This document shows positions 1-64,000 of a stretch of DNA of 64,000 nt, in pieces (within the stretch, counting starts at the first letter, position 1; every line of letters starts with the position of its first letter). Both the position numbers and the translations under genes were made by a program. The stretch comes from Ignavibacteria bacterium. Its GTDB lineage: Bacteria > Bacteroidota > Ignavibacteria > Kapaibacteriales > UBA2268. The notes under the pieces were generated by a model. The model ran no database searches. It was not told the origin of the DNA and saw nothing but the letters and a program-made list of their open reading frames with translations. Location of the stretch: the NCBI GenBank assembly GCA_012518115.1, contig JAAYTD010000013.1, positions 1-64,000 of the forward strand. Direction: 5' to 3'.

Positions 1-1
1 A

Positions 2-1123
2 AAGGCAATTGCAATAAAGCTAGATCACGAGGTATTTAACAACATGGGTTTAGCCTACTCAAACAAAGGCGAGAACGACAAAGCGATAGAATGTTTTCAA
101 AAGGCAATTGCAATAAAGCTAGATCACAAGGTATTTAACAACATGGGTGTAGCCTACTTAAACAAAGGCGAGAACGACAAAGCGATAGAATGTTATCAAA
201 AGGCAATAGAAATAAAGCCTGATAAACACGAGGCATTTACCAACATGGGTGCTGCCTACTTTGCCAAAGGTGACCAAGACAAAGCGATAGAATGTTGCCA
301 CAAGGCAATAGAAATAAAGCCTGATTCTTACGAAGCATTTTACACCATGGGTTTAGCCTACGATGCCAAAGGCGACAACGATAAAGCGATAGAATGTTAC
401 CGGAAGGCAATAGAAATAAAGCCCGACCTACACGAAGCATTTTACAACATGGGTTTAGCCTACTTTAACAAAGGCGAGAAAGACAAAGCGATAGAATGTT
501 ACCGGAAGGCAATAGAAATAAAGCCCGACCTACACGAAGCATTTTACACCATGGGTTTAGCCTACTTTAACAAAGGCGAGAACGATAAAGCGATAGAATG
601 TTACCGGAAGGCAATAGAAATAAAGCCTGATAAACACGAGGCATTTAACAACATGGGTTTAGCCTACTTTAACAAAGGCGAGAACGATAAAGCGATAGAA
701 TGTTACCACAAGGTAATAGAAATAAAGCCTGATAAACACCAGGCATTTTACACCATGTGTGCTGCCTACTTTGCCAAAGGCGACAACGACAAAGCGATAG
801 AATGTTGTCAAAAGGCAATTGAAATAAAACCGGATTCTCACGAGGCGTTTAACAACATGGGTTTAGTCTACTCAAAAATAGGCGAGGAAGACAAAGCGAT
901 AGAATGTTATCAAAAGGCAATAGAACTTGGCGGAGAATGTTATAACCTAGCTTGCTTATTTGCATTAAAAGGAAATGAAAAAGATGCTTTATATTACTTA
1001 GATTTAAGTTTATCTAAATCAGAAGTAGATGTAAATTTTGTGAAAAGAGATGAGGATTGGAAAGATTTTTTAAATAAGGATGAATTTATTAATACAATTA
1101 ATAAATATAATGAAAAAACATAG
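2..1123 (+). CDS. TPR-repeat protein, 5' end outside the window
   Basis: The reading frame is open from base 2 in the same repeat pattern, so the Met at base 44 is an internal Met of a longer gene. The visible ~373 residues are about nine near-identical 34-residue TPR units, each with NMGLAYFNKGENDKAIECY and KAIEIKPD. The tail (KDALYYLDLSLSK then an acidic region) is a non-repeated cap resembling the TPR C-terminus with a closing aspartate/tryptophan block. TPRs form a solenoid that binds other proteins; no partner can be named. At DNA level the 102 bp units are almost identical, which suggests recent expansion and copy-number instability. A Cys in almost every unit (IECY/IECC) is unusual. 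No signal peptide can be judged because the start is missing. Confidence 0.9.
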   Translation, partial: KAIAIKLDHEVFNNMGLAYSNKGENDKAIECFQKAIAIKLDHKVFNNMGVAYLNKGENDKAIECYQKAIEIKPDKHEAFTNMGAAYFAKGDQDKAIECCHKAIEIKPDSYEAFYTMGLAYDAKGDNDKAIECYRKAIEIKPDLHEAFYNMGLAYFNKGEKDKAIECYRKAIEIKPDLHEAFYTMGLAYFNKGENDKAIECYRKAIEIKPDKHEAFNNMGLAYFNKGENDKAIECYHKVIEIKPDKHQAFYTMCAAYFAKGDNDKAIECCQKAIEIKPDSHEAFNNMGLVYSKIGEEDKAIECYQKAIELGGECYNLACLFALKGNEKDALYYLDLSLSKSEVDVNFVKRDEDWKDFLNKDEFINTINKYNEKT

Positions 1124-1160
1124 ATTAAAAGACACTAAGGCATAATAAGGTATTGCTAAC

Positions 1161-1238
1161 GTAATTAATAACACTTCAACACTTTTTAAGCTGTTTGATT
1201 TTGACTTTACATAAAGTTAATTTCAAGCAGTTTTTTTA
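1161..1238 (+). repeat. Dispersed hairpin repeat, copy 1
   Basis: First of four copies (also near 3097, 6020 and 9400). Shared core: TTCAACACTTTTTAA, then CTGTTTGATTTTGACTTT, a 4-base loop, and AAAGTTAATTTCAAGCAG, then seven T. The arms (1191-1208 and 1213-1230) pair over 18 positions with two G-U pairs and two mismatches. A hairpin followed by T is what an intrinsic terminator looks like, so it probably ends the TPR transcript. The conserved flank upstream of the hairpin is more than a terminator needs, which suggests a mobile unit boundary. Confidence 0.75.
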
Positions 1239-1349
1239 TATCAAGTTAATTTATAAATCGTTTTTCGTGTGTTTTTCTTTTTTTTGATAATTTAATTTAA
1301 CACTCAAAACTAAAAATTAAACACTTACTACTAAAACACTTCTCTTTGC

Positions 1350-1393
1350 TTCAAAATAATTTCCGAGACAGAACTTTTTTGTTTATATTTGCA
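1350..1393 (+). promoter_or_regulatory. Bacteroidota-type promoter, duplicated upstream sequence
   Basis: TATATTTG at 1384-1391 matches the Bacteroidota -7 box TAnnTTTG and lies ahead of the DprA-like gene. The ~41 bases ending there are nearly the same as 5121-5160 ahead of the MNT/HEPN pair (AAAATAATTTCC then TTTTTTGTTTATATTTGCA). No good -33 TTG is visible at about 20 bases upstream. The shared promoter block suggests these accessory genes carry a common 5' module. Confidence 0.55.
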
Positions 1394-1509
1394 TTGTAAT
1401 TTTTAACTTAAAATTCAACACTAAACACTTAAAACTATCATATCCTGAAATAAGTTCACACTTAAAACAGGGAAGAATATGACAAAAAATCAAAATTAGA
1501 AAAAAAACT

Positions 1510-2325
1510 ATGGAAAACATACAACAATCAGAGGCTAATATTCTATTGCCTGAAGAAATAAAATGTCTTCAAAAATTAGAAATGCTACCAAGCGAAATAG
1601 CAAAAACTACTCTGCAAGATTTCAATAGACTTTACGATCAACACGAGTTCTTTGAAGAGTATTTGCAAAAATATGAACGGATATTTATCAAACAAGAAGA
1701 ACTTGGAATAATTACAATTACAATACAAGACGAGGATTATCCAGAAGCACTTTTAGATATTAAAGAGGACGCTCCGCCAATGATTCATTGTATGGGTGAT
1801 ATTTCTTTATTGCACGAAACGAATTGCATAGCAGTAATTGGTGTGAGAAAAGCTAGTAGGCAAGGAACAGAAAAAGCGTATTCTATTGCTACAAAATTCA
1901 CCAAAGAAGGAAGTGTAATCGTTAGTGGTTTGGCTTTGGGGTGCGATACTGCAGCACATCGTGCTTGTGTCGATGCGGGCGGAAAAACAATCGCAATTGT
2001 AGCAAATGGATTGGATACAACTCATCCTATCGAAAATGTAGAATTACAAAAAGCTATTTTACAAAGCGGTGGTTTATTGCTTTCGGAAAATGAAATCGGG
2101 GTAAAAGCTAGCGTTCAAGGATTAAAAGCTAGAAATCGCCTGCAAGCTGCTTTTTCAAAAGCTGTGATACTTGCACAAGCTCCCGAAAAAAGTGGTAGTA
2201 TGCTAACAATGAAAATGGCGAGAAAATATAAAAAAAGTTGCTATGCTGCTGAGTTCCCGAGATATGATGAATATAGCTCAGGAAATCAATTTTTGCTTGA
2301 AAATCGACTAGCTTCACCAATTTAG
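1510..2325 (+). CDS. DprA/Smf-family Rossmann-fold protein, accessory type
   Basis: 271 residues. The DprA signatures are present: VIGVRKAS at 109-116 in place of the GSR nucleotide loop, SGLALGCDTAAH at 139-150, a GGKTIAIVANGLD strand-loop at 157-169, and KARNRLQAA at 206-214 matching the RNR single-strand DNA motif. DprA loads RecA on incoming single-stranded DNA in transformation; shorter Smf-like proteins of unknown role also exist in accessory regions. This protein has an unrelated ~90-residue N-terminus, no recognisable C-terminal winged helix, and a changed GSR motif, so it is probably not the housekeeping DprA. Its 3' end is duplicated at 3219-3357. Start chosen at ATG 1510 because it is the first ATG downstream of the promoter box at 1384. 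Family is fairly sure; function is inference. Confidence 0.75.
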   Translation: MENIQQSEANILLPEEIKCLQKLEMLPSEIAKTTLQDFNRLYDQHEFFEEYLQKYERIFIKQEELGIITITIQDEDYPEALLDIKEDAPPMIHCMGDISLLHETNCIAVIGVRKASRQGTEKAYSIATKFTKEGSVIVSGLALGCDTAAHRACVDAGGKTIAIVANGLDTTHPIENVELQKAILQSGGLLLSENEIGVKASVQGLKARNRLQAAFSKAVILAQAPEKSGSMLTMKMARKYKKSCYAAEFPRYDEYSSGNQFLLENRLASPI

Positions 2326-2368
2326 ATTGAGTATTTATAATCATAGCGAAACTATTCATTTTTTTATA
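2231..2368 (+). repeat. Direct repeat A: 3' end of DprA-like gene
   Basis: 138 bp covering the last ~31 codons of the DprA-like gene and 43 bp beyond. It recurs at 3219-3357 with only a few substitutions and one 1-base indel. The two copies bracket the zinc-ribbon gene and hairpin repeat copy 2. Confidence 0.9.
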
Positions 2369-2410
2369 AAGTTCAAAACTATTATGTATCATTAAAATAA
2401 GAGGATAAAT

Positions 2411-3061
2411 ATGTTACCAGGTCCATATTATATTTATAAATGCCCAAACTGTGACAATCTTTTGAGGAAAAGTAGTTTAATGAGTGGAAACACTCTAGGA
2501 TTACAGATATTCTCTGACGGCAAAAACATTAGACCTATGCTTCCAGAATTTCCAGATCTAACTAAATGCAAAAAATGTAACACAATTTTCCAGCTTAGCA
2601 AGTTAAAACATATCGGAACATATGAATGGTGGGACGACAAAACAAAATCAAGATGGAAAAATGCTGATCAAGTTGATTTTCTAGATATAGAAGATTACTT
2701 TAGAGTTCTTAATGAAGGATTTGCTAAGGATATAAAAGAAGTGTTTATACGTAAACAAATTTGGTGGGCATATAATGACAGGATAAGATACTGTTCCAAG
2801 ACAGAAGATAACGTAACCCCATTTGTGGATGCAAATGATGAAATTAGGTGGAGAGAAAACTGCAATAAACTAATTCCACTTCTTAGCCTATATGATTTGG
2901 ATGAAAGAATTATGATTGCAGAATTAAAAAGAAATTTAGGCGACTTTGAAGATTGTATCTATATTATTGAACAGATTTGGGATTATGAACTAAACTGGCT
3001 AAAAGATATTTTTATTAACGAGTGTAAAAAAGGCAATCGTTGGGTTGTACAGTTGAAATAA
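2411..3061 (+). CDS. Hypothetical zinc-ribbon protein
   Basis: 216 residues. Two Cys pairs near the N-terminus, CPNC at about 11-14 and CKKC at about 53-56, form a likely zinc ribbon interrupted by a ~40-residue loop. The rest is soluble and rich in Trp and acidic residues (EWWDD, RKQIWWAYNDR, WRENCNKL, MIAELKRNLGDFEDC), with the last part looking helical. I recognise no named family and assign no function. It sits alone between the two 138 bp direct repeats and is followed by hairpin repeat copy 2, so it looks like a separately acquired unit. ATG at 2411 follows an AAGAGGATAA stretch that may act as a weak ribosome site. Confidence 0.7.
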   Translation: MLPGPYYIYKCPNCDNLLRKSSLMSGNTLGLQIFSDGKNIRPMLPEFPDLTKCKKCNTIFQLSKLKHIGTYEWWDDKTKSRWKNADQVDFLDIEDYFRVLNEGFAKDIKEVFIRKQIWWAYNDRIRYCSKTEDNVTPFVDANDEIRWRENCNKLIPLLSLYDLDERIMIAELKRNLGDFEDCIYIIEQIWDYELNWLKDIFINECKKGNRWVVQLK

Positions 3062-3096
3062 CGACTTATAGTACGCAATATTATTAATTGCTGGTG

Positions 3097-3174
3097 CATT
3101 AATGACAATTCAACACTTTTTAATCTGTTTGATTTTGACTTTATATAAAGTTGATTCCAAACAGTTTTTTTTAT
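3097..3174 (+). repeat. Dispersed hairpin repeat, copy 2
   Basis: Arms CTGTTTGATTTTGACTTT (3125-3142) and AAAGTTGATTCCAAACAG (3147-3164), then eight T. The upstream flank AATTGCTGGTGCATTAATG is shared almost exactly with copy 3 (6008 onwards). Probable terminator for the zinc-ribbon gene. Confidence 0.75.
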
Positions 3175-3218
3175 TATACAAGTTAATTGTAGCTTGATAG
3201 GCGATTTGTTTCTTTCCT

Positions 3219-3357
3219 AAAAAAGTTGATATGCTGCTGAGTTCCCGAGATATGATGAATATAGCTCAGGAAATCAATTTTTGCTTGAAAATCAACTAGC
3301 TTCACCAATTTAGATTAAGTAATTTATAATCATAGCGAAACTATTCATTTTTTTATA
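3219..3357 (+). repeat. Direct repeat B: orphan copy of DprA-like 3' end
   Basis: 139 bp copy of 2231-2368 with no upstream gene body. It includes the equivalent of the TAG stop codon and the following bases. This is either the original 3' end, displaced by insertion of the zinc-ribbon unit, or a duplication made by that insertion. Confidence 0.9.
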
Positions 3358-3403
3358 TCGTAATACAGGCTTAAATAGATTGTAAACTTATATAAATTGA
3401 AAA

Positions 3404-3583
3404 ATGGAATCAAAAGACAAAATTTTAGATGAAATGAAAAAACAAGGCACTCCTATGAGCGCCGGTCAAATTGCTGAAGCTACTGGCATAGATCGCAAAG
3501 AAGTGGATAAAGCAATGAAGAAACTAAAAGACTCAGGCGAGATAGTTTCTCCAAAACGTTGCTTCTGGGAACCAGCTCAGTAA
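3404..3583 (+). CDS. Small winged-helix DNA-binding protein (59 aa)
   Basis: Reads [20 protein letters not shown], then [20 protein letters not shown], then [19 protein letters not shown] and a stop. The order helix, [14 protein letters not shown] helix-turn-helix, recognition helix [10 protein letters not shown] and a short wing ending in RCFWEP is typical of stand-alone winged-helix proteins of about 60 residues annotated as transcriptional regulators in gut anaerobes. The target is unknown. It is followed within 30 bp by a clear terminator hairpin. It comes after the orphan DprA 3' repeat, so it may once have been downstream of that gene. Confidence 0.8.
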
Positions 3584-3609
3584 TTTGAGCAGATCATAAT
3601 TATATAAAG

Positions 3610-3648
3610 AAACTCCTTAGTTCGAATAAATAGAGCTAAGGAGTTTTT
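3610..3648 (+). terminator. Intrinsic terminator, probably bidirectional
   Basis: Perfect 11 bp stem AAACTCCTTAG (3610-3620) with CTAAGGAGTTT (3636-3646), then T. It lies between the convergent 59-residue winged-helix gene and the minus-strand membrane protein gene. Confidence 0.85.
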
Positions 3649-3655
3649 GGTACTG

Positions 3656-4558
3656 TTAAAATTGAATTAATAAAAAGTAAGCACAAATACCCAATATCGC
3701 TGATATTATAAAATGAATATAAATAGATAATTGAGGTTTAGAAACTTCTTTATCTAACAGATTTATAGCTTCTATATTACTTTCTTTAATTTGTAATTGA
3801 TCTATTGCGTTTTGGAATACTTGATAATATTCACTTGGAATAGGTATTTTATCTTCTACTGCCATTTTTCTGTGAAGATAAAGAACGCCATAGCTTGTAT
3901 ATTTTAAATCGATATATGCTATTTTTTTATCTTTAATTAATCTAATATGATTAAGTTTTACTTTGAAAACAGGTATGCCCAAAACATTGAAATTGTACTT
4001 ATGTACAATATGATTATAAGCTATTCCGTTATTTCCCAAATATCCGATAAAATATTCTTTGTTATTTATCTTATTATTAATTAGCTTTTTTATAAATAAT
4101 ACAGATAACAAAAAAATACTAATACTAAATGCAATTATCATCATAAATGCAAATATCTCCCAATCCATTTCTCCATCATTTAAGTAAATAAACAAATTGA
4201 CGAGTGCAAATATTATAATCAAGAGAATACTAATAAAAAAAGCACCAAATATTTTAAAGTTGCTGCTATCTTTGATTTGGCTTTTAAGCTGCTCAAGCTC
4301 TTTTCCCTTAATTAGCCACGAAATTATATATTTACCATTTTGGAAATTATATAGCAGAAAAGCTCTTTTAGCAAATTCTATAAAAAATAATAGTGATGCA
4401 AATGCTATAAATCCAGTTAATACAATTAAGCCCCATTCTTTCATTTCATTATTTTGAAATGAAGTAAAAGAGATAATAGCAAATAATACAAATATAAATA
4501 AGCATAAATCTGCTATTAATAAGTTAGTATTTACAGAGTGTTTATATTTTTCGATCAT
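3656..4558 (-). CDS. Hypothetical membrane protein
   Basis: 300 residues with five likely membrane segments: residues ~14-32, ~42-64, ~105-127, ~137-155 and ~277-298. A loop between the first and second pairs contains a polar helix (KGKELEQLKSQIKD). The ~110-residue region before the last segment is soluble, beta-rich and carries IDLKYTSYGVLYLHRKMA, which could be a PH-like fold. I do not recognise a family. It is followed on the minus strand by the terminator at 3610-3648. It is preceded by a short unrecognised minus-strand gene, perhaps in the same transcript. Confidence 0.65.
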   Translation of the reverse strand: MIEKYKHSVNTNLLIADLCLFIFVLFAIISFTSFQNNEMKEWGLIVLTGFIAFASLLFFIEFAKRAFLLYNFQNGKYIISWLIKGKELEQLKSQIKDSSNFKIFGAFFISILLIIIFALVNLFIYLNDGEMDWEIFAFMMIIAFSISIFLLSVLFIKKLINNKINNKEYFIGYLGNNGIAYNHIVHKYNFNVLGIPVFKVKLNHIRLIKDKKIAYIDLKYTSYGVLYLHRKMAVEDKIPIPSEYYQVFQNAIDQLQIKESNIEAINLLDKEVSKPQLSIYIHFIISAILGICAYFLLIQF

Positions 4559-4641
4559 ATATCCTCATACTTTCTTCTATGTTCATAGCTATTATACTTG
4601 ACAGGACTTTTAGTATTTAAAAATACCAATAGATTAATTAC

Positions 4642-4917
4642 TCACTGCTTAGTCCAAATCCTAGTATTTAGATTTAATTCCTCTATAATGCTTGTTACTA
4701 ATTTTAACAATTTGAAAAACTCAACTGTTTTTTTGTCATTTACTATGCTTCTATGATACTTTGGCTCAAATAATTTTTCTGTAAATGGAATCGCTATATG
4801 AATCAGGAAAACGAAAAAGTTTTTCTTCTTCATAGCTAATCTTAATTTATCTAAAGTGATAAGCTTGGAGGATAAAGTGTTACTATAAAATTCATTAAAA
4901 TTCTCGTCTGTATTCAT
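4642..4917 (-). CDS. Short hypothetical protein, possibly a truncated membrane protein
   Basis: 91 residues. The opening FNEFYSNTLSSKLITLDKLR followed by a basic stretch and a hydrophobic segment (FFVFLIHIAIPF) resembles the N-terminus of DUF3137-type membrane proteins, which are normally far longer. The rest (EKLFEPKYHRSIVNDKKTVE) is not recognisable. It may be a remnant of a longer gene. ATG at 4917 is the only good start. Low certainty that it is functional. Confidence 0.4.
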   Translation of the reverse strand: MNTDENFNEFYSNTLSSKLITLDKLRLAMKKKNFFVFLIHIAIPFTEKLFEPKYHRSIVNDKKTVEFFKLLKLVTSIIEELNLNTRIWTKQ

Positions 4918-5120
4918 ATTTATTTTACTTATTTATTGAACAAATCGCCAATTACATTTTGTCGTTCAGTTCCACTTGCAACGAAATAAAAGCTTCGTTT
5001 TGAAGCTACTAATTGAAGCTATTAAGCTAGATCAGAATGCACGGTTATTTAACTCTATCTTCTCTTCAAATGAAATATCATTAGTCATACGATAATAATT
5101 GATTATTATTGTAAATTTTA
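4918..5120. other. Gene-free stretch with a possible TPR-gene remnant
   Basis: No gene here. Bases 5014-5058 on the plus strand translate as EAIKLDQNARLFNSI, close to the KAIAIKLDHKVFNNM unit of the TPR gene at the left edge. It may be a decayed fragment of a second copy of that gene. The match is short and could be chance. Confidence 0.3.
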
Positions 5121-5160
5121 AAATAATTTCCAAGATTAAAATTTTTTGTTTATATTTGCA
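5121..5160 (+). promoter_or_regulatory. Bacteroidota-type promoter for the MNT/HEPN pair
   Basis: TATATTTG at 5151-5158 is a -7 box, ~110 bases upstream of the nucleotidyltransferase ATG. The block is nearly identical to 1350-1393. No convincing -33 TTG at the expected distance. Confidence 0.5.
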
Positions 5161-5270
5161 AAGAATTGAAAAAGTAATGGTATGTTTTTTGCAAACTATA
5201 TGCTACCGCCAAGCAAAAAAGACACATTACTTGATAAAAATAGAATCAGATAATTTATTATATTTGTGTT

Positions 5271-5591
5271 ATGAGAAGTTCAAATAAAATACTAGATGAG
5301 ATAGTTAGGATGGCAAATTCAAAATATCCTGACTCAGAGATTTATTTGTTTGGTTCGCGAGCTCGTGGTGATTCAAAGAAAATCTCTGATTGGGATTTAT
5401 TGATTTTACTTAATCGACAAAATATCCCCTTTGACGTTGAGACTAAGGTGATGGATGATTTTTACGATGTGGAATTAGAAACAGGAGCTGTAATATCACC
5501 TTTAATTTATTCAAAATCTGATTGGAACGAAAGGTATTCGATAACTCCATTATTTGAAAAGATAAAAAAGGAAGGAATTAGGATAAAATGA
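5271..5591 (+). CDS. mntA: MNT-domain nucleotidyltransferase (antitoxin of HEPN/MNT pair)
   Basis: 106 residues of the minimal nucleotidyltransferase fold. The active-site signature is LFGSRARGD at about 26-34 followed by SDWDLLI at about 39-45; the two Asp of DWD bind metal, and a third acidic position is probably in DVELETGAV. In known HEPN/MNT pairs this enzyme adds AMP to the HEPN toxin and blocks it. The stop codon overlaps the next gene's ATG (ATGA), so the two are translationally coupled. Family is sure; toxin-antitoxin action is known for the family and not shown here. The gene symbol follows the characterised MntA. Confidence 0.85.
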   Translation: MRSSNKILDEIVRMANSKYPDSEIYLFGSRARGDSKKISDWDLLILLNRQNIPFDVETKVMDDFYDVELETGAVISPLIYSKSDWNERYSITPLFEKIKKEGIRIK

Positions 5592-5977
5592 TAGGATCAA
5601 AGGATGATTTGATAGGGTATAGATTATCAAGGGCAAAAGACACCTTTGATGATGCTAAAATTTTGGCAGATAAAGAGAGATGGAATTCAGCCATAAATAG
5701 GCTTTATTATTCTGCTTATTATGCTGTTATTGCAATACTATTAAAGTATGATTTTAAACCAACAACACATAACGGAGTTAAATCTGTATTTTCAGAGTAT
5801 TTCATTAAGAATGAGATAATACCAAAGGAATTTGGCAAATTATATTCACAATTATTTACTTGGAGACAGAAAGGCGATTACGATGACTTGTTTGATTTCG
5901 ATGAAGATAAGGTAATTCCTTACTTTGAGCCAGTGAAACGAGTGATAGAAATAATTGAAAATAAAATAAACGAATAA
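5588..5977 (+). CDS. hepT: HEPN-domain protein (putative toxin RNase)
   Basis: 129 residues, all helical. NRLYYSAYYAVIAILLKYDF at about 38-57 is the HEPN core helix, followed by TTHNGVKSVFSEYFI and FTWRQKGDYDDL, the WRxxxDYD feature of Pfam HEPN (PF05168 type). HEPN toxins cut RNA; the usual RxxxxxH pair is not obvious in this subfamily, so catalysis is uncertain. It overlaps the MNT gene by four bases. The pair lies among other accessory genes, which fits a stabilisation or phage-defence role. Confidence 0.8.
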   Translation: MIGSKDDLIGYRLSRAKDTFDDAKILADKERWNSAINRLYYSAYYAVIAILLKYDFKPTTHNGVKSVFSEYFIKNEIIPKEFGKLYSQLFTWRQKGDYDDLFDFDEDKVIPYFEPVKRVIEIIENKINE

Positions 5978-6019
5978 AATTGCAGGTGGCAACAAGCGGT
6001 ATAGCTAATTGCTAGTGCG

Positions 6020-6094
6020 TTAATGACAACTGAACACATTTTTAAACTGTTTGATTTTGACTTTACATAAAGTTGATTTATCAATCGTTTTTTC
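6020..6094 (+). repeat. Dispersed hairpin repeat, copy 3
   Basis: Carries the CTGTTTGATTTTGACTTT arm (6047-6064) and AAAGTTGATTTATCAATCG, so the right arm has diverged and the hairpin is weaker, but a T run still follows. Its upstream flank GCTAGTGCGTTAATGACAAC is shared with copy 2. Follows the HEPN gene. The rest of the 5978-6375 gap is AT-rich with no gene. Confidence 0.65.
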
Positions 6095-6330
6095 GCTTAA
6101 TTTTATTAAAAAGTGAAAATCTTTTGGTTGTGTGATTTTTTTTGTTTATTTTTGGAATTAAGAAAGGAGTTTTTGCAAAATAATAAAACATTCGCAAATG
6201 CAAAAAAATTCGATCAAAATTATTTATTATATTTTACTGATTTATAGAATTATATTAGAATAAAAGAAAATAGGATTGAAAATAATATACGAATGTTATA
6301 AGTTTTATATTTACGAATAATGTAACTTTG

Positions 6331-6361
6331 TTTCGTAAACTGTATGTTAGTAGTGGTTTTA
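6331..6361 (+). repeat. Cassette-boundary motif ahead of the DUF6602 gene
   Basis: TTTCGTAAACTGTATGTTAG is one of three related motifs (others at 7243 and 8415). From 6346, GTTAGTAGTGGTTTTATAA is close to the reverse complement of TTATAAAAACCACTGCTAAT at 7062-7081 just after the gene. Short inverted repeats at the two ends of a single-gene unit are how an integron cassette's split attC site would look, but the canonical GTTRRRY is imperfect here. Confidence 0.45.
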
Positions 6362-6375
6362 TAAAAATACTTAAA

Positions 6376-7065
6376 ATGAAAGAACTATTCTCAAAAAAAA
6401 TTGAAAATATCCATAAAAACTTGATGGAATGTTATCGAGATACCCAAAAATATTCTCCGACAATTACAGGTGCAGAAAGAGAGATATTCAACCGGGAACT
6501 TTTTCAAAAAATACTTCCGACTACTTATAGAGTGGGTGCGGGAACGATAGTTGACAATATAGGTTCAGAAACGGGACAAATAGATGCCGTTATTGAACTG
6601 CCATTTTCTTTAAGTTTTCCAATTTCAAGTGGGGAAAATAGAGTCTATTTAGCAGATACAATTGGTGCAGCTTTTGAAATCAAATCGAACTTAAACGATC
6701 AGTGGAACGAAGCAATTGCTAAAATTGAAGAAATTAAAACTTTGAATAGACACAGAGTCGAGAAAGAAGAAATGACTCTTCTAGACACATTGAAAATTCC
6801 TGCATTTATAATCTCTTACACAGGACAGAAGAAAATAGAAACGATTTATAAAAAACTAGAAAATGTTCAGCCTAAAAATTGGCCCGATGGGATATTAATT
6901 GTAGAAGATGGTATATTTTACGGACGAGCAGCAGGTTGTAATAGAGTTTACGAAGCAGAAAATCCAAGTGGATCAATTTTAGCATTTATATCTTGTCTAT
7001 ATAAAGTTCTTAAAAAGTATTCCTCAAATACTGCTGATCTTGATAATTATTGCGAAATATTATAA
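6376..7065 (+). CDS. DUF6602 domain protein, nuclease-like
   Basis: 229 residues from ATG 6376; an in-frame TTG at 6328 adds 16 residues that overlap the boundary motif, so I reject it. The N-terminal helix leads into GAEREIFNRELFQKILP, then VGAGTIVD, then GQIDAVIE at about 72-79 and GAAFEIKSNL at about 103-112. The spacing of Asp, Glu and the EIK triad is like a PD-(D/E)xK nuclease fold, as in DUF6602 proteins, which are frequent in defence and integron regions. No enzymatic role is known to me. No partner gene is adjacent, so it acts alone or with something elsewhere. Confidence 0.65.
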   Translation: MKELFSKKIENIHKNLMECYRDTQKYSPTITGAEREIFNRELFQKILPTTYRVGAGTIVDNIGSETGQIDAVIELPFSLSFPISSGENRVYLADTIGAAFEIKSNLNDQWNEAIAKIEEIKTLNRHRVEKEEMTLLDTLKIPAFIISYTGQKKIETIYKKLENVQPKNWPDGILIVEDGIFYGRAAGCNRVYEAENPSGSILAFISCLYKVLKKYSSNTADLDNYCEIL

Positions 7066-7368
7066 AAACCACTGCTAATAATAGCCGTTTGTCGCAATAG
7101 GGTAGATGTGCTTAAATAAAGTGCAGTGTTTCGAAATCATCACCTTTGGGTAGTTGTTTCAAAGTGTTAGTAGCTATATCTAAGTATTGTCATGTTCTAA
7201 AAATCTGTAATTTGTATTTCGTAATTTTTTGTAGTATTTTTGTTGCGTAAATTAGATGTTGGGTTCAATTACCTATTTATCCGAAACATTGACTTTTAAA
7301 GCGAAGGTCAAATACAATGATTGGTGAGTGGTTATTTTTGTAAACTTGATATTAATCGAAATTTAAAT
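7062..7368 (+). other. Cassette-like spacer
   Basis: No gene. It opens with the inverted-repeat partner AACCACTGCTAATAATAGCC followed by GTTTGTCGCAATAGGG, and ends with the second boundary motif TTGCGTAAATTAGATGTTGG (7243-7262). Long non-coding spacers of this composition between single accessory genes are seen in many Bacteroidota genomes. Confidence 0.45.
7243..7263 (+). repeat. Cassette-boundary motif 2
   Basis: TTGCGTAAATTAGATGTTGG, matching motif 3 (TTTCGTAAGTTAGATGTTGT) at 16-17 of 20 positions. Located ~105 bp ahead of the TIR-like gene. Confidence 0.5.
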
Positions 7369-8211
7369 ATGGAAGAATTAATTAAAAGAATTGATGAACT
7401 TATTCAACAAGGTTACTCATTTAATTGGCAGTATTATAGTAAACAAGAATCGAATGGAATTTCTTCTGGGGCATGGGACTTGTGGGTAAATAGGATTGAA
7501 TATATTTTAAAAAAATCGGTGAAACAGGAATCGGAACCATTTATTTACTTTAATACAGCTAAGGCTACAACAACAAGAGGTGATTTTAATTTTAAAAACC
7601 AATTTGACAACGCCAAAAAAAGTTATATCGGTGCTCTTAATGCACTTAAGAGTCTAATCAATGATGGAGATACATTTAATGAACTACTAATAAATTCAAA
7701 CCCCGTTGAAAAATTAGATATGATTCATGAAATACAAAACAAAACCTCAGAACTGAATGAGAAGAAGGTATTTATAGTACATGGTCACGACCATAATTTA
7801 AAAAATGACTTAGAGATATTTCTATCCCATAGAGGTCTTAAACCTATTGTCTTGCATCGTGAAGCAGATGAAGGTAAAACCATAATAGAAAAATTTGAAG
7901 CTAATAGTGACGTGGCTTATGTGTTTATTTTATTAACACCTGATGAAATTGCATATACAATTGATCAAGAAAAGAAGTCTGAATCAGAAAGAAAGAAGGA
8001 ATATAGAGCTAGACCAAATGTTATATTTGAATTTGGATATTTTGTTGCAAAACTTGGGAGAAATCGAGTTTGTGCGTTGCATAAAGGTGATGTTTCAATA
8101 CCGAGTGACTTAAGTGGTTTTATATATAAACAGGTCGATAAGAATATTGAAGAAATTGGTGTAGCATTAATTAAAGAGCTGGGAGCAGCTGGTTTAAAAC
8201 TTGAAATTTAA
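7369..8211 (+). CDS. TIR-like (CAP12/PCTIR type) nucleotide-binding effector
   Basis: 280 residues from ATG 7369; an upstream in-frame TTG at 7321 is unlikely. The first ~135 residues are a helical domain of unknown fold. From about 140 comes a TIR-like domain: KVFIVHGHDHNLKNDLEIFL, then GLKPIVLHREADEGKTIIEK, then VAYVFILLTPDEIAY, ARPNVIFEFGYFVAKLGR and LSGFIYKQV. This is the PF10137 family of predicted NAD-cleaving effectors, known as effectors in CBASS and Pycsar. No cyclase gene is adjacent, so it may act alone or sense through its N-terminal domain. Family is confident; activity is inferred. Confidence 0.85.
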   Translation: MEELIKRIDELIQQGYSFNWQYYSKQESNGISSGAWDLWVNRIEYILKKSVKQESEPFIYFNTAKATTTRGDFNFKNQFDNAKKSYIGALNALKSLINDGDTFNELLINSNPVEKLDMIHEIQNKTSELNEKKVFIVHGHDHNLKNDLEIFLSHRGLKPIVLHREADEGKTIIEKFEANSDVAYVFILLTPDEIAYTIDQEKKSESERKKEYRARPNVIFEFGYFVAKLGRNRVCALHKGDVSIPSDLSGFIYKQVDKNIEEIGVALIKELGAAGLKLEI

Positions 8212-8484
8212 CTGTATTTAACCGCGTGTCGTGTTCTAAGATAAGTTAACACTAAAACTTAGATTTTGGAAGACGAATTTTATTTTTTCTCTTTTTTTTA
8301 TTCAGCAAATTGTGTTTCTTCCATCTCGTTTAAATACTTTCTTTAATTAATTTGTCAAGATATATAAAAATAACAGAAAATAAAATAGAAAATATATACG
8401 AAAGTTGTGTTTTGTTTCGTAAGTTAGATGTTGTGCCCAATACTACAATGACGTTCACACAAGATAAATATAAAAATTGACCTT
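8212..8484 (+). other. Cassette-like spacer with boundary motif 3
   Basis: No gene. The motif TTTCGTAAGTTAGATGTTGT lies at 8415-8434; within it GTTAGAT fits the integron GTTRRRY consensus. The ~45 bases before it resemble those before motif 1 (GAAAATATATACGAA versus GAAAATAATATACGAA). Confidence 0.5.
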
Positions 8485-9264
8485 ATGACAAACAAAGAAA
8501 TTCTGACAATCGGAGTAAATCAAAAATCATTTCCTCAATATCTCTTCAAATACAGAGCTGACTGTTCATTTACAGAGAACATAATTAAGGCTAATGAATT
8601 GTGGTTTAGTAATCCTCTTGAATTTAATGACCCATATGACTGCAACACTCCAATTAATATAAATACTCCATTGGCTGACATTAAAACTTGGTTGAAAAAT
8701 GTGGGCATTAAGCCTCAACACATAGATGAATTAGCTTTAAAGTTGCAAGTAAATCCAGACTTAATGAAACAAGAAACGGAGAACGCAATGAGAAATTCTG
8801 GCATTTGTTGTTTCTCAACGTTAGAAAACAGTATTTTACAATGGTCGCATTATTCTGACTATCACAAAGGCATTTGTATAAAGTTCGACATTCTTGAAGA
8901 CCCTGACTTTTTTATTACTCCAATAATTGTTTCGTACAGACAAGTTATGCAGCACTACAACCACTTTATTCATTCACAGAACATAATTGAATATCTTATT
9001 AAGCCAAAATTTCACGACTGGAGTTATGAAAGTGAGATTCGTGTTGTTAAAACTGAGAAGCATATTAAGAATAATGGAGGTAAAAGAGCGTTTAGGTTTA
9101 ATGACAAGGCAATCAAAGAAATAATTTTTGGCACAAAAACACCTGATATTGTAATTGCAAAATACAAACAACTTTGTTCGGATAACAATAAAGAACACGT
9201 CAGTTTTTATAAAATGGAATTAGGGAATGAAGTTCATTATGAGTTAATAAAACGACCAATTTAA
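8485..9264 (+). CDS. DUF2971 domain protein
   Basis: 259 residues. Begins with LFKYRADCSFTENIIKANEL, then WFSNPLEFNDPYDC, a conserved DUF2971 (PF11185) opening, followed by ICCFSTLENSILQWSHYSDY, HKGICIKFDI, a YRQV segment and a distal IREIIFGTKT-like block (IKEIIFGTKTPD). The family is widespread in mobile and defence regions and has no established activity that I know of. Single gene with its own spacers on both sides. ATG 8485 gives the typical family start. Confidence 0.8.
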   Translation: MTNKEILTIGVNQKSFPQYLFKYRADCSFTENIIKANELWFSNPLEFNDPYDCNTPININTPLADIKTWLKNVGIKPQHIDELALKLQVNPDLMKQETENAMRNSGICCFSTLENSILQWSHYSDYHKGICIKFDILEDPDFFITPIIVSYRQVMQHYNHFIHSQNIIEYLIKPKFHDWSYESEIRVVKTEKHIKNNGGKRAFRFNDKAIKEIIFGTKTPDIVIAKYKQLCSDNNKEHVSFYKMELGNEVHYELIKRPI

Positions 9265-9399
9265 CATTATAACTGAATGAAAAGAATACAAAAGTACCCG
9301 GCATAATACGTAGTATAAAAAAATGCTGAGACAGCAGGTTGTTCAATGGTTGTAACCCGCTTTAATTTTTACGGCTTAATAGGATTTCATCCCGCAAAC

Positions 9400-9480
9400 A
9401 TTAATAACACTTCAACACACTTTTTAATCTGTTTGATTTTGACTTTACATTAAAGTTAATTTCAAGCAGTTTTTTTTTAT
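9400..9480 (+). repeat. Dispersed hairpin repeat, copy 4
   Basis: Closest to copy 1: ATTAATAACACTTCAACAC, then arms at 9429-9446 and 9452-9469, then nine T. It follows the DUF2971 gene and marks the right edge of the accessory region. Confidence 0.75.
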
Positions 9481-9525
9481 TTTTTCTTTTGTTTCTATAA
9501 ACAAAGCTAGTCTTTTCAAAAATAT

Positions 9526-9557
9526 TTTGCAAGTATCACTATTTTTCTTTAACTTTG
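9526..9557 (+). promoter_or_regulatory. Bacteroidota-type promoter with both boxes
   Basis: TTTG at 9526-9529 and TAACTTTG at 9550-9557, with 20 bases between, a good fit to TTTG-N19/21-TAnnTTTG. It lies 60 bp ahead of the porin-like gene. Confidence 0.65.
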
Positions 9558-9616
9558 CAAATATGTTTCAAACAAAATTCGCTGTAACTGCGAAATTAAA
9601 AACCAAAAGGATAATT

Positions 9617-10765
9617 ATGAACAGAATTTACACACTTGCTATTGCAATTATTTCAACCTGTTTTTTGGGCTGCTTGAGTAGCTCATCACTATTAGCAAAC
9701 GAAGAAACTAAGTCGGTAGATTTATCGCTGCACTTGCGACCGGCATATCACGCTCAATTTGGCGGAACACCGATGGAGTTTGAAGATGGTGGATTTAAGT
9801 TTGACCACATAATAGTTGATGTCGGCGGGCAGATTACGCCGAAACTTTCTTATAGATATTTACAACGGATAAACAGTGTTACACCTATTTTTACAAAAGA
9901 AAATTTGCCTGCAACTATTGATTACGCTTATTTGAAATATGCGTTTAACGATCAATTTTCTATAACTGCGGGAAAACAAGCTCTCTCAATCGGCGGTTTT
10001 GAATACAACAAATATCCTGTGGACGTTTACAATTATAGCGGATTAACAAATTTTATAACCTGCTATTTAACCGGGCTGCAAACGTCTTACTCTCCAACTA
10101 AAAATCAAGAGCTCAGTTTTCAGATTCTCAACAATCGCTTAGGTAGCTGGGAAGAAGCGGTTGGAACGCCACCGGTAGGATTGCAGCTTGAGCAGCCTAG
10201 TGTTCCGCTCTACTTCTCGCTTGGCTGGAATAGTAGCTATTTCAATGATGCGCTACAACTTCGCTATGCGGTGAATTATACTTCACCCGCAAAAAATAAA
10301 ACTCTTTTTATGATAAGTGGCGGACAAAAGTGGCAATCAGGTCAATTTAGTATTTATCTCGATGCTTTCTACCAACGCTCTGAAATTGACTATCTTGGTG
10401 GAATTCGTAGTTATACAGTTAGTCCGGAATATGTTGTGGAAAATGTTGAATATTTTTCGATTTTGGGCGAGGCTAATTGGCGTTTCAATCCGAAATGGAA
10501 CATACTTTTGAAATGTTTTTACAATAATTTTTCTACATACAAAGCAAGCGCTTCTATGGACAAAGGGAACTGTTTGAATTCGTGGAACTATCAAGCAGGT
10601 ATTGAATATTATCCGATGAAAGATGACAATTTGCACATCTTCCTTATCTCAACATTTAAGGATTATGGCAAATCGGAAATGCTGCAAATCGTTAATCCGT
10701 GCGACGACTTTAGGCTTTCGCTTGGCTTTATTTATAGAATACCTGTGTTTTCAATAAAACATTGA
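9617..10765 (+). CDS. Outer-membrane porin, OprO/OprP-like
   Basis: 382 residues from ATG 9617; the longer frame from TTG 9527 would overlap the promoter, so it is rejected. A signal peptide (NRIYTLAIAIISTCFLGC then SSSSLLANEE) precedes an all-beta protein with alternating aromatic strands, including YAYLKYAFNDQFSITAGKQ and a C-terminal strand ending FIYRIPVFSIKH. The early LSYRYLQRINS and the GKQ block resemble phosphate-selective porins O/P. LGC is a possible lipobox, but barrel proteins use signal peptidase I. The ccsBA gene follows 27 bp later in the same direction. The pst operon nearby makes phosphate uptake an attractive but unproven role. Confidence 0.65.
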   Translation: MNRIYTLAIAIISTCFLGCLSSSSLLANEETKSVDLSLHLRPAYHAQFGGTPMEFEDGGFKFDHIIVDVGGQITPKLSYRYLQRINSVTPIFTKENLPATIDYAYLKYAFNDQFSITAGKQALSIGGFEYNKYPVDVYNYSGLTNFITCYLTGLQTSYSPTKNQELSFQILNNRLGSWEEAVGTPPVGLQLEQPSVPLYFSLGWNSSYFNDALQLRYAVNYTSPAKNKTLFMISGGQKWQSGQFSIYLDAFYQRSEIDYLGGIRSYTVSPEYVVENVEYFSILGEANWRFNPKWNILLKCFYNNFSTYKASASMDKGNCLNSWNYQAGIEYYPMKDDNLHIFLISTFKDYGKSEMLQIVNPCDDFRLSLGFIYRIPVFSIKH

Positions 10766-10792
10766 ATTTAAGGCAAAGGCGACGAGTAAATT

Positions 10793-13195
10793 ATGGAAAA
10801 AGCGAAACGCTATATTTCGTCATACAAAACAACAATAGCTTTGCTACTGATTTATGCAGTAGCAATGGCTATTGCAACGTTTATCGAAAAAGATCACGGA
10901 ACTGAAGTAGCAAAAAAGTGGGTTTATTATTCGCCCGCTTTTTTTCTAATGCAGTTTTTGTTAGTGCTTAATTTTTTCGCTGTTTGGAAGCGATACGACT
11001 ATGTAAAACAAAAAAGATGGGCACTTTTAACCGTGCATTTAGCTTTTGTTGTGATTTTGGGCGGAGCATTAACAACTTTTCTTTTCGGAAAAGAAGGCGC
11101 TGTGCATATTCGTGAGGGAAATAAAACTGATGAAATGATTATCCGCACCGATAGCGGCGCTAGTGTTGAAAAGTTGCCGTTTGTGTTGGAGCTCATCGAT
11201 TTTCGCTTAAATCGCTATCCCGGTTCTGCAAGTCCTTCGTCATACGAAAGTGATCTTTTGGTGCATATTGACGGCAAAACACAAGAAGCGAAAGTGTTTA
11301 TGAATAACGTGTTAGATGTGAAAGGATATCGGTTTTTCCAAGCTTCGTATGACCAAGATGAACGCGGCACAATTCTTTCCGTAAGTCAAGATGTTGCAGG
11401 CAGAACTATAACTTACGTTGGCTACTTTTTGCTTTTCTGCGGTTTTATACTCGGATTTTTTTCAAAAAGTTCGCGTTTTCGTCAATTGAGCCATCAGCTC
11501 AAACATTTACGAGAAAAGAACAAACATCTTACAATCACTTTGTTGCTTTTGTTGATTGGAGCAACTAGCGCGCAAGCACTAGCTACAAAGAATGTTACAA
11601 TTCCACAGGAGCATGCTGCTCAATTTGCTGCATTATCTGTACAATCGAGCGGGCGAATTATGCCACTTCATACACTTTCTTCCGAAATAGTGCGTAAAGT
11701 TTACAAAGAGCAAAAAATGGCACAATTTAGCCCTGAACAGTTTTTGCTGAGTTTCCTTGCGATGCCACAAGTGTGGATTAAAGAGTCGTTTATCGCAATT
11801 GATAATAGCGAAATTTCATCGCTTTATGGTTTGCCTGAAAATTACGCTTCTTATGTGCAGTTTTTTGATGAAAACGGCAATTATAAATTGCTGAATGAGA
11901 TGCAAAAGATTTATGGGAAATCGCCTGCGGAGCGTTCGGCAACTGATAAAGATATGATGAAACTTGATGAGAGAGTGAACATTGTTTTTCAGTTGTTAGA
12001 TTATAGCTTGTTGCGAATTTACCCAAATCCTAATGATGCTTCGCATACGTGGTATCCGCCGAATGTTAATCCGTCCGTTTTTCCAAAAGAGGATTCTTTA
12101 TTTATTGCTAATTCTTTCAAAAACTATCTTGCCGAAGTAAACAACTCGCTGCAAAGTGGAAATTGGAGCAAGCCTGAAAAACTGCTTGCCGAAATAAAAG
12201 AGTTTCAATTGAAAAACGACAGCGGAGCTCATATTAACAGCGAAAAAATAAATGCTGAAATTAGCTACAACAATCTACGAATTTTTGACCGATGTAAGTT
12301 AGCTTACTTTATTTCGGGTGGTTTGTTGCTGATTATAGCTTTTATGCAGCTACTTAAAAAACGGAAATGGGAAGATGTCGGCATTAAAATTTTGTCGATA
12401 GCTATTCTGTGTGTTTTTTTAATTCACGCTGTTGGTATGGGAATGCGCTGGTATATAGGTGGTTATGCACCGTGGAGCAACTCTTACGAAACGATGGTGT
12501 ATGTATCTTGGGCAACTGTTTTAGCGGGAATTATTTTTGGTAGGAAAAGCACTATTACAATGGCACTAGCTACGCTTTTCGGCGGGGTGATTCTGTTTGT
12601 TTCGGGACTAAATTGGATGGATCCGCAAATTGGGACATTAGTGCCTGTGCTTAAATCGCCTTGGCTAATGTTTCACGTGGCAGTTATAGTAGCTGCTTAT
12701 GGATTTTTCGGCATTGGCTTTTTGTTGGGTATTGCTAACCTTTCGCCAATAGCTTTTGCGAAAAAGAGCAAGTTAATCATCTTCCGAATAAAAGAGCTCA
12801 GCATTACAAATAATGTGGCTTTGCTTGTGGGGCTTGTACTTATGAGCATCGGCACATTTCTCGGAGCTATCTGGGCGAATGAGTCGTGGGGACGTTACTG
12901 GGGCTGGGATCCCAAAGAGACTTGGGCGCTTATAACTATGATAGTTTACGCTGTTGTAACGCATATCCACTTAATTAAAAAGCGTGATAATCTTTGGCTT
13001 TTCAACTTACTTTCAGTATTTGCGTTTGCTTCGGTTCTAATGACTTTTTTCGGCGTAAACTATTTGCTGAGCGGTATGCACTCTTACGGCGTAACCGATG
13101 GCGTTTCTGCTGTGTTTGTATATATCGTTCTTGCTTTTGTGCTTGTCGGTGTGTTGGGTGTGATTTCTTTTAGGAAGAGGCGGGATAATTTATAG
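10793..13195 (+). CDS. ccsBA: Cytochrome c assembly protein, ResB-CcsA fusion
   Basis: 800 residues. The N-terminal ~220 residues are ResB-like with three membrane helices at the start and one near 200, and the typical VKGYRFFQASYD segment. The middle periplasmic part has the SGRIMPLHTLSSEIV block typical of Bacteroidota fusions. The C-terminal half is CcsA-like, with several helices and the haem-handling motif WGRYWGWDPKETWALI. The System II synthetase moves haem across the inner membrane and joins it to CxxCH apocytochromes. Full length and intact, so the organism makes c-type cytochromes and respires. It is 27 bp downstream of the porin-like gene and may share its transcript. Confidence 0.9.
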   Translation: MEKAKRYISSYKTTIALLLIYAVAMAIATFIEKDHGTEVAKKWVYYSPAFFLMQFLLVLNFFAVWKRYDYVKQKRWALLTVHLAFVVILGGALTTFLFGKEGAVHIREGNKTDEMIIRTDSGASVEKLPFVLELIDFRLNRYPGSASPSSYESDLLVHIDGKTQEAKVFMNNVLDVKGYRFFQASYDQDERGTILSVSQDVAGRTITYVGYFLLFCGFILGFFSKSSRFRQLSHQLKHLREKNKHLTITLLLLLIGATSAQALATKNVTIPQEHAAQFAALSVQSSGRIMPLHTLSSEIVRKVYKEQKMAQFSPEQFLLSFLAMPQVWIKESFIAIDNSEISSLYGLPENYASYVQFFDENGNYKLLNEMQKIYGKSPAERSATDKDMMKLDERVNIVFQLLDYSLLRIYPNPNDASHTWYPPNVNPSVFPKEDSLFIANSFKNYLAEVNNSLQSGNWSKPEKLLAEIKEFQLKNDSGAHINSEKINAEISYNNLRIFDRCKLAYFISGGLLLIIAFMQLLKKRKWEDVGIKILSIAILCVFLIHAVGMGMRWYIGGYAPWSNSYETMVYVSWATVLAGIIFGRKSTITMALATLFGGVILFVSGLNWMDPQIGTLVPVLKSPWLMFHVAVIVAAYGFFGIGFLLGIANLSPIAFAKKSKLIIFRIKELSITNNVALLVGLVLMSIGTFLGAIWANESWGRYWGWDPKETWALITMIVYAVVTHIHLIKKRDNLWLFNLLSVFAFASVLMTFFGVNYLLSGMHSYGVTDGVSAVFVYIVLAFVLVGVLGVISFRKRRDNL

Positions 13196-13216
13196 AATAA
13201 ATATTAGGTTGGGCTA

Positions 13217-13530
13217 CAAATTCCCCTTCCCAGAAGGGGTGTCAAGCGAAGCTTGACGGGGTAGTCTATCAAAAAAATTAACTACAAACCCCGTAGGGGT
13301 GAAATTATTATAGAAAAAAACAATGCACAAAAACAAAGAAACCCCGTAGGGGTGCCACTAGCGTTGTTGTGGCGAGAATAAAAAAATGTCACCCCTACGG
13401 GGTTTTAATAAAAATTAGGATTTCGTAATACTATAATAATGTCATCCCTACGGGATTTATAAGGATATATATTAGTAACCACACCTCCCCTGCTTCGCAG
13501 GTACTCCTCTCAAAGAGGAGAATTTTAAAA
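13217..13530. repeat. Composite intergenic repeat (modules A, palindromes, B)
   Basis: Fills the gap after ccsBA. Module A (13217-13266): AATTCCCCTTC with AGAAGGGGTG, then GCGAAGCTTGACGGGGTAGT. Then copies of the palindrome CCCCGTAGGGG at 13290, 13343 and 13393 in both directions. The block CGGGGTTTTAATAAAAATTA through CATCCCTACGGGATT (13398-13457) recurs at 18514-18572. Module B (13482-13530): CACACCTCCCCTGCTTCGCA then CTCCTCTCAAAGAGGAGAAT. No gene is visible. Confidence 0.8.
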
Positions 13531-13549
13531 CATCGCGTTAATCAAAATA

Positions 13550-13585
13550 AAAAGCCAACTATTTTATTATAATTTAGTTGGCTTT
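13550..13585 (-). terminator. Terminator of the pst-phoU operon
   Basis: Stem AAAGCCAACTA (13551-13561) with TAGTTGGCTTT (13575-13585). It lies 7 bp after the phoU stop on the minus strand. The T run is short. Confidence 0.75.
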
Positions 13586-13591
13586 GCTTTA

Positions 13592-14560
13592 TTAGTTGTT
13601 CTCTTCGTTTTTTTCTTTTTCGTTTGTATTCTCAGGTAGAGACGATTTGCCTTTCTGCTGTGGTAATTTTTGTGGATGCCGAATATCTTTGCCTTCAATT
13701 AAAAATATTGCAGATGCGGAAATATCAACAGCTTTATCGGCAATTCGTTCAATATAATATGACATTGAATTCAAATTCATTATATTAATTAATGCTTGAC
13801 TGCTGTTGTTTTTTCCTCCAAAATCCTCTGTTAAGTATTTTTCTATTTTTTTCTCCATCTTATCCACTTTATCGTCCATCAGAATAGTTGAATAAGCCAT
13901 TTCGTCGCAAATATCAGTAAAGGCGACCAGTGAGTTTTTCAACATAATATGTGCACGCATAAACATTTTAAGGACAAGTTTTTTGTAAGTTTTAAATCCG
14001 TTTGTCGAAAAGTCGGTTTTTTGTAACGATTCGGATATATTTAAAATCAAATCGCCTACACGTTCCATAGAAATAGTCATCTCGCTATAAGCTGTTAGGC
14101 GGCGTAAATCACCAGCGCGAGGTGTAAACAGCATAATTGCGTTAATTATCTTTTCTTTTATGGTAAGGTCAAGCGAGTCAATAAGCTTTTCGTTACGCTT
14201 TATTTGCTGGTAGATTTTTTTGTCGGGATTTTCGGAAAGCAATTGTTGCAGAAAATCCATTTGCGACAAAACAATTTCTGAAAGTAACTGAAAATCGCTT
14301 TCGAGTTGATAGAGGAATTTATCTTTAATTCCCATAACAATATTTTCTGTTTGTGTAGTATCGTTGTTCATATTATCTATTTTGTTTTGTGGGTAAATAT
14401 ACGTATTATCATTAGGATTCTCAGCAACTAATTGTTGAATAAAATCCATTTGTGACAAAACAATTTCTGAAAGTAACAAAAAATCATTTTCAATTTGATA
14501 GAGGAATTTATCTTTAATTCCCATAGCAATACTTTCTGCTTGTGTAATATCATTGTCCAT
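13592..14560 (-). CDS. phoU: PhoU-like phosphate signalling protein with duplicated N-terminus
   Basis: 322 residues against the usual 220-260. Residues 64-322 are a normal two-domain PhoU helical protein (IVLSQMDFLQQL, YSEMTISMERVGDLILNISE, LNSMSYYIERIADKAVDI with the ExxxD metal signature). Residues 1-63 repeat 64-126 (MDNDITQAESIAMGIKDKFL versus MNNDTTQTENIVMGIKDKFL). The duplication is 189 bp at DNA level and covers ~35 bp of leader too, so residues ~52-63 (YIYPQNKIDN) are translated former leader. Translation could begin at Met1 or at Met64 (14371). PhoU links the Pst transporter to the phosphate sensor kinase. It is the last gene of the pst operon, with an acidic, low-complexity tail. 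Confidence 0.85.
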   Translation of the reverse strand: MDNDITQAESIAMGIKDKFLYQIENDFLLLSEIVLSQMDFIQQLVAENPNDNTYIYPQNKIDNMNNDTTQTENIVMGIKDKFLYQLESDFQLLSEIVLSQMDFLQQLLSENPDKKIYQQIKRNEKLIDSLDLTIKEKIINAIMLFTPRAGDLRRLTAYSEMTISMERVGDLILNISESLQKTDFSTNGFKTYKKLVLKMFMRAHIMLKNSLVAFTDICDEMAYSTILMDDKVDKMEKKIEKYLTEDFGGKNNSSQALINIMNLNSMSYYIERIADKAVDISASAIFLIEGKDIRHPQKLPQQKGKSSLPENTNEKEKNEENN

Positions 14561-14623
14561 ATTATCTATTTTGTTTTGTGAGTAAATATACGCATTTTTT
14601 TGGTTATTATTTATATTTTATTT

Positions 14624-15409
14624 TTAACCGAAAGATCCAGTTAAGTAATCTTCCGTTCTCTTGTTTTTAGGTTTAGTGAACATTTGTGTAGTATTACCAT
14701 ATTCAACTAACTCTCCCAAGTACATAAACATTGTATTATCTGCAATTCTAGCTGCTTGCGACATATTATGCGTTACAATAATTATGGTGAATTTTGATTT
14801 AAGTTGAAACAAGAGCTCCTCAATTTTATTAGTAGAAATAGGGTCAAGTGCCGAAGTTGGTTCATCTAATAAAATTAATTCAGGTTTCAAGGCTAGCGCT
14901 CGCGCAATACACAAACGTTGTTGCTGTCCACCCGATAAAAATGAGCCACGTTTACTCATTACATCTTTCACTTCGTCCCAAAGAGCTACGCTGAGCAAAC
15001 TTTGTTCCACAATTTCGTCTTTTTCTTTTTTGTTCAACTTTATTCCGTTCAACTTATATCCCGAAAGTACATTGTCATAAATGCTCATCGTTGGAAACGG
15101 ATTAGGCTGCTGAAATACCATTCCCGCCATTCTGCGAATATCCATAGGATTTGTTTCTAACACGTTTTTTCCTTTCAGAAATATTTCGCCTGAAGTTTCA
15201 ATATTAGGATATAAATCGTGCATACGGTTTATTGCTCGCAAAAGCGTACTTTTTCCACAGCCCGAAGGTCCTATAATTGCCGTAATAGTGTTAGGATAAA
15301 TATCTACTGAAACATTATCGACAGCATTTTTTCCGGGTTGATACGAAACCGAAAGGTTTTTTAATTCTAAAATTGGTTTTTGTTCGTTTATATTTGTTAT
15401 ATTTTCCAT
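14624..15409 (-). CDS. pstB: Phosphate ABC transporter ATPase PstB
   Basis: 261 residues, family length. Walker A GPSGCGKS at 47-54, Q-loop VFQQPNPFP, signature [16 protein letters not shown], Walker [14 protein letters not shown] and the switch His in [13 protein letters not shown]. The sequence ends with the PstB-type [14 protein letters not shown]. It energises phosphate import through PstC and PstA. The start overlaps the pstA end by 13 bp, which argues for coupling. Confidence 0.97.
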
Positions 15410-16293
15410 TTACTCGCCACAGTTTTAGCAATCCAGTTCAATACAAAAATTACAATTAAAAGTAATAACGACGACGACCAAATTAAATCAATAAGATTGG
15501 GGTCGTTATAAAATTCCCAAATCAGCAAAGGTATTGATGATGTTGGTTCAAAAATATCCCAATTGACAAGCGAAGCTCCCAAAGCTGTTAGCATAAGCGG
15601 TGCAGTTTCACCCATTACACGCGATATTGCCAACAAAATTCCTGTGAAAATTCCTCCAAATCCGGAAGGCAATAAAACTTTGAAAACTACATTGGTATAG
15701 GAAGAACCTAGCGATAGTCCCGCTTCTTTATATGAGACAGGCAACATTTTCAACGTTTCTTCAGTTGATCGCACAACCATAGGCAACATCATAATAGTAA
15801 GTGCAACGCTACCAGCTAGTGCCGAGTAACTTCCGAGCGGTTTTACAACCCAAGCATAAGCGATTATACCGATTACAATTGAAGGTATACCTTGCAATAA
15901 GTCAGTAAGAAAACTTACTACTTTCGAGAATTGTTTCTCTGAATTTTCCGCTAAATAAATGCCGATAAATAATCCTAATGGAATTGTAAACAATACCGCT
16001 AAAGCTACGATGAGAATTGTACCTGTGATACCGTTTAAAATTCCGCCGGGAATAGCTTCACCACTTACGCGAGCAAGCATCGCATCCATTGAAGAGGGAG
16101 CCACTTCGGTAAAAAGTCGTAAGTTGAAGTTCTTATATCCTTTGGAAAGCACTTCCCACAAAATAAGAAAAAGCGGAACCATTGTTAAAAAAGAGAAAAA
16201 GCATACCGAAGCATAAACTATTTTGTCTTTAACAATTCTACGTTTTGTTCCAGTTGAAGAAGATGTATTATTTGTCATATTGTTATACCGCAC
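15397..16293 (-). CDS. pstA: Phosphate ABC transporter permease PstA
   Basis: 298 residues with six predicted membrane helices (the first at ~30-50). The EAA-like loop is [23 protein letters not shown], shown here as [10 protein letters not shown] then [22 protein letters not shown] and the [15 protein letters not shown] block are typical of PstA. Forms the channel with PstC. It overlaps pstC by 11 bp and pstB by 13 bp. The N-terminal ~25 residues are Ser/Thr-rich and variable in the family; an internal Met6 is a possible start. Confidence 0.95.
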
Positions 16294-17140
16294 TTAATTT
16301 TTTCATAATTAATTTAGCTATTAAGTTAATAAGAGCTGTAATAATAAACAATAATAACCCTATTGCTATTAATGCACTTAGTTTTAATCCGTCGGCTTCG
16401 CCAAACTGATTAGCTATAATACTTGCCATCGTGTTTCCAGTTCCACGCAATCCGTCGGGAATATTATTTGTATTTCCGATAAGCATTGTAACCGCCATCG
16501 TTTCACCTAAAGCGCGTCCTAATGCTAAAATATACGATGCCACAATTCCTGATCTTGCAAACGGTAAACTTACGCGTTGAATTACTTCACTTCGGGTTGC
16601 ACCTAAGCTATAAGCGCCTTCCTTTAAATTGTTCGGAACCATCGAAATAAATTCCGCACTTAACGATGAGGCATAAGGAATGATCATTACAGCCAAAACA
16701 ACAGATGCGAGAAAAACACCGAAACCTTGTGCATTTACACCTAAAGAAATCACAACGGGACGAAGTGCGTAAAATCCCCACAAACCATAAACTATGGAAG
16801 GAATGCCCGCAAGCAAATCAACAATTGAACTTACAACAGATGCTACTCGCTTTCCCTTAAAATACTCGCCTGTAAATAGTGCCACAGGTAATGAAAAAGG
16901 AATGCAGAGAAACAATGCGAAAAAAGCAGTGTATAGCGTTCCCATAATGAACGAAAGAGCTCCATATTCTTCAGTTGCCGAACGTGGATCCCATTCAGAA
17001 TTTGAAACAAATCCCCATACGCCGTATTCGCTAAATACTTCTAATGATTTTCCTACCAAAGCGTATAAAACTCCTGCAGTAAGCAAAAGAACAGCGAGAG
17101 CCGCTGCAAAAAGCAATATGTTAAATATTTTATCTTTCAT
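16283..17140 (-). CDS. pstC: Phosphate ABC transporter permease PstC
   Basis: 285 residues, six predicted membrane helices. Motifs include IVDLLAGIPSIVYGLWGFYA, the EAA loop LKEGAYSLGATRSEVIQRVS and LGRALGETMAVTMLIGN, all typical of PstC. Partner of PstA. The start overlaps the pstS end by 11 bp. Confidence 0.95.
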   Translation of the reverse strand: MKDKIFNILLFAAALAVLLLTAGVLYALVGKSLEVFSEYGVWGFVSNSEWDPRSATEEYGALSFIMGTLYTAFFALFLCIPFSLPVALFTGEYFKGKRVASVVSSIVDLLAGIPSIVYGLWGFYALRPVVISLGVNAQGFGVFLASVVLAVMIIPYASSLSAEFISMVPNNLKEGAYSLGATRSEVIQRVSLPFARSGIVASYILALGRALGETMAVTMLIGNTNNIPDGLRGTGNTMASIIANQFGEADGLKLSALIAIGLLLFIITALINLIAKLIMKKLSAV

Positions 17141-18272
17141 TATGCAAAGTATCCTTAATTGAAAGTGTATCTATATCTGATGAAACTTGGTCGGTTTCTT
17201 CTTCGGTATAGGGAGATAAAATTTCTCCGTCATACGTCAATTTTCCTATAAGCTTTCTTGTTTTCTTTACAGCTTCTTCCGAAAGTGGAGCATAATTAAT
17301 TTTAGCCGCAACTTGTTGTCCTTCGGGACTAATTATGTATTTTAATAAGTTTACTAATTCTTTTGCTTCGGCAAGTGTACGCTTTCCGTCATTGAGCTCC
17401 TCATAAACAAGTAACCAAGTGAATAAGCTCATAGGATAAGCTTCTGGACTATCCACGTTGGTAATGGTTGTTCGCATATCGTCAGGAAGCGGTATTTTTG
17501 CAGCAGCAGAAATAGATGCAAGTGAAACAGAAACAAAATTTCCCGCTTTGTTTTTCAATTGAGCGGCGGGCAATCCAAGTGTTAACGAGTATTCCGAGCC
17601 TATGTAGCCAATTGCACCTTCAGTTTGCTGAATAAGTCCAGCAACTCCGGGGTTGCCTTTGGCAGCAATTCCCGCATTCCATTTCAAAGCTTTTCCTTTT
17701 CCCATTATTTTTTCCCATTCAGGACTTACATCGCATAAGTAATCCGAAAAATTAAATGTTGTGCCGCTACCGTCGGAACGATAAACAGGAGTTATTTCCA
17801 AGTCGGGAAGCTTTACGTTGGGGTTAATGGCAACGATGCGATAATCATTCCATCGTGTTATTTTGCCTAAATAAATTGCCGAAATCAGCGGACCTGTCAA
17901 TCGCAAACTGTCAACTCCCGAAAGCGTGTAAGCCATTACAATTCCGCCCATACAGGTTGGAATATGAATAACAGGAGCATTCATTGAAGCTAGCTCCTTT
18001 TCAGTTAAAAAAGCATCGCTTGCACCAAAATCAACCGATCTATCTCGCAAACTGCGAATTCCACCTCCACTACCGATTGCACCGTAATTAACTACAACGT
18101 CGCTGTTAAGACGCATATAGTCGCGAAAAACAATATTGTAATAAGGATAAGGGAAAGTTGCACCAGCTCCGGAAATAGTAATTCCACCACTACTTTCTTT
18201 GTCAGTATCAGATTTGTTGTTACACGAAAACAAAAAGGTGAGTATGAGAAAACAAAGTGTCGCTTTTTTCAT
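17130..18272 (-). CDS. pstS: Phosphate-binding lipoprotein PstS
   Basis: 380 residues. A lipoprotein signal with lipobox LFSC (Cys17) is followed by a Ser/Asp-rich linker. The mature domain opens with TISGAGATFPYPYYNIVF, typical of PstS, and contains RSDGSGTTFNFSDYL, the Ser-Gly-Thr phosphate loop, and GAIGYIGSEYSLTLGLP. It captures phosphate in the periplasm and hands it to PstCA. The acidic C-terminal extension (YTEEETDQVSSDIDTL) is unusual. First gene of the operon; TATCTTTG on the minus strand at 18306-18299 is a -7 candidate about 27 bp upstream. No PHO-box-like sequence was recognised. Confidence 0.95.
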   Translation of the reverse strand: MKKATLCFLILTFLFSCNNKSDTDKESSGGITISGAGATFPYPYYNIVFRDYMRLNSDVVVNYGAIGSGGGIRSLRDRSVDFGASDAFLTEKELASMNAPVIHIPTCMGGIVMAYTLSGVDSLRLTGPLISAIYLGKITRWNDYRIVAINPNVKLPDLEITPVYRSDGSGTTFNFSDYLCDVSPEWEKIMGKGKALKWNAGIAAKGNPGVAGLIQQTEGAIGYIGSEYSLTLGLPAAQLKNKAGNFVSVSLASISAAAKIPLPDDMRTTITNVDSPEAYPMSLFTWLLVYEELNDGKRTLAEAKELVNLLKYIISPEGQQVAAKINYAPLSEEAVKKTRKLIGKLTYDGEILSPYTEEETDQVSSDIDTLSIKDTLHNER

Positions 18273-18362
18273 TTTATGTTTTTGATTTTTTTTATATACA
18301 AAGATACGAGAAGAATGTTAAGAAATAGTTAATAGCAAAATGAATTATAATTTTTGAAATAA

Positions 18363-18575
18363 TAATACCTAGTTGAATTATGTATTAGTTCGTTTTTGTC
18401 TCATTCCTATTGTCTGAACTATGATTTACGTGATTTATATGATTAGTGTGATTTTAAGGTGTTTTTAAAACTCCCCTTCGGCACGCGAAGGGTTGGCAGG
18501 CGCTAGAGCCTGACGGGGTTTTATAAAAATTTGGATTTCACAATACTATAATAATGTCATCCCTACGGGATTAAT
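18363..18575 (+). repeat. Composite intergenic repeat (left end, ATGATT module, module A)
   Basis: Opens with TAATACCTAGTTGAATTATG and GTATTAGTTCG, then the module GTCTGAACTATGATTTACGT with GATTTATATGATTAG, then module A (18470-18516, CTCCCCTTCGGCACGCGAAG then GCCTGACGGGG), then the ATTTGGATTTC...CATCCCTACGGGATT block shared with 13398-13457. Together with the terminator below it accounts for the 18273-18655 gap. Confidence 0.75.
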
Positions 18576-18596
18576 TTCAAAATGCTATAAAATATA

Positions 18597-18633
18597 AAAA
18601 CTCTCGAATAATATTTAAAATTCGAGAGTTTTT
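18597..18633 (-). terminator. Terminator after the FG-GAP T9SS gene
   Basis: Perfect stem AAAACTCTCGAA (18597-18608) with TTCGAGAGTTTT (18621-18632) 23 bp past the stop codon; flanked by A/T runs on both sides, so it can act either way. Confidence 0.85.
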
Positions 18634-18655
18634 ACTATTCAACTATTTTTTATTA

Positions 18656-21319
18656 CTACCTTATGACAGTAAATAGTTTTGATTTTACGTTTAAATTATC
18701 CTTTAATTTAATAATATACGTTCCTGATTGTAGATTTGAAATATCAATAGTCATTATATTATTAGAATTTGTTTTCTTTATATGATTTTTATAATATGCT
18801 TTTCCATTCAAATCAATAATTTCTAAGTATGAATTATTACTGATTCTTTCTAAATTTAATTGAATTATATTATTAGATGGATTAGGATAAATATCGAAAA
18901 TTTCATCATTTTTATCATTATCAACATAAATCGCTGACACATCATTCAACCTAAAATGCCAAATATCTGAAGGAGATTGCTCAATTTGATCCTTAATTAC
19001 TATAACTCTCCACCACATATCTGTATGTTTACTTTCTTCGAAACTTAGCTTATTTGTTGTTACATTCTTAGAATAAATGATATTTTGCATTAACGAATCA
19101 GTAGCTATTTGAACAAGATATTCATCAGCATTGACCATGTCTAACCAAGTCAATTCAACAGATTTTGATGCTGTAACAAAATCGTTTGGTGGATAAATCA
19201 ATTGTGTAATCCATTGATTTAATTCAGTAATATTACCATCGAAATCGATAATATATTTTCTGTTTTTGATAAGATTGTTAAAAGTCAATTTGGTTTGTTT
19301 AGAATTACTATTATTCGTAATTACAACACTATCTATTTCATTCATTCCCAATCCGAAATACAATTCATTCGAAGACTGAGAAGCGCGAGCATTTAATTGA
19401 CTTCCACTCAAACTTCGATAAAACTTCTTATCGTTAGAATAAACAGTAACAGAACTACCATAAGCACTCATATTTATTCCTTTTTGTGAGGAACCTATTA
19501 ATTTAAAAGATATCCAATTTCCTAATTTTCTAGTTTGATTCTCAAACAATTTTACATTTTCTTTGTCACTTGCCACAAGAATATCAATATCACCATCATT
19601 ATCATAATCAATTCTTACAGGTGACCAAGCTCCATGGATAAATGCACCAAATTCATAGGTCATATCCTTTAAAATATAATTATTTTCTTTTCCTGAATTT
19701 AAATAAAACCTTGTATTTTTATCTTTCTCCTGTCCTTTGTTTTGATAGGAATATTGAGAATGAACTAAATCTAAATAACCATCTAAATTCAAATCACCCC
19801 ACATAATACCAGCATTCATTTCGAAAAAACCAAGTCGTAAACTATCTGTTTTATCTATAAATTTATATTCCGAATTTCCTGTATTCTTTAAAATTAATGA
19901 TTTATTTGATGATAATGCTCTTTCGTCTAAATGGCTTAGGTTACCTACTGCTAAATCCAAATAACCATCGTTGTCATAATCACCCCAATCAGCTCCCATT
20001 CCATGACCGAAATAATTGGCGTTTGCTGTTGGAACACCTCTTGCACCCGTAGATTTGCCAACTTCTGTAAAGGTTCCATCACCATTATTTCTATACAACA
20101 AATCAGGAGCTAATCTATAGGTAGCTATAAAAATATCAGTTAGTCCATCATTATTATAATCAGTAGTTGTCGCACCCCAACAATCTAATCCTACTGGTTC
20201 ACCTGCTGCAATTCCTGCTTCAACAGTTACCTCTTTAAATTTTCTATTACCTAAATTTTTAAATAACTTGTCTTGAAAATATACTTCTTTTCCTCCAGAT
20301 TCCGTACGACCATAAGCAATGTATAAATCTACTAAGCCATCTTGGTCATAATCCAACCATAATGGAGATACCGTAGGAGCATTCACTTTCAGAACATCAT
20401 CAGTTTCTTCTGTAAAAGTTCCATCTGAATTACCGAAATAAAGCCTATCATTTGTAAATCCATTAACTGCTATGAAATCTATATAACCATCATTATCAAT
20501 ATCAGCCCAAACAGTCCCATTGTTAGGTGCATTAATTAAACTTGATACATTCTCAAATGTTTTATCTTTATTGTTTTTGAAAAAATAATTTTTAATAACA
20601 ATATCATCCCAACCATCATTATTAAAATCAACTACAGTAGCCATTTCCGACTTTAATAATGAATTGTTAGCAACTAAGCCCGCTTTAGTTGTAACATCGA
20701 TTAGTTTGTTTTCACGATTTGGTATATAATTCCCATCTTTGTCAGAATTTAGATAATTAATAATAGCTCTTACCATAAAATATCCTTTAGTTAAGGAATA
20801 CTTCGAACCGCGAATATTATAAAATTTAGGATTAGGGGTAAATACATCATTCAACAAAGAAGTATATGATGCTGCGCTCTGGGTACCTTTATCACTACCG
20901 AAAAAGGGTCCATTTTTTTTAATTAAATGTTGAATAGTTATCCCATTTACTCCACCAAACAAAATATTGTGTTGGCTTACATCAAATTCTTTCCATCCTG
21001 CTTGACCATCATAATCTATAATTAAGGTACATAGAGTAGAAAGATGTCTTGAGTAAAATGATGGGGGATATAAGCCATCGGTAGGATCGTTATGTATCCA
21101 AATTGTATCTTTTGCTGGAACTTGACCTCCTAAATAAATTTTAATTTTTTCTAACTTAGCAGGGAACGGAGGTCTTAAAATTACAGATTCTTCGTAATTT
21201 ACTAAATTAGAATAGAATCCTGCTAAATTTCCATTATCTTTTTTAAATTCAACTGATGAATATAAATTTAAAGAGTTGAAAAGAATAAATATAAAAAAAA
21301 TTTGTACTGAATATTTCAT
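18656..21319 (-). CDS. Secreted FG-GAP/ASPIC-UnbV repeat protein with T9SS sorting domain
   Basis: 887 residues. An N-terminal signal (IFFIFILFNSLNLYSS) precedes a ~190-residue region and then at least seven FG-GAP/VCBS units with calcium-type loops, DFNNDGWDDI, DIDNDGYIDF, DYDQDGLVDLYI, DYNNDGLTDIF, DYDNDGYLDLAV, DLNLDGYLDL and DYDNDGDIDI. Next is an ASPIC/UnbV domain (AYGSSVTVY, SGSQLNARASQSSNELYFGL). A fibronectin-like region follows, and the end is a type A sorting domain (YPNPSNNIIQL ... LQSGTYIIKL). Likely a calcium-stabilised beta-propeller exported by T9SS to the cell surface, where it is anchored or released. Substrate is unknown. A -7 TATATTTG on the minus strand lies at 21353-21346. 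Confidence 0.9.
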   Translation of the reverse strand: MKYSVQIFFIFILFNSLNLYSSVEFKKDNGNLAGFYSNLVNYEESVILRPPFPAKLEKIKIYLGGQVPAKDTIWIHNDPTDGLYPPSFYSRHLSTLCTLIIDYDGQAGWKEFDVSQHNILFGGVNGITIQHLIKKNGPFFGSDKGTQSAASYTSLLNDVFTPNPKFYNIRGSKYSLTKGYFMVRAIINYLNSDKDGNYIPNRENKLIDVTTKAGLVANNSLLKSEMATVVDFNNDGWDDIVIKNYFFKNNKDKTFENVSSLINAPNNGTVWADIDNDGYIDFIAVNGFTNDRLYFGNSDGTFTEETDDVLKVNAPTVSPLWLDYDQDGLVDLYIAYGRTESGGKEVYFQDKLFKNLGNRKFKEVTVEAGIAAGEPVGLDCWGATTTDYNNDGLTDIFIATYRLAPDLLYRNNGDGTFTEVGKSTGARGVPTANANYFGHGMGADWGDYDNDGYLDLAVGNLSHLDERALSSNKSLILKNTGNSEYKFIDKTDSLRLGFFEMNAGIMWGDLNLDGYLDLVHSQYSYQNKGQEKDKNTRFYLNSGKENNYILKDMTYEFGAFIHGAWSPVRIDYDNDGDIDILVASDKENVKLFENQTRKLGNWISFKLIGSSQKGINMSAYGSSVTVYSNDKKFYRSLSGSQLNARASQSSNELYFGLGMNEIDSVVITNNSNSKQTKLTFNNLIKNRKYIIDFDGNITELNQWITQLIYPPNDFVTASKSVELTWLDMVNADEYLVQIATDSLMQNIIYSKNVTTNKLSFEESKHTDMWWRVIVIKDQIEQSPSDIWHFRLNDVSAIYVDNDKNDEIFDIYPNPSNNIIQLNLERISNNSYLEIIDLNGKAYYKNHIKKTNSNNIMTIDISNLQSGTYIIKLKDNLNVKSKLFTVIR

Positions 21320-21647
21320 TTTTATTCCTACTGATTAAAAATAAACAAATATAACAAAAAAAAAGCGGTTTGAAAAAATAAAATTGCATAAAAGTAAAAA
21401 ATATTGTTTTGTAAGAGCTTCGTTTACTTTGATTAATCTGCCATCAAATTCTTTGTTATTTTTAACAACACTAGCTCCGCCTAAATTTCCGTTTGTTTTT
21501 TTAAAAGTGATATAACATTATTATTGTATCATTTTTTTTGTTTATTTTTGAATTACTCAAATAATGTAGCTTATGTATTTTTTAGAATAGCTTCAAAAAC
21601 TTAAAGAAGCAACAAACAGAAAAATTTGAAACAAGCATTATTATAAA
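21320..21647. other. Divergent intergenic region
   Basis: AT-rich, no gene. CAAATATA (21346-21353) is a minus-strand -7 box for the FG-GAP gene. TTTTTTTTGTTTATTTTTG at 21532-21550 gives TTATTTTTG, a weak -7 for the PH-domain pair. Nothing else is visible. Confidence 0.4.
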
Positions 21648-22166
21648 ATGGACTTTTCAAACAAACAAATAGATATAGAACAACTTCCCAAGACTGAACA
21701 GATTAGCTATACTCAAGTGGAAGAGAAATACAAAAAAGTGCTTTATGGCAAGTATTTATTGCTGTTAGGAATTCCAACAGTGATTGCTACGGTAGTAAGT
21801 TTTTTTGCTGAAGAAGATCGGATTGTCTTACTAGCTGTAGCGTTTATTTTCTTCGCTATTTTATGTATGATGCTTTTTTTGACGGGCAGAATTTATGAGT
21901 TTATAGGATATGCTGTTCGGGAAAACGACATTTGTATGCGGAGTGGGTTGTTTTTCAAAAATTACGTAGTTGTGCCGTTTAATCGTATTCAGCACATCAC
22001 TGTCGAACAAGGTGTTTTGGCAAGGGCGTTTGGTTTGGCTTCGCTAAAAGTTTATTCTGCTGCTGGAAACTATAATGATTTTGTGTTAAACGGTATTACC
22101 AAGGAGCGCGCCGACGAGATGAAACAGTTTATTTTAGAGCAAATTAAGACCGATGATATACATTGA
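21648..22166 (+). CDS. PH-domain membrane protein, YdbS-like
   Basis: 172 residues. Two adjacent membrane helices (YLLLLGIPTVIATVVSFFA and IVLLAVAFIFFAILCMMLFL) are followed by a bacterial PH domain (bPH2, PF03703): YAVRENDICMRSGLFFKNYV then VPFNRIQHITVEQGVLARAF and GLASLKVYSA. This is the YdbS layout. It overlaps the next gene by 14 bp, which encodes the YdbT-like partner. Members are membrane-stress or antimicrobial-resistance proteins in Bacillus; the role here is unknown. Confidence 0.85.
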   Translation: MDFSNKQIDIEQLPKTEQISYTQVEEKYKKVLYGKYLLLLGIPTVIATVVSFFAEEDRIVLLAVAFIFFAILCMMLFLTGRIYEFIGYAVRENDICMRSGLFFKNYVVVPFNRIQHITVEQGVLARAFGLASLKVYSAAGNYNDFVLNGITKERADEMKQFILEQIKTDDIH

Positions 22167-23637
22167 TTTTACACAAGAAAATCGTTTGCCACTTTCCGCT
22201 GTTTTTTTCCTGATAATTGTCAGCACGAAAACAGCTATAAAAGAATTATGGGGTGTGCTACTTGCCGTGTTCGTTTTCAAAAGTGATAGCTTAAATACTT
22301 TCTGGAAACTCGTCATCGCTTTTCTGGTTTTTTTTCTGTTCGCAGCTATTCATGGCATTCTGATGTATCGGAACTTTAGATACGCTGTGAAAGGCGATGA
22401 ACTGATTGTAAAAAAAGGAGCATTTAGGAAAACGACATTGAGTATCCCGCTACATAAAATCCAAAATATCAGCAACACACAAGGATTTTGGCAACAAGTA
22501 TTAGGCATTACAACGCTGAGTGTAGATACTGCTGGTTCTAGTAGCAATGAACTTGAAATTTACTTAGATGTTGAAACTTCAGATGCTTTCAAGAAGTTCC
22601 TACTCCAAACAAAAAATGAAAGCTTAGCTTCCGAACTTGATGAAAGTGAGATAAAAAGAGATGAAACATTTCAGCCGCAACAAGTGTTAAAAAACTATCA
22701 ATATGATACTCGGCAACTTTTGCTTGCAGCTATAAGTAGAAATCATTTGCGTGGCACAAGCATAATGTTGGCGCTCTTTTTCAGTTTTTTTAATCAGTTG
22801 GGCGACAGTTACCAAAGGTATTTGGTTGAATATACTTGGTCTTTTGTGCCGAAAAATGCTTCAATAATTTATTGGTTGACAATCATAATAACTATTTTGC
22901 TGCTTAGCGTGCTACTGAATTTCGTTCATACTTGTTTGAAATACTACGACTTAAACGTAAATCTCTACGACGATAAAATCACATATAATGCTGGATTAAT
23001 CAAAAACATACAACAAGTTATTAATTTGAATAAAATTCAGGTAATTGAGCAAACAGCGAATATTTTTGAGAAAATGTTGAAAACATCAAGTTTGCGTGTG
23101 CATCAGTTTTTGGTTTTGAATGAACAAGCAAAAACAGAAGTAGCATTTTTCTTACCCGGATTTTTACAAAGTAAGGAACTTACTGAAGGTATTTATCCTG
23201 AAATTGCAGATGAGGAATTTTCGGAAGTTCACTCTAAAAAGAACTTTTTCTTGAGAAAACTATATTCTTTTGCAGGTGTTCCAACCGCTATTTTTGTGGG
23301 ATTGGCATTTTATGATATTCGTTTTGCATTTTTAGCTATTCCTGTACTAGCTATAGCTACATTCGCTGCTTGGTTTTGCTATCGGAAAAGTCGGGCGGAA
23401 ATTGGCAACAAGTATATTCGTGTTTATGCTGGAGCTCTTGGCGATAAAGTCAGTACGCTGAAAATCGCGAACATTCAAAGCATCAAATTTCGTCAATCCG
23501 TTTTTCAAGAACGCACTCAAACAGCATCGCTTATTATTTCCACACGTTGGAGAAGTTTGAACATTCCGTTTTTAGACGAAAAAACAGCAAGACAAGTGTT
23601 TGATTACTTGCTGTTTAGATTGGAATGTGAAGGGTAG
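22153..23637 (+). CDS. PH-domain membrane protein, YdbT-like
   Basis: 494 residues with three bPH2 units, each after a pair of membrane helices: FRYAVKGDELIVKKGAFRKT with SIPLHKIQNISNTQGF; YDLNVNLYDDKITYNAGLIK with NLNKIQVIEQTANIFEKML; and a third with YIRVYAGALGDKVSTLKIAN. This is the full YdbT architecture. The start overlaps the YdbS-like gene, as in other genomes. Probably a hetero-complex in the inner membrane. Confidence 0.85.
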   Translation: MIYIDFTQENRLPLSAVFFLIIVSTKTAIKELWGVLLAVFVFKSDSLNTFWKLVIAFLVFFLFAAIHGILMYRNFRYAVKGDELIVKKGAFRKTTLSIPLHKIQNISNTQGFWQQVLGITTLSVDTAGSSSNELEIYLDVETSDAFKKFLLQTKNESLASELDESEIKRDETFQPQQVLKNYQYDTRQLLLAAISRNHLRGTSIMLALFFSFFNQLGDSYQRYLVEYTWSFVPKNASIIYWLTIIITILLLSVLLNFVHTCLKYYDLNVNLYDDKITYNAGLIKNIQQVINLNKIQVIEQTANIFEKMLKTSSLRVHQFLVLNEQAKTEVAFFLPGFLQSKELTEGIYPEIADEEFSEVHSKKNFFLRKLYSFAGVPTAIFVGLAFYDIRFAFLAIPVLAIATFAAWFCYRKSRAEIGNKYIRVYAGALGDKVSTLKIANIQSIKFRQSVFQERTQTASLIISTRWRSLNIPFLDEKTARQVFDYLLFRLECEG

Positions 23638-23644
23638 ACAACTT

Positions 23645-24286
23645 TTAACGTTTTGAAAGGGTTTCTATTTCTAATGCTCCAAAATCGTTATAAAACCTTG
23701 TGTTAAAAACAGAATAATCATACCCAGTACTTTCTGCGTCTTTTTTTAATACAACACCATCGGTTCTAATAGGTAATTCAGTTTTTTGATTATCAGTAAT
23801 TTGGTATGTATCTAAATTTATATTATCAAATTTTACAACATCTTTTGTGTTAAAGATGTAAAAATGGCATTTTTTTTCTTCTGTATTATCAAATATAGCT
23901 ATCCAAACATAAAATACTTCTTTACCCATATTGTATCTAATTTTGGGATGGAAACTAAATTTTCTAACATTATCTTTATTTGTTTCAACTCCTTCAGATG
24001 TTTTTACTTGTAGGTATCTTGAAACAACATCTAACTCTGTTGTTTTGCAATGTTCACAAAGATTAGTAACGCATTTTACAGATTTACCTTTTCGGGTAGT
24101 GTATCGAATATATTGCTCACTATATTTTTTGCATTTTGGACAATAGTATTTTGTAATTGTAAAATCGATGCCTTCATCAATATAAGCTCTATGTACTTGC
24201 CAACCGAGCTCATGCAATACCATTGACAAACGCATTTCGCCATATAATCCAATAACTTGCTTTTTCTTTTCGTTTATTTGCTTCAT
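23645..24286 (-). CDS. Type II restriction endonuclease-like protein
   Basis: 213 residues. Opens with KKKQVIGLYGEMRLSMVLHE, EGIDFTITKYYCPKCKKY, and then RYLQVKTSEGVET. The E...D...(Q/E)VK series is a PD-(D/E)xK nuclease core, with a Cys4 zinc finger (CPKC...CEHC) inserted between. The start ATG overlaps the end of the methyltransferase gene by four bases, so this is almost certainly the restriction partner. Recognition sequence cannot be told. It runs convergent to the YdbT-like gene with 7 bp between. Confidence 0.75.
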   Translation of the reverse strand: MKQINEKKKQVIGLYGEMRLSMVLHELGWQVHRAYIDEGIDFTITKYYCPKCKKYSEQYIRYTTRKGKSVKCVTNLCEHCKTTELDVVSRYLQVKTSEGVETNKDNVRKFSFHPKIRYNMGKEVFYVWIAIFDNTEEKKCHFYIFNTKDVVKFDNINLDTYQITDNQKTELPIRTDGVVLKKDAESTGYDYSVFNTRFYNDFGALEIETLSKR

Positions 24287-25527
24287 AGTAAATTAATTTC
24301 TGCTATTTCTATTTCATTCTGCTCAAATAAGCCGGCTTGTAAAGAGTTAATTAAATTGTTCATACTACTTTCCCCAAACATTGCTTTATTAAGTTCTATA
24401 CCAATACCGACTCTGCCAAGTTTTTTAGCTGTTATTACAGAAGTAAAACTTCCCGCAAATGGGTCCAAAACGTAATCATCAGGATAAGAAAACATTTTTA
24501 CGGCAAATTCGGGGATTTCTGAAGGAAAAGGCGCGGTATGTCCGAGTATATTTTGTCCTCTTGAATTTATTTTTATAACAGGATTTATTTTTATAATATC
24601 TCTACGCCATTTTTTTATAAATTCTTCGTCTATTGCAAATTTTTCAGTTTGTCTGCTTTGTGTAATGATGCTTTTCAATGAAAATCTTTTTCCGCGATTT
24701 GCTTTACTGCGTTCAAAACATTCAAAATTTTTACATTCCCAACTTTTTATGCCAATTTCTGAGAAAGCATTACCATTTACTTTCAAACAACCGCACACAG
24801 GACAAGGGTATCTCGTCTCATCTTTTCTATGTTTATGGAAAATCAAAATATGTTCGTAACAATTTATAGGATATTGATAAAAAGGATAAGGTTTATTTCT
24901 GTTTTTATGTCTTTCGCTTTGCACTTCGCCTTTGTCCCAAATAAAATCATCAACAAATGTAAATCCTTCTTCCTCAAAAATTTTTGTAAAATAAGCACCC
25001 AATGGGATACGACGTTTTCCCCAAGTTGAACTAGTTGTTAAATTATCATTATCAAAAATATCGCCTACATTAAAAACAAAAACACGATGATTATCTAAAA
25101 CTCTATAAGCTTCCTTGATAATTAGTCGCATATCTTCTAAATAATCATTCAAATTGTTCCATTGAGAGTACTCACGCGCATTATAATAAGGTGGCGAAGT
25201 AACCATTAAATGAATAGATTCCGACTTCATTCCACGCATTGCCGTTAGACAATCACCCCAAATAATTTTTACTCCATCGTCTTTAGCTTCAAGAAAATCA
25301 ACAAGATTTACGTTAATTTCTTTGTATTGATTTTGATAATCTTCTTTAACAAAATTAATGTAAATATTTATAAAACTATCAATAACCTCTTTGTGTTGTG
25401 TCTTACTTTTTAAGAAATTAACAGCTTTTAGAAATTCTTCTAATCGTGGCTCATTTGGAAATGTCTCTTTCAAATAAGGCAAACTTATTTCTATAATGGT
25501 ATCAATATATGGTTTATTATTCAACAT
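24283..25527 (-). CDS. Site-specific DNA methyltransferase (N4-C/N6-A type)
   Basis: 414 residues from ATG 25527; an in-frame TTG at 25593 is rejected because a TATACTTTG promoter-like box lies between them. Motif IV is TSPPYYNAREYSQW (TSPPY) at about 129, preceded by IWGDCLTAMR. Motif I comes after it, LDPFAGSFTSVITAKKLGRV with GIGIELN, giving the beta-class order. The loop between contains a Cys4 zinc-binding insert (CPVCGC ... CKNFEC). TSPPY fits N4-cytosine methylation more than N6-adenine, but this is not decisive. It protects DNA from the overlapping endonuclease gene. Confidence 0.85.
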   Translation of the reverse strand: MLNNKPYIDTIIEISLPYLKETFPNEPRLEEFLKAVNFLKSKTQHKEVIDSFINIYINFVKEDYQNQYKEINVNLVDFLEAKDDGVKIIWGDCLTAMRGMKSESIHLMVTSPPYYNAREYSQWNNLNDYLEDMRLIIKEAYRVLDNHRVFVFNVGDIFDNDNLTTSSTWGKRRIPLGAYFTKIFEEEGFTFVDDFIWDKGEVQSERHKNRNKPYPFYQYPINCYEHILIFHKHRKDETRYPCPVCGCLKVNGNAFSEIGIKSWECKNFECFERSKANRGKRFSLKSIITQSRQTEKFAIDEEFIKKWRRDIIKINPVIKINSRGQNILGHTAPFPSEIPEFAVKMFSYPDDYVLDPFAGSFTSVITAKKLGRVGIGIELNKAMFGESSMNNLINSLQAGLFEQNEIEIAEINLL

Positions 25528-25612
25528 GATTTTCACTCTACTATTGACAAAAATAACATTTTTTTTGTTAATATCCAAAGTATAATACTTCAATTTCTAC
25601 TTCCCTTTGTTC

Positions 25613-25822
25613 TTATACCAAATTGAATAATAATTTGCTCTAAACGTAGTAGTCAAATTCTTCTCTTGAGAGAAGTACCTGCGTAGCAGTGGAGGTGTGG
25701 CTTATTGACTACCCCGTCAGGCTTCGCCTGCCACCCCTTCGTCCCGAAGGGGAATTTTAGTAATACCTTAAATCACACTAATCATATTAATCATAAAAAT
25801 CATAGTTCAGACAAAAAAGAAA
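25613..25822 (-). repeat. Composite intergenic repeat, inverted copy
   Basis: Reverse orientation. TTATACCAAATTGAATAATA (25613-25632) is the terminal repeat; then GTAGTCAAATTC; module B reversed (TTCTCTTGAGAGAAGTACCT, GTAGCAGTGGAGGTGTGG); module A reversed (GACTACCCCGTCAGGCTTCG, CACCCCTTCGTCCCGAAGGG); and the ATGATT module reversed (ATCACACTAATCATATTAAT to GTTCAGACAAAAA). The rest of the gap to 25971 has a -7-like TAATTTTG at 25885. Confidence 0.75.
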
Positions 25823-25971
25823 CAAACTTTATCAAAAAAAATTGAAGAAAGAAAGAAGATGTTAATTATATCAAAAATATTTTGTAATTTTGCAAATATA
25901 TTGTTAAATATATAACTGGGAAAAACTTTGCAAGGAAGTAAATTTATCATGTCGTTCAATCTTAATTTTGT

Positions 25972-26604
25972 ATGTTCAAGAAATATAAATGCTTACTGAT
26001 AGTATTTCTTTTATTTTTCAGTATAAATTTTAATACTTATGCTTTAGCAATTTATGGAAGTTTTGTTGTTATGCCGATGAATATAACAAATCAATGGGCT
26101 GTTGCGGGAGGAGCTGCTATTACGCTATCGTTTGATAACTGGATATTTTCATTAGGTTCGTACAATGATATAATTCGAAATGTAAAAGCAAGATTTACTT
26201 ATGACTTACTTGATGAGAAGCCATATACGCCGCGATTGATAAATAATTTCTTTGAATTAGAAGCAGGCAAACAATTTCCTTTAAGTAAAGATATAGGCTT
26301 TTTAGCAACAGGTAAATTTGGATTAAATGATGTAAAATATAGAGTTATTCTTTCTCAGACAGAGTTCTTAGCATTGGATAATTTACCTGATTTTGGTCGC
26401 AAATGGTATTTTACTTTAGCACCTTCTTGTGGAGCTTATTACGACATAGGCAATTGGATACGATTTTCTACGGTTGTAGCTTATCGTTTTTCTTTAGGTG
26501 CGAATTATATTGTTAAAAATATAGAAGATATTAGTTTACTAGATAAAGATTTAAGTGGATTAGCTATTTTATTTCAATTTCAATTTGGAGATATTAGAGA
26601 ATGA
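25972..26604 (+). CDS. Hypothetical outer-membrane beta-barrel-like protein
   Basis: 210 residues. A signal peptide (KCLLIVFLLFFSINFNTYAL) is followed by alternating strands: AGGAAITLSFDNWIFSLGSY, FFELEAGKQFPLS, IGFLATGKFGLN, WYFTLAPSCGAYYDIG, WIRFSTVVAYRFSLGANYIV, LAILFQFQFGD. This looks like an 8-10-strand barrel, without a recognised family. It ends on ATGA overlapping the start of the MlaE-like permease gene, so the two are coupled and likely act in the same envelope process. Confidence 0.6.
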   Translation: MFKKYKCLLIVFLLFFSINFNTYALAIYGSFVVMPMNITNQWAVAGGAAITLSFDNWIFSLGSYNDIIRNVKARFTYDLLDEKPYTPRLINNFFELEAGKQFPLSKDIGFLATGKFGLNDVKYRVILSQTEFLALDNLPDFGRKWYFTLAPSCGAYYDIGNWIRFSTVVAYRFSLGANYIVKNIEDISLLDKDLSGLAILFQFQFGDIRE

Positions 26605-27728
26605 AAACGAACATAGATTTAGATACTTATTATAAATTTGAGAAGATTGAAAGTAGAGGTAAATTAACGGTTAAATCGCCTATGGTTTATTCTAATAGTC
26701 AATACTTTAATTTATTTGATTTTCAGAAAAACTTATTGGATATAAGCTCTTTAGAAATAAATGTTAGCAGTGTTAAAGTTTTTGATACTTTTGCTTATAT
26801 ATTCATAAAAGAGATACATACTTATTGTGATAATCATTCTATCAAGTTTTCGTTAGAAGGAGCTACTGAAGAGTTTGTTAATTTCCTTTCTTTTTTATCT
26901 ACAAAGAAAGTGGAGTTAGTGAAGAAAGAACGTGTTGGATTTTTATATAATTTCTTTTTAGAGCTTGGTGAAAACACGAAGAAAGGGATTGGAGAATTAC
27001 GGAGTTTTATAGAGTTCTTTGGTGAAACTAGCAAAGCTTTATTGAAGTTGCCGTTCAACTTAAAGCAAATCAGATGGGAAGATTTTCCTGTTTATCTTAT
27101 GCGAGTAGGTGTTAATTCTATAGGTATATGTCTTTTAATAGTTTTTTTGGTTGGTATAATTATCGGTTATGTTGGTGCGATTCAGTTAGCACGTTTTGGA
27201 GTAGGTTCCTTTTTAGCGGCATTAGTTGGGATAGCGGTAACGCGGGAGCTCTCGCCGCTTATGGTAGGAATTGTTATTGCAGGTCGTAGTGGTTCAGCTT
27301 TTGCGGCAGAAATAGGCACGATGAAAGTTTCAGATGAAATAGATGCTCTTACTTCTTTTGGTTTTGACAAACAGAATTTTATAGTTATTCCGCGTTTACT
27401 AGCTACATTAATTTCATTGCCAGTATTAGTAAGTATTTCGAATATTGTTGGTATTATTGGTGGTTATCTTGCAGGTGCGGTTGTATTAGGTTTAAGTTTT
27501 AGCGAGTTTCAGGTTCAATTATTAGATTCGACGCTTAGTTATGCTGATGTTTTAGGAGGCATAGGGAAATCTATTATTTTTGGATTTATTATTGCTATTA
27601 TTGGTTGTTTCAAAGGTTTTCAGGTATCGGGTGGTGCGGAGAGTGTTGGAAAGTTTACAACATCAAGTGTGGTGCTTTCTATATTTTTAATAATTTTTAT
27701 TGATGCTATTTTTGCATTTATTATTTAA
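26601..27728 (+). CDS. MlaE-family lipid transport permease
   Basis: 375 residues. The N-terminal ~110 residues form a STAS-like domain (SSLEINVSSVKVFDTFAYIF). The rest is an MlaE (PF02405) permease of about five helices, with VTRELSPLMVGIVIAGRSGS, FAAEIGTMKVSDEIDALTSF and IVIPRLLATLISLPVLV. In the Mla system MlaE works with the ATPase MlaF and MCE protein MlaD to move lipids between membranes; no such gene is beside it. Instead it overlaps the barrel-like gene by four bases. Confidence 0.85.
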   Translation: MKTNIDLDTYYKFEKIESRGKLTVKSPMVYSNSQYFNLFDFQKNLLDISSLEINVSSVKVFDTFAYIFIKEIHTYCDNHSIKFSLEGATEEFVNFLSFLSTKKVELVKKERVGFLYNFFLELGENTKKGIGELRSFIEFFGETSKALLKLPFNLKQIRWEDFPVYLMRVGVNSIGICLLIVFLVGIIIGYVGAIQLARFGVGSFLAALVGIAVTRELSPLMVGIVIAGRSGSAFAAEIGTMKVSDEIDALTSFGFDKQNFIVIPRLLATLISLPVLVSISNIVGIIGGYLAGAVVLGLSFSEFQVQLLDSTLSYADVLGGIGKSIIFGFIIAIIGCFKGFQVSGGAESVGKFTTSSVVLSIFLIIFIDAIFAFII

Positions 27729-27811
27729 ATATTTTTATTTTTTTTCACTAAAAATATATTGTGGAAAAAACAAATAAATGAAAAAAATTAGATTAATAGG
27801 CAAATTTTTAT

Positions 27812-27819
27812 TATATTTG
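27812..27819 (+). promoter_or_regulatory. -7 box of the oxidoreductase operon
   Basis: TATATTTG ~90 bp ahead of the ferredoxin gene, leaving a leader of about 80 bases. No -33 TTG at the usual distance. Confidence 0.45.
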
Positions 27820-27907
27820 TAAATCAATATATATTATTACATTTTTATAAATGAAAATTAAAGGAATTAAGTTTCTTTTAATTAAAAACATAAAAAGAGG
27901 TTTTTAT

Positions 27908-28126
27908 ATGGCGAAAGCTACAGGAAAAATTGTGGTAAACACTGAGTTTTGCAAAGGTTGCGAACTTTGTGTTGCTGCTTGTCCAACAAAAGTTATTGAA
28001 TTGGGCAAGAAATTGAATATGAAAGGCTATTTATATGCTGTTCAAGAGAAGGAAGGTTGTGTAGGTTGTGCAACTTGTGCAGTTATTTGTCCGGAAGGAG
28101 CTATTACAGTTTATAAAGAGTCATAA
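27908..28126 (+). CDS. korD: 2-oxoacid:ferredoxin oxidoreductase, ferredoxin (delta) subunit
   Basis: 72 residues from ATG 27908. The upstream in-frame ATG at 27851 adds 19 unlikely residues, while AAAAGAGG (27893-27900) is an ideal ribosome site for 27908. Two 4Fe-4S motifs: CKGCELCVAACP and CVGCATCAVICP. It carries electrons from the TPP subunit. First gene of a four-gene operon (ferredoxin, alpha, beta, gamma), the same order as vorC-vorB-vorA-vorG. Confidence 0.9.
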   Translation: MAKATGKIVVNTEFCKGCELCVAACPTKVIELGKKLNMKGYLYAVQEKEGCVGCATCAVICPEGAITVYKES

Positions 28127-28162
28127 TTTTATTTTTCGTAAATCTAAAATATAGGAGATATA

Positions 28163-29236
28163 ATGGGCGAAATCAGATTAATGAAAGGGAACGAAGCCCT
28201 AGCTGAAGCAATGATTAGAGTGGGATGTGATGCTTATTTTGGTTATCCAATCACACCTCAATCGGAGGTGCTTGAATATTTGTCGGAACAGGACCCGATG
28301 TCAAGAACTGGTATGGTTATTCTTCAAGCTGAAAGTGAAGTAGCAGCAATCAATATGGTACATGGCGCTGCGGGTTGTGGCAAGCGAGTTATTACAACTT
28401 CTTCAAGTCCTGGTATTAGTTTAATGCAAGAAGGTATATCCTACATGGCTGCTGCGGAAATACCTTGCGTTATTGCAAACGTAATCAGAGGAGGACCGGG
28501 TTTAGGTACAATTCAACCGTCTCAGTCTGACTATTTCCAAGCAGTTAAAGGTGGTGGACATGGTGATTATAAGTTAATAGTTTTAGCACCATCAACTGTT
28601 CAAGAAATGGTTAATCACGTTAAGCAAGGTTTTGAATTGGCTGAAAAATATAGAACTCCTGTAATGTTACTTGCAGACGGTGCTATTGGTCAAATGATGG
28701 AAAAAGTTGAATTATTCCCACAAATTCCTCGCAAAAAAGATTCCGAATTGCCACAAGAATGGGCAACAACAGGACGTGGTGATAGAAAATTAAGAAACTT
28801 TATCACTTCTTTGAACATTCAACCTGAAAAAATGGAAGAAATTAATCTACATTTGCAAGAAAAATATAGAACAATAGAAGCTAATGAAGTACAATATGAA
28901 GCAAATAATTTAGAGGGTGCTGAATATATATTTACTGGTTTCGGTATGGGTGCAAGAATCTGTAATAAAGCAGCAGAGCTAGGTAGGGCTAAGGGCTATA
29001 AAATAGGTGTTATACGTCCTATTACTCTATATCCATTCCCAGTAGCGATTTATAATGATGTAGCAAGTAAAGTCAAAGGTATTTTTGATGTTGAAATGAA
29101 CGCGGGACAAATGGTAGAAGATGTGAAATTAGCTGTAAGTGGTAAAACACGCGTAGAATTTTACGGCAGAATGGGTGGAATGATCCCATCTCCTGAAGAA
29201 ATACTTGAGAATTTTGAGAAAATTTTTATTAAATAG
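28163..29236 (+). CDS. korA: 2-oxoacid:ferredoxin oxidoreductase alpha subunit
   Basis: 357 residues. The opening LMKGNEALAEAMIRVGCDAY, FGYPITPQSEVLEYLSE, then EVAAINMVHGAAGCGKRVIT, SSSPGISLMQEGISYM and the later GGPGLGTIQPSQSD are the pyrimidine-binding and domain II features of the KorA/VorB type. Together with the beta subunit it decarboxylates a 2-oxoacid to acyl-CoA, reducing ferredoxin. This short alpha without the fused gamma domain is the VorB layout, so the substrate may be 2-oxoglutarate or a branched 2-oxoacid; the sequence does not decide. A clear ribosome site (AGGAGAT) is present. Confidence 0.92.
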   Translation: MGEIRLMKGNEALAEAMIRVGCDAYFGYPITPQSEVLEYLSEQDPMSRTGMVILQAESEVAAINMVHGAAGCGKRVITTSSSPGISLMQEGISYMAAAEIPCVIANVIRGGPGLGTIQPSQSDYFQAVKGGGHGDYKLIVLAPSTVQEMVNHVKQGFELAEKYRTPVMLLADGAIGQMMEKVELFPQIPRKKDSELPQEWATTGRGDRKLRNFITSLNIQPEKMEEINLHLQEKYRTIEANEVQYEANNLEGAEYIFTGFGMGARICNKAAELGRAKGYKIGVIRPITLYPFPVAIYNDVASKVKGIFDVEMNAGQMVEDVKLAVSGKTRVEFYGRMGGMIPSPEEILENFEKIFIK

Positions 29237-29248
29237 GAGATATAAATA

Positions 29249-30016
29249 ATGAATGAACATATTATAAAAGATGAAAATCTTGTTTATAAAAAGCCCTCAA
29301 CACTTTTAGACGTACCTATGCACTATTGTCCCGGTTGCGGACACGGAACAGTACATAAAGTACTTATGGAAGTTATTGAAGAAATGGGAATAGCATCTGA
29401 AACAATAGGTGTAGCACCTGTTGGTTGCTCAGTTTTTGCATATAATTATATGAACGTTGATATGCAGCAAGCACCACACGGAAGAGCTTGTGCTTTCGGT
29501 ACAGGAATTAAACGTGTAATGCCTGATAGATACGTATTTACATATCAAGGAGACGGTGATTTGGCTGCGATAGGTACAGGTGAAACAATTCATGCAGCTA
29601 GCCGAGGCGAAAATATACTTACCATATTCATAAATAATGGAATATACGGTATGACAAGTGGACAAATGGCACCTACGACTTTACCGGGAATGAAATCAAC
29701 AACTTCGCCAAGAGGTAGAGATGTGGAAACTATGGGATACCCATTAGTTATAACAAATTTACTAGCTCAATTGCCGGGAGTTGCCTATCTTACCAGACAC
29801 TCTGTACATAAAGTAGCAAATGTGAGAAGACTCAAAAAAGCTATAATGAAAGGTTTTGAGTATCAAAAACAAGGATTAGGATATTGCTTAATTGAAGTTG
29901 TTACAAACTGTCCTTCAAATATGAAAATGAGCGCACTTGCTGCTAATGAATTTGTTGAACAACATATGTTGCCGTACTATCCACTCGGCGATATAAAAAC
30001 TCCGGAGGAAAAATAA
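29249..30016 (+). CDS. korB: 2-oxoacid:ferredoxin oxidoreductase beta subunit (TPP)
   Basis: 255 residues. MHYCPGCGHGTVHKV holds the first cluster-like Cys pair; GDGDLAAIGTGETIHAASRG and NILTIFINNGIYGMTSGQMA form the GDG...NN thiamine diphosphate motif. It lacks the Cys-rich C-terminus of pyruvate enzymes, as usual for Kor/Vor. The upstream AGGAG and 12 bp spacing keep it in the operon. Confidence 0.93.
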   Translation: MNEHIIKDENLVYKKPSTLLDVPMHYCPGCGHGTVHKVLMEVIEEMGIASETIGVAPVGCSVFAYNYMNVDMQQAPHGRACAFGTGIKRVMPDRYVFTYQGDGDLAAIGTGETIHAASRGENILTIFINNGIYGMTSGQMAPTTLPGMKSTTSPRGRDVETMGYPLVITNLLAQLPGVAYLTRHSVHKVANVRRLKKAIMKGFEYQKQGLGYCLIEVVTNCPSNMKMSALAANEFVEQHMLPYYPLGDIKTPEEK

Positions 30017-30017
30017 T

Positions 30018-30554
30018 ATGACAGAAGAAGTAATTTTCGCTGGTTTTGGCGGACAAGGTGTTCTTTCTATGGGACAAATATTAGCTTATGCAGGTATGAT
30101 GGAAGGTAAAGAAGTTTGCTGGATGCCATCTTACGGACCTGAAATGAGAGGTGGTACAGCTAATTGTAATGTTATAGTTTCTGACGAACCTATCGTTTCT
30201 CCTATCATTTCAACTTATGATACTGTGGTTGCACTAAATCAACCTTCGTTAGATAAGTTTGAAAGTAGAATTAAACCCGGTGGAACTTTAATCTATGAAA
30301 CTTCAACAGTTACTAATCCACCGACAAGAACAGATATTAAAGTAATTCCTATCTCGGCAAATGAAACTGCTCTAGAACTCGGGAATCAAAAAGTTTTCAA
30401 CATGGTTGTGCTTGGCGCTTTCCTTGCTGAAAGAAAAACTATCTCTGATGAAGGGTTAGAGAAAGGATTAAAACAAGCTTTACCTGAAAGACATCATAAA
30501 TTAATTCCACTTAATATGACTGCTTTTGCAAAAGGTAAAGAATTTGTTAAATAG
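30018..30554 (+). CDS. korC: 2-oxoacid:ferredoxin oxidoreductase gamma subunit
   Basis: 178 residues. IFAGFGGQGVLSMGQILAYA and SYGPEMRGGTANCNVIVSD are the gamma-domain signatures for CoA binding. Start ATG 30018 sits one base past the beta-subunit stop, with GGAGG upstream. Last gene of the operon, followed by a good terminator. Confidence 0.93.
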   Translation: MTEEVIFAGFGGQGVLSMGQILAYAGMMEGKEVCWMPSYGPEMRGGTANCNVIVSDEPIVSPIISTYDTVVALNQPSLDKFESRIKPGGTLIYETSTVTNPPTRTDIKVIPISANETALELGNQKVFNMVVLGAFLAERKTISDEGLEKGLKQALPERHHKLIPLNMTAFAKGKEFVK

Positions 30555-30587
30555 AGTAAGACACTTGAAATTTAATATTGAATTATT

Positions 30588-30626
30588 GAGAGTTACTATC
30601 AAAAGATAGTAGATCTCTTTTTTTTT
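30588..30626 (+). terminator. Terminator of the oxidoreductase operon
   Basis: Stem GAGAGTTACTATC (30588-30600) with GATAGTAGATCTC (30605-30617), loop AAAA, then nine T. Two central mismatches. Confidence 0.9.
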
Positions 30627-30737
30627 GAGAAAACTGCTCCTGATTTTCAAGCAGATATATTTTTTACTAATTAACAATAAATTTAAAAAAAATATGTATT
30701 TTTGTATTTAATTTGTATTTCACATTATATTGTGTTA

Positions 30738-30940
30738 TAATATCAAACTGAATTATATATTTAGTTCAATTATGTTTTAAAATTCCCCTTCCTAGAAGGG
30801 GTGGCAAGCGAAGCTTGACGGGTAGTCCACACCTTCCACGCTATCGCGGGTACTCCTCTCAAGAGGAGAATTAAACCAATTCAAGCAGGAGGAGAATTTG
30901 ACTACTACATTTGGGCAAATTGTTATTAAAAATGGTATAA
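30738..30940 (+). repeat. Composite repeat, complete copy
   Basis: Left end TAATATCAAACTGAATTATA, TTTAGTTCAATTATG; module A (AATTCCCCTTCCTAGAAGGG then GCGAAGCTTGACGGG); module B (CCACACCTTCCACGCTATCG then CTCCTCTCAAGAGGAG); right end with GACTACTACATTTGGGCAAA and ATTAAAAATGGTATAA. The right end stops 7 bases before the ATG of the next gene, so the element may provide its promoter or leader. With the terminator, it fills the 30555-30947 gap. Confidence 0.8.
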
Positions 30941-30947
30941 TATAGCT

Positions 30948-31736
30948 ATGAGAACCTTATTTTTTCTTTTATTTTTATGCAGTTTTTCTATTTTTGCTGC
31001 TGATTGGGGTCCTAAAATAAAAATAAGTACTACAAATGATGTTGGGCAGCAAGGTGATTGTTATATTGGTGTTGATGTACTAGCTAGTGATGGTTGGGAC
31101 GAAGATGTTATATTTAATTTTGACGGTAAAGAGTTGAAAGAGTATGATTGTTTGCCACCTATGGCTCCGCCTGGTACTATTTATTGTGTAATGGTCAGGG
31201 ATTCTACTTTGCCTTACGATTCTTATACTTACACGGATTTTCGTGGTATTCGTGAAGATAAACAATTTATGCATAAATATCGTTTAGAAGTTATGTGGGG
31301 TCCTTATAGTCAAAAGATTAATATAAAGTGGGGAAAATTGCCTGATGGTATTGATTCTGCTAAGTTTCGTTGTTATGAATGGTTTGATACAACGCCTGAT
31401 GTTGATATGCGTCAAGTAGAAGAAATTACTATTGATAACGAAGCACTTCATCGCTTTGATTTTACGATTTATTATAATAAAGATCATAGTGGAATTATTG
31501 AGAAAGGTTTTGATTTTATAGATATTTATCCGAATATAGTTGAAGATTATTTTTATATAAATAACCTACAATTTCAATCTTGTAAAATTCTTAATACTTG
31601 TGGTTCTTCAATATTGCATTTAGAGAATTTAACAGAAAATCAAATTAATATACAAAACTTAGTTTCTGGCTTATATTTTATCAAATTAATTGATAATTAT
31701 GGCAAGATACATTTTTCAAAAATTATAAAAAGGTAA
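30948..31736 (+). CDS. Secreted T9SS protein of unknown function
   Basis: 262 residues. A signal peptide (TLFFLLFLCSFSIFAADWG) opens the protein. The middle has no known domain; a lone EWFDTTPDVDMRQVEEIT stretch is acidic. The last ~75 residues are a type A sorting domain, IDIYPNIVEDYFYINNLQF to LVSGLYFIKLIDN, ending KIIKR. Exported through T9SS. Only 5 bp separate it from the following glycosyltransferase, so they may share a transcript. The composite repeat lies directly upstream. Confidence 0.8.
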   Translation: MRTLFFLLFLCSFSIFAADWGPKIKISTTNDVGQQGDCYIGVDVLASDGWDEDVIFNFDGKELKEYDCLPPMAPPGTIYCVMVRDSTLPYDSYTYTDFRGIREDKQFMHKYRLEVMWGPYSQKINIKWGKLPDGIDSAKFRCYEWFDTTPDVDMRQVEEITIDNEALHRFDFTIYYNKDHSGIIEKGFDFIDIYPNIVEDYFYINNLQFQSCKILNTCGSSILHLENLTENQINIQNLVSGLYFIKLIDNYGKIHFSKIIKR

Positions 31737-31741
31737 GGGAA

Positions 31742-32797
31742 ATGGGAAAAAATACATCTAACAATAGCAATGAATCACAGAAGCAAAGATTTGTTAGCAA
31801 TAAATCTAGACAAAATAGACCATTGAAGTATCAATTTTTCATATCTCTTGTTGTTCCACTTTACAATGAGGAAGAATCTTTGAGACCACTTGCTCATGCT
31901 ATTCAAGAAGAGATGGATGTTTTAGCCGAAGGTTCTTGGGAAGTTCTTTTTGTTGATGATGGTTCAACAGATAATTCTTTTAAGGTATTGCGGGAGTTAC
32001 ATTTTGAGAATCCAAGATTTAAATGTATAAAGTTCAGGAGAAATTACGGTAAATCTGCTGCTTTAGCTGCAGGTTTTGAAGAAGCTCGCGGTCGTTTTAT
32101 AGGGACATTAGATGCTGATTTGCAAGATGATCCGAAAGAGTTCAAAAATATGTTAGAGAAAATGAACGAAGGGTATGATCTTGTTTCAGGTTGGAAAAAA
32201 GTAAGACATGATCCGATTTCAAAAACATTACCGTCTAAATTCTTCAATTTTGTAACTTCTTTAACAAGTGGAGTTAAGTTACATGATTTCAATTGTGGAA
32301 TAAAGCTTTATAAACGTGAGGTCATTGATTCCATTCAGGTATATGGCGAAATGCACAGATATTTACCTGTATTAGCTCATTGGCAAGGTTTTAAAATTAC
32401 GGAAATTCCTGTTAAGCATCATAAACGTAAATTCGGTAAAACAAAATTCGGCGTAGCTCGTTTTATTCGTGGTTTTTTAGATTTACTTACAGTTGTTTTT
32501 ACAACAAAATACTTGAAGCGTCCTATGCACTTTTTCGGATTATTAGGCACAATAAGTATATTAGTAGGTGCAATAATTTTTTTATGGCTTGCAATAGAAT
32601 GGTGTTTAGGAACTATATATCTTTCTAATAGACCTTTGGCTTGGTTCTCTATGTTGCTTGTTGTGATAGGCATACAGCTATTTTCAATAGGTTTAATTGG
32701 CGAGCTATTAGTAAAACAATCTTTTAAGAAAAGCGACAAAGAATATAATATAGAAACTAAAATTTTTGCTGCAAATAAAAGCAAACAAGATAAATAG
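31742..32797 (+). CDS. Family 2 glycosyltransferase with two membrane helices
   Basis: 351 residues. The GT-A domain shows VVPLYNEEESL, VLFVDDGSTDNS, LDADLQDDP (metal-binding DxD) and the GMHRYLPVLAHWQG-like EMHRYLPVLAHWQGF. Two C-terminal membrane helices (FGLLGTISILVGAIIFLWLA; WFSMLLVVIGIQLFSIGLIG). This is the polyprenyl-phosphate glycosyltransferase layout (DPM1/GtrB/ArnC), making an undecaprenyl-phosphate sugar for surface glycans. A basic N-terminal tail of ~30 residues is an extra. The next gene starts 39 bp later. Confidence 0.9.
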   Translation: MGKNTSNNSNESQKQRFVSNKSRQNRPLKYQFFISLVVPLYNEEESLRPLAHAIQEEMDVLAEGSWEVLFVDDGSTDNSFKVLRELHFENPRFKCIKFRRNYGKSAALAAGFEEARGRFIGTLDADLQDDPKEFKNMLEKMNEGYDLVSGWKKVRHDPISKTLPSKFFNFVTSLTSGVKLHDFNCGIKLYKREVIDSIQVYGEMHRYLPVLAHWQGFKITEIPVKHHKRKFGKTKFGVARFIRGFLDLLTVVFTTKYLKRPMHFFGLLGTISILVGAIIFLWLAIEWCLGTIYLSNRPLAWFSMLLVVIGIQLFSIGLIGELLVKQSFKKSDKEYNIETKIFAANKSKQDK

Positions 32798-32836
32798 TAG
32801 AAAATAAATGATTTTTTTAATAATAAATTATAAACT

Positions 32837-33820
32837 ATGCACAAAATTATGAAAAAAATAGGTTTTTTATTTGGTGATGAAATTGAATTTTCAAAAGCAG
32901 TTATGGAAGTTATTAATTCCGATAACAATCTAGATGTTAAAGCGGAAGAAATAAAACTTGGAATTTTAGGGTTAGAAGACAAATCGCAATACAGTGTGAT
33001 ATTCGATAGATTTTCAATCCGCTTTCCTTTTTATAAATCTGTTATGAGATTTTTTGAGCAGCAAGGAACAAAGATTGTTAACTCTACTAAAGAATATATG
33101 GAATATGACAATTTTTTAGGTGCATTTGAACTGAAAAAAATAAAAATTAACGTTCCTAAAATGGCAATAATTCCGAGCAAAGCTTTACCTGAAGGTGTTG
33201 ACGGTAGTATGCTTGGAAATTTAATTTATCCTCTTAATTGGGAAGAGATGTTTGACAAAATAGGTTTTCCAGCAAATATTATGCTGAATAATTCAAAAAA
33301 TGGAATATATGATTGTTTTAAAATCTACAATCAGCAAGAGTTTTATCCTATTTATGATATGTCGGCAGATGAAACTTTAATTTTGCAGCAAGCATTTGAA
33401 CAAGCAGACTATTTTAAAGTTTTTGTTGTAGGTAGCGAAAAATATATGCTGAATTACGATATTAATAAACCTTTAAGAAACAGATATTCTTTAATTGAGC
33501 AAGAAACAGATGATAAAACGGCAAAAAAAATCGATACAATTATTAAAACGATAAAAAAACATTTCGATATGGATATATTTGATATTGATTGTGTTTTAGT
33601 AAATGAAAAAATATACGTCAATTATATAGATAAAAGTATTCCGAATATAGATGCTTTGTTCTTGCCAGAAGAATGCTACAAATGGTTAACTGAAAAAACA
33701 GCAGAGCTATTAATTAACTATGTAAAGAAAACAGCCGTGAAAACTTCCAAAACAGTAGATAAAACAAGAACAACAACAAGTAAAAAAACAGCGGCTAAAA
33801 AAACTATCACCAAAAAATAA
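32837..33820 (+). CDS. Hypothetical protein, ATP-grasp-like, with Lys/Thr tail
   Basis: 327 residues. The N-terminal ~100 residues look like a pre-ATP-grasp lobe (KKIGFLFGDEIEFSKAVMEV, then YSVIFDRFSIRFPFYKSVMR). The middle holds strand-rich blocks (YFKVFVVGSEKYMLNYDI, FDIDCVLVNEKIYVNYID) as in RimK-type enzymes, but I cannot place all metal and nucleotide residues. The final ~40 residues are a histone-H1-like tail (KTAVKTSKTVDKTR, TTTSKKTAAKKTITKK), suggesting nucleic-acid or anionic-polymer binding. The DUF1460 gene follows after 3 bp. An internal Met5 is an equal start candidate. Confidence 0.5.
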   Translation: MHKIMKKIGFLFGDEIEFSKAVMEVINSDNNLDVKAEEIKLGILGLEDKSQYSVIFDRFSIRFPFYKSVMRFFEQQGTKIVNSTKEYMEYDNFLGAFELKKIKINVPKMAIIPSKALPEGVDGSMLGNLIYPLNWEEMFDKIGFPANIMLNNSKNGIYDCFKIYNQQEFYPIYDMSADETLILQQAFEQADYFKVFVVGSEKYMLNYDINKPLRNRYSLIEQETDDKTAKKIDTIIKTIKKHFDMDIFDIDCVLVNEKIYVNYIDKSIPNIDALFLPEECYKWLTEKTAELLINYVKKTAVKTSKTVDKTRTTTSKKTAAKKTITKK

Positions 33821-33823
33821 AGT

Positions 33824-34690
33824 ATGGAATTAAATCGTCGCAACTTTCTAATCAACATTGCAAAAATAAGTGCAGTAATTTGTTTAGCACCAACTCCGCT
33901 TTTTTCTACTTCCAAAGAAAAAACAACAGCAGATATATTTAGCGATATTATATCAAGATCTAGTAAACAACGCTGGTTTGATATGGAAATGAGCGATTTA
34001 GTAGCTAGGGTAGCAAACGAGTTAATAAATACTCCATATATGGGTGGAACATTAGATAGAAATGCTGACGAAGAAAAAGTTATTGTTGATCTAACAGCTT
34101 TAGATTGTGTAACTTTTGTAGAAAATTCTCTCTGTATAGCGCGCTGTATAAAAAAACAACATTTTCGCTATATGGATTTACTTGATGAAGTAAATTTTAC
34201 GCGATATAGAGATGGAGTTCTAACTGACTATACATCACGTTTACATTATACTAGCGAATGGATTTTAGATAATGTAAGAAAAAATGTTGTAGAAGATGTT
34301 ACCGAAAAATTAGAAGGAGAAGAGCATTATTTCAACTTAAATTTTATGTCACAAAACAGCGATAAGTATCCCGCTTTGAAAAAACATAAAGAATATATTG
34401 ATAAAATAAAAGAAATTGAAGAAGAAGTTAGTAACCAGAAATTCTTTGTAATCAAAAAAAACAATATCAATAAAATAATTTCTAAAATCAAAGATGGTGA
34501 TATTATTGCTGTTGCTACAAATATGTCAGGTCTTGATTACTCACATCTCGGTCTGGCTTTTGATAAAAAAATGATGCACGCTTCTTCAAAACATAAAAAA
34601 GTGTTTATTGATAAAAAAATATCGGAATATGTGAAGGCAAATAGACAAGCTATAGGAATTACAGTATTACGTCCAAAATCGATTGTATAA
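33824..34690 (+). CDS. DUF1460 amidase-like (NlpC/P60-type) cell-wall protein
   Basis: 288 residues. The start (MELNRRNFLINIAKISAVIC) looks like a twin-Arg-type or Sec signal. The body matches the DUF1460 family: LINTPYMGGTLDRN, VDLTALDCVTFVENSL with the catalytic Cys near residue 97, and GLDYSHLGLAF with the His near 246. Such proteins cut muramyl-peptide bonds in the periplasm. Its TAA stop (34688-34690) is the first three bases of a composite repeat end (TAATACC). Three bp after the ATP-grasp-like gene, so probably co-expressed. Confidence 0.8.
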   Translation: MELNRRNFLINIAKISAVICLAPTPLFSTSKEKTTADIFSDIISRSSKQRWFDMEMSDLVARVANELINTPYMGGTLDRNADEEKVIVDLTALDCVTFVENSLCIARCIKKQHFRYMDLLDEVNFTRYRDGVLTDYTSRLHYTSEWILDNVRKNVVEDVTEKLEGEEHYFNLNFMSQNSDKYPALKKHKEYIDKIKEIEEEVSNQKFFVIKKNNINKIISKIKDGDIIAVATNMSGLDYSHLGLAFDKKMMHASSKHKKVFIDKKISEYVKANRQAIGITVLRPKSIV

Positions 34691-34757
34691 TACCATTTTG
34701 AATAAATTCTTTTTCTGTGTAGTATGTAGATGAGGGTGTTCTGCCCTCATTTTTATT
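34688..34757 (-). repeat. Composite repeat right end with hairpin module C, inverted
   Basis: TAATACCATTTTGAATAAAT is the terminal repeat; it includes the stop codon of the preceding gene. Then GTAGATGAGGGTGTTCTGCC and CTCATTTTT, which recurs in reverse at 49037-49061. Confidence 0.75.
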
Positions 34758-34760
34758 TTT
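34730..34760 (+). terminator. Terminator-like hairpin in the repeat (module C)
   Basis: ATGAGGG (34730-34736) with CCCTCAT (34744-34750), then TTTTTATTTTT. Lies between convergent DUF1460 and ispH genes. Confidence 0.7.
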
Positions 34761-34773
34761 CTATTTTCTAATA

Positions 34774-35658
34774 TTATTCTTGTGGCTCAAATAGACGCAT
34801 TTCTAATTCTTTTTTTATCTTTTCTAAAAACCATTTTGGAGTACTTGTAGCACCTGTTATGCCGATATTGTTGAAGTTTTTTATTTCTTCTAAATCAATA
34901 TCTGTGCTATCTTCGATGAAGATAGTGTTTTTATTAGCTTCTTGGCATATTCTAAATAGAACTTTTCCATTTGAGGAATTGTGACCTGCAACAAATATAA
35001 TCATCTCATTGTTTTTTGCAAACTCACGTAATTTTTTTTCACGACTTGTAACAAATTTGCATATAGTATTTTTGAAAATAAAGTTACTAGCTAGTTCAAT
35101 TTCTAAATGTTCTTCAATATATTTTTTGATACTTAGTAAGCCTGCTGTGTCCATTGTTGTTTGTGAGCAAAGCATTGTTTTTTTAGAAAAATCAATTTTT
35201 GATTTAAGTTCTTCAAGTGTTTTGCCTACACAGCATTCGTTACGGCATACGCCTCGCAATCCAATAACTTCAGCATGTTCATATTTTCCATAAATAACGA
35301 TTTGCCAGCCGTCTTTATAGTAACTTTCTACTAGCTCCTGCAATTTTTTTACAAGCGGACAAGTTGCATCAACGAAAGGGATCTTTAGTTTTTTTAATAT
35401 GTTGTAAGTTTCAGGCGGTTCGCCGTGAGCACGAATAATTACAGTTGTTGTATTAGGATCAACTTTAGCTAAGTCTTCATGCTCTATTGTAACTAATTTT
35501 TTTTTCTCTAATCTTTTTATCTCGTGCGGATTATGAATAATTTCACCTAATACGCAACAATTTTGAACGGATTTTTCGGATAAAATTTGTTCTACTTTAT
35601 CAATAGTTTGAACTACACCCCAACAAAATCCAGCATTATCATCAACAAGTATTTTCAT
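34774..35658 (-). CDS. ispH: 4-hydroxy-3-methylbut-2-enyl diphosphate reductase
   Basis: 294 residues. The three iron-sulfur Cys are at 12 (NAGFCWGV), 100 (VDATCPLV) and 200 (KNTICKFV). Substrate-binding His are at 42 (IHNP), 78 (RAHG) and 128 (YEHAEVIG), and the SQTTM motif is at 166-170. IspH makes IPP and DMAPP, the last step of the MEP isoprenoid pathway, in the cytoplasm. The KFVTSREK after Cys200 is unlike the usual ATxxRQ, a minor variation. No neighbour is linked in function. Confidence 0.93.
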   Translation of the reverse strand: MKILVDDNAGFCWGVVQTIDKVEQILSEKSVQNCCVLGEIIHNPHEIKRLEKKKLVTIEHEDLAKVDPNTTTVIIRAHGEPPETYNILKKLKIPFVDATCPLVKKLQELVESYYKDGWQIVIYGKYEHAEVIGLRGVCRNECCVGKTLEELKSKIDFSKKTMLCSQTTMDTAGLLSIKKYIEEHLEIELASNFIFKNTICKFVTSREKKLREFAKNNEMIIFVAGHNSSNGKVLFRICQEANKNTIFIEDSTDIDLEEIKNFNNIGITGATSTPKWFLEKIKKELEMRLFEPQE

Positions 35659-35696
35659 TTTTTAAGGATAATAAAAAGAATTATTTTACGCCAAAA

Positions 35697-35731
35697 AAAA
35701 ACGCTAATTTTAATTTAAGATAGCGTTTTCG
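35697..35731 (-). terminator. Terminator after the TPR gene at 35747
   Basis: AAAACGCTA (35698-35706) with TAGCGTTTT (35721-35729), with an A run that is a T run on the minus strand after the stem. Confidence 0.75.
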
Positions 35732-35746
35732 TATTTTTAATTTAGT

Positions 35747-37042
35747 TTATTTTTTATTTTCAGATAATTTATGTTTCATAAATTCAATTTCTTTTTCAAC
35801 GTCAGGAATAAATATTTCTAATTCTTCGTTAGTTTTTGCAAGTTGGATAAATTGCTTGCAATCTTCAATAGCATTTTCGTATCTTTCCAGCGCTCTATAT
35901 GAATTTGCTCTATTATGTAAAATAGTTGCATCTTGCATGTTTTGTAAAACTACAGAATAATCTTCAATAGCGTTTTCGTATTTTTTTATATTATAAAAAC
36001 AGTTAGCGCGATTTTTCAATATTTCCATTCTGTTGGGAAGTTGCAATTGTGCTTTAGAATAATCTTTTATAGCTTCTTCATAATTTTTCGCAAGATAATT
36101 CATATTGCCACGCAATTCGTTTATATTCATTCCACCTTTATAATTTTTTGCTTTATCAAGATATTTAATGGCATTATCGTATTCATTATTTCGGTAATGT
36201 ACTAAAGCTATGTGATAATTGATTTCATCTTTATCATGTTGGTTTTTCATAGCTACATTAAAATCGTTCAAAGCGTCATTAAATTTGCCATCTTCCATAT
36301 AAGCAAGACCGCGATAAAAATATAGTTCTCCATCTTTAGGCGCTAATTTTATTCCTTTGGAGTAGTAATTAATAGCTTCAAGATAATTATGTTGTTCTAA
36401 TGCTATAGTTGCACGTAATTTATAAGCGTCAGAAGATTCAGGATTTAGTGAAATTGCAGTATCTAAATCAGCTTGTGCTTGAGTAAATTCTTTTAATCTA
36501 TAAAGCAGTTCGCCACGTGCTATGTAAGCAGAGAAGTTTTTAGAGTCAAGAGTAATTGACTTGGTAAAGTCTGCTAAAGCTTCTTGTCTAGCGTTATTTT
36601 CTACATATAAAATGCCACGATTGTAATAAAAATTAGAATTGTTCGGTTCGAACTCTATAAGTTTATCCAAATCTTTAACAGCTAAATCATATTGCTTTTG
36701 CAATCTATATGATTCTGCACGACTTCTGTAGGCATCTAAAAACTGAATATCTATTTTTATAGCTTCACTGAAATCCTTTATAGCTAAATCATAATTACCG
36801 AGCATATATTGAGAATTGCCACGTAAATTATAAGCTTCTGCAATCTTGTCATTCTTTTGAATAAGTGCATCCATAGCTTTTATTACAGCATTGAAATTAT
36901 TAGCATTATAAAAAGAAACACCTTGATTAAAAAGGTCTACTTCTTCTTTAGTGTTTAATGTGATACTACCTTTTGCATTAGTATCTAAAGCAAAAAGAAA
37001 AGATACGGATAAAAACAACAAAAATAAATATCGTAATTTCAT
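35747..37042 (-). CDS. Secreted or periplasmic TPR protein
   Basis: 431 residues. A signal peptide (LFLLFLSVSFLFALDTNAKG) is followed by about ten TPR units from residue ~38 to 415 (for example AEAYNLRGNSQYMLGNYDLA, KDFSEAIKIDIQFLDAYRSR), ending in a basic helix. Unlike the TPR gene at the left edge its units are diverged, so it is an older protein. Probably a scaffold in the periplasm. TATATTTG on the minus strand at 37129-37122 is a -7 candidate. Confidence 0.85.
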   Translation of the reverse strand: MKLRYLFLLFLSVSFLFALDTNAKGSITLNTKEEVDLFNQGVSFYNANNFNAVIKAMDALIQKNDKIAEAYNLRGNSQYMLGNYDLAIKDFSEAIKIDIQFLDAYRSRAESYRLQKQYDLAVKDLDKLIEFEPNNSNFYYNRGILYVENNARQEALADFTKSITLDSKNFSAYIARGELLYRLKEFTQAQADLDTAISLNPESSDAYKLRATIALEQHNYLEAINYYSKGIKLAPKDGELYFYRGLAYMEDGKFNDALNDFNVAMKNQHDKDEINYHIALVHYRNNEYDNAIKYLDKAKNYKGGMNINELRGNMNYLAKNYEEAIKDYSKAQLQLPNRMEILKNRANCFYNIKKYENAIEDYSVVLQNMQDATILHNRANSYRALERYENAIEDCKQFIQLAKTNEELEIFIPDVEKEIEFMKHKLSENKK

Positions 37043-37266
37043 AATTATATAATTCTTCTCAAATGTTAAAACAAATTAAAATACTACTTGATACTTGCAA
37101 TTTCTATACCAAATCATTCCACAAATATACAAAAAAAATATAATATCTAAAGCATTAATGAATATTTTTATAAAAACATTTACATTTTGTGTGTTTTTTC
37201 GTATTTATACAGTATAGTTAGTAATATTATAGTATATTATCTTACATTCATTATTTTTAGAAGACC

Positions 37267-38598
37267 ATGAAATTAAATAAATTAACAGTTAAATCGAAAG
37301 AAGCTATTCAAAATGCTCAAGCTATAGCTGATAGCAATAATAACCAATATATTGAGCCTGTGCATATTTTTGCTGCAATGTTGCAAGATCCGCAAGGTAT
37401 TACAAGTAAAATTTTGAGTAAAATTACAGGTAATCTAAACATAATAAAAATCAAGACAGCGGAGCTCTTAGACCGATTGCCAAAAACTACGGGAAGCAAT
37501 TTAGAGAAATATGCTTCTTCTGAAGTAAATGAATTGTATGCAAAAGCTAAATCAGAAGCAAAGGAATTAAGAGATGAGTACATTAGTTTAGAGCATTTTT
37601 TGCTTGCATTTACTCAAATATCTGGTGATGTTTCGCAACTTTTACGTGCAAACTCTTGTTCACGTGAAGATATTTTAAAAGTTCTGCAAGAGATTCGCGG
37701 TAATCAGCGGATAACAGATGAAAATCCGGAGGATAAGTATCAATCTTTATTGCGTTATGGTCGCAACTTAAATGACTTAGTAAATGCGGGGAAGTTAGAT
37801 CCTGTAATAGGACGAGATGACGAAATAAGGCGAGTAATGCAAGTGCTTTCAAGACGAACAAAAAATAATCCCGTTCTTATAGGTGATCCGGGGGTTGGAA
37901 AAACGGCTATCGTTGAAGGTATAGCGCAGCGTATCGTAAATGGAGATGTGCCTGAAGGTTTGAAAACTAAGCAAATCATTGCTTTAGACTTAGCTTCTCT
38001 TGTAGCCGGCGCTAGTTATCGCGGTCAATTTGAAGACAGATTAAAAGCAGTAATTAAAGATGTAACAGATGCAGACGGCGAAATAATTTTATTTATCGAT
38101 GAAATGCACACTCTTATTGGTGCGGGTGCAGTTTCAGGCTCAATGGATGCTGCAAATATATTGAAACCTGCTTTAGCACGTGGCGAGCTCCATTGCATAG
38201 GCGCGACAACTTTAGATGAATATCAAAAATATATAGAAAAAGATGCAGCTTTAGAAAGACGTTTCCAAAAAGTTATGATTAATGAACCGAGCGTTGAAGA
38301 TACAATATCTATTTTGAGAGGTTTGAAAAATAAGTATGAAGTTCATCACGGCGTTAGAATAAAAGATTCTGCTATTATAGCGGCGGCGGAGCTCTCTGAC
38401 AGATATATATCAGATAGATTTTTGCCTGATAAAGCTATAGATTTAATTGATGAAGCCGCAAGTTTTTTGCGTTTAGAAATCGATAGTGTTCCTGAAGAAA
38501 TTGATTCTATTCAACGAAAAATAACGCAATTGGAAATAGAAAGAGAAGCATTGCTTCGCGAACAGAACAACGAAGATATAGAATTTATAAATAGTTAA
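37267..38598 (+). CDS. ClpB-like AAA+ protein ending after the first ATPase domain
   Basis: 443 residues, half the usual ~860. The Clp N-domain is at 1-145. The first AAA+ domain has [19 protein letters not shown] (Walker A 206-213), a Walker [11 protein letters not shown] and pore-like [13 protein letters not shown] with the arginine finger LERRFQKV. The chain then enters the start of the ClpB middle domain ([15 protein letters not shown]) and stops. No NBD2 sequence follows; a new gene begins 27 bp later. NBD1 is fully intact, so it is either a real single-ring unfoldase or a 3' deletion. ClpB normally rescues aggregated proteins with DnaK. Confidence 0.85.
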
Positions 38599-38624
38599 AT
38601 AATATTTTTAAAAAAGGTGAGAAC

Positions 38625-39305
38625 ATGTTGAAAATTACTTATATTGCACATTCTGCATTTATATTAGACGACGGAAAATACAAAGTCGCACTTGATCCTT
38701 TTATAACAGGAAATCCGAACGCAACAATAAAATTAGAAGATGTTAAACCTGATTTTATTTTTGTATCTCATGGACATGGTGATCATATTGGCGATACTAT
38801 TGAATTAGCTAAGGCTAATGACAGTACAGTTATAACTATTGCAGATCTGGCATATTATCTTAATAAAAAGGGAATAAAAACGCACGATATGAACATAGGT
38901 GGTGAATATGAATTTCCTTTCGGAACGTTAAAAATGACAATGGCACAGCATTCTGCTGGCTCTTTAGAAGGCGAAAGTATGGGAAATTCAACTGGCGCTA
39001 TTATTTCGATGGGCGGACGTAAAGTATATTTTGCAGGTGATACAGGACTTTTTGTAGATATGAAATTCATAGGAGAAATATCTAAACCAGATGTTTTGAT
39101 GTTGCCGATAGGTGGAAATTATACTATGGGAATTGATGATGCTGTTAAAGCGGTAGAACTCATAAATACGGCTGATATTGTAATTCCTATGCACTTTAAT
39201 ACTTTTCCAGTTATAAAAACAGATGTAGAAAAGTTCAAAAACAAGATAGCTGATATAGGAAAGAAAGCAATTGTATTAGGATATGGCGAAACAATAAGCT
39301 TGTAG
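38625..39305 (+). CDS. UPF0173 metal-dependent hydrolase (UlaG-like)
   Basis: 226 residues, the usual length. Metallo-beta-lactamase fold: LDPFITGNPNA, FVSHGHGDHIGDT (HxHxDH), AQHSAG, VYFAGDTGLF (metal Asp) and the late IPMHFNTFPV. Family members are cytoplasmic hydrolases of uncertain substrate. It follows the ClpB-like gene by 27 bp. Confidence 0.93.
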   Translation: MLKITYIAHSAFILDDGKYKVALDPFITGNPNATIKLEDVKPDFIFVSHGHGDHIGDTIELAKANDSTVITIADLAYYLNKKGIKTHDMNIGGEYEFPFGTLKMTMAQHSAGSLEGESMGNSTGAIISMGGRKVYFAGDTGLFVDMKFIGEISKPDVLMLPIGGNYTMGIDDAVKAVELINTADIVIPMHFNTFPVIKTDVEKFKNKIADIGKKAIVLGYGETISL

Positions 39306-39399
39306 TTTATCTTTAAAAACTCTAATTATAGCAAATTATAGTAAAAAACAACAAATATTTTTTTCTTTTTTTGAAAAATCTATTGTAATTATTTGTATA

Positions 39400-39433
39400 T
39401 TTGTTAAAAAAGAGTTATTTTGCAGTATATTTG
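39400..39433 (+). promoter_or_regulatory. Promoter of the T9SS gene at 39481
   Basis: TTTG at 39400-39403 and TATATTTG at 39426-39433, with 22 bases between; slightly longer than usual. Confidence 0.5.
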
Positions 39434-39480
39434 TATTAACAAACTTTATTATTTTATAAACTAATATGGAGTATATCTCG

Positions 39481-41790
39481 ATGAAATTAATGAAAAAATT
39501 GTTTTCGGTTATCGCGGGACTTGCGGTAACATTAACAGCAGCAAATATGAATGCTGCAATTAAGCCGTTAGGTGGTATAGAATTACCTGTTGAAAAAATT
39601 AAAGCAACAAGTGTTGTAGAAACAGCAACACCTATAATGAATGCTATAAGCGTGGACAAAGTTGATGGCAGTACATTAGCTGAAGCAGGCGTTACTTTAA
39701 AGTATATAGGTAATCATTTCGGTGGTCAATGGTACCAAACTAATTGTACAAATCAAACCCCTATATCTTACGACCCCTATACAAACACATTATTTCTCTT
39801 TTCTAATGTTCGTAGTGGATCGGACGCAGAAGGCAACCCACTTGAAGGCGGACAAATTAGAAAGTATGGTAACTTAGCATATTCGCAAGATATGGGTGAA
39901 ACTTGGAACGAATTTAATGTGTACGATTATACGGAAGTATCAGATTACCAAGTAGCAATAACCACAGAGCGTTTCTATTCTTCAGTAGCTGTTGTAAATC
40001 CTAAAAAATCAACTAACTTTGAAGATATTAAAATTGCTTATCGTAGTTGGTTAAGAAAAAATGATAATATAGGATTTCAACCTGAATATAAATTAAGTAT
40101 ATTCGGTTTTTTGTCAGGTGCAGATATACTTAACGAGAAAAAAGCGATAGAAGTTGAAGTTGAAGGACCGTGGGAAACACCGGGACCAAGATTCAGCACT
40201 GGCATCATATCTAATGCTGCTACTTTTGATGATAAAGGATATGTTTATTTTTCAGGAAGAGCATGGGGAGCAGAAAATACAACATATATGACACAACATT
40301 CTATGGTAGGAATAGATATGACAGACGATTTAGGAGATGATGCAGCTACTTTGGTTTCTGAAAAAGGGTTCGGTAGATGTTTAACTGAAATTAACCAATA
40401 TATAGGTGGTATGCAACCAGGTACGGCTAGTACATATCTTGCTATGACTGGTATGGATGTTGATCCTGAAGGAAATATATATTTATTTACTTTAGATCCG
40501 GATAAAACAGCTTTTGATACTGGTGAAACAGATAATGAAAAATATCATAGATATCCAAGAATATTCAAGTCCACTCCTGACGGTAGAAACTTCAAATTGA
40601 TTGATTCAATTCCAACAGAAGTAGTAAATGATTATTTAACAAGTATTTTTGCTGACTTGGAAGGAGGATTCGGTTTTCAATCTGTTTTTGATATGACTGA
40701 TCACTTTGTAGCGACTGGTGTTGATCAATATTCTATAATGTTAGTTCTACGATATATTGTAAAAGATGAAGAAGGTCAAAATAGATTAATCAAACAACTT
40801 ACTGAATTCGAGAAAAAAGATGGCAAATGGAATATCAGAAAAATTGACTTGGTAGATCCAGGTTATGCTGGATATGTAGATGAAGCAGGTGAAAGATATA
40901 TAGCAGCACCTTTAGAATTGTATATAGCTGAACATGAAGGAGCACATCGTCTTTTTGCGACAACAAACGGAACTAATCAAACACCAAATTTTGAAGTTCA
41001 AGTTGCAAAAACTAAAGACGGAAAACATTTAGTTGTTAAATATATCAATGTTTTTGAAACTCCACTGAACCCTGAAACGAATATGATGGCGGTATTGCCT
41101 GACTCTTTATATTTGTATTGGCAATGGAATGGATATAATGACAACGGTGAGCCTATTTCAGAAATACGTAAAGTAAAAATAAAAGAATTTCCTTATGCTC
41201 AAACATATTTGTCATATCGTAAAATTGATGGTGGCGAATGGAGCAAACCTGTAAAAGCTATAAACAGTGACACCATAAGTACTCGTTATACAATGATACC
41301 ACGTGTAGTTGCTAATATTAACGAAATTCCTATAGCTTTCTGTATTACATTGAAACGTCCAAATGCAACTGATCCATTCAATAATTTCCATAAATCTTTG
41401 CCAAGTGTATTAGCAAATAATGTATTGAATAACTATAACTATGGAATGTATATGTTTGCAGATGCAACAAAAAAATCTACAGCTTATAACGGCGGTATTT
41501 CTATTGATGAAACAAAAGTGGATAATTTAACATTTGCATTAGGCGAAGCTTATCCAAATCCTGCAAATGCTAAGATTAACTTTGAATTTAGTTTAGTTAG
41601 TCCAAGCCATGCTAACTTAACAATTTATAATGCATTAGGTCAAGCAGTTGCGGAAGTTGTAAATCAATATTTAGATGCTAACCACTATGTAGTAGATTTT
41701 GAAACTGCTAATTTACCTATTGGAACATACTATTATGTTCTTAAAGCAGGTGAAAGATCAGAAACAAAAATGTTTAATATCGGAAGATAA
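39481..41790 (+). CDS. Secreted T9SS protein, unknown function
   Basis: 769 residues from ATG 39481, which starts directly with the signal peptide (KLMKKLFSVIAGLAVTLTAA); an in-frame ATG at 39466 adds five residues. The body is beta-rich with acidic loops and SYSQDMGETWNEF-like text (AYSQDMGETWNEFNVYDY), resembling exo-alpha-sialidase/BNR-type propellers. The C-terminus is a type A sorting domain (GEAYPNPANAKINFEFSL, then LPIGTYYYVLKAG). Exported by T9SS. A typical terminator follows. Confidence 0.8.
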   Translation: MKLMKKLFSVIAGLAVTLTAANMNAAIKPLGGIELPVEKIKATSVVETATPIMNAISVDKVDGSTLAEAGVTLKYIGNHFGGQWYQTNCTNQTPISYDPYTNTLFLFSNVRSGSDAEGNPLEGGQIRKYGNLAYSQDMGETWNEFNVYDYTEVSDYQVAITTERFYSSVAVVNPKKSTNFEDIKIAYRSWLRKNDNIGFQPEYKLSIFGFLSGADILNEKKAIEVEVEGPWETPGPRFSTGIISNAATFDDKGYVYFSGRAWGAENTTYMTQHSMVGIDMTDDLGDDAATLVSEKGFGRCLTEINQYIGGMQPGTASTYLAMTGMDVDPEGNIYLFTLDPDKTAFDTGETDNEKYHRYPRIFKSTPDGRNFKLIDSIPTEVVNDYLTSIFADLEGGFGFQSVFDMTDHFVATGVDQYSIMLVLRYIVKDEEGQNRLIKQLTEFEKKDGKWNIRKIDLVDPGYAGYVDEAGERYIAAPLELYIAEHEGAHRLFATTNGTNQTPNFEVQVAKTKDGKHLVVKYINVFETPLNPETNMMAVLPDSLYLYWQWNGYNDNGEPISEIRKVKIKEFPYAQTYLSYRKIDGGEWSKPVKAINSDTISTRYTMIPRVVANINEIPIAFCITLKRPNATDPFNNFHKSLPSVLANNVLNNYNYGMYMFADATKKSTAYNGGISIDETKVDNLTFALGEAYPNPANAKINFEFSLVSPSHANLTIYNALGQAVAEVVNQYLDANHYVVDFETANLPIGTYYYVLKAGERSETKMFNIGR

Positions 41791-41813
41791 AAAACATAAA
41801 ACACACTTTTTAC

Positions 41814-41849
41814 AAGGCAAGAAAGTTATTCTTTCTTGCCTATTTTTAT
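41814..41849 (+). terminator. Intrinsic terminator
   Basis: Perfect stem GGCAAGAAAG (41816-41825) with CTTTCTTGCC (41831-41840), then a T-rich run. Confidence 0.9.
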
Positions 41850-41961
41850 TTTAAATATCGTCGTCTAAACTATGGTTTATACCCTTTAGAATAGTATTTT
41901 TATCCAAAGATTTGTAATTTTCATTTTAATTTTGTAAGTTTGAATAAAAATATAAGTTAAT

Positions 41962-43020
41962 ATGTCATTACCTAAAATAGTACTAGTAAAAGAAAGTTTT
42001 GAGTATTTACGCAAGTTGCTCAAATCTAGCAGTTATTCATGTCCCCACGAATAAAAATGTTAATAGAACTAAAGAAACATGAGGATACTGGCATCTCAAA
42101 ACGTGATTTAGCCGATCTTGTTGGCGTAAGCCATAAATAGCATCCAAACATGGCGAACATAATATCTATCAGGAGGAATAAAGTTGCTTCTTTCACATAA
42201 AAGAACAGGATATAAACCCTCACTAATTACAGCCAAAGAAAGAGAGAAAATAGAAGAACTATTGAAAAATCCTTCAAATGGTTTTAGAGGTTATACGGAA
42301 CTACATGCATGGATAAAAAAAAGAACTAAACAAAAATATAAATTATAATACACTTTATAAGTATTGTGTTAGAGAGTTTGGCTCGGGAATCAAAGTAGCT
42401 AGAAAAAGTCATATCAAAAAAAATATGGAAGCAGTAGAGGCTCTAAAAAAAAACTTCAGTCAAATCTGTACCGAAGCAATCAAAACTAAGGAAAACAGAT
42501 ATAAAAGTGTAAATCTTTACTTTTAAGTTGAAAGCCGATTTGGGCTTTTTACTAGAAACGGCAAAGCACTAACAGTTAAAGGAATAAAGCCTATTTGTCC
42601 ATTTCACCAGGTTTTTTATATCACTTCATCTGTTTGGTGCTTTTTCTCCAATAAATGGAGATAGTTTTCTTCTTGAAATGCCTGTTTGCAATAGCGATGT
42701 ATTTCAGATTTTCTTAGACGAATTTTCTCTTCGTAATACTACCGAACTTAAAATAATGTTTCTGACAATGGTGCCTTTCATAAAGCACAAAAATTGATAA
42801 TTCCAGACAATATAATTCTTATTTTTCTACCTCCTTATTCTCCAGAGTTAAATTCTGCTGAGAAGATCTGGGCTAAATTTAAATGAGATTTTACTAATAA
42901 ACTATTTTTGACTTTAGACACATTAAAAGAATTTTTATCTAAAATTACTTCTCAACTCTCAAACAACGAAGTTATATCTATTTGCTCGTATGAATATATT
43001 TTTTGGGCAATTGTTGAACC
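41962..43020 (+). pseudogene. Decayed IS630-family transposase
   Basis: Pieces in different frames match an IS630 transposase. In order: the helix-turn-helix part (MLIELKKHEDTGISKRDLAD), TGYKPSLITAKEREKIEELL, GFRGYTELHAWIKKRTKQK, NTLYKYCVREFG, ESRFGLFTRNGKALTVKGIK, and then DNGAFHKAQKLIIPDNIILI with FLPPYSPELNSAEKIWAKFK, the catalytic D...E region. Stops at about 42136, 42346 and 42524, and frame shifts in between, show it cannot be expressed whole. The TA-targeting ends were not identified. The tail reaches the recG stop codon. Confidence 0.85.
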
Positions 43021-43041
43021 AAGATATAATTCAAAGTGGTA

Positions 43042-45267
43042 TTATGCTATTGCTAACAAATTATTTCCACCTTTAACTATTTTTATCATTTGCTTTCGTA
43101 ACAATATATTTTTTGTCATACTTAGATTTTCATCTTCGTGAAAAATTTCGTTAGCAGCATTTTTAGCTTCGCTTAAAATTTCAATATCCTGCACAATATC
43201 AGCATATTTAAATTCTGGCAATCCAGATTGTTTTGTTCCCATAATATCGCCCGGTCCGCGTAGCTGCACATCAACTTCCGCAATTTTAAATCCGTCGTTT
43301 GTAGTTTGCATAGTTTTTAATCTTACAATTGCAGCATTTTTTTCATCTTCGGCATTTTTATTTTTTGCAAATTGGAATTGGAAATTATTTTTTGTCATAA
43401 GAAAACAGTAAGATTGTAGCGATCCTCTTCCGACACGTCCCCGTAATTGGTGCAATTGCGATAAGCCAAATCTTTCAGCATTCTCTACCATCATAATAGT
43501 AGCATTCGGAACATCAATTCCGACTTCAACAACTGTTGTAGCTACAAGAATTTGAAATTCCTTGTTAAGAAACTTTGTCATCACTTCTTCCTTTTCATAC
43601 CAGAACATTTGACCATGCAACAATCCGCATTCAATATGTGGAAAAACTTCATTTTTAATAATTTCATAATGTTCTACAGCTGATTTTAGTTCTTCTAATT
43701 TTTCTGATTTTTCAACAAGCGGAAATACAATGTAAGCTTGTCTTCCTTCTTTAATTTCTTTGTTAATGAAACGAAATAGCTCTTGCCTTTGATTTTCAAA
43801 AGTAACTTTAGTTATTATAGGTAAACGGTTTTTGGGCATAGTTTTTATAACAGAAACATCAAGATCACCATAAACAGTCATAGTAAGAGTTCTTGGAATA
43901 GGAGTAGCTGTCATATATAATATATGCGGTGCAGTTTTACTATCTTTCATCGATTCTTTTGCTAACTTTATCAATTCAGCTCTTTGCATAACACCAAAGC
44001 GATGTTGTTCGTCAATAACAATTAGTCCGAGATTGTTATACATCACATCAGATTGGAACATAGCGTGTGTTCCGATGATTATATTTGCTTTCCCCGAAGT
44101 AATCTGCTCTATAATTTCTGCTTTCATTTTTTTCTTTAAGCCGCCAACAAGCTGCACAACTTCTATATCAAGTCCTTCCAACATTTTTTTTACAGTATGG
44201 AAATGTTGTTCTGCAAGTATTTCGGTAGGCGCCATCATAGCTACTTGAAAACCTTCGTCTATTATCATCAGCATAGTAAGAATAGCTACAATAGTTTTTC
44301 CTGAACCGACATCACCTTGCAACAATCTATTCATAGCTTTGCCCGAAGCAAAATCTTTAGCAAATTCGCGTAACACTTTTTTTTGGTCGGAGCTTAAAAA
44401 AAAAGGTAATTTATCGTAAAGAGCTCTAGCTAGTTTACTTTTTTTCGTTATCAAAATACCTTCTTCTTGTTCAACGATTTTTTTCCGTTGCAATCTTATA
44501 TTCATTTGATAATAAAGAAGCTCTTCAAATTTTATGCGGTTCATTGCTTTTTGTGCTATTTCCTGCGAAGGTGGTGTATGTAGAATTTGTATTGTTTGTT
44601 TTAAGTTCGGAAATTTATATTTTTCTAAAATATATTCGGGCAGCGTTTCTTTTATTTCATTTATATATATAGCACTTGCTTCTGCAATAATGTTTCTTAA
44701 AATGCGATTTGTTAATTTTGCTTTTCGCATATTTTCCGTAATTTTATATTTAGGAATTAAACCGCCCTGCATATAAAAATTTATATCTTCCGCATCTATA
44801 ATTTCAATTTCGGGATGAGCAAAAGAAACTTTTCCTCTAAGGATATTAGGTCTCCCGCTTACAGATAGTATTTGCCCGACCTTATATTTTTTTTCATAGT
44901 TTTCTGCAAAGTGAAAAAAAACTATTTCAAAAAACTGTCCTTTCATATCTTTGACGCTCAAAGTAAGCATTTTTTTTCTGTAGCGTAATTCTCTCAAATT
45001 AGAGTTTACAATTTGTCCTATGATAATAACTTCGCGAGTTAAAGAAAAGTCAAGTAGATTGTTTTCTGTTTCAAAGATATTTTGCTTGTATATTATTTCA
45101 TCAACTGAGCCTGCAGAATTTCGGTCTATGTATCCTTTTGGAAAATAAGTAATTAGTTCTTGGATAGATGTAATTCCGTCAGCTACTAAAGCGTTTGTAT
45201 ATCTTTTGCAAATTTGTTTTAATCGCAAAAAATCAGGATCGTTTTCTTGTAATTTTTTTTCTGCCAT
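43042..45267 (-). CDS. recG: ATP-dependent DNA helicase RecG
   Basis: 741 residues, slightly longer than the usual ~690. The OB-fold wedge domain is at ~80-180. Helicase lobe 1 has LLQGDVGSGKTIVAILTMLM (Walker A) and VIDEQHRFGVMQR (DExH), then MTATPIPRTL. Lobe 2 has VATTVVEVGIDVPNATIMMV and QLHQLRGRVGRGSLQSYC. RecG remodels stalled forks and Holliday junctions. The last residues (GGNNLLAIA) abut the IS630 remnant. The DUF2279 gene is 28 bp upstream on the same strand. Confidence 0.95.
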   Translation of the reverse strand: MAEKKLQENDPDFLRLKQICKRYTNALVADGITSIQELITYFPKGYIDRNSAGSVDEIIYKQNIFETENNLLDFSLTREVIIIGQIVNSNLRELRYRKKMLTLSVKDMKGQFFEIVFFHFAENYEKKYKVGQILSVSGRPNILRGKVSFAHPEIEIIDAEDINFYMQGGLIPKYKITENMRKAKLTNRILRNIIAEASAIYINEIKETLPEYILEKYKFPNLKQTIQILHTPPSQEIAQKAMNRIKFEELLYYQMNIRLQRKKIVEQEEGILITKKSKLARALYDKLPFFLSSDQKKVLREFAKDFASGKAMNRLLQGDVGSGKTIVAILTMLMIIDEGFQVAMMAPTEILAEQHFHTVKKMLEGLDIEVVQLVGGLKKKMKAEIIEQITSGKANIIIGTHAMFQSDVMYNNLGLIVIDEQHRFGVMQRAELIKLAKESMKDSKTAPHILYMTATPIPRTLTMTVYGDLDVSVIKTMPKNRLPIITKVTFENQRQELFRFINKEIKEGRQAYIVFPLVEKSEKLEELKSAVEHYEIIKNEVFPHIECGLLHGQMFWYEKEEVMTKFLNKEFQILVATTVVEVGIDVPNATIMMVENAERFGLSQLHQLRGRVGRGSLQSYCFLMTKNNFQFQFAKNKNAEDEKNAAIVRLKTMQTTNDGFKIAEVDVQLRGPGDIMGTKQSGLPEFKYADIVQDIEILSEAKNAANEIFHEDENLSMTKNILLRKQMIKIVKGGNNLLAIA

Positions 45268-45295
45268 TTTAATTAACTTTTATTTTCTGTTTCGC

Positions 45296-46366
45296 TTAAA
45301 TTAATTTAAACGGAAATATTAAATAAAAACGTGTAACTTTTCCTATTTCTAATGCTGGTGCGGGAAATTTCAAAAGATTTAGAGACTGTTTGAACCAATT
45401 CCAAGTATTTGAGCCGTCAGGTAAAAGCTTAACCATATTATAATCAAGTGAAATAATGAGACGCGGGCTTCCCCAATTTCCGGGTTCCAAGCTTATACAT
45501 TCGGAACATGCTTCAACACCTCTTCCTGCGGGCGAGTTTTGGTCTAATATATTTCGCACTGCATAGCCTATGCTTAACTCTAACCAATCGGGGTAATATT
45601 TTTTCCATTTTTCAGGTAATAGATTATGAACGTTTATAGACATAAAAAAGACTTGTGAGGCGTAGTCATCCATAAATATTTCATGTGGAATACGCGATTT
45701 ATTTCCTGTCCATTCAGCAGGAAAATACATAAATTTCGGAGTAAAATTTTGTAATACAGGAAAATAATTTTGTGCTGCAAAAAAAACACTACCTAATACG
45801 TCAGCATACCAATCCGACGGACTGAAACCCCAATTTTTTCCGTAACCATCTAAAATTTCAATATAAGTTGAATAAGCTAGTCCTAAACCTGCACCTAAAT
45901 TATTAGAAGCTTCCCACCCAAACCCTGAAGAAACAAGAGCTTCACGGAAAAAATAAGAAGCAGTATGAGCTCCATAAAAATGTCCCGCTTTATCGATGTA
46001 AATATCATAGCGCGCATCTTCAGCAATTGTAAATTCTGCATGTTCTTTCCAAATCGTATTCATTTGCAACTCATGTTGTAAAACAAAAAGACCTGCTAAA
46101 GCTCCCGTAAATATCGCTAAATTCAAAGGCTTAATCTTTGTTTCAACTAACGGAGTGCCGCCCATTATGATATATCGTTGCGTATCTCCATATAAAAAAT
46201 TTTCAAGCGGAATATAGCGTGAAGAATCGCTATTTTCTATAGTGGTAATTGCAGCAACAGTAGTATCAGTATCAAGTTTGTTTTCCTCTGCCAAAATGCT
46301 ATTAAAACTGCTAAAAACAACAAAATAAGCAATTAAAAATATCATTTTTCCCATGAAATGTGTCAT
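45296..46366 (-). CDS. DUF2279-type membrane or periplasmic protein
   Basis: 356 residues. A signal or anchor (MIFLIAYFVVFSSFNSILA) precedes a region with DKAGHFYGAHTASYFFRE, then TYIEILDGYGKNWGFSPSDW and ADVLGSVFFAAQNYFPVL. The KAGHFYGxxTxS and DGYxxxWGFSxxD features are typical of DUF2279 (PF10043). Function unknown. ATG 46366 is used; Met5 or Met8 would also do. Probably cotranscribed with recG. Confidence 0.7.
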   Translation of the reverse strand: MTHFMGKMIFLIAYFVVFSSFNSILAEENKLDTDTTVAAITTIENSDSSRYIPLENFLYGDTQRYIIMGGTPLVETKIKPLNLAIFTGALAGLFVLQHELQMNTIWKEHAEFTIAEDARYDIYIDKAGHFYGAHTASYFFREALVSSGFGWEASNNLGAGLGLAYSTYIEILDGYGKNWGFSPSDWYADVLGSVFFAAQNYFPVLQNFTPKFMYFPAEWTGNKSRIPHEIFMDDYASQVFFMSINVHNLLPEKWKKYYPDWLELSIGYAVRNILDQNSPAGRGVEACSECISLEPGNWGSPRLIISLDYNMVKLLPDGSNTWNWFKQSLNLLKFPAPALEIGKVTRFYLIFPFKLI

Positions 46367-46448
46367 TGTTTGATTTTTGGTATAAAAATTGAGAGAAATT
46401 ATTCGTATATTCTTTGTATATTCTATAGTTACAAAAGTACAAAAAAAT

Positions 46449-47681
46449 ATGAATAATAATGGCGAAAAATTAAAAAAAATGCGAAAAAAGTGTGGTTTAT
46501 CTATTCAAGAAGTAGAAAAAGCCACAAACATAAGAGAACATATTATAGAAGCTTTGGAAAAGAATGAGGAAATTTCTTTGCCAAAGCCTTATATTGTCTC
46601 TTTTGTAAAGTCATTAAACGAATTTTACGAAAAAAAACTTAGCTCTTCAGATAAAAAAACAACAGAAGAAGCTGAAGTATCGCCTATAATTTATGATGAT
46701 CAAGAAAATGTTTTTAAAGTAAAAGAAGAATACGCTAAAAACCGCATTTTTATTAATGACATTGACGAAAATGATAGAGAAGAAGATAATAACATTGAGA
46801 AAAACGAAGGATTTGAAATTATAGAAACTAAAGATATAGAACAAGAACAAGAAACGACAACAATAACAACAAAAAATAATATTAACAACAAAAAACATAA
46901 AGAGAGCAAAAGTAACGAAGAAAAAGAAAAAGTAACTGTTGCACCTGTAATTTCTGTAGATGAAAAGCCACAACAAAAAAAGAAAAAACAAATACGCTAT
47001 AAGTCTATTAATTCAAAAAAATCAATATACATAGTTTATTCTGTACTCGGATTGTTTTTGTTAAGTATTATATATTTCATTTTCTTCTACGGTTCGAAAG
47101 ATGTTGAAACTTTATCAACGGAACTTGATGACAAGAACGCACAACATGATAAAAAAACAAACAAAAAAAACACTTTACTTTTACAGTTTACTCAAGACAG
47201 TATAAGTTTTACTGCCATAGCAAAAGATTCTGCTTGGATAAAGCTTGATATTGACGGTAAAAAAGTTGATGAACTTATTATGGCAAAAGGCGACAGACAG
47301 CGTTGGGCAGCACAGGATTATTTCGTACTCAGCACTTCAAATGTCGGAAGTATAGATTTTTATAAAAACGATTCGCTTTTACCTCTACTCGGTGCGGCTG
47401 GCAGCATGGTAAAAAATATAAAAATTGCAAAAGACGGACTAGCTAATGTAAGACCGCTAGAAAGCCACACTCAAACAGTTCCTATGGATAAAATAGATAC
47501 TAACTATATGAACTTAGCACCTTCAACTGCAGCTAACAAAGATACTACAAAAAAGAAAGTATATAGAAGAAAAAAAGTTGAAAAAGAAGAGAAAACAATT
47601 CCTATATTAGATTTTTCAGCACCACCAACAACAAAGCCAAATATCCTTGACAAACCTGAAAAAGAAAAAGAAAAAAAATAG
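46449..47681 (+). CDS. RodZ-like helix-turn-helix membrane protein
   Basis: 410 residues from ATG 46449; the longer frame from TTG 46389 is rejected. A Cro/C1-type helix-turn-helix is at 1-70 (GEKLKKMRKKCGLSIQEVEK, ATNIREHIIEALEKNE). A long low-complexity acidic and Asn/Lys-rich linker follows, then one membrane helix (SIYIVYSVLGLFLLSIIYFI) and a periplasmic DUF4115 domain (DSAWIKLDIDGKKVDELIMA). The end is Lys-rich. RodZ links MreB to the cell-wall machinery. The linker here is unusually long. Confidence 0.8.
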   Translation: MNNNGEKLKKMRKKCGLSIQEVEKATNIREHIIEALEKNEEISLPKPYIVSFVKSLNEFYEKKLSSSDKKTTEEAEVSPIIYDDQENVFKVKEEYAKNRIFINDIDENDREEDNNIEKNEGFEIIETKDIEQEQETTTITTKNNINNKKHKESKSNEEKEKVTVAPVISVDEKPQQKKKKQIRYKSINSKKSIYIVYSVLGLFLLSIIYFIFFYGSKDVETLSTELDDKNAQHDKKTNKKNTLLLQFTQDSISFTAIAKDSAWIKLDIDGKKVDELIMAKGDRQRWAAQDYFVLSTSNVGSIDFYKNDSLLPLLGAAGSMVKNIKIAKDGLANVRPLESHTQTVPMDKIDTNYMNLAPSTAANKDTTKKKVYRRKKVEKEEKTIPILDFSAPPTTKPNILDKPEKEKEKK

Positions 47682-47723
47682 TTATTGTTTGTTGTTTTTC
47701 TGAAAAAACTTCTGTTTCTTTTG

Positions 47724-47731
47724 TATATTTG
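47724..47731 (+). promoter_or_regulatory. -7 box five bases before a start codon
   Basis: TATATTTG ends 5 bases ahead of ATG 47737. Transcription starts about 5-7 bases after this box, so the mRNA would begin at or next to the ATG (leaderless). Confidence 0.45.
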
Positions 47732-47736
47732 TATTT

Positions 47737-49011
47737 ATGATCTATACTCGTGAATTATATCAAAAATTTGTAGAAAAAGAAAAACTTGATAAAATAAATA
47801 GCACTAAAAAAAGAAGAAAGAGAATATCGTCTTTTATCCGCTATATTACTTTTGCTTTTTTAGGGAAAAAATGGAAATGGGAGCCTGCCACCCTAAAAAT
47901 AAAAGCAGAAAATATCAAAAACATTCTTATTTTAAGATATGACGCTATCGGCGATTATATCGTTACCACAAGTGCTATAAGATGGCTTAAAGACGCTTGT
48001 CCACACGCTAATATCGATATTGTATGTTCGGAACGAAATAAATCTTTGGCAGAAATAGATCCAAATGTTAATAATATCTATATACTTCCTTATAAAAAAA
48101 AGTTCTGGCGAAGCTTAATAAAAATAAAGAAACAAATAGGCAATAAGAAATATGATTTAACCTTAGCTTTAGTTTATACAAAAATGACTGCTTGTGCTAT
48201 TTTATCAAGATGCTTTGCAAGTGATTCCGAAAAAATAACAATTTTACACACTGAACGACCGCATATTTACGGACTTGTTTTCAATAGACAAGAACCTTCT
48301 TTTTATCCCGGGAAATCTTGGGCAGAACGCTTTGTTTTGATGATGAAAAATAATATCACTTCTAATATTCCTATAGACGAAAAAGAAGAAAAAGCTTATA
48401 TTTGCGTAAGCAAAAAGTCTCTAGAAAATATTAGTAATCTTTTAGAAAAACATGATTTAAGTTATGATTTACGAGGTAAAAAAAATGTGTTTTCAAAAGA
48501 TGATGTATCTAATTTCCACAGAATAGGCAAGCAAAGATATTTTATAATTAATATATCAGCATATTCACCTAACAGAATGTGGGGAACAAACGATTGCTCT
48601 AACTTCATTATAAATTGTTTAAAGCAATATCCTAACACATTATTTTTTGTAAGTGGCGGTCCACAATTTATCAAAGAAACAGAAGAAATTATAAGAACTG
48701 TTAATCATAAAAATTGTATTGCTCTTAATTTACCTCTTTTAGATTACATAGCTTTTGTCGGCTGTGCTGATTTGATAATTACACCTGACACAAGTATAGC
48801 TCATATAGGTGCAGCATTTGAAGTTCCACTTGTTATTCTTTATGCTGAAGAAGTTAAAATAATAGACTGGTTCCCGCAATCCGAACGTTTTTTGCCTTTA
48901 CTAAGTTCTGATAAGGAAAAGCTTGTCATTAAAACGGAAAAAATTATAGAAGCAGTAGAAATGATTTTATCCGATTCGCCTATAGAAGTATGTAATAAAA
49001 TTGATAGTTAA
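47737..49011 (+). CDS. Family 9 glycosyltransferase (heptosyltransferase-like)
   Basis: 424 residues. ILILRYDAIGDYIVTTSAIR is the N-terminal Rossmann loop of GT9 enzymes, and PDTSIAHIGAAFEVPLVILY with the earlier FFVSGGPQFIKETEEII form the C-terminal nucleotide-sugar site. Probably transfers a heptose or similar sugar to lipopolysaccharide. The first ~55 residues are basic and extra to the family. The stop codon TAA (49009-49011) is the first three bases of a composite repeat. Confidence 0.88.
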   Translation: MIYTRELYQKFVEKEKLDKINSTKKRRKRISSFIRYITFAFLGKKWKWEPATLKIKAENIKNILILRYDAIGDYIVTTSAIRWLKDACPHANIDIVCSERNKSLAEIDPNVNNIYILPYKKKFWRSLIKIKKQIGNKKYDLTLALVYTKMTACAILSRCFASDSEKITILHTERPHIYGLVFNRQEPSFYPGKSWAERFVLMMKNNITSNIPIDEKEEKAYICVSKKSLENISNLLEKHDLSYDLRGKKNVFSKDDVSNFHRIGKQRYFIINISAYSPNRMWGTNDCSNFIINCLKQYPNTLFFVSGGPQFIKETEEIIRTVNHKNCIALNLPLLDYIAFVGCADLIITPDTSIAHIGAAFEVPLVILYAEEVKIIDWFPQSERFLPLLSSDKEKLVIKTEKIIEAVEMILSDSPIEVCNKIDS

Positions 49012-49098
49012 TACCACACCTCTCCTGCTACGCAAAAATGAGGGCAGAACACCCTCATCTACAACTCTCAAGAGGAGAATTTATTCAAAATGGTATAG
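49009..49098 (+). repeat. Composite repeat, short copy with module C
   Basis: TAATACCACACCTCTCCTGC starts in the stop codon of the glycosyltransferase. Inside is GAGGGCAGAACACCCTCAT (49041-49059), the reverse of module C at 34726. It ends CTCTCAAGAGGAGAAT and TTATTCAAAATGGTATA. Confidence 0.75.
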
Positions 49099-49128
49099 CT
49101 AGTTATTTTATTTGTAAGTATTATAATT

Positions 49129-50355
49129 TTAAGCAAATAATTTTAATACTTTATATAAAGCTTTGTTTAATACATCTATTTCTTCTTCGGTATTATAGAA
49201 AGCAAAAGAAGCGCGCGTTGTTGCATCTATACTAAATCTTCGCATTATAGGTTCTGAACAATGATGACCTGTTCGCACAGCAACACCTTCCATGTCAAGC
49301 ATTGTTCCTATATCATGAGGATGTATGCTATTTAGAATAAAAGAAATTACACTTGCTTTTTCTTTTGCAGTACCAACTATTTTTAGTTGTTTTATTTTCT
49401 TTAGGCTTTCTGTTGCATACTCTAACAGATGTTTTTCATACTCATAAATTTCATCAAGTCCTATATCTTGTATATAATTAATTGCCTTGCCGATACCTAT
49501 AGCGCCAGCTATATCAGGTGTTCCTGCTTCAAATTTATAAGGCAAATCATTGAAAATAGTTTTCGTGAAAGCTACGCTAAGAATCATATCGCCTCCTGTT
49601 TGATAGGGTGGCATACTATCTAATAATGATTTTTTAGCGTACATAAAACCAATACCTGTCGGTGCATATAGCTTATGCCCAGAAGCTACAAGAAAATCGC
49701 AATCAAGTTCTTGAACATCTATTTTTAAATGCTGTACAGATTGAGCAGCATCAATAATTATTGGAATATTATGCTTATGAACTATATCAATAATTTGTTT
49801 TATGGGGTTTATCGTTCCTAAAGAATTAGAAATATGCGTTATAGATACGATTTTTGTTCTGTCTGAAATAAGTTTAACTAGCTCTTCTAATTTAACATCT
49901 CCGTTGTTATCTATAGGTACTACAACAAGTTTAGCTTTTTTTCGGCTACAAAGGATTTGCCAAGGCACTATGTTTGCATGATGTTCAAGATGAGAGATAA
50001 GGACTTCATCGCCTTCTTTAACTCTCATATCTCCGAAAGTTGCTGCAATTAAGTTAATAGATTCCGTAGCACCACGAGTAAAAATCACTTCTTCAAAAGA
50101 TTTAGCATTGATAAATTTTTGCACAATGCCCCGGGCTTCTTCATACTTAGCAGTAGCTCTTTGACTTAAAAAATGTACACCACGATGTATGTTACTATTA
50201 TAATTAGCATAGAAATTTGATACTTCGTCAATAACACATTTAGGTTTTTGAGTTGTTGCAGCATTATCAAGATAAACAAATGGCTTGCCGTATATTTTTG
50301 TTTTTAAAATAGGGAAATCGTTTCTTATTTCTTTTATTTGCTGAGGACTTAACAT
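49129..50355 (-). CDS. sufS: Cysteine desulfurase SufS
   Basis: 408 residues, family length. Class V aminotransferase fold: AATTQKPKCVID, SHLEHHANIVPWQ, DAAQSVQHLKID, and ASGHKLYAPTGIGF holding the PLP Lys. The active-site Cys is in RTGHHCSEPIMRRF, the SufS type of loop. It provides sulfur for Fe-S cluster assembly. No other suf gene is adjacent; the clpX gene follows in the same direction with 42 bp between. Confidence 0.9.
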   Translation of the reverse strand: MLSPQQIKEIRNDFPILKTKIYGKPFVYLDNAATTQKPKCVIDEVSNFYANYNSNIHRGVHFLSQRATAKYEEARGIVQKFINAKSFEEVIFTRGATESINLIAATFGDMRVKEGDEVLISHLEHHANIVPWQILCSRKKAKLVVVPIDNNGDVKLEELVKLISDRTKIVSITHISNSLGTINPIKQIIDIVHKHNIPIIIDAAQSVQHLKIDVQELDCDFLVASGHKLYAPTGIGFMYAKKSLLDSMPPYQTGGDMILSVAFTKTIFNDLPYKFEAGTPDIAGAIGIGKAINYIQDIGLDEIYEYEKHLLEYATESLKKIKQLKIVGTAKEKASVISFILNSIHPHDIGTMLDMEGVAVRTGHHCSEPIMRRFSIDATTRASFAFYNTEEEIDVLNKALYKVLKLFA

Positions 50356-50397
50356 TATTTTTCACCAAAAGATTAATTAAAAATTTGCTTTATCTTC

Positions 50398-51639
50398 TTA
50401 CTTTGAATAAACCAAAGTAGGTTCTGCTTTCTTTTCTACAACTTCTTCTGTAATAATACATTTTTTCAAGTTCTTTTCATCAGGTGCCTTATACATAACG
50501 GGCAACATTATTTCTTCTACTATTGAACGTAAAGCACGAGCTCCTGTTTTGCGTTCTTTTGCAAGTTCAACTATTTTTTTGATAGCTTTATCTTCAAAAA
50601 CTAGTTCTATTTTCTCTAATTTCATTAGATATTGAAATTGTTTCAAGAGTGCATTTTTAGGTTTAGTTAAAATCGAAACCATAGCTTCTTCGCTTAGATC
50701 TTCAAGAGGAGCAATCATTGGCAAACGTCCTGTAAGTTCAGGAATAAAGCCAAATTGTACTAAATCGTCCGGAGTAGTATTTTTGAAAAGTTCCGTTGTT
50801 TCTTCTATATTTTCCGTTTCTTTCGCCGTAAATCCTATAAGTGAATCTGTTCTTATCCGCTTAGCTATAATTTTTTCTAAACCGTCAAAAGCACCGCCAC
50901 ATATAAAAAGTATATTTTTCGTATCAAGATAAAGCAGCTGTTGCTCAGGATGTTTTCTACCGCCTTTAGGTGGAATACCTGCACGCGTACCTTCTAAAAT
51001 CTTAAGAAAAGCTTGTTGAACACCTTCACCCGAAACATCACGTGTTATGCTTTGAGAATCACCTTTCCGACCTATTTTATCTATCTCATCAATATAAATT
51101 ATGCCTCTTTCCGCAGCACTCACATCGTAATTAGCATTTTGCACCAAAGCTAAAAGTACTGTCTCTACGTCATCGCCAACATAACCCGCTTCTGTTATTG
51201 TCGTCGCATCTGCTATAGCAAAAGGGACTTTAAGAACTCTTGCTAAAGTTTTTGCAAGTAAAGTTTTTCCTGTTCCAGTCGGACCTATCAAAAGAATATT
51301 GCTCTTTTCTAACTCAACACCGCCATTATCTAGATGATTTATTCGCTTATAATGATTATAAACCGCAACAGATAGAATACGCTTAGCATAATCTTGACCT
51401 ATCACATATTCATCTAAAGATTTTTTTAACTCACTTGGCTTAGGTAACTTATCAGTAAGCTTAAAGTTATTATTACTTGTCTGCTTATTATTAGCTTGCT
51501 CACTTACTATTTCACTGCCACGAATTAAGCAAGTATCACAAATAAATATACCCTTTTTAAAACTTTCAAAGAATAGATTTACTTTTTCTAACGGCGTTTT
51601 GCAAAAAGCGCAACTAGGTCCTTCTTCTTTACTCTTCAT
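50398..51639 (-). CDS. clpX: ClpX, ATPase subunit of the Clp protease
   Basis: 413 residues, typical length. The N-terminal zinc finger uses Cys 10, 13, 34 and 37. Walker A is LLIGPTGTGKTLLAKTLA, Walker B IIYIDEIDKIGRKGDS, and sensor and box VII follow. The PAKxIGF-type ClpP loop appears as KRIRTDSLIGFTAK (LIGF, where IGF binds ClpP). It unfolds proteins for ClpP. clpP is not in this window. The N-terminal finger here is CAFCKTPLEKV, slightly atypical. Confidence 0.95.
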   Translation of the reverse strand: MKSKEEGPSCAFCKTPLEKVNLFFESFKKGIFICDTCLIRGSEIVSEQANNKQTSNNNFKLTDKLPKPSELKKSLDEYVIGQDYAKRILSVAVYNHYKRINHLDNGGVELEKSNILLIGPTGTGKTLLAKTLARVLKVPFAIADATTITEAGYVGDDVETVLLALVQNANYDVSAAERGIIYIDEIDKIGRKGDSQSITRDVSGEGVQQAFLKILEGTRAGIPPKGGRKHPEQQLLYLDTKNILFICGGAFDGLEKIIAKRIRTDSLIGFTAKETENIEETTELFKNTTPDDLVQFGFIPELTGRLPMIAPLEDLSEEAMVSILTKPKNALLKQFQYLMKLEKIELVFEDKAIKKIVELAKERKTGARALRSIVEEIMLPVMYKAPDEKNLKKCIITEEVVEKKAEPTLVYSK

Positions 51640-51802
51640 CTATATATAAAATAAAAAACAATTAACAATTATTAAAAGAAAACAAAAATACAGAATTTCA
51701 TACTTAAAAACAAATATTTTTAATACATGATCATTACAATAATAATCCAAAGTAAATTATAAATATATTAGTCTGTATGTAGCAAAAAATTACAATTCAG
51801 AC

Positions 51803-51830
51803 AAAAAAGGGGCATATTCAATACGCCCCA
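51803..51830 (-). terminator. Terminator of the OPT transporter gene
   Basis: GGGGCATAT (51809-51817) with ATACGCCCC (51821-51829), one mismatch; the A run before it is a T run on the minus strand. Confidence 0.75.
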
Positions 51831-51863
51831 ACAATAAGATTTTTATTTTATTTGCAAATAATA

Positions 51864-53894
51864 TTATAAATCTTCTTCTTTAGCACGACGTGTGTCCCAA
51901 ACGAAATAACATATTAAAATAATAAATGCAATTATAGCTACCTTTTGTCCTGTTATCGGATCACTAGCAAATACACCTGTATTTAAATCTATATCAAAGA
52001 ATAGAAGTAAAGCACCTATGACTCCAAAAATTGCAGCACCAGCTATCATTCCTGATGCTATTAGTGTTCCACGTGCAGTTCTTGCTGCCGATAATTTTTT
52101 ACTTTGTTTTTTAGTCTCTTTGCTCATATAGTAATTCAACAAGCCACCAACTATAAGCGGAGTATTAAGTTCAAGTGGAATAAACATTCCTAAAGCAAAA
52201 GGTAAAGGCGGAATACCAATAAGCATCAAAAGTAAGGAAATTAAAGCACCTACAACGTAAAGAATCCAATAAACTTTAGCACCGGGCAACATAAGTGGCT
52301 CTATCACAGCAGCCATAGCGTTAGCTTGAGGTGCTACGAGTGGATTAGGTGTTTCAGGAGTTAGAACATAGCCATAAGCTTGTCCAAGAATATATATCAC
52401 TACGCCTACTGTTGCCGCTGAAACTAATGTTCCAAGAAACTTCCACTGCTGTTGTTTAACAGGTGTAGTACCTAACCAATAACCTACTTTCAAATCCGTA
52501 ATAAAACCACCTGCCATAGAAAGTGCAGTACAAACTATACCGCCAATAATTAAAGCGCTTGTCATTCCAGCCGGACCGCTTAAGCCAACGGCAACTAAAA
52601 TGAAAGAAGATAATATCAAAGTCATCAGTGTCATACCAGACACAGGATTAGAACCTACTATAGCTATAGCATTAGCTGCAACTGTTGTAAATAAAAAAGC
52701 AATAACTACTAAAGTAACTAGCGCTACTATAGCCTGAAATGGAGTAATATTCACTCCAAATAATAAAAATACAAAAATAGCGCCGATTGTTAGTATAGTT
52801 AACAAGAAAATAGTACTCATTTTCAAATCTCTATCAGTACGTGGAACGGCAGGTTCTTCAGTTTTTTCTGATTTCTTGCCTCCTAAACCTGCTACCGCTA
52901 GCTTAAAAGCCGAACCTATTACTGACGAAGATTTTGCTATTCCTATCATACCAGCCATAGCTATCGCTCCTATACCTATCGGACGCACATACACTCTAAA
53001 TATATCCTCTGGCGAAAGTGCTGCAAAAGGATTAACTACACCAGCTCCTAATAAATGAACAGCTATATCGCCTATCTCATTTATAAGAGGTATGAAAACA
53101 AACCAAGAAAGCATAGAACCGACACAAATTATAGTAGCATACTTCAAACCTATCAAATAACCGAACGAAAAAACTAAAGGCGATACACTCATCTTGAAAA
53201 CAAGCTTCGTTTTTTCCGCTAATGTAGCACCTATGGAAATTACACGAGTAGAAAAAGTATCCGCAAAAAGACGTAAAGTGGAAAATAAGAACTCAAATAA
53301 ACCACCAATTAAGCCACTAGTTATAAGTATTTTAGCTTGCGAACCACCCTTTTCACCCGTGATTAATATCTCAGTAGTAGCAGTCGCCTCAGGAAAAGGA
53401 AACTTGCCATGCATATCCTTTACAAAATATTTACGGAAAGGAATTAAAAAAAGTATTCCTAAAAAGCCACCAAATAACGAGGAAAAAAAGATTTGGAAAA
53501 ACTTAACCTCTATTTCCGGATATTTAGCTTGCAAAATATAAAGAGCTGGTATAGTAAACACTGCACCCGCTACTATTACACCTGAGCTAGCTCCTATAGA
53601 CTGTATGATAACATTTTGAGACAAAGCATGTCGCTTCTTCAATGCTGCCGAAGCACCTACAGCTATAATAGAAATAGGTATTGCTGCTTCAAATACTTGA
53701 CCTATTTTTAGACCCGAATAGGCAGCAGCAGCAGAAAAAATTATCGCCATAAGTAACCCGAAACAAACTGACCAAGGCGTTACTTCAGCAAATTTAGAAT
53801 CTGCCGGCATCACAGGATTATAAACTTCACCCGGACGAAGCTCACGATGAGCATTCTCAGGCAATTTTGCTTGAAAAGAATTATTGTTGTCCAT
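51864..53894 (-). CDS. OPT-family oligopeptide transporter
   Basis: 676 residues with about 15 membrane helices. AAYSGLKIGQVFEAAIPISI and the KFPFPEATATTEILITGE loop, with later NPLVAPQANAMAAVIEPLM, are OPT (PF03169) features. Bacterial members import oligopeptides or metal complexes across the inner membrane. The last helix (VAIIAFIILICYFVWD) is followed by a short charged tail. Single gene. Confidence 0.9.
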   Translation of the reverse strand: MDNNNSFQAKLPENAHRELRPGEVYNPVMPADSKFAEVTPWSVCFGLLMAIIFSAAAAYSGLKIGQVFEAAIPISIIAVGASAALKKRHALSQNVIIQSIGASSGVIVAGAVFTIPALYILQAKYPEIEVKFFQIFFSSLFGGFLGILFLIPFRKYFVKDMHGKFPFPEATATTEILITGEKGGSQAKILITSGLIGGLFEFLFSTLRLFADTFSTRVISIGATLAEKTKLVFKMSVSPLVFSFGYLIGLKYATIICVGSMLSWFVFIPLINEIGDIAVHLLGAGVVNPFAALSPEDIFRVYVRPIGIGAIAMAGMIGIAKSSSVIGSAFKLAVAGLGGKKSEKTEEPAVPRTDRDLKMSTIFLLTILTIGAIFVFLLFGVNITPFQAIVALVTLVVIAFLFTTVAANAIAIVGSNPVSGMTLMTLILSSFILVAVGLSGPAGMTSALIIGGIVCTALSMAGGFITDLKVGYWLGTTPVKQQQWKFLGTLVSAATVGVVIYILGQAYGYVLTPETPNPLVAPQANAMAAVIEPLMLPGAKVYWILYVVGALISLLLMLIGIPPLPFALGMFIPLELNTPLIVGGLLNYYMSKETKKQSKKLSAARTARGTLIASGMIAGAAIFGVIGALLLFFDIDLNTGVFASDPITGQKVAIIAFIILICYFVWDTRRAKEEDL

Positions 53895-54048
53895 AAAAAA
53901 CCTTTATAAACTTTATAAAATTATTAATATGTCTTATGTAAAATTTCAATTTAATAAAAAAATATGAAACAATTGATACAAAAAAACAGTTTTTGCAGGA
54001 AAAATCACTAAAAAATTCTTGAATATAAAAAAAATTACCATAAATCCG

Positions 54049-54056
54049 TATATTTG
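54049..54056 (+). promoter_or_regulatory. -7 box five bases before the GWxTD ATG
   Basis: TATATTTG ends 5 bases before ATG 54062, as for the gene at 47737. Transcription would start near the ATG. Confidence 0.45.
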
Positions 54057-54061
54057 CATAT

Positions 54062-55654
54062 ATGAAACGCTTAATTTTATACCAAATTAAATTATATATT
54101 AGTTCAATACGTTTAAAATTCCCCTTTGGCACGAAGGGGTGGCAGGCAAAGCCTGACGGGGTAGTCGTTTCGACAGGCTCAACGACCAGGAACCACACCA
54201 CCCCCGCTTCGCGGGTACTCCTCTCAAGAGGAGAATTTAACAACTATATTTTGGATAAATTATTATTCAAAATAGCATTATTGCTGATTTTTACATTTAT
54301 TAGTTCCCGTGCTTATTCTGAATTGCACGTAGATGTTGATTACTCTATTTTTCATTATTCAAATGATTCTAATGTAGTAGAGCTATATTATTCTTATCCT
54401 GAAAGTAGCTATACTATGGATTTTTCTGATGGCATATATCGTGGTTCGCTTTTGTTCAATTTTACAGTTCAAAAAGAAACCTCTACACTATTAGATTCTT
54501 CGTGGTCTGCTCCATATAGCTATGAGAAATTTACTGAAGATTCTCAAGTTTTTTATGGTTTATCTCGTTTCGTTTTGCCTTCAGGTAAATATAAATTCCG
54601 CTTTACTGTCGTTGATTCAAATTCTTCATCACGAGTTTTCCGTACCTCTGGCTCTTTTACTGCCCCTGTTTCACCTGACAGTTCTTTTTTTATTAGCGGC
54701 TTACAGTTAGCAAATAAAATAGCAGATTCTTCTGATTCGTCACCTCACCCTTTATTGTTTTATAAGAATGGCTATTATGTATATCCTAATCCACTTCGTG
54801 AGATTTCAAGTTCAACTCCAATTTTATATTTATACAGTGAGATTTTAGGAGCTTCTCGCTTTTCACCTTCAGGTGTTCATTTACGCTATTTAATTCACGA
54901 TTCGCGTGAACATTTGCAGTATGAGCTCGAAAAAAGTTTGTCTTCAATAACGGACAACATTATAGATGCTGTTTCCATACCTTTAGATTCTTTAAGTAGC
55001 GGAGTATATTATATATCTTTACGTGTTTATAATTCCGCTCGTACAGATAGCACATCTTCACGCTTAAAGTTCTTTTTAATAAATCGCAATATTACTATAT
55101 CAACTTCGCGATTTTACACAGAAGATGAAATGTTTGAGATGAGTGAATTTTCTACTTATGATGAAGCAAAGGCTTTAGATGAATATTCTAAATTTTCTAT
55201 TATAGCTACTCCGTTAGAAAAGCGTTCTTGGGAGAAACTTAGTGATTTGAAAGCACGTCAGCGTTTTTTGTATCGTTTTTGGTTTGTTCGTAATCCAGAT
55301 CAGAAAAATCCTTATAATATAGAGCTACATAAATTTCGTGATAGGGTCAAGCATTCTAATATTTACTTTAGCTATGGCGGAAAAACTAATGGTTGGAGTA
55401 GCGATCGTGGAAAGGTTTACATTCGTTATGGCGAGCCTGTAGAACGCAATCGTCATTCAGCGACTATGGAAAAACGTGCTTATGAAACTTGGCATTATAC
55501 CGGTATAGATGGTGGCGGCGATTTCTATTTTGTTGATAGATATGGAATGGGTGATTATCGTCTTCTTCATTCTACAGCTAATGATTATATAAAGAATTAC
55601 AATTGGGAATCAGAACTCATAAGATTTACGAACACAAATATGAACGGTTATTAG
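54062..55654 (+). CDS. GWxTD-type secreted protein with a repeat in its signal-peptide region
   Basis: 530 residues. The C-terminal ~170 residues carry the GWxTD domain (FWFVRNPDQKNPYNIELHKF, GWSSDRGKVYIRYGEPVERN; the usual GWxTD Thr is Ser here). The middle has beta-sandwich-like sequence. The open frame starts at ATG 54062 (MKRLIL) and continues for 67 codons through a composite repeat (YQIKLY ... LDKLLFKI), then reads ALLLIFTFISSRAYSELHVD. Without the 201 bp insert, MKRLI would join LLLIFTFISSRAYS to form a normal signal peptide. Either the repeat-borne extension is translated or a start at TTG 54252 (MDKLLFKIALLLIFTF) is used. The lipid acyltransferase gene follows in 6 bp. Confidence 0.75.
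   Translation: MKRLILYQIKLYISSIRLKFPFGTKGWQAKPDGVVVSTGSTTRNHTTPASRVLLSRGEFNNYILDKLLFKIALLLIFTFISSRAYSELHVDVDYSIFHYSNDSNVVELYYSYPESSYTMDFSDGIYRGSLLFNFTVQKETSTLLDSSWSAPYSYEKFTEDSQVFYGLSRFVLPSGKYKFRFTVVDSNSSSRVFRTSGSFTAPVSPDSSFFISGLQLANKIADSSDSSPHPLLFYKNGYYVYPNPLREISSSTPILYLYSEILGASRFSPSGVHLRYLIHDSREHLQYELEKSLSSITDNIIDAVSIPLDSLSSGVYYISLRVYNSARTDSTSSRLKFFLINRNITISTSRFYTEDEMFEMSEFSTYDEAKALDEYSKFSIIATPLEKRSWEKLSDLKARQRFLYRFWFVRNPDQKNPYNIELHKFRDRVKHSNIYFSYGGKTNGWSSDRGKVYIRYGEPVERNRHSATMEKRAYETWHYTGIDGGGDFYFVDRYGMGDYRLLHSTANDYIKNYNWESELIRFTNTNMNGY
54077..54280 (+). repeat. Composite repeat, complete copy inside the GWxTD reading frame
   Basis: TTATACCAAATTAAATTATA (left end), module A (AAATTCCCCTTTGGCACGAA, GCAGGCAAAGCCTGACGGGG), a GTTTCGACAGGCTCAACGAC spacer, module B (CCACACCACCCCCGCTTCGC, GGGTACTCCTCTCAAGAGGA) and right end ATTATTCAAAATAGCATTA. 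Flanked by TTA (54077-54079 and 54278-54280), a possible 2-3 bp target duplication; the repeat distance is 201 bp, a multiple of three. Confidence 0.85.
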
Positions 55655-55660
55655 TTTTTT

Positions 55661-56563
55661 ATGAAATCATTTTTTTCGCATTTATTAAAATACTTTTTCA
55701 TATCTTCAGGTTTTGTTATATCGAAATTGCCTACAAGTATATATTCTTTTTTTGCACGTTTATTAGGAAGTTTGTTTTATTATTTGTGGGGAAGTCGTCG
55801 TTCTGAAGCAGAACATAATTTGCGTTTAGCTTTTCCAGACAAGTCATTTCATGAAATCCGTCATTTAGCAAAAGCATCATTTTGCAATCTAGCTATTACT
55901 TTTTTCGAGTTGTTTTCTATGCCATATTATAGTGTAATAAAGTTAAAGCGTAAAATAGTTTATGAAAACTTATCTTTAGTATCTGAAGTTTATAGTCGTG
56001 GGCGTGGAATTATATTTTTATCAGGTCATTTTGGGAATTGGGAGCTCTTAGCTTATTCGGTCGGTATTTTTACTAATTTGCCTGTTACTATAATAGTTAA
56101 GCCACAGCGTAATACTTATATAGATTCTGTTATAAATTATTTTCGCACATCAGCGGGTAATCGCATAGTTTCTATGTATTCGGCGGCACGGACAATAGTT
56201 TCTACTCTTAGCAGTGGTGGAGTTATAGCGATGTTAGCAGACCAAGCAGCGACACAAGACAAAGATTTTTTTGTAGATTTTTTTTCGCGTCCAGCTTCTA
56301 CTCATAAAGCAGTAGCTAATATAGCATTACGCTTTAACACGCCTATTATTATGGGCTTTTCAGTTCGTCAATCTGATGGTAGCTACAAGGTAAAGTTAGA
56401 AGAATTAGATCATTCAGATTTGGCAAATAACTACAAAGATTCTTTTGTCTTAACACAACGTCATGTAAAAAAATTAGAAGAAACTATAAGAGCTCATCCT
56501 GATCATTGGAGTTGGATGCATCGCCGTTGGAAGCATACGCCGCCGTCGTCTCATTCTTCTTAG
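55661..56563 (+). CDS. LpxL/LpxM-type lipid A acyltransferase
   Basis: 300 residues with one N-terminal membrane helix. The acyltransferase signature is IIFLSGHFGNWELLAYS (HxxxxE). MLADQAATQDKDFFVDFFSR and NTPIIMGFSVRQ match the family, and the end is WSWMHRRWKHTPPS. Uses acyl-ACP to add a secondary chain to lipid A at the inner membrane. Six bp after the GWxTD gene, so probably one transcript. Followed by a good terminator. Confidence 0.9.
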   Translation: MKSFFSHLLKYFFISSGFVISKLPTSIYSFFARLLGSLFYYLWGSRRSEAEHNLRLAFPDKSFHEIRHLAKASFCNLAITFFELFSMPYYSVIKLKRKIVYENLSLVSEVYSRGRGIIFLSGHFGNWELLAYSVGIFTNLPVTIIVKPQRNTYIDSVINYFRTSAGNRIVSMYSAARTIVSTLSSGGVIAMLADQAATQDKDFFVDFFSRPASTHKAVANIALRFNTPIIMGFSVRQSDGSYKVKLEELDHSDLANNYKDSFVLTQRHVKKLEETIRAHPDHWSWMHRRWKHTPPSSHSS

Positions 56564-56577
56564 TTTTATTCATAAAA

Positions 56578-56615
56578 AAAAGGCTGTATTTTTTTAAGAT
56601 ATAGCCTTTTTTATT
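56578..56615 (+). terminator. Bidirectional terminator
   Basis: AAGGCTGTAT (56580-56589) with ATATAGCCTT (roughly 56599-56608), one mismatch, then TTTTATTTTT. It serves the acyltransferase gene and, on the minus strand, the PpiD-like gene. Confidence 0.85.
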
Positions 56616-56637
56616 TTTACATCGTTTATATATAATT

Positions 56638-58815
56638 TTAATACTCGCCGTAGTATTTGCTACGTTTATCTACTATTTTTGAATCTTCTTTGAACTTAGA
56701 AAACCATACGTCGAACAAGTTCTTTGAATATTGTTCTTTTGTCATATCTTTTGCATCTTTAGCTTGTTCTTCAGTTAATATATTTCTGTCTTTCAGTTCT
56801 ACGATAAAATAACCTGTTTCGCCTCTAATAGGTTTATTTATTTTTCCTACCTCTAAGTTATTAAATATTAAAGTAGTTGCAACAAAATCTTGCGGAGCTC
56901 CTTCAATAGTTCCGTTATTATTTATAACAGCGGAGTTTATTTTCAATCCTTGAAGTAGATTAGTATCTATATTATCCAAATTATCCAACGAATTATTATT
57001 TTTTAGCATATCAAACATATTGTCCGCCTTTACTTTTAGCATATCAATTCTTTTAATATTTGTAACTTTTGCAACAATTTGTTCTCTTACTTTTTCTATA
57101 GGTGCTAAACCCGGTTTTGTAATTTCTGATACTTGACAAACAATAACATTATTATCCAATTCCATTGGTTCTATAACACCATCTAATTTAGCATCATAAA
57201 TTTTATTTGTCAAAGCCATAGAACCATAGAAAGGTCTATTTTTCTGTAATTCGTAAGATTCATCGCAACTAATTTGAAGTTTAGCAGCTAATGAGTCGAT
57301 ATTCTCACCCTCCTCAATTTGTTTCATAGCTGCATAAGCATCTCTTTTAATTTTATTTTTTGTAGAACCTGACACACCCGGGACTAAAACTATTTCGCTA
57401 TATTTTATTTCATCGGATTTTTTATCCATAACTTTTATAATATGGTATCCGAATTGAGATTCTATAGGTCCGGTTACACTTCCTACTTTAGTATTGAAAG
57501 CTGCTTTTTCGAACTCTGGCACCATTCTTCCTTTTCCGAAATATCCTAAATCGCCACCTTGCATAGCTGATCCTCTATCTTGTGAGTATTTAGCAGCAAG
57601 AGCAGCAAAATCGCCTCTTGAAGCTTCTCCAAGTATTCTTATAGCTTCAGCCTTAGCACTATCTTTATTATCATTGAAATTAATCAATATATGACTAGCT
57701 TTTACTACTTCTTGTTCACCTTTTCTTCTGCCGTCAACTCTAATGAAATAAGTTCCATCAACCATTTGAATAGGTCCAAGAATTGTTCCTACTTCTACAT
57801 TGCCTATCACGGAAGCAACTTGTGGATTTATATCTTGAATAAGTGCCCAATCATGCTCTGTTCCCGTATATTCATTTATTTTCACAGTAAATATACTGTC
57901 TTTTGTTTTATTATCGGTTGCATTAGCTAAACTTTCTTGAATAATATCAATTCTTCTACTAACTCTTGCTGAATCTTCTTGAGAAGGAACAAAAGGAAAA
58001 TTCAAAGTTTTTACTTTACGACTTTCTTTAACTTTAAAAACAGTCTTATGTTTATCGTAATAATTTTGAACTTCACTATCACTTACTTTTATGCTATCTT
58101 GAATTAAATCAGGAGATAAATAAATGAAATTTATATTAGCGGTGCTGTTCTCATTAATATATTTTTCTTTCACGTAGCTAGGAGAAGTTACCGCATAAGC
58201 AGCTGTAATCGTATTAGCCATAGCTTCGTTTAATTTTTGTAACTTAAGATATTCACCAATAGCTACAAGTTCATTTCGAAAATTATTAACTTGTCTTTCC
58301 TTTTCAGCAGGGTCAATTTCATCAGGATTTCGCCCCATATAATAAATTAATTGTTCAGGATTAGTGATTAACTCAAGATACATTTCTTTATTAAAATGCC
58401 CCGCAGTATCTGTAAAAGATTGCTTTAAGAAATCAGGTGGATTTTCGATCAAAATATCGGCAATTTCATCATCTGTAACAATAATACCAAATTTTTCACC
58501 TGCTTGTTTTAGCAAGATTTCATCAACCATTTCGTTCCAAATTTGAGTACGTACCGATTTTTCATCAACTTCTTGATTTTGATTTTGCGGATTATTTCGC
58601 ATCTGCTCTATACGTATTCTTACTTTTTCCTCATAATCTTTGTAGTAAATTTTATCACCATTAATTTCAGCAATACTTGCAGTCTGTATACTTTCACCAC
58701 CCGATGTAGAAAGCGAAGTAATGTTGTCGCTAAGCACCATAAAAGCAACAAAAATTATCGCAAAGATAATAAAAGCATAAGGCGATATTTGTCGTATTCG
58801 TTCAATAGTTCCCAT
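56638..58815 (-). CDS. ppiD: PpiD-like peptidyl-prolyl isomerase/chaperone
   Basis: 725 residues. One N-terminal membrane helix ([18 protein letters not shown]) anchors it facing the periplasm. A SurA_N_3-like domain ([18 protein letters not shown]) is followed by helical parts and a parvulin domain at about 365-465 ([64 protein letters not shown]). A second, degenerate parvulin-like part is near the end. It helps fold outer-membrane and exported proteins as they leave the Sec channel. The promoter is at 58885-58915. Confidence 0.9.
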
Positions 58816-58884
58816 TTTTATCTGAACTCCATTTTTATTGTATTATTTATAAAGATTATATTAAATATCATTTATTAAAGACTA

Positions 58885-58915
58885 CAAATTTACAAATAGT
58901 TATTGAAATAAACAA
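58885..58915 (-). promoter_or_regulatory. Promoter of the PpiD-like gene
   Basis: Minus strand: TTG (58915-58913), 20 bases, TAAATTTG (58892-58885). A good fit to the Bacteroidota consensus. Confidence 0.6.
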
Positions 58916-59164
58916 TAATTTAATTGTTTTATTTTACTATTTTTCAACATTTTTTACTTTTTTTAAAAAAAATACACGTTTTTTTTTATTGTTATATTTT
59001 TTATTATTATATTAGTACTTACTATAAAGAACTATAAGTTCTATTTTAAATTGTATCTTAATGTTTTTAATAGTTCATAGTTGATAGTTTAATTTTGATA
59101 ACGTAGAAAAACAAACAAATATTTTATAAATATAAAAATAATAATTAATAAAACGGAGGTTTTA
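58916..59164. other. AT-rich gap with a strong ribosome site
   Basis: No gene. ACGGAGGTTTTA places GGAGG at 59155-59159, five bases before ATG 59165, a strong Shine-Dalgarno. Otherwise only A/T-rich sequence. Confidence 0.5.
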
Positions 59165-59467
59165 ATGAAACTGAAGAAATTTGTCTCAGCAATTTCTTTA
59201 GCAGCTATTTTTACAAGTAGCGTTATTTTTACAAGTTGTTCTTGTAAAATTACAGAAGAACAACTTGCACAAATTGCAGAAGAGAGACGACAAGAAAGAG
59301 CATTGAATGCAGAAATAACAAGCACTCAAAGCGAAAATTCAAAAATGACAAAAGAACTACAAACTCGCCAAAGAGAACTAGATGATTGTAATCAAAAAAG
59401 AAACATTGTTAAACAGCGATTAAATCAATGGCCTAATATTTGGCCTGATTATACGCCAGAACCTTAA
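59165..59467 (+). CDS. Small coiled-coil lipoprotein
   Basis: 100 residues. A lipoprotein signal (MKLKKFVSAISLAAIFTSSV then IFTSC lipobox, Cys 25). A coiled coil (TEEQLAQIAEERRQERALNA, EITSTQSENSKMTKELQTRQ) follows. It ends NQWPNIWPDYTPEP, which echoes the FQWPKIWQANTDQ of the next gene's LysM domain. Anchored in the outer or inner membrane. Three bp before the next gene, so a two-gene operon. Confidence 0.8.
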   Translation: MKLKKFVSAISLAAIFTSSVIFTSCSCKITEEQLAQIAEERRQERALNAEITSTQSENSKMTKELQTRQRELDDCNQKRNIVKQRLNQWPNIWPDYTPEP

Positions 59468-59485
59468 TTTATGGAGACAAATAAT

Positions 59486-60277
59486 ATGAAAAAAATAATT
59501 TTTTATCTTTTAACTTGTATAGCTATGGTAAGTATTGCTACTGCAAAAGAATTACCACCAGCGCCACCTGAATCTAAACCAGATCTAGAACTGTCTTGTG
59601 ATGAAGCAGATGCAAGAATTAAACTATATAAAGAAAAAAATGATGCTCTCAGAAATAACCTTAATAACTTAAAAAAAGAGCTAAGTAGTACAGAGAAAAA
59701 CCTGCAAGATACGAGAAATAATTATATTGATTGCGAAGAAGAAATCCTAAAATTATGCGGTGCTACAAAAAATGATCTAGAAGCTTTCAGACAACAACTT
59801 GGTGTTTTAGAAGGTAAGGTACGCCAAATGAAAGGCTTATCTAATGATGAATTAGCCGATAGAGTTGAAGAAGTAAAAGCTTTAGAAACTGAACTCAATA
59901 GATTGAGAGGCAATAAGCTATCTTGTATACCTGAATTTTATGATAAAATATTATCTCTAGCTAGAGATATTAAAGGATTATATAGGGAAAAGAAAATTAC
60001 AGGTTACACTGTAGGTACATGGGCACAAGATCGCGACTGCTTGTGGAATATATCAGGAAAAATGGAAATTTATGGCGATCCTTTCCAATGGCCAAAAATA
60101 TGGCAAGCAAATACTGACCAAATTAGGAACCCGGATATTATCCACCCAGGTCAAGTATTGAAAGTGCCACCAGCAGGACCTAAAACTGATGAAGAAGCAA
60201 AAGCAGAAAGAAGATATTGGCGACAAAAACGTGCCGCTCAAGAAGCAGCTGAAACAAATGTAACGCCAGGAATGTAA
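59486..60277 (+). CDS. Periplasmic coiled-coil protein with LysM domain
   Basis: 263 residues from ATG 59486, which has GGAG at 59473-59476 upstream; ATG 59471 adds five residues. Signal peptide (IIFYLLTCIAMVSIATA) is followed by a proline-rich linker. A long coiled coil (residues ~35-150, NALRNNLNNLKKELSSTEKN-like) precedes a LysM domain at ~178-232: YTVGTWAQDRDCLWNISGKM, PFQWPKIWQANTDQIRNPDI and IHPGQVLKVPP. LysM binds peptidoglycan. The end is basic. Likely a cell-envelope linker working with the small lipoprotein. Confidence 0.85.
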   Translation: MKKIIFYLLTCIAMVSIATAKELPPAPPESKPDLELSCDEADARIKLYKEKNDALRNNLNNLKKELSSTEKNLQDTRNNYIDCEEEILKLCGATKNDLEAFRQQLGVLEGKVRQMKGLSNDELADRVEEVKALETELNRLRGNKLSCIPEFYDKILSLARDIKGLYREKKITGYTVGTWAQDRDCLWNISGKMEIYGDPFQWPKIWQANTDQIRNPDIIHPGQVLKVPPAGPKTDEEAKAERRYWRQKRAAQEAAETNVTPGM

Positions 60278-60314
60278 AATTAAAATATAATCATCTTACA
60301 GTTGAAAAACTAAA

Positions 60315-60347
60315 TAGGGTATCTCAAAAAAGATACCCTATTTTTTT
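60315..60347 (+). terminator. Intrinsic terminator
   Basis: Perfect stem TAGGGTATCT (60315-60324) with AGATACCCTA (60331-60340), then seven T. Confidence 0.92.
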
Positions 60348-60393
60348 CTTAAACTCTTCTTTCTATATACTTTGATTATATTTTCTGAATATA

Positions 60394-60716
60394 TAATACC
60401 AAATTGAATTATATATTAGTTCGTTTTTTTTGTCTGCACCGTGATTTATATGATTATTATGATGTTTTTTCCCTGAAGGTCGGGCTGCAAATTCCCCTTT
60501 GGCACGAATGGGTGGCAAGTTTGACGGGGTAGTCTTTTTGTCAGAACCATGATTAACATGATTAAAGGATTAGCAGGATTTTTTAAAATTAGCAATAAAT
60601 TGTAGGGGCAATCCTTTGTGATTGCCATTATTTAAAATCCCCCTTGCCTGAAGGTCGGGCTGCAAATTCCCCTTCGGGACGAAGGGGTGGACGGCGGAAG
60701 CCGGACGGGGTAGTCT
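60394..60716 (+). repeat. Composite repeats, two tandem partial copies
   Basis: TAATACCAAATTGAATTATA and TTAGTTCG (left end); GTGATTTATATGATTATTAT (ATGATT module); module A with AATTCCCCTTTGGCACGAAT (60490-60526); a second ATGATT module (CAGAACCATGATTAACATGA); a GTAGGGGCAATCCTTTGTGA palindrome; and a second module A (60665-60715). No module B or right end. This fills the gap between the LysM and LRR genes. Confidence 0.75.
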
Positions 60717-60718
60717 AT

Positions 60719-60755
60719 TGAAAAAAACTGCTTACTGAAAATCAATAAGCAGTTT
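60719..60755 (-). terminator. Terminator of the first LRR gene
   Basis: AAACTGCTTA (60725-60734) with TAAGCAGTTT (60746-60755); an A run at 60721-60727 is the T run on the minus strand. Nearly the same hairpin follows the second LRR gene. Confidence 0.85.
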
Positions 60756-60777
60756 ATATGATTAAAATTATTTTCTA

Positions 60778-62598
60778 CTAATTTTTAACAACTTTTCCTA
60801 TTTTTCCTTTTGTTATTACTAAATACACTCCTGCCGGCAGATTTGAGATATCAATTTCTGTTTTTTCGTAGTTAAGTGTGTTTTTATATAAAACTTCGCC
60901 TGCTAAATTTAATATTTTTATTTCGTCGGAAATGAATTTACTATCAATAAAAAATTTACCTGCAGTAGGATTAGGATAAACATCTAACCATTCTACTTCG
61001 CAAATACTTTTTGGTTTTTCTTTAAGTATAGCATTGCAATAGTGTTCTTCAGTAAATTTGTTTTTTTGTTCAGTAGTTAAACGTAGACTAAAACCTTGTG
61101 CTTGATTACAACAGTTTAGTTCCGCTAAATTTGTTAGCGGACTAATATCTAAACTATCAAGTATGTTGTCGTTACAATACAGACCTATTAAGTTCACGCA
61201 ATTAATATCTAACTTGTTTGTTTTATTTCTAGAGCAAACTAGTTCCTTTAACCAGAGATGATTTGTAAGTTCTAATTTAGTCAATTTATTATCAGAACAA
61301 TATAAATAACTTAGGGTTTTATTTTTACTTACATCTAAGTCAGTCAATTTATTATCAGAACAATCTAACATACCTAAGTATGGATGTATATTTAAGTTAG
61401 TTAATTGATTTTTAGAACAAACTAAATAACTTAGGTTTGTATTATTACTTACATCTAAGCTAGTTAGTTGATTTTTAGAGCAATTCAAATCTTTTAATCT
61501 TTTTGTATTATTACTTACATCTAAGTTATTTAATTGATTTTCAGCACAAGATAATTTTTGTAAGTGTATGTTTTCACTTACATTTAAGTTGTTTAGTTGA
61601 TTTTTAGAGCAATTCAATTTGTTTAAATTTATATTATTACTTACATCTAAATTAGTTAATTGGTTGTTAGAACAATACAAAAGTTCTAATTCCATATTAT
61701 TGCTTACATCTAATTCAGTCAATTGATTTCCAGAGCAATCTAAACCATATAAATTTATGTTACTTGTAATGTCTAATTCAGTTAATTGATTTTCATCGCA
61801 AGATAACTCATTTAACTTTACATGATTTGTAACATCTAATTTATTTATCTGATTTCTATAACAATTTAAATATATTAATTCTATATTATTACTTACATCT
61901 AAGCTAGTTAGTTGATTTTCAGCACAATCTAAGTAAGTTAATTTTATATGACTTGTAACATCTAAGTTGGTTAATTGATTATTACGACAAAACAATATTT
62001 TTAATTCTATGTTATTACTTACATCTAAATTGTTTAATTGGTTGTTAGAACAATACAATTTGTTTAATTTTATGTTATTACTTACATCTAAGTTAGTTAA
62101 TTGATTACTATCACAAGCTAGTGCTGTTAATTTTGTATTTTTATATACATCTAAGCTAGTTAATTGATTTTTATAACAATACAATTCTCCTAATTCTATA
62201 TTATTACTTACATCTAAGTTGCTTAATTGATTAGAAGAACAAGTTAAGTAAGTTAATTTTATATTCTTACTTATATTTAATTCAAACAATGAATTATTTC
62301 TACATCTTAGCGTCTTCAAATTCGTCATATGTTTAATTAATTCATCTATAGTAACAAGCTGCTTGTAATTACTGCAATCTAATTCCTCTATTTTTGCTAA
62401 TGCTTCTAAATTTTTTTGAGTACTATCTATTCCGCCATCTTCATTTACAGCAACTATAGGGAATTTAATCATATGATGTTTTTTTATCCATTCTTTTAAC
62501 TTTGGATCTGTTATTAAGTCAGCAGAAAATGCAGACTGAGAAATGAAAATAAATAATGCTAATGGCATTAATAAGAGATTTGTTACAATTTTTAACAT
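60778..62598 (-). CDS. Leucine-rich-repeat secreted protein with T9SS sorting domain
   Basis: 606 residues. A signal peptide (KIVTNLLLMPLALFIFISQS) precedes ~50 residues and then about 20 LRR units of 21 residues (LDVSNNIKLNKLYCSNNQLN type). The consensus has LTxLDVSxNxxLxxLxCSxNQ. The end is a type A sorting domain (WLDVYPNPTAGKFFIDSKFI, EIDISNLPAGVYLVITKGKI). Such bacterial LRR proteins are surface or secreted and bind proteins. Its paralogue lies next to it upstream. Confidence 0.9.
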   Translation of the reverse strand: MLKIVTNLLLMPLALFIFISQSAFSADLITDPKLKEWIKKHHMIKFPIVAVNEDGGIDSTQKNLEALAKIEELDCSNYKQLVTIDELIKHMTNLKTLRCRNNSLFELNISKNIKLTYLTCSSNQLSNLDVSNNIELGELYCYKNQLTSLDVYKNTKLTALACDSNQLTNLDVSNNIKLNKLYCSNNQLNNLDVSNNIELKILFCRNNQLTNLDVTSHIKLTYLDCAENQLTSLDVSNNIELIYLNCYRNQINKLDVTNHVKLNELSCDENQLTELDITSNINLYGLDCSGNQLTELDVSNNMELELLYCSNNQLTNLDVSNNINLNKLNCSKNQLNNLNVSENIHLQKLSCAENQLNNLDVSNNTKRLKDLNCSKNQLTSLDVSNNTNLSYLVCSKNQLTNLNIHPYLGMLDCSDNKLTDLDVSKNKTLSYLYCSDNKLTKLELTNHLWLKELVCSRNKTNKLDINCVNLIGLYCNDNILDSLDISPLTNLAELNCCNQAQGFSLRLTTEQKNKFTEEHYCNAILKEKPKSICEVEWLDVYPNPTAGKFFIDSKFISDEIKILNLAGEVLYKNTLNYEKTEIDISNLPAGVYLVITKGKIGKVVKN

Positions 62599-62719
62599 AA
62601 TATATTACTCCTTAATTTATTTAAAAATATTTTTAAGATTATTACATTATTGCAAAAATACAAAAATAATTTAAAATAAAAAAGAAATTCAAATTATTTT
62701 TTAAATTTCTTTCAATAAA

Positions 62720-62758
62720 ATAAAAAAACTGCTTACTGAAGAAATCAATAAGCAGTTT
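62720..62758 (-). terminator. Terminator of the second LRR gene
   Basis: AAACTGCTTA (62726-62735) with TAAGCAGTTT (62749-62758), preceded on the plus strand by an A run. Same hairpin as 60719-60755. Confidence 0.85.
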
Positions 62759-62782
62759 ATATGAAATAAAAATTATTTTCTA

Positions 62783-64000
62783 CTAATTTTTTACAACTTT
62801 TCCTATTTTTCCTTTTGTTATCACAAAATACACTCCTGCGGGCAGATTTGAGACATCAATTTCTGTTTTTTCGCTGTTTAGTGTGCTTTTATATAAAACT
62901 TCACCTGCTAAATTTAATATCTTTATTTCGTCGGACAAGAATTTACTATCAATAAAAAATTTGCCTGCAGTAGGATTAGGATAAATATCTAACCATTCTA
63001 CTTCGCAAATACTTCCGTCTTTTTCTTTAAGTATAGCATTGCAATAGTGTTCTTCGTTAAATTTGCTTTTTTGTTCTTTAGTTATATACAGAATAAAACC
63101 TGCTGCTTGATTACAACATTTTAGTTCCACTAAATTTGTTAGCGGTCTAATGTCTAAGTTATCAAAAATGTTGTTGTTACAATATAGAAGTGTTAATTCT
63201 ATGTTTTTGCTAACATCTAAGTTACTTAGTTGATTACCATAACATGCCAATGAATCTAATTTTATATTTTTACTTACATCTAAGCTCTTTAATTGATTAT
63301 TATAGCAATTCAATTCTTTTAGTTCTATGTTTTTACTTACATCTAAGTTGTTTAGTTGATTTTCAGAACAATCTAGTATTGTTAAATTTATATTTTTACT
63401 AATGTCCAAGTTGGTTAATTGATTATTAGAACAAGTTATGTATATTAAATTTATATTACTTGTAATGTCTAAGTTATTTAATGAATTTATATCACAATAC
63501 AATAATTCTAATTTTGTATTATTTCTTACATCTAAGTTACTTAGTTGATTATTCCAACACCTTAATTCTTTTAGTTCTATATTTTTCGTTACATCTAAGT
63601 TCGTTAATTTATTGCTATAGCAGTACAATTTTTCTAATTCTATGTTTTTGCTAACATCTAAGTTACTTAGTTGATTTTCAGAACAAGCTAGTTCTACTAA
63701 ATTTATATTACTTGTAATGTCTAAGTTATTTAATGAATTTATATCACAATATAATAATTCTAATTTTATATTATTGCTAACATCTAAGTTACTTAGTTGA
63801 TTTTCAGAACAAATCAATCCTGTTAATTCTATATTTTTTGTTACATCTAATTCAGTCAAAGAAGTATGCCTGCATATTAACATTTTCAAATTTAGCATAT
63901 TTACAATTAGTTCATCTATGCTGGTAAGTTCGAAATTACTACAATCTAGTTGTTCTATTTTTGCCAATGCTTCTAAATTAGCTGTAGTGCTGTCAATTCC
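62783..64000 (-). CDS. Leucine-rich-repeat secreted protein, paralogue, 5' end outside the window
   Basis: At least 405 residues. The frame stays open to base 64000 and matches the first LRR protein before its repeats (GIDSTTANLEALAKIEQLDC versus GIDSTQKNLEALAKIEELDC), so the gene starts further on, beyond the window, with an expected signal peptide. There are about 12 LRR units, then a linker, and a type A sorting domain nearly identical to that of the first protein (EWLDIYPNPTAGKFFIDSKF). A tandem duplication with different repeat number. Confidence 0.9.
   Translation of the reverse strand, partial: GIDSTTANLEALAKIEQLDCSNFELTSIDELIVNMLNLKMLICRHTSLTELDVTKNIELTGLICSENQLSNLDVSNNIKLELLYCDINSLNNLDITSNINLVELACSENQLSNLDVSKNIELEKLYCYSNKLTNLDVTKNIELKELRCWNNQLSNLDVRNNTKLELLYCDINSLNNLDITSNINLIYITCSNNQLTNLDISKNINLTILDCSENQLNNLDVSKNIELKELNCYNNQLKSLDVSKNIKLDSLACYGNQLSNLDVSKNIELTLLYCNNNIFDNLDIRPLTNLVELKCCNQAAGFILYITKEQKSKFNEEHYCNAILKEKDGSICEVEWLDIYPNPTAGKFFIDSKFLSDEIKILNLAGEVLYKSTLNSEKTEIDVSNLPAGVYFVITKGKIGKVVKN

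What the first reader, a model, noticed from the sequence alone, without database searches (positions are those of the whole stretch)
54062..54330. Dispersed repeat inserted in frame in a signal-peptide region
A complete composite repeat copy lies within the first codons of the GWxTD gene. The two TTA flanks are exactly 201 bp apart and the frame has no stop, so 67 repeat-derived codons join MKRLIL to ALLLIFTFISSRAYSE. Removing it rebuilds a normal signal peptide. This is like the palindromic elements that enter coding sequence in Rickettsia. Either the protein has a 67-residue extension, or translation now starts at TTG 54252 using repeat bases.
Basis: partly seen in the sequence, partly recalled or inferred. 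Interest (0 to 1): 0.72.

Follow-up and report, generated by a model that had tools for sequence, protein, structure and literature searches.

The report
Mobile repeat splits a signal peptide
A 198-base, non-coding mobile element has jumped into the first codons of a secreted-protein gene of an uncultured Bacteroidota bacterium without breaking its reading frame, in a stretch that is normally cut off the finished protein; it is a clear but isolated case of a known phenomenon.

Summary
A 198-bp repeat (54080-54277), flanked by TTA at 54077-54079 and 54278-54280, lies between codons 6 and 7 of the GWxTD gene (54062-55654). The insertion is 201 bp long and leaves the frame open.

The repeat is a MITE-like element specific to this species among the genomes searched. 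Its ends are TACCAWWTTGAATWAT, and it makes a 3-bp TWA target-site duplication. Of 21 complete copies with TWA on both sides, 19 have identical flanks. Excising the window copy gives MKRLILLLIFTFISSRAYSE, a normal signal peptide. Its start lies 40 codons from a conserved Glu, and relatives cluster at 38-44.

The Rickettsia comparison holds only in outcome. This is the only one of the complete copies I inspected that lies inside an ORF, and no other copy is open in this frame. The usual left end would have put a stop at codon 19; this copy lacks it because of private indels.

Best reading: the element is translated from ATG 54062 as an over-long N-region and removed with the signal peptide, so the mature protein is unchanged. 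Starting at TTG 54251 (not 54252), inside the element, is a close rival. No RNA or protein data exist to decide between them, and no empty-site strain was found.

The parts
54049..54056 (+). TAnnTTTG promoter-like motif (TATATTTG) ending 5 nt before the ATG; possible leaderless start
   Evidence: Motif enriched upstream of genes here (52 vs 17 for the reversed control). This instance alone is weak evidence.
54062..55654 (+). GWxTD-domain gene, 530-aa ORF including 67 insertion-derived codons
   Evidence: PF20094, E 3.1e-8
54062..54079 (+). Original first six codons, MKRLIL
   Evidence: Excision restores MKRLILLLIFTFISSRAYSE; start-to-anchor distance 40 codons, homologues mostly 38-44
54077..54079 (+). 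Left target-site duplication, TTA
54080..54277 (+). MITE-like composite element, 198 bp
   Evidence: Ends and TSD shared with other complete copies; 51 DNA hits in the genome
54080..54095 (+). Left terminal inverted repeat TACCAAATTAAATTAT (1 mismatch to consensus)
54112..54166 (+). GC-rich inner module 1 (AAATTCCCC...GACGGGGTAGTC), also found alone in the genome
54167..54190 (+). Inner module 2, REP-like GTTTCGACAGGCTCAACGACC, optional in the family
54191..54239 (+). GC-rich inner module 3 (CCACACC...CTCAAGAGGAGAATTT)
54251..54253 (+). In-frame TTG inside the element; rival start giving MDKLLFKIALLLIFTFISSRAYSE
54262..54277 (-). Right terminal inverted repeat (ATTATTCAAAATAGCA, consensus ...AAATGGTA)
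54278..54280 (+). Right target-site duplication, TTA
54281..54319 (+). Rest of the original signal peptide (LLIFTFISSRAYS); probable cleavage near AYS|E (inferred)
   Evidence: Sequence and homologues; no signal-peptide predictor was available
55661..56563 (+). Downstream lipid A acyltransferase-like gene, 6 nt after the GWxTD stop, probably the same operon
   Evidence: PF03279; adjacent in 14 of 16 relatives' loci examined

Best explanation
A 198-bp non-autonomous transposon (MITE) inserted at a TTA site between codons 6 and 7 of the signal peptide of a secreted GWxTD protein and duplicated the TTA. This added exactly 67 codons. [Shown by sequence comparison: element, ends, TSD, open frame, ancestral signal peptide.] The ribosome most likely still starts at ATG 54062 and reads through the element, giving an extra-long, hydrophilic N-region in front of the intact hydrophobic core. 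[Inferred, about 55-60%.] Signal peptidase then removes the original and inserted N-terminal residues together, so the mature protein is the same as before. [Inferred from the position of the insert relative to the core and the AYS|E site.] The signal peptide is thus a place where a frame-preserving insertion costs little.
For: (1) Element and TSD: 19 of 21 copies with TWA on both sides have identical flanks; the ends are absent from the same-genus genome. (2) Ancestral start: the empty site gives MKRLILLLIFTFISSRAYSE, 40 codons to the anchor Glu; relatives cluster at 38-44, and 27 of 28 have no open frame long enough for 107. (3) Excision restores an ORF only here: 0 of 18 other TSD-matched copies have a spanning ORF of 80 aa or more. 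(4) Read-through: 0 of the other copies are open in this frame, and 3 of 114 placements are. The usual left junction, GATGTTTTAAAATTCC, would give a stop at codon 19. This copy has ACGTTTAAAATTCC, and that junction occurs nowhere else in the genome at up to 3 mismatches. (5) The family's frequent right-end ATG (AAAATGGTA) is ATAGCA here, so no ATG remains downstream in the element. (6) A promoter-like TATATTTG lies 5 nt before the ATG.
Against: A hydrophilic stretch of about 65 residues before the hydrophobic core is unusual for a signal peptide. TTG 54251 gives a normal signal peptide of family-typical length (44 codons to the anchor). The site was noticed because it is open, so the openness statistic is inflated by selection. 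Whether the private deletions came before or after insertion is unknown. The context scores of the two starts do not separate them (16th and 9th percentile of gene starts). The transcript of the element folds strongly (-62 kcal/mol, z -3.6), which could hinder initiation or elongation.
Confidence: 0.6

Rival explanations
1. The insertion is as described, but translation now starts at TTG 54251 inside the right arm of the element. The element has become 5' leader and has donated a new start codon and N-region (MDKLLFK) to the old hydrophobic core.
For: It gives MDKLLFKIALLLIFTFISSRAYSE, 44 codons to the anchor, within the relatives' range. A homologue (L042) has only a TTG start, also at 44. 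The hydrophobic core is as strong as in the empty site (2.86 vs 2.98).
Against: Its upstream context is poor (9th percentile) and the element's AGGAG lies too far upstream. It does not need the 63 codons upstream to be open, yet they are.
Confidence: 0.35
2. The gene is damaged: the insertion abolishes secretion or expression and the open frame is accidental.
For: Three of 114 placements would stay open by chance. A long hydrophilic N-region and strong hairpins could impair export or expression.
Against: The rest of the 457-codon frame is intact, its GWxTD domain passes the Pfam cut-off, and the downstream acyltransferase gene is intact. Both start options leave an intact hydrophobic core.
Confidence: 0.1
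3. A domesticated, Rickettsia-like protein-coding palindrome: the 66 residues stay in the mature protein and do something useful.
For: The frame is open and carries private changes that remove stops.
Against: The insert lies before the hydrophobic core and the probable cleavage site, so it should be removed. No other copy of the family lies in a gene.
Confidence: 0.04
4. Assembly artefact: the repeat was wrongly joined into this locus in a fragmented assembly.
For: The genome is in 92 contigs and the repeat is multi-copy, a known source of mis-joins.
Against: The junctions are exact TSDs and the element is clearly different from every other copy found (best 89%), so a collapsed or misplaced copy is unlikely. 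Both flanks belong to one gene that excision restores exactly.
Confidence: 0.03

Closest known systems
Rickettsia palindromic elements (RPE)
   Same: Palindromic repeat of about 150-200 bp inserted in frame in a gene, with an open frame through it (PMC10969869).
   Different: RPEs enter genes in nearly half the cases and share a conserved peptide frame. Here one copy among those inspected does, with no shared open frame. This element has TIRs and a 3-bp TSD.
Prokaryotic IS5-type MITEs, e.g. BrickBuilt and other MITEs of Porphyromonas gingivalis
   Same: Short, multi-copy, non-coding, with TIRs, in Bacteroidota; BrickBuilt is composite and always intergenic (PMC4596501).
   Different: Different TIR sequence, a regular TWA TSD, and one copy inside a gene. 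No parent IS was found here.
Tourist-type MITEs of the PIF/Harbinger superfamily (mPing)
   Same: 3-bp TTA/TAA target-site duplication (PMC2836001).
   Different: Eukaryotic. Only the TSD is shared; no related transposase was detected here (PF13359: none in the genome).
REP-like palindromes
   Same: The GC-rich inner modules form hairpins and also occur outside the MITE ends.
   Different: They sit inside a larger element with its own ends and TSD. No tie to a RAYT transposase was tested.

Membership tests
[quoted passage not shown]
   TACCAWWTTGAATWAT at both ends in inverted order, 93 hits genome-wide with the TWA against 1 control
[quoted passage not shown]
   19 of 21 TWA-flanked copies have identical 3-bp flanks
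[quoted passage not shown]
   Median 198 bp; TSD-matched copies 105-431 bp; no long ORF spans any other copy
[quoted passage not shown]
   The only DDE_Tnp_1 gene (L107 2509-3993) has different ends, CCCTAACTCCG; no PF13359 or PF13586. A parent outside this genome, lost, or of another transposase family is not excluded.
IS5 / PIF-Harbinger-derived element | 3-bp TWA target-site duplication | tested here: met
IS5 / PIF-Harbinger-derived element | Cognate IS5-type or Harbinger transposase | tested here: not met
   Not found with PF13359, PF13586 or PF01609
Rickettsia palindromic elements | Frequent insertion in coding sequence | tested here: not met
   Only the window copy is spanned by an ORF of 80 aa or more among 39 candidate copies
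Rickettsia palindromic elements | Shared open frame encoding a conserved peptide | tested here: not met
   No other copy is open in the same frame
Rickettsia palindromic elements | In-frame insertion tolerated at protein level | not testable with these tools
   Needs proteomics or ribosome profiling

The most novel reading that the evidence does not exclude
After insertion, selection actively opened the frame: the 2-bp loss and other private changes in the left arm removed a stop, so a MITE was turned into a long, translated and then discarded signal-peptide extension. Signal peptides would then be a general safe harbour where mobile elements can settle inside genes.
Probability: 0.2. Interest if true: 0.55.

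Novelty: new member of a known kind. Interest (0 to 1): 0.36.

Why it matters
In-frame insertion of small mobile repeats into bacterial genes is best known from Rickettsia. This is a clean case in another phylum: the element, its target duplication and the ancestral site can all be read. It also suggests a simple reason why such an insertion survives, because the inserted residues sit in the part of the protein that is cut off. It warns annotators that the N-terminus of this protein cannot be taken from the longest ORF.

Tried and rejected
- Empty site at DNA level: the only same-genus genome (L038/L139, goat omasum MAG) has a different gene upstream, so no alignable empty site.
- Parent transposon: PF01609 gave one gene with different ends; PF13359 and PF13586 gave none.
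- TA dinucleotide TSD (IS630 type): rejected because the matched flanks are TTA/TTA and TAA/TAA.
- Start-site scoring: both starts score low among gene starts, not decisive (one search used the TTG coordinate one base off, corrected).
- Rfam: only a chance match far below the gathering score.
- Paper search for MITE insertion in bacterial signal peptides: no matching paper seen among the 12 listed.

Full report
Observation. The sequence at 54062-54330 is as described. ATG 54062 opens a 530-codon frame that ends at 55654. Its C-terminal part matches the GWxTD domain (PF20094, E 3.1e-8). TTA occurs at 54077-54079 and 54278-54280. Between them lies a 198-bp repeat that encodes YQIKLYISSIRLKFPFGTKGWQAKPDGVVVSTGSTTRNHTTPASRVLLSRGEFNNYILDKLLFKIA without a stop. 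The in-frame TTG is at 54251, not 54252.

The repeat. The genome (2.48 Mb, 92 contigs, 97% complete) gives 51 DNA matches to the region. The best other copy is 89% identical over 162 bp. Reading the copies with flanks shows defined ends, TACCAWWTTGAATWAT in inverted orientation, usually with a TWA triplet outside. With the TWA included and one mismatch allowed, the pattern occurs 93 times in this genome, against 1 for the reversed control. It is absent from the same-genus genome and at background level (0-3) in 22 other genomes of the family. Of 39 candidate end-pairs, 21 have TWA on both sides, and in 19 of these the two triplets are identical. If the triplet were part of the inverted repeat, one side would be TTA and the other TAA. 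The identity therefore marks a target-site duplication (P about 1e-4). Between the ends lie GC-rich modules that also occur without the ends, so the element is composite.

Class of element. Short length, inverted ends, TSD, many copies and no transposase gene make it a MITE. A TTA/TAA duplication is what PIF/Harbinger Tourist MITEs make (PMC2836001); from general knowledge, some IS5-family elements do likewise. No matching transposase was found. The single DDE_Tnp_1 gene belongs to an IS with different ends (CCCTAACTCCG...) that sits next to a copy of the repeat end. The IS5/Harbinger assignment is therefore only a lead.

What was there before. Removing the element and one TTA gives MKRLILLLIFTFISSRAYSELHVDVDYSIF, a textbook signal peptide. 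In 28 homologues from the same family and order I measured the distance from possible starts to the conserved Glu of ELYYSYPE. Plausible starts cluster at 38-44 codons. The empty site gives 40, the TTG start 44 and the present ATG 107. In 27 of 28 homologues the open frame does not reach 107 codons. The original start was therefore almost certainly ATG 54062. No alignable empty site exists in the data: the same-genus relative has another gene upstream.

How unusual. Among the complete copies inspected, only this one is spanned by an ORF of 80 aa or more, both as it stands and after excision. No other copy is open in the same frame. Taking 19 other copies in both orientations and three phases, 3 of 114 placements would be open and in frame. 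The usual left junction of the family, TTCAATGATGTTTTAAAATTCCCC, would give a stop 13 codons into the element, codon 19 of the gene. This copy reads TTCAATACGTTTAAAATTCCCC, which avoids the stop and puts the next module into its one open frame. That junction is unique in the genome at up to 3 mismatches. Whether the change came before or after insertion cannot be told.

How it probably works. Two starts are possible. ATG 54062 would give a pre-protein with 67 extra residues before the hydrophobic core. TTG 54251 would give MDKLLFKIALLLIFTFISSRAYSE, with the element as leader and donor of the N-region. For ATG: the unbroken frame, the private removal of the stop, the loss of the ATG that many copies carry at their right end (AAAATGGTA, here AAAATAGCA), and a promoter-like TATATTTG 5 nt upstream. 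For TTG: its normal length, and a homologue with only a TTG start (L042). Start-context scores do not decide. Under both, the insert lies before the hydrophobic core and the probable cleavage site AYS|E, so the mature protein should be unchanged. This is the likely reason the insertion persists. It is inference; no signal-peptide predictor or expression data were available.

Comparison with known systems. The outcome resembles Rickettsia palindromic elements. Those elements enter genes in nearly half of the cases and share a conserved readable frame (PMC10969869); both features were tested here and not met. In Bacteroidota, the composite MITE BrickBuilt of Porphyromonas gingivalis is always intergenic (PMC4596501), as all other inspected copies of this family are. 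The case is a new member of a known kind: an in-frame MITE insertion, notable for where it landed.

Noticed in passing
54062-56563 and relatives' loci L032-L058: The GWxTD gene and a lipid A acyltransferase-like gene (PF03279) are neighbours in 14 of 16 relatives' loci examined, a conserved pair that hints at an envelope role for the GWxTD protein.
   Followed up: partly
30741-30937: A second complete copy of the MITE in the window, intergenic, with TAA target-site duplication.
   Followed up: partly
L107 2380-3998: An IS with a 494-aa DDE transposase and ends CCCTAACTCCG lies directly next to a copy of the MITE end.
   Followed up: no
L047 upstream of the GWxTD homologue: Another family member (G022) has a different repeat-like open stretch (FEKGGRGDFF, SPPLKKGVGG) in frame upstream of its GWxTD gene; probably a chance-open repeat before the real start.
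   Followed up: no
window and loci, 200 bp upstream of genes: TAnnTTTG, the Bacteroidota promoter motif, is enriched upstream of genes (52 vs 17 for the reversed control), with a small group ending 1-7 nt before the first ATG, either leaderless or with mis-called starts.
   Followed up: partly
L002, L014, L021, L025: An alternative left module, GTTTTTATTGTCTGAACTRTGATTTATATGATTTT..AGATGTT, replaces the usual left arm in some copies, so the family is a mosaic.
   Followed up: no
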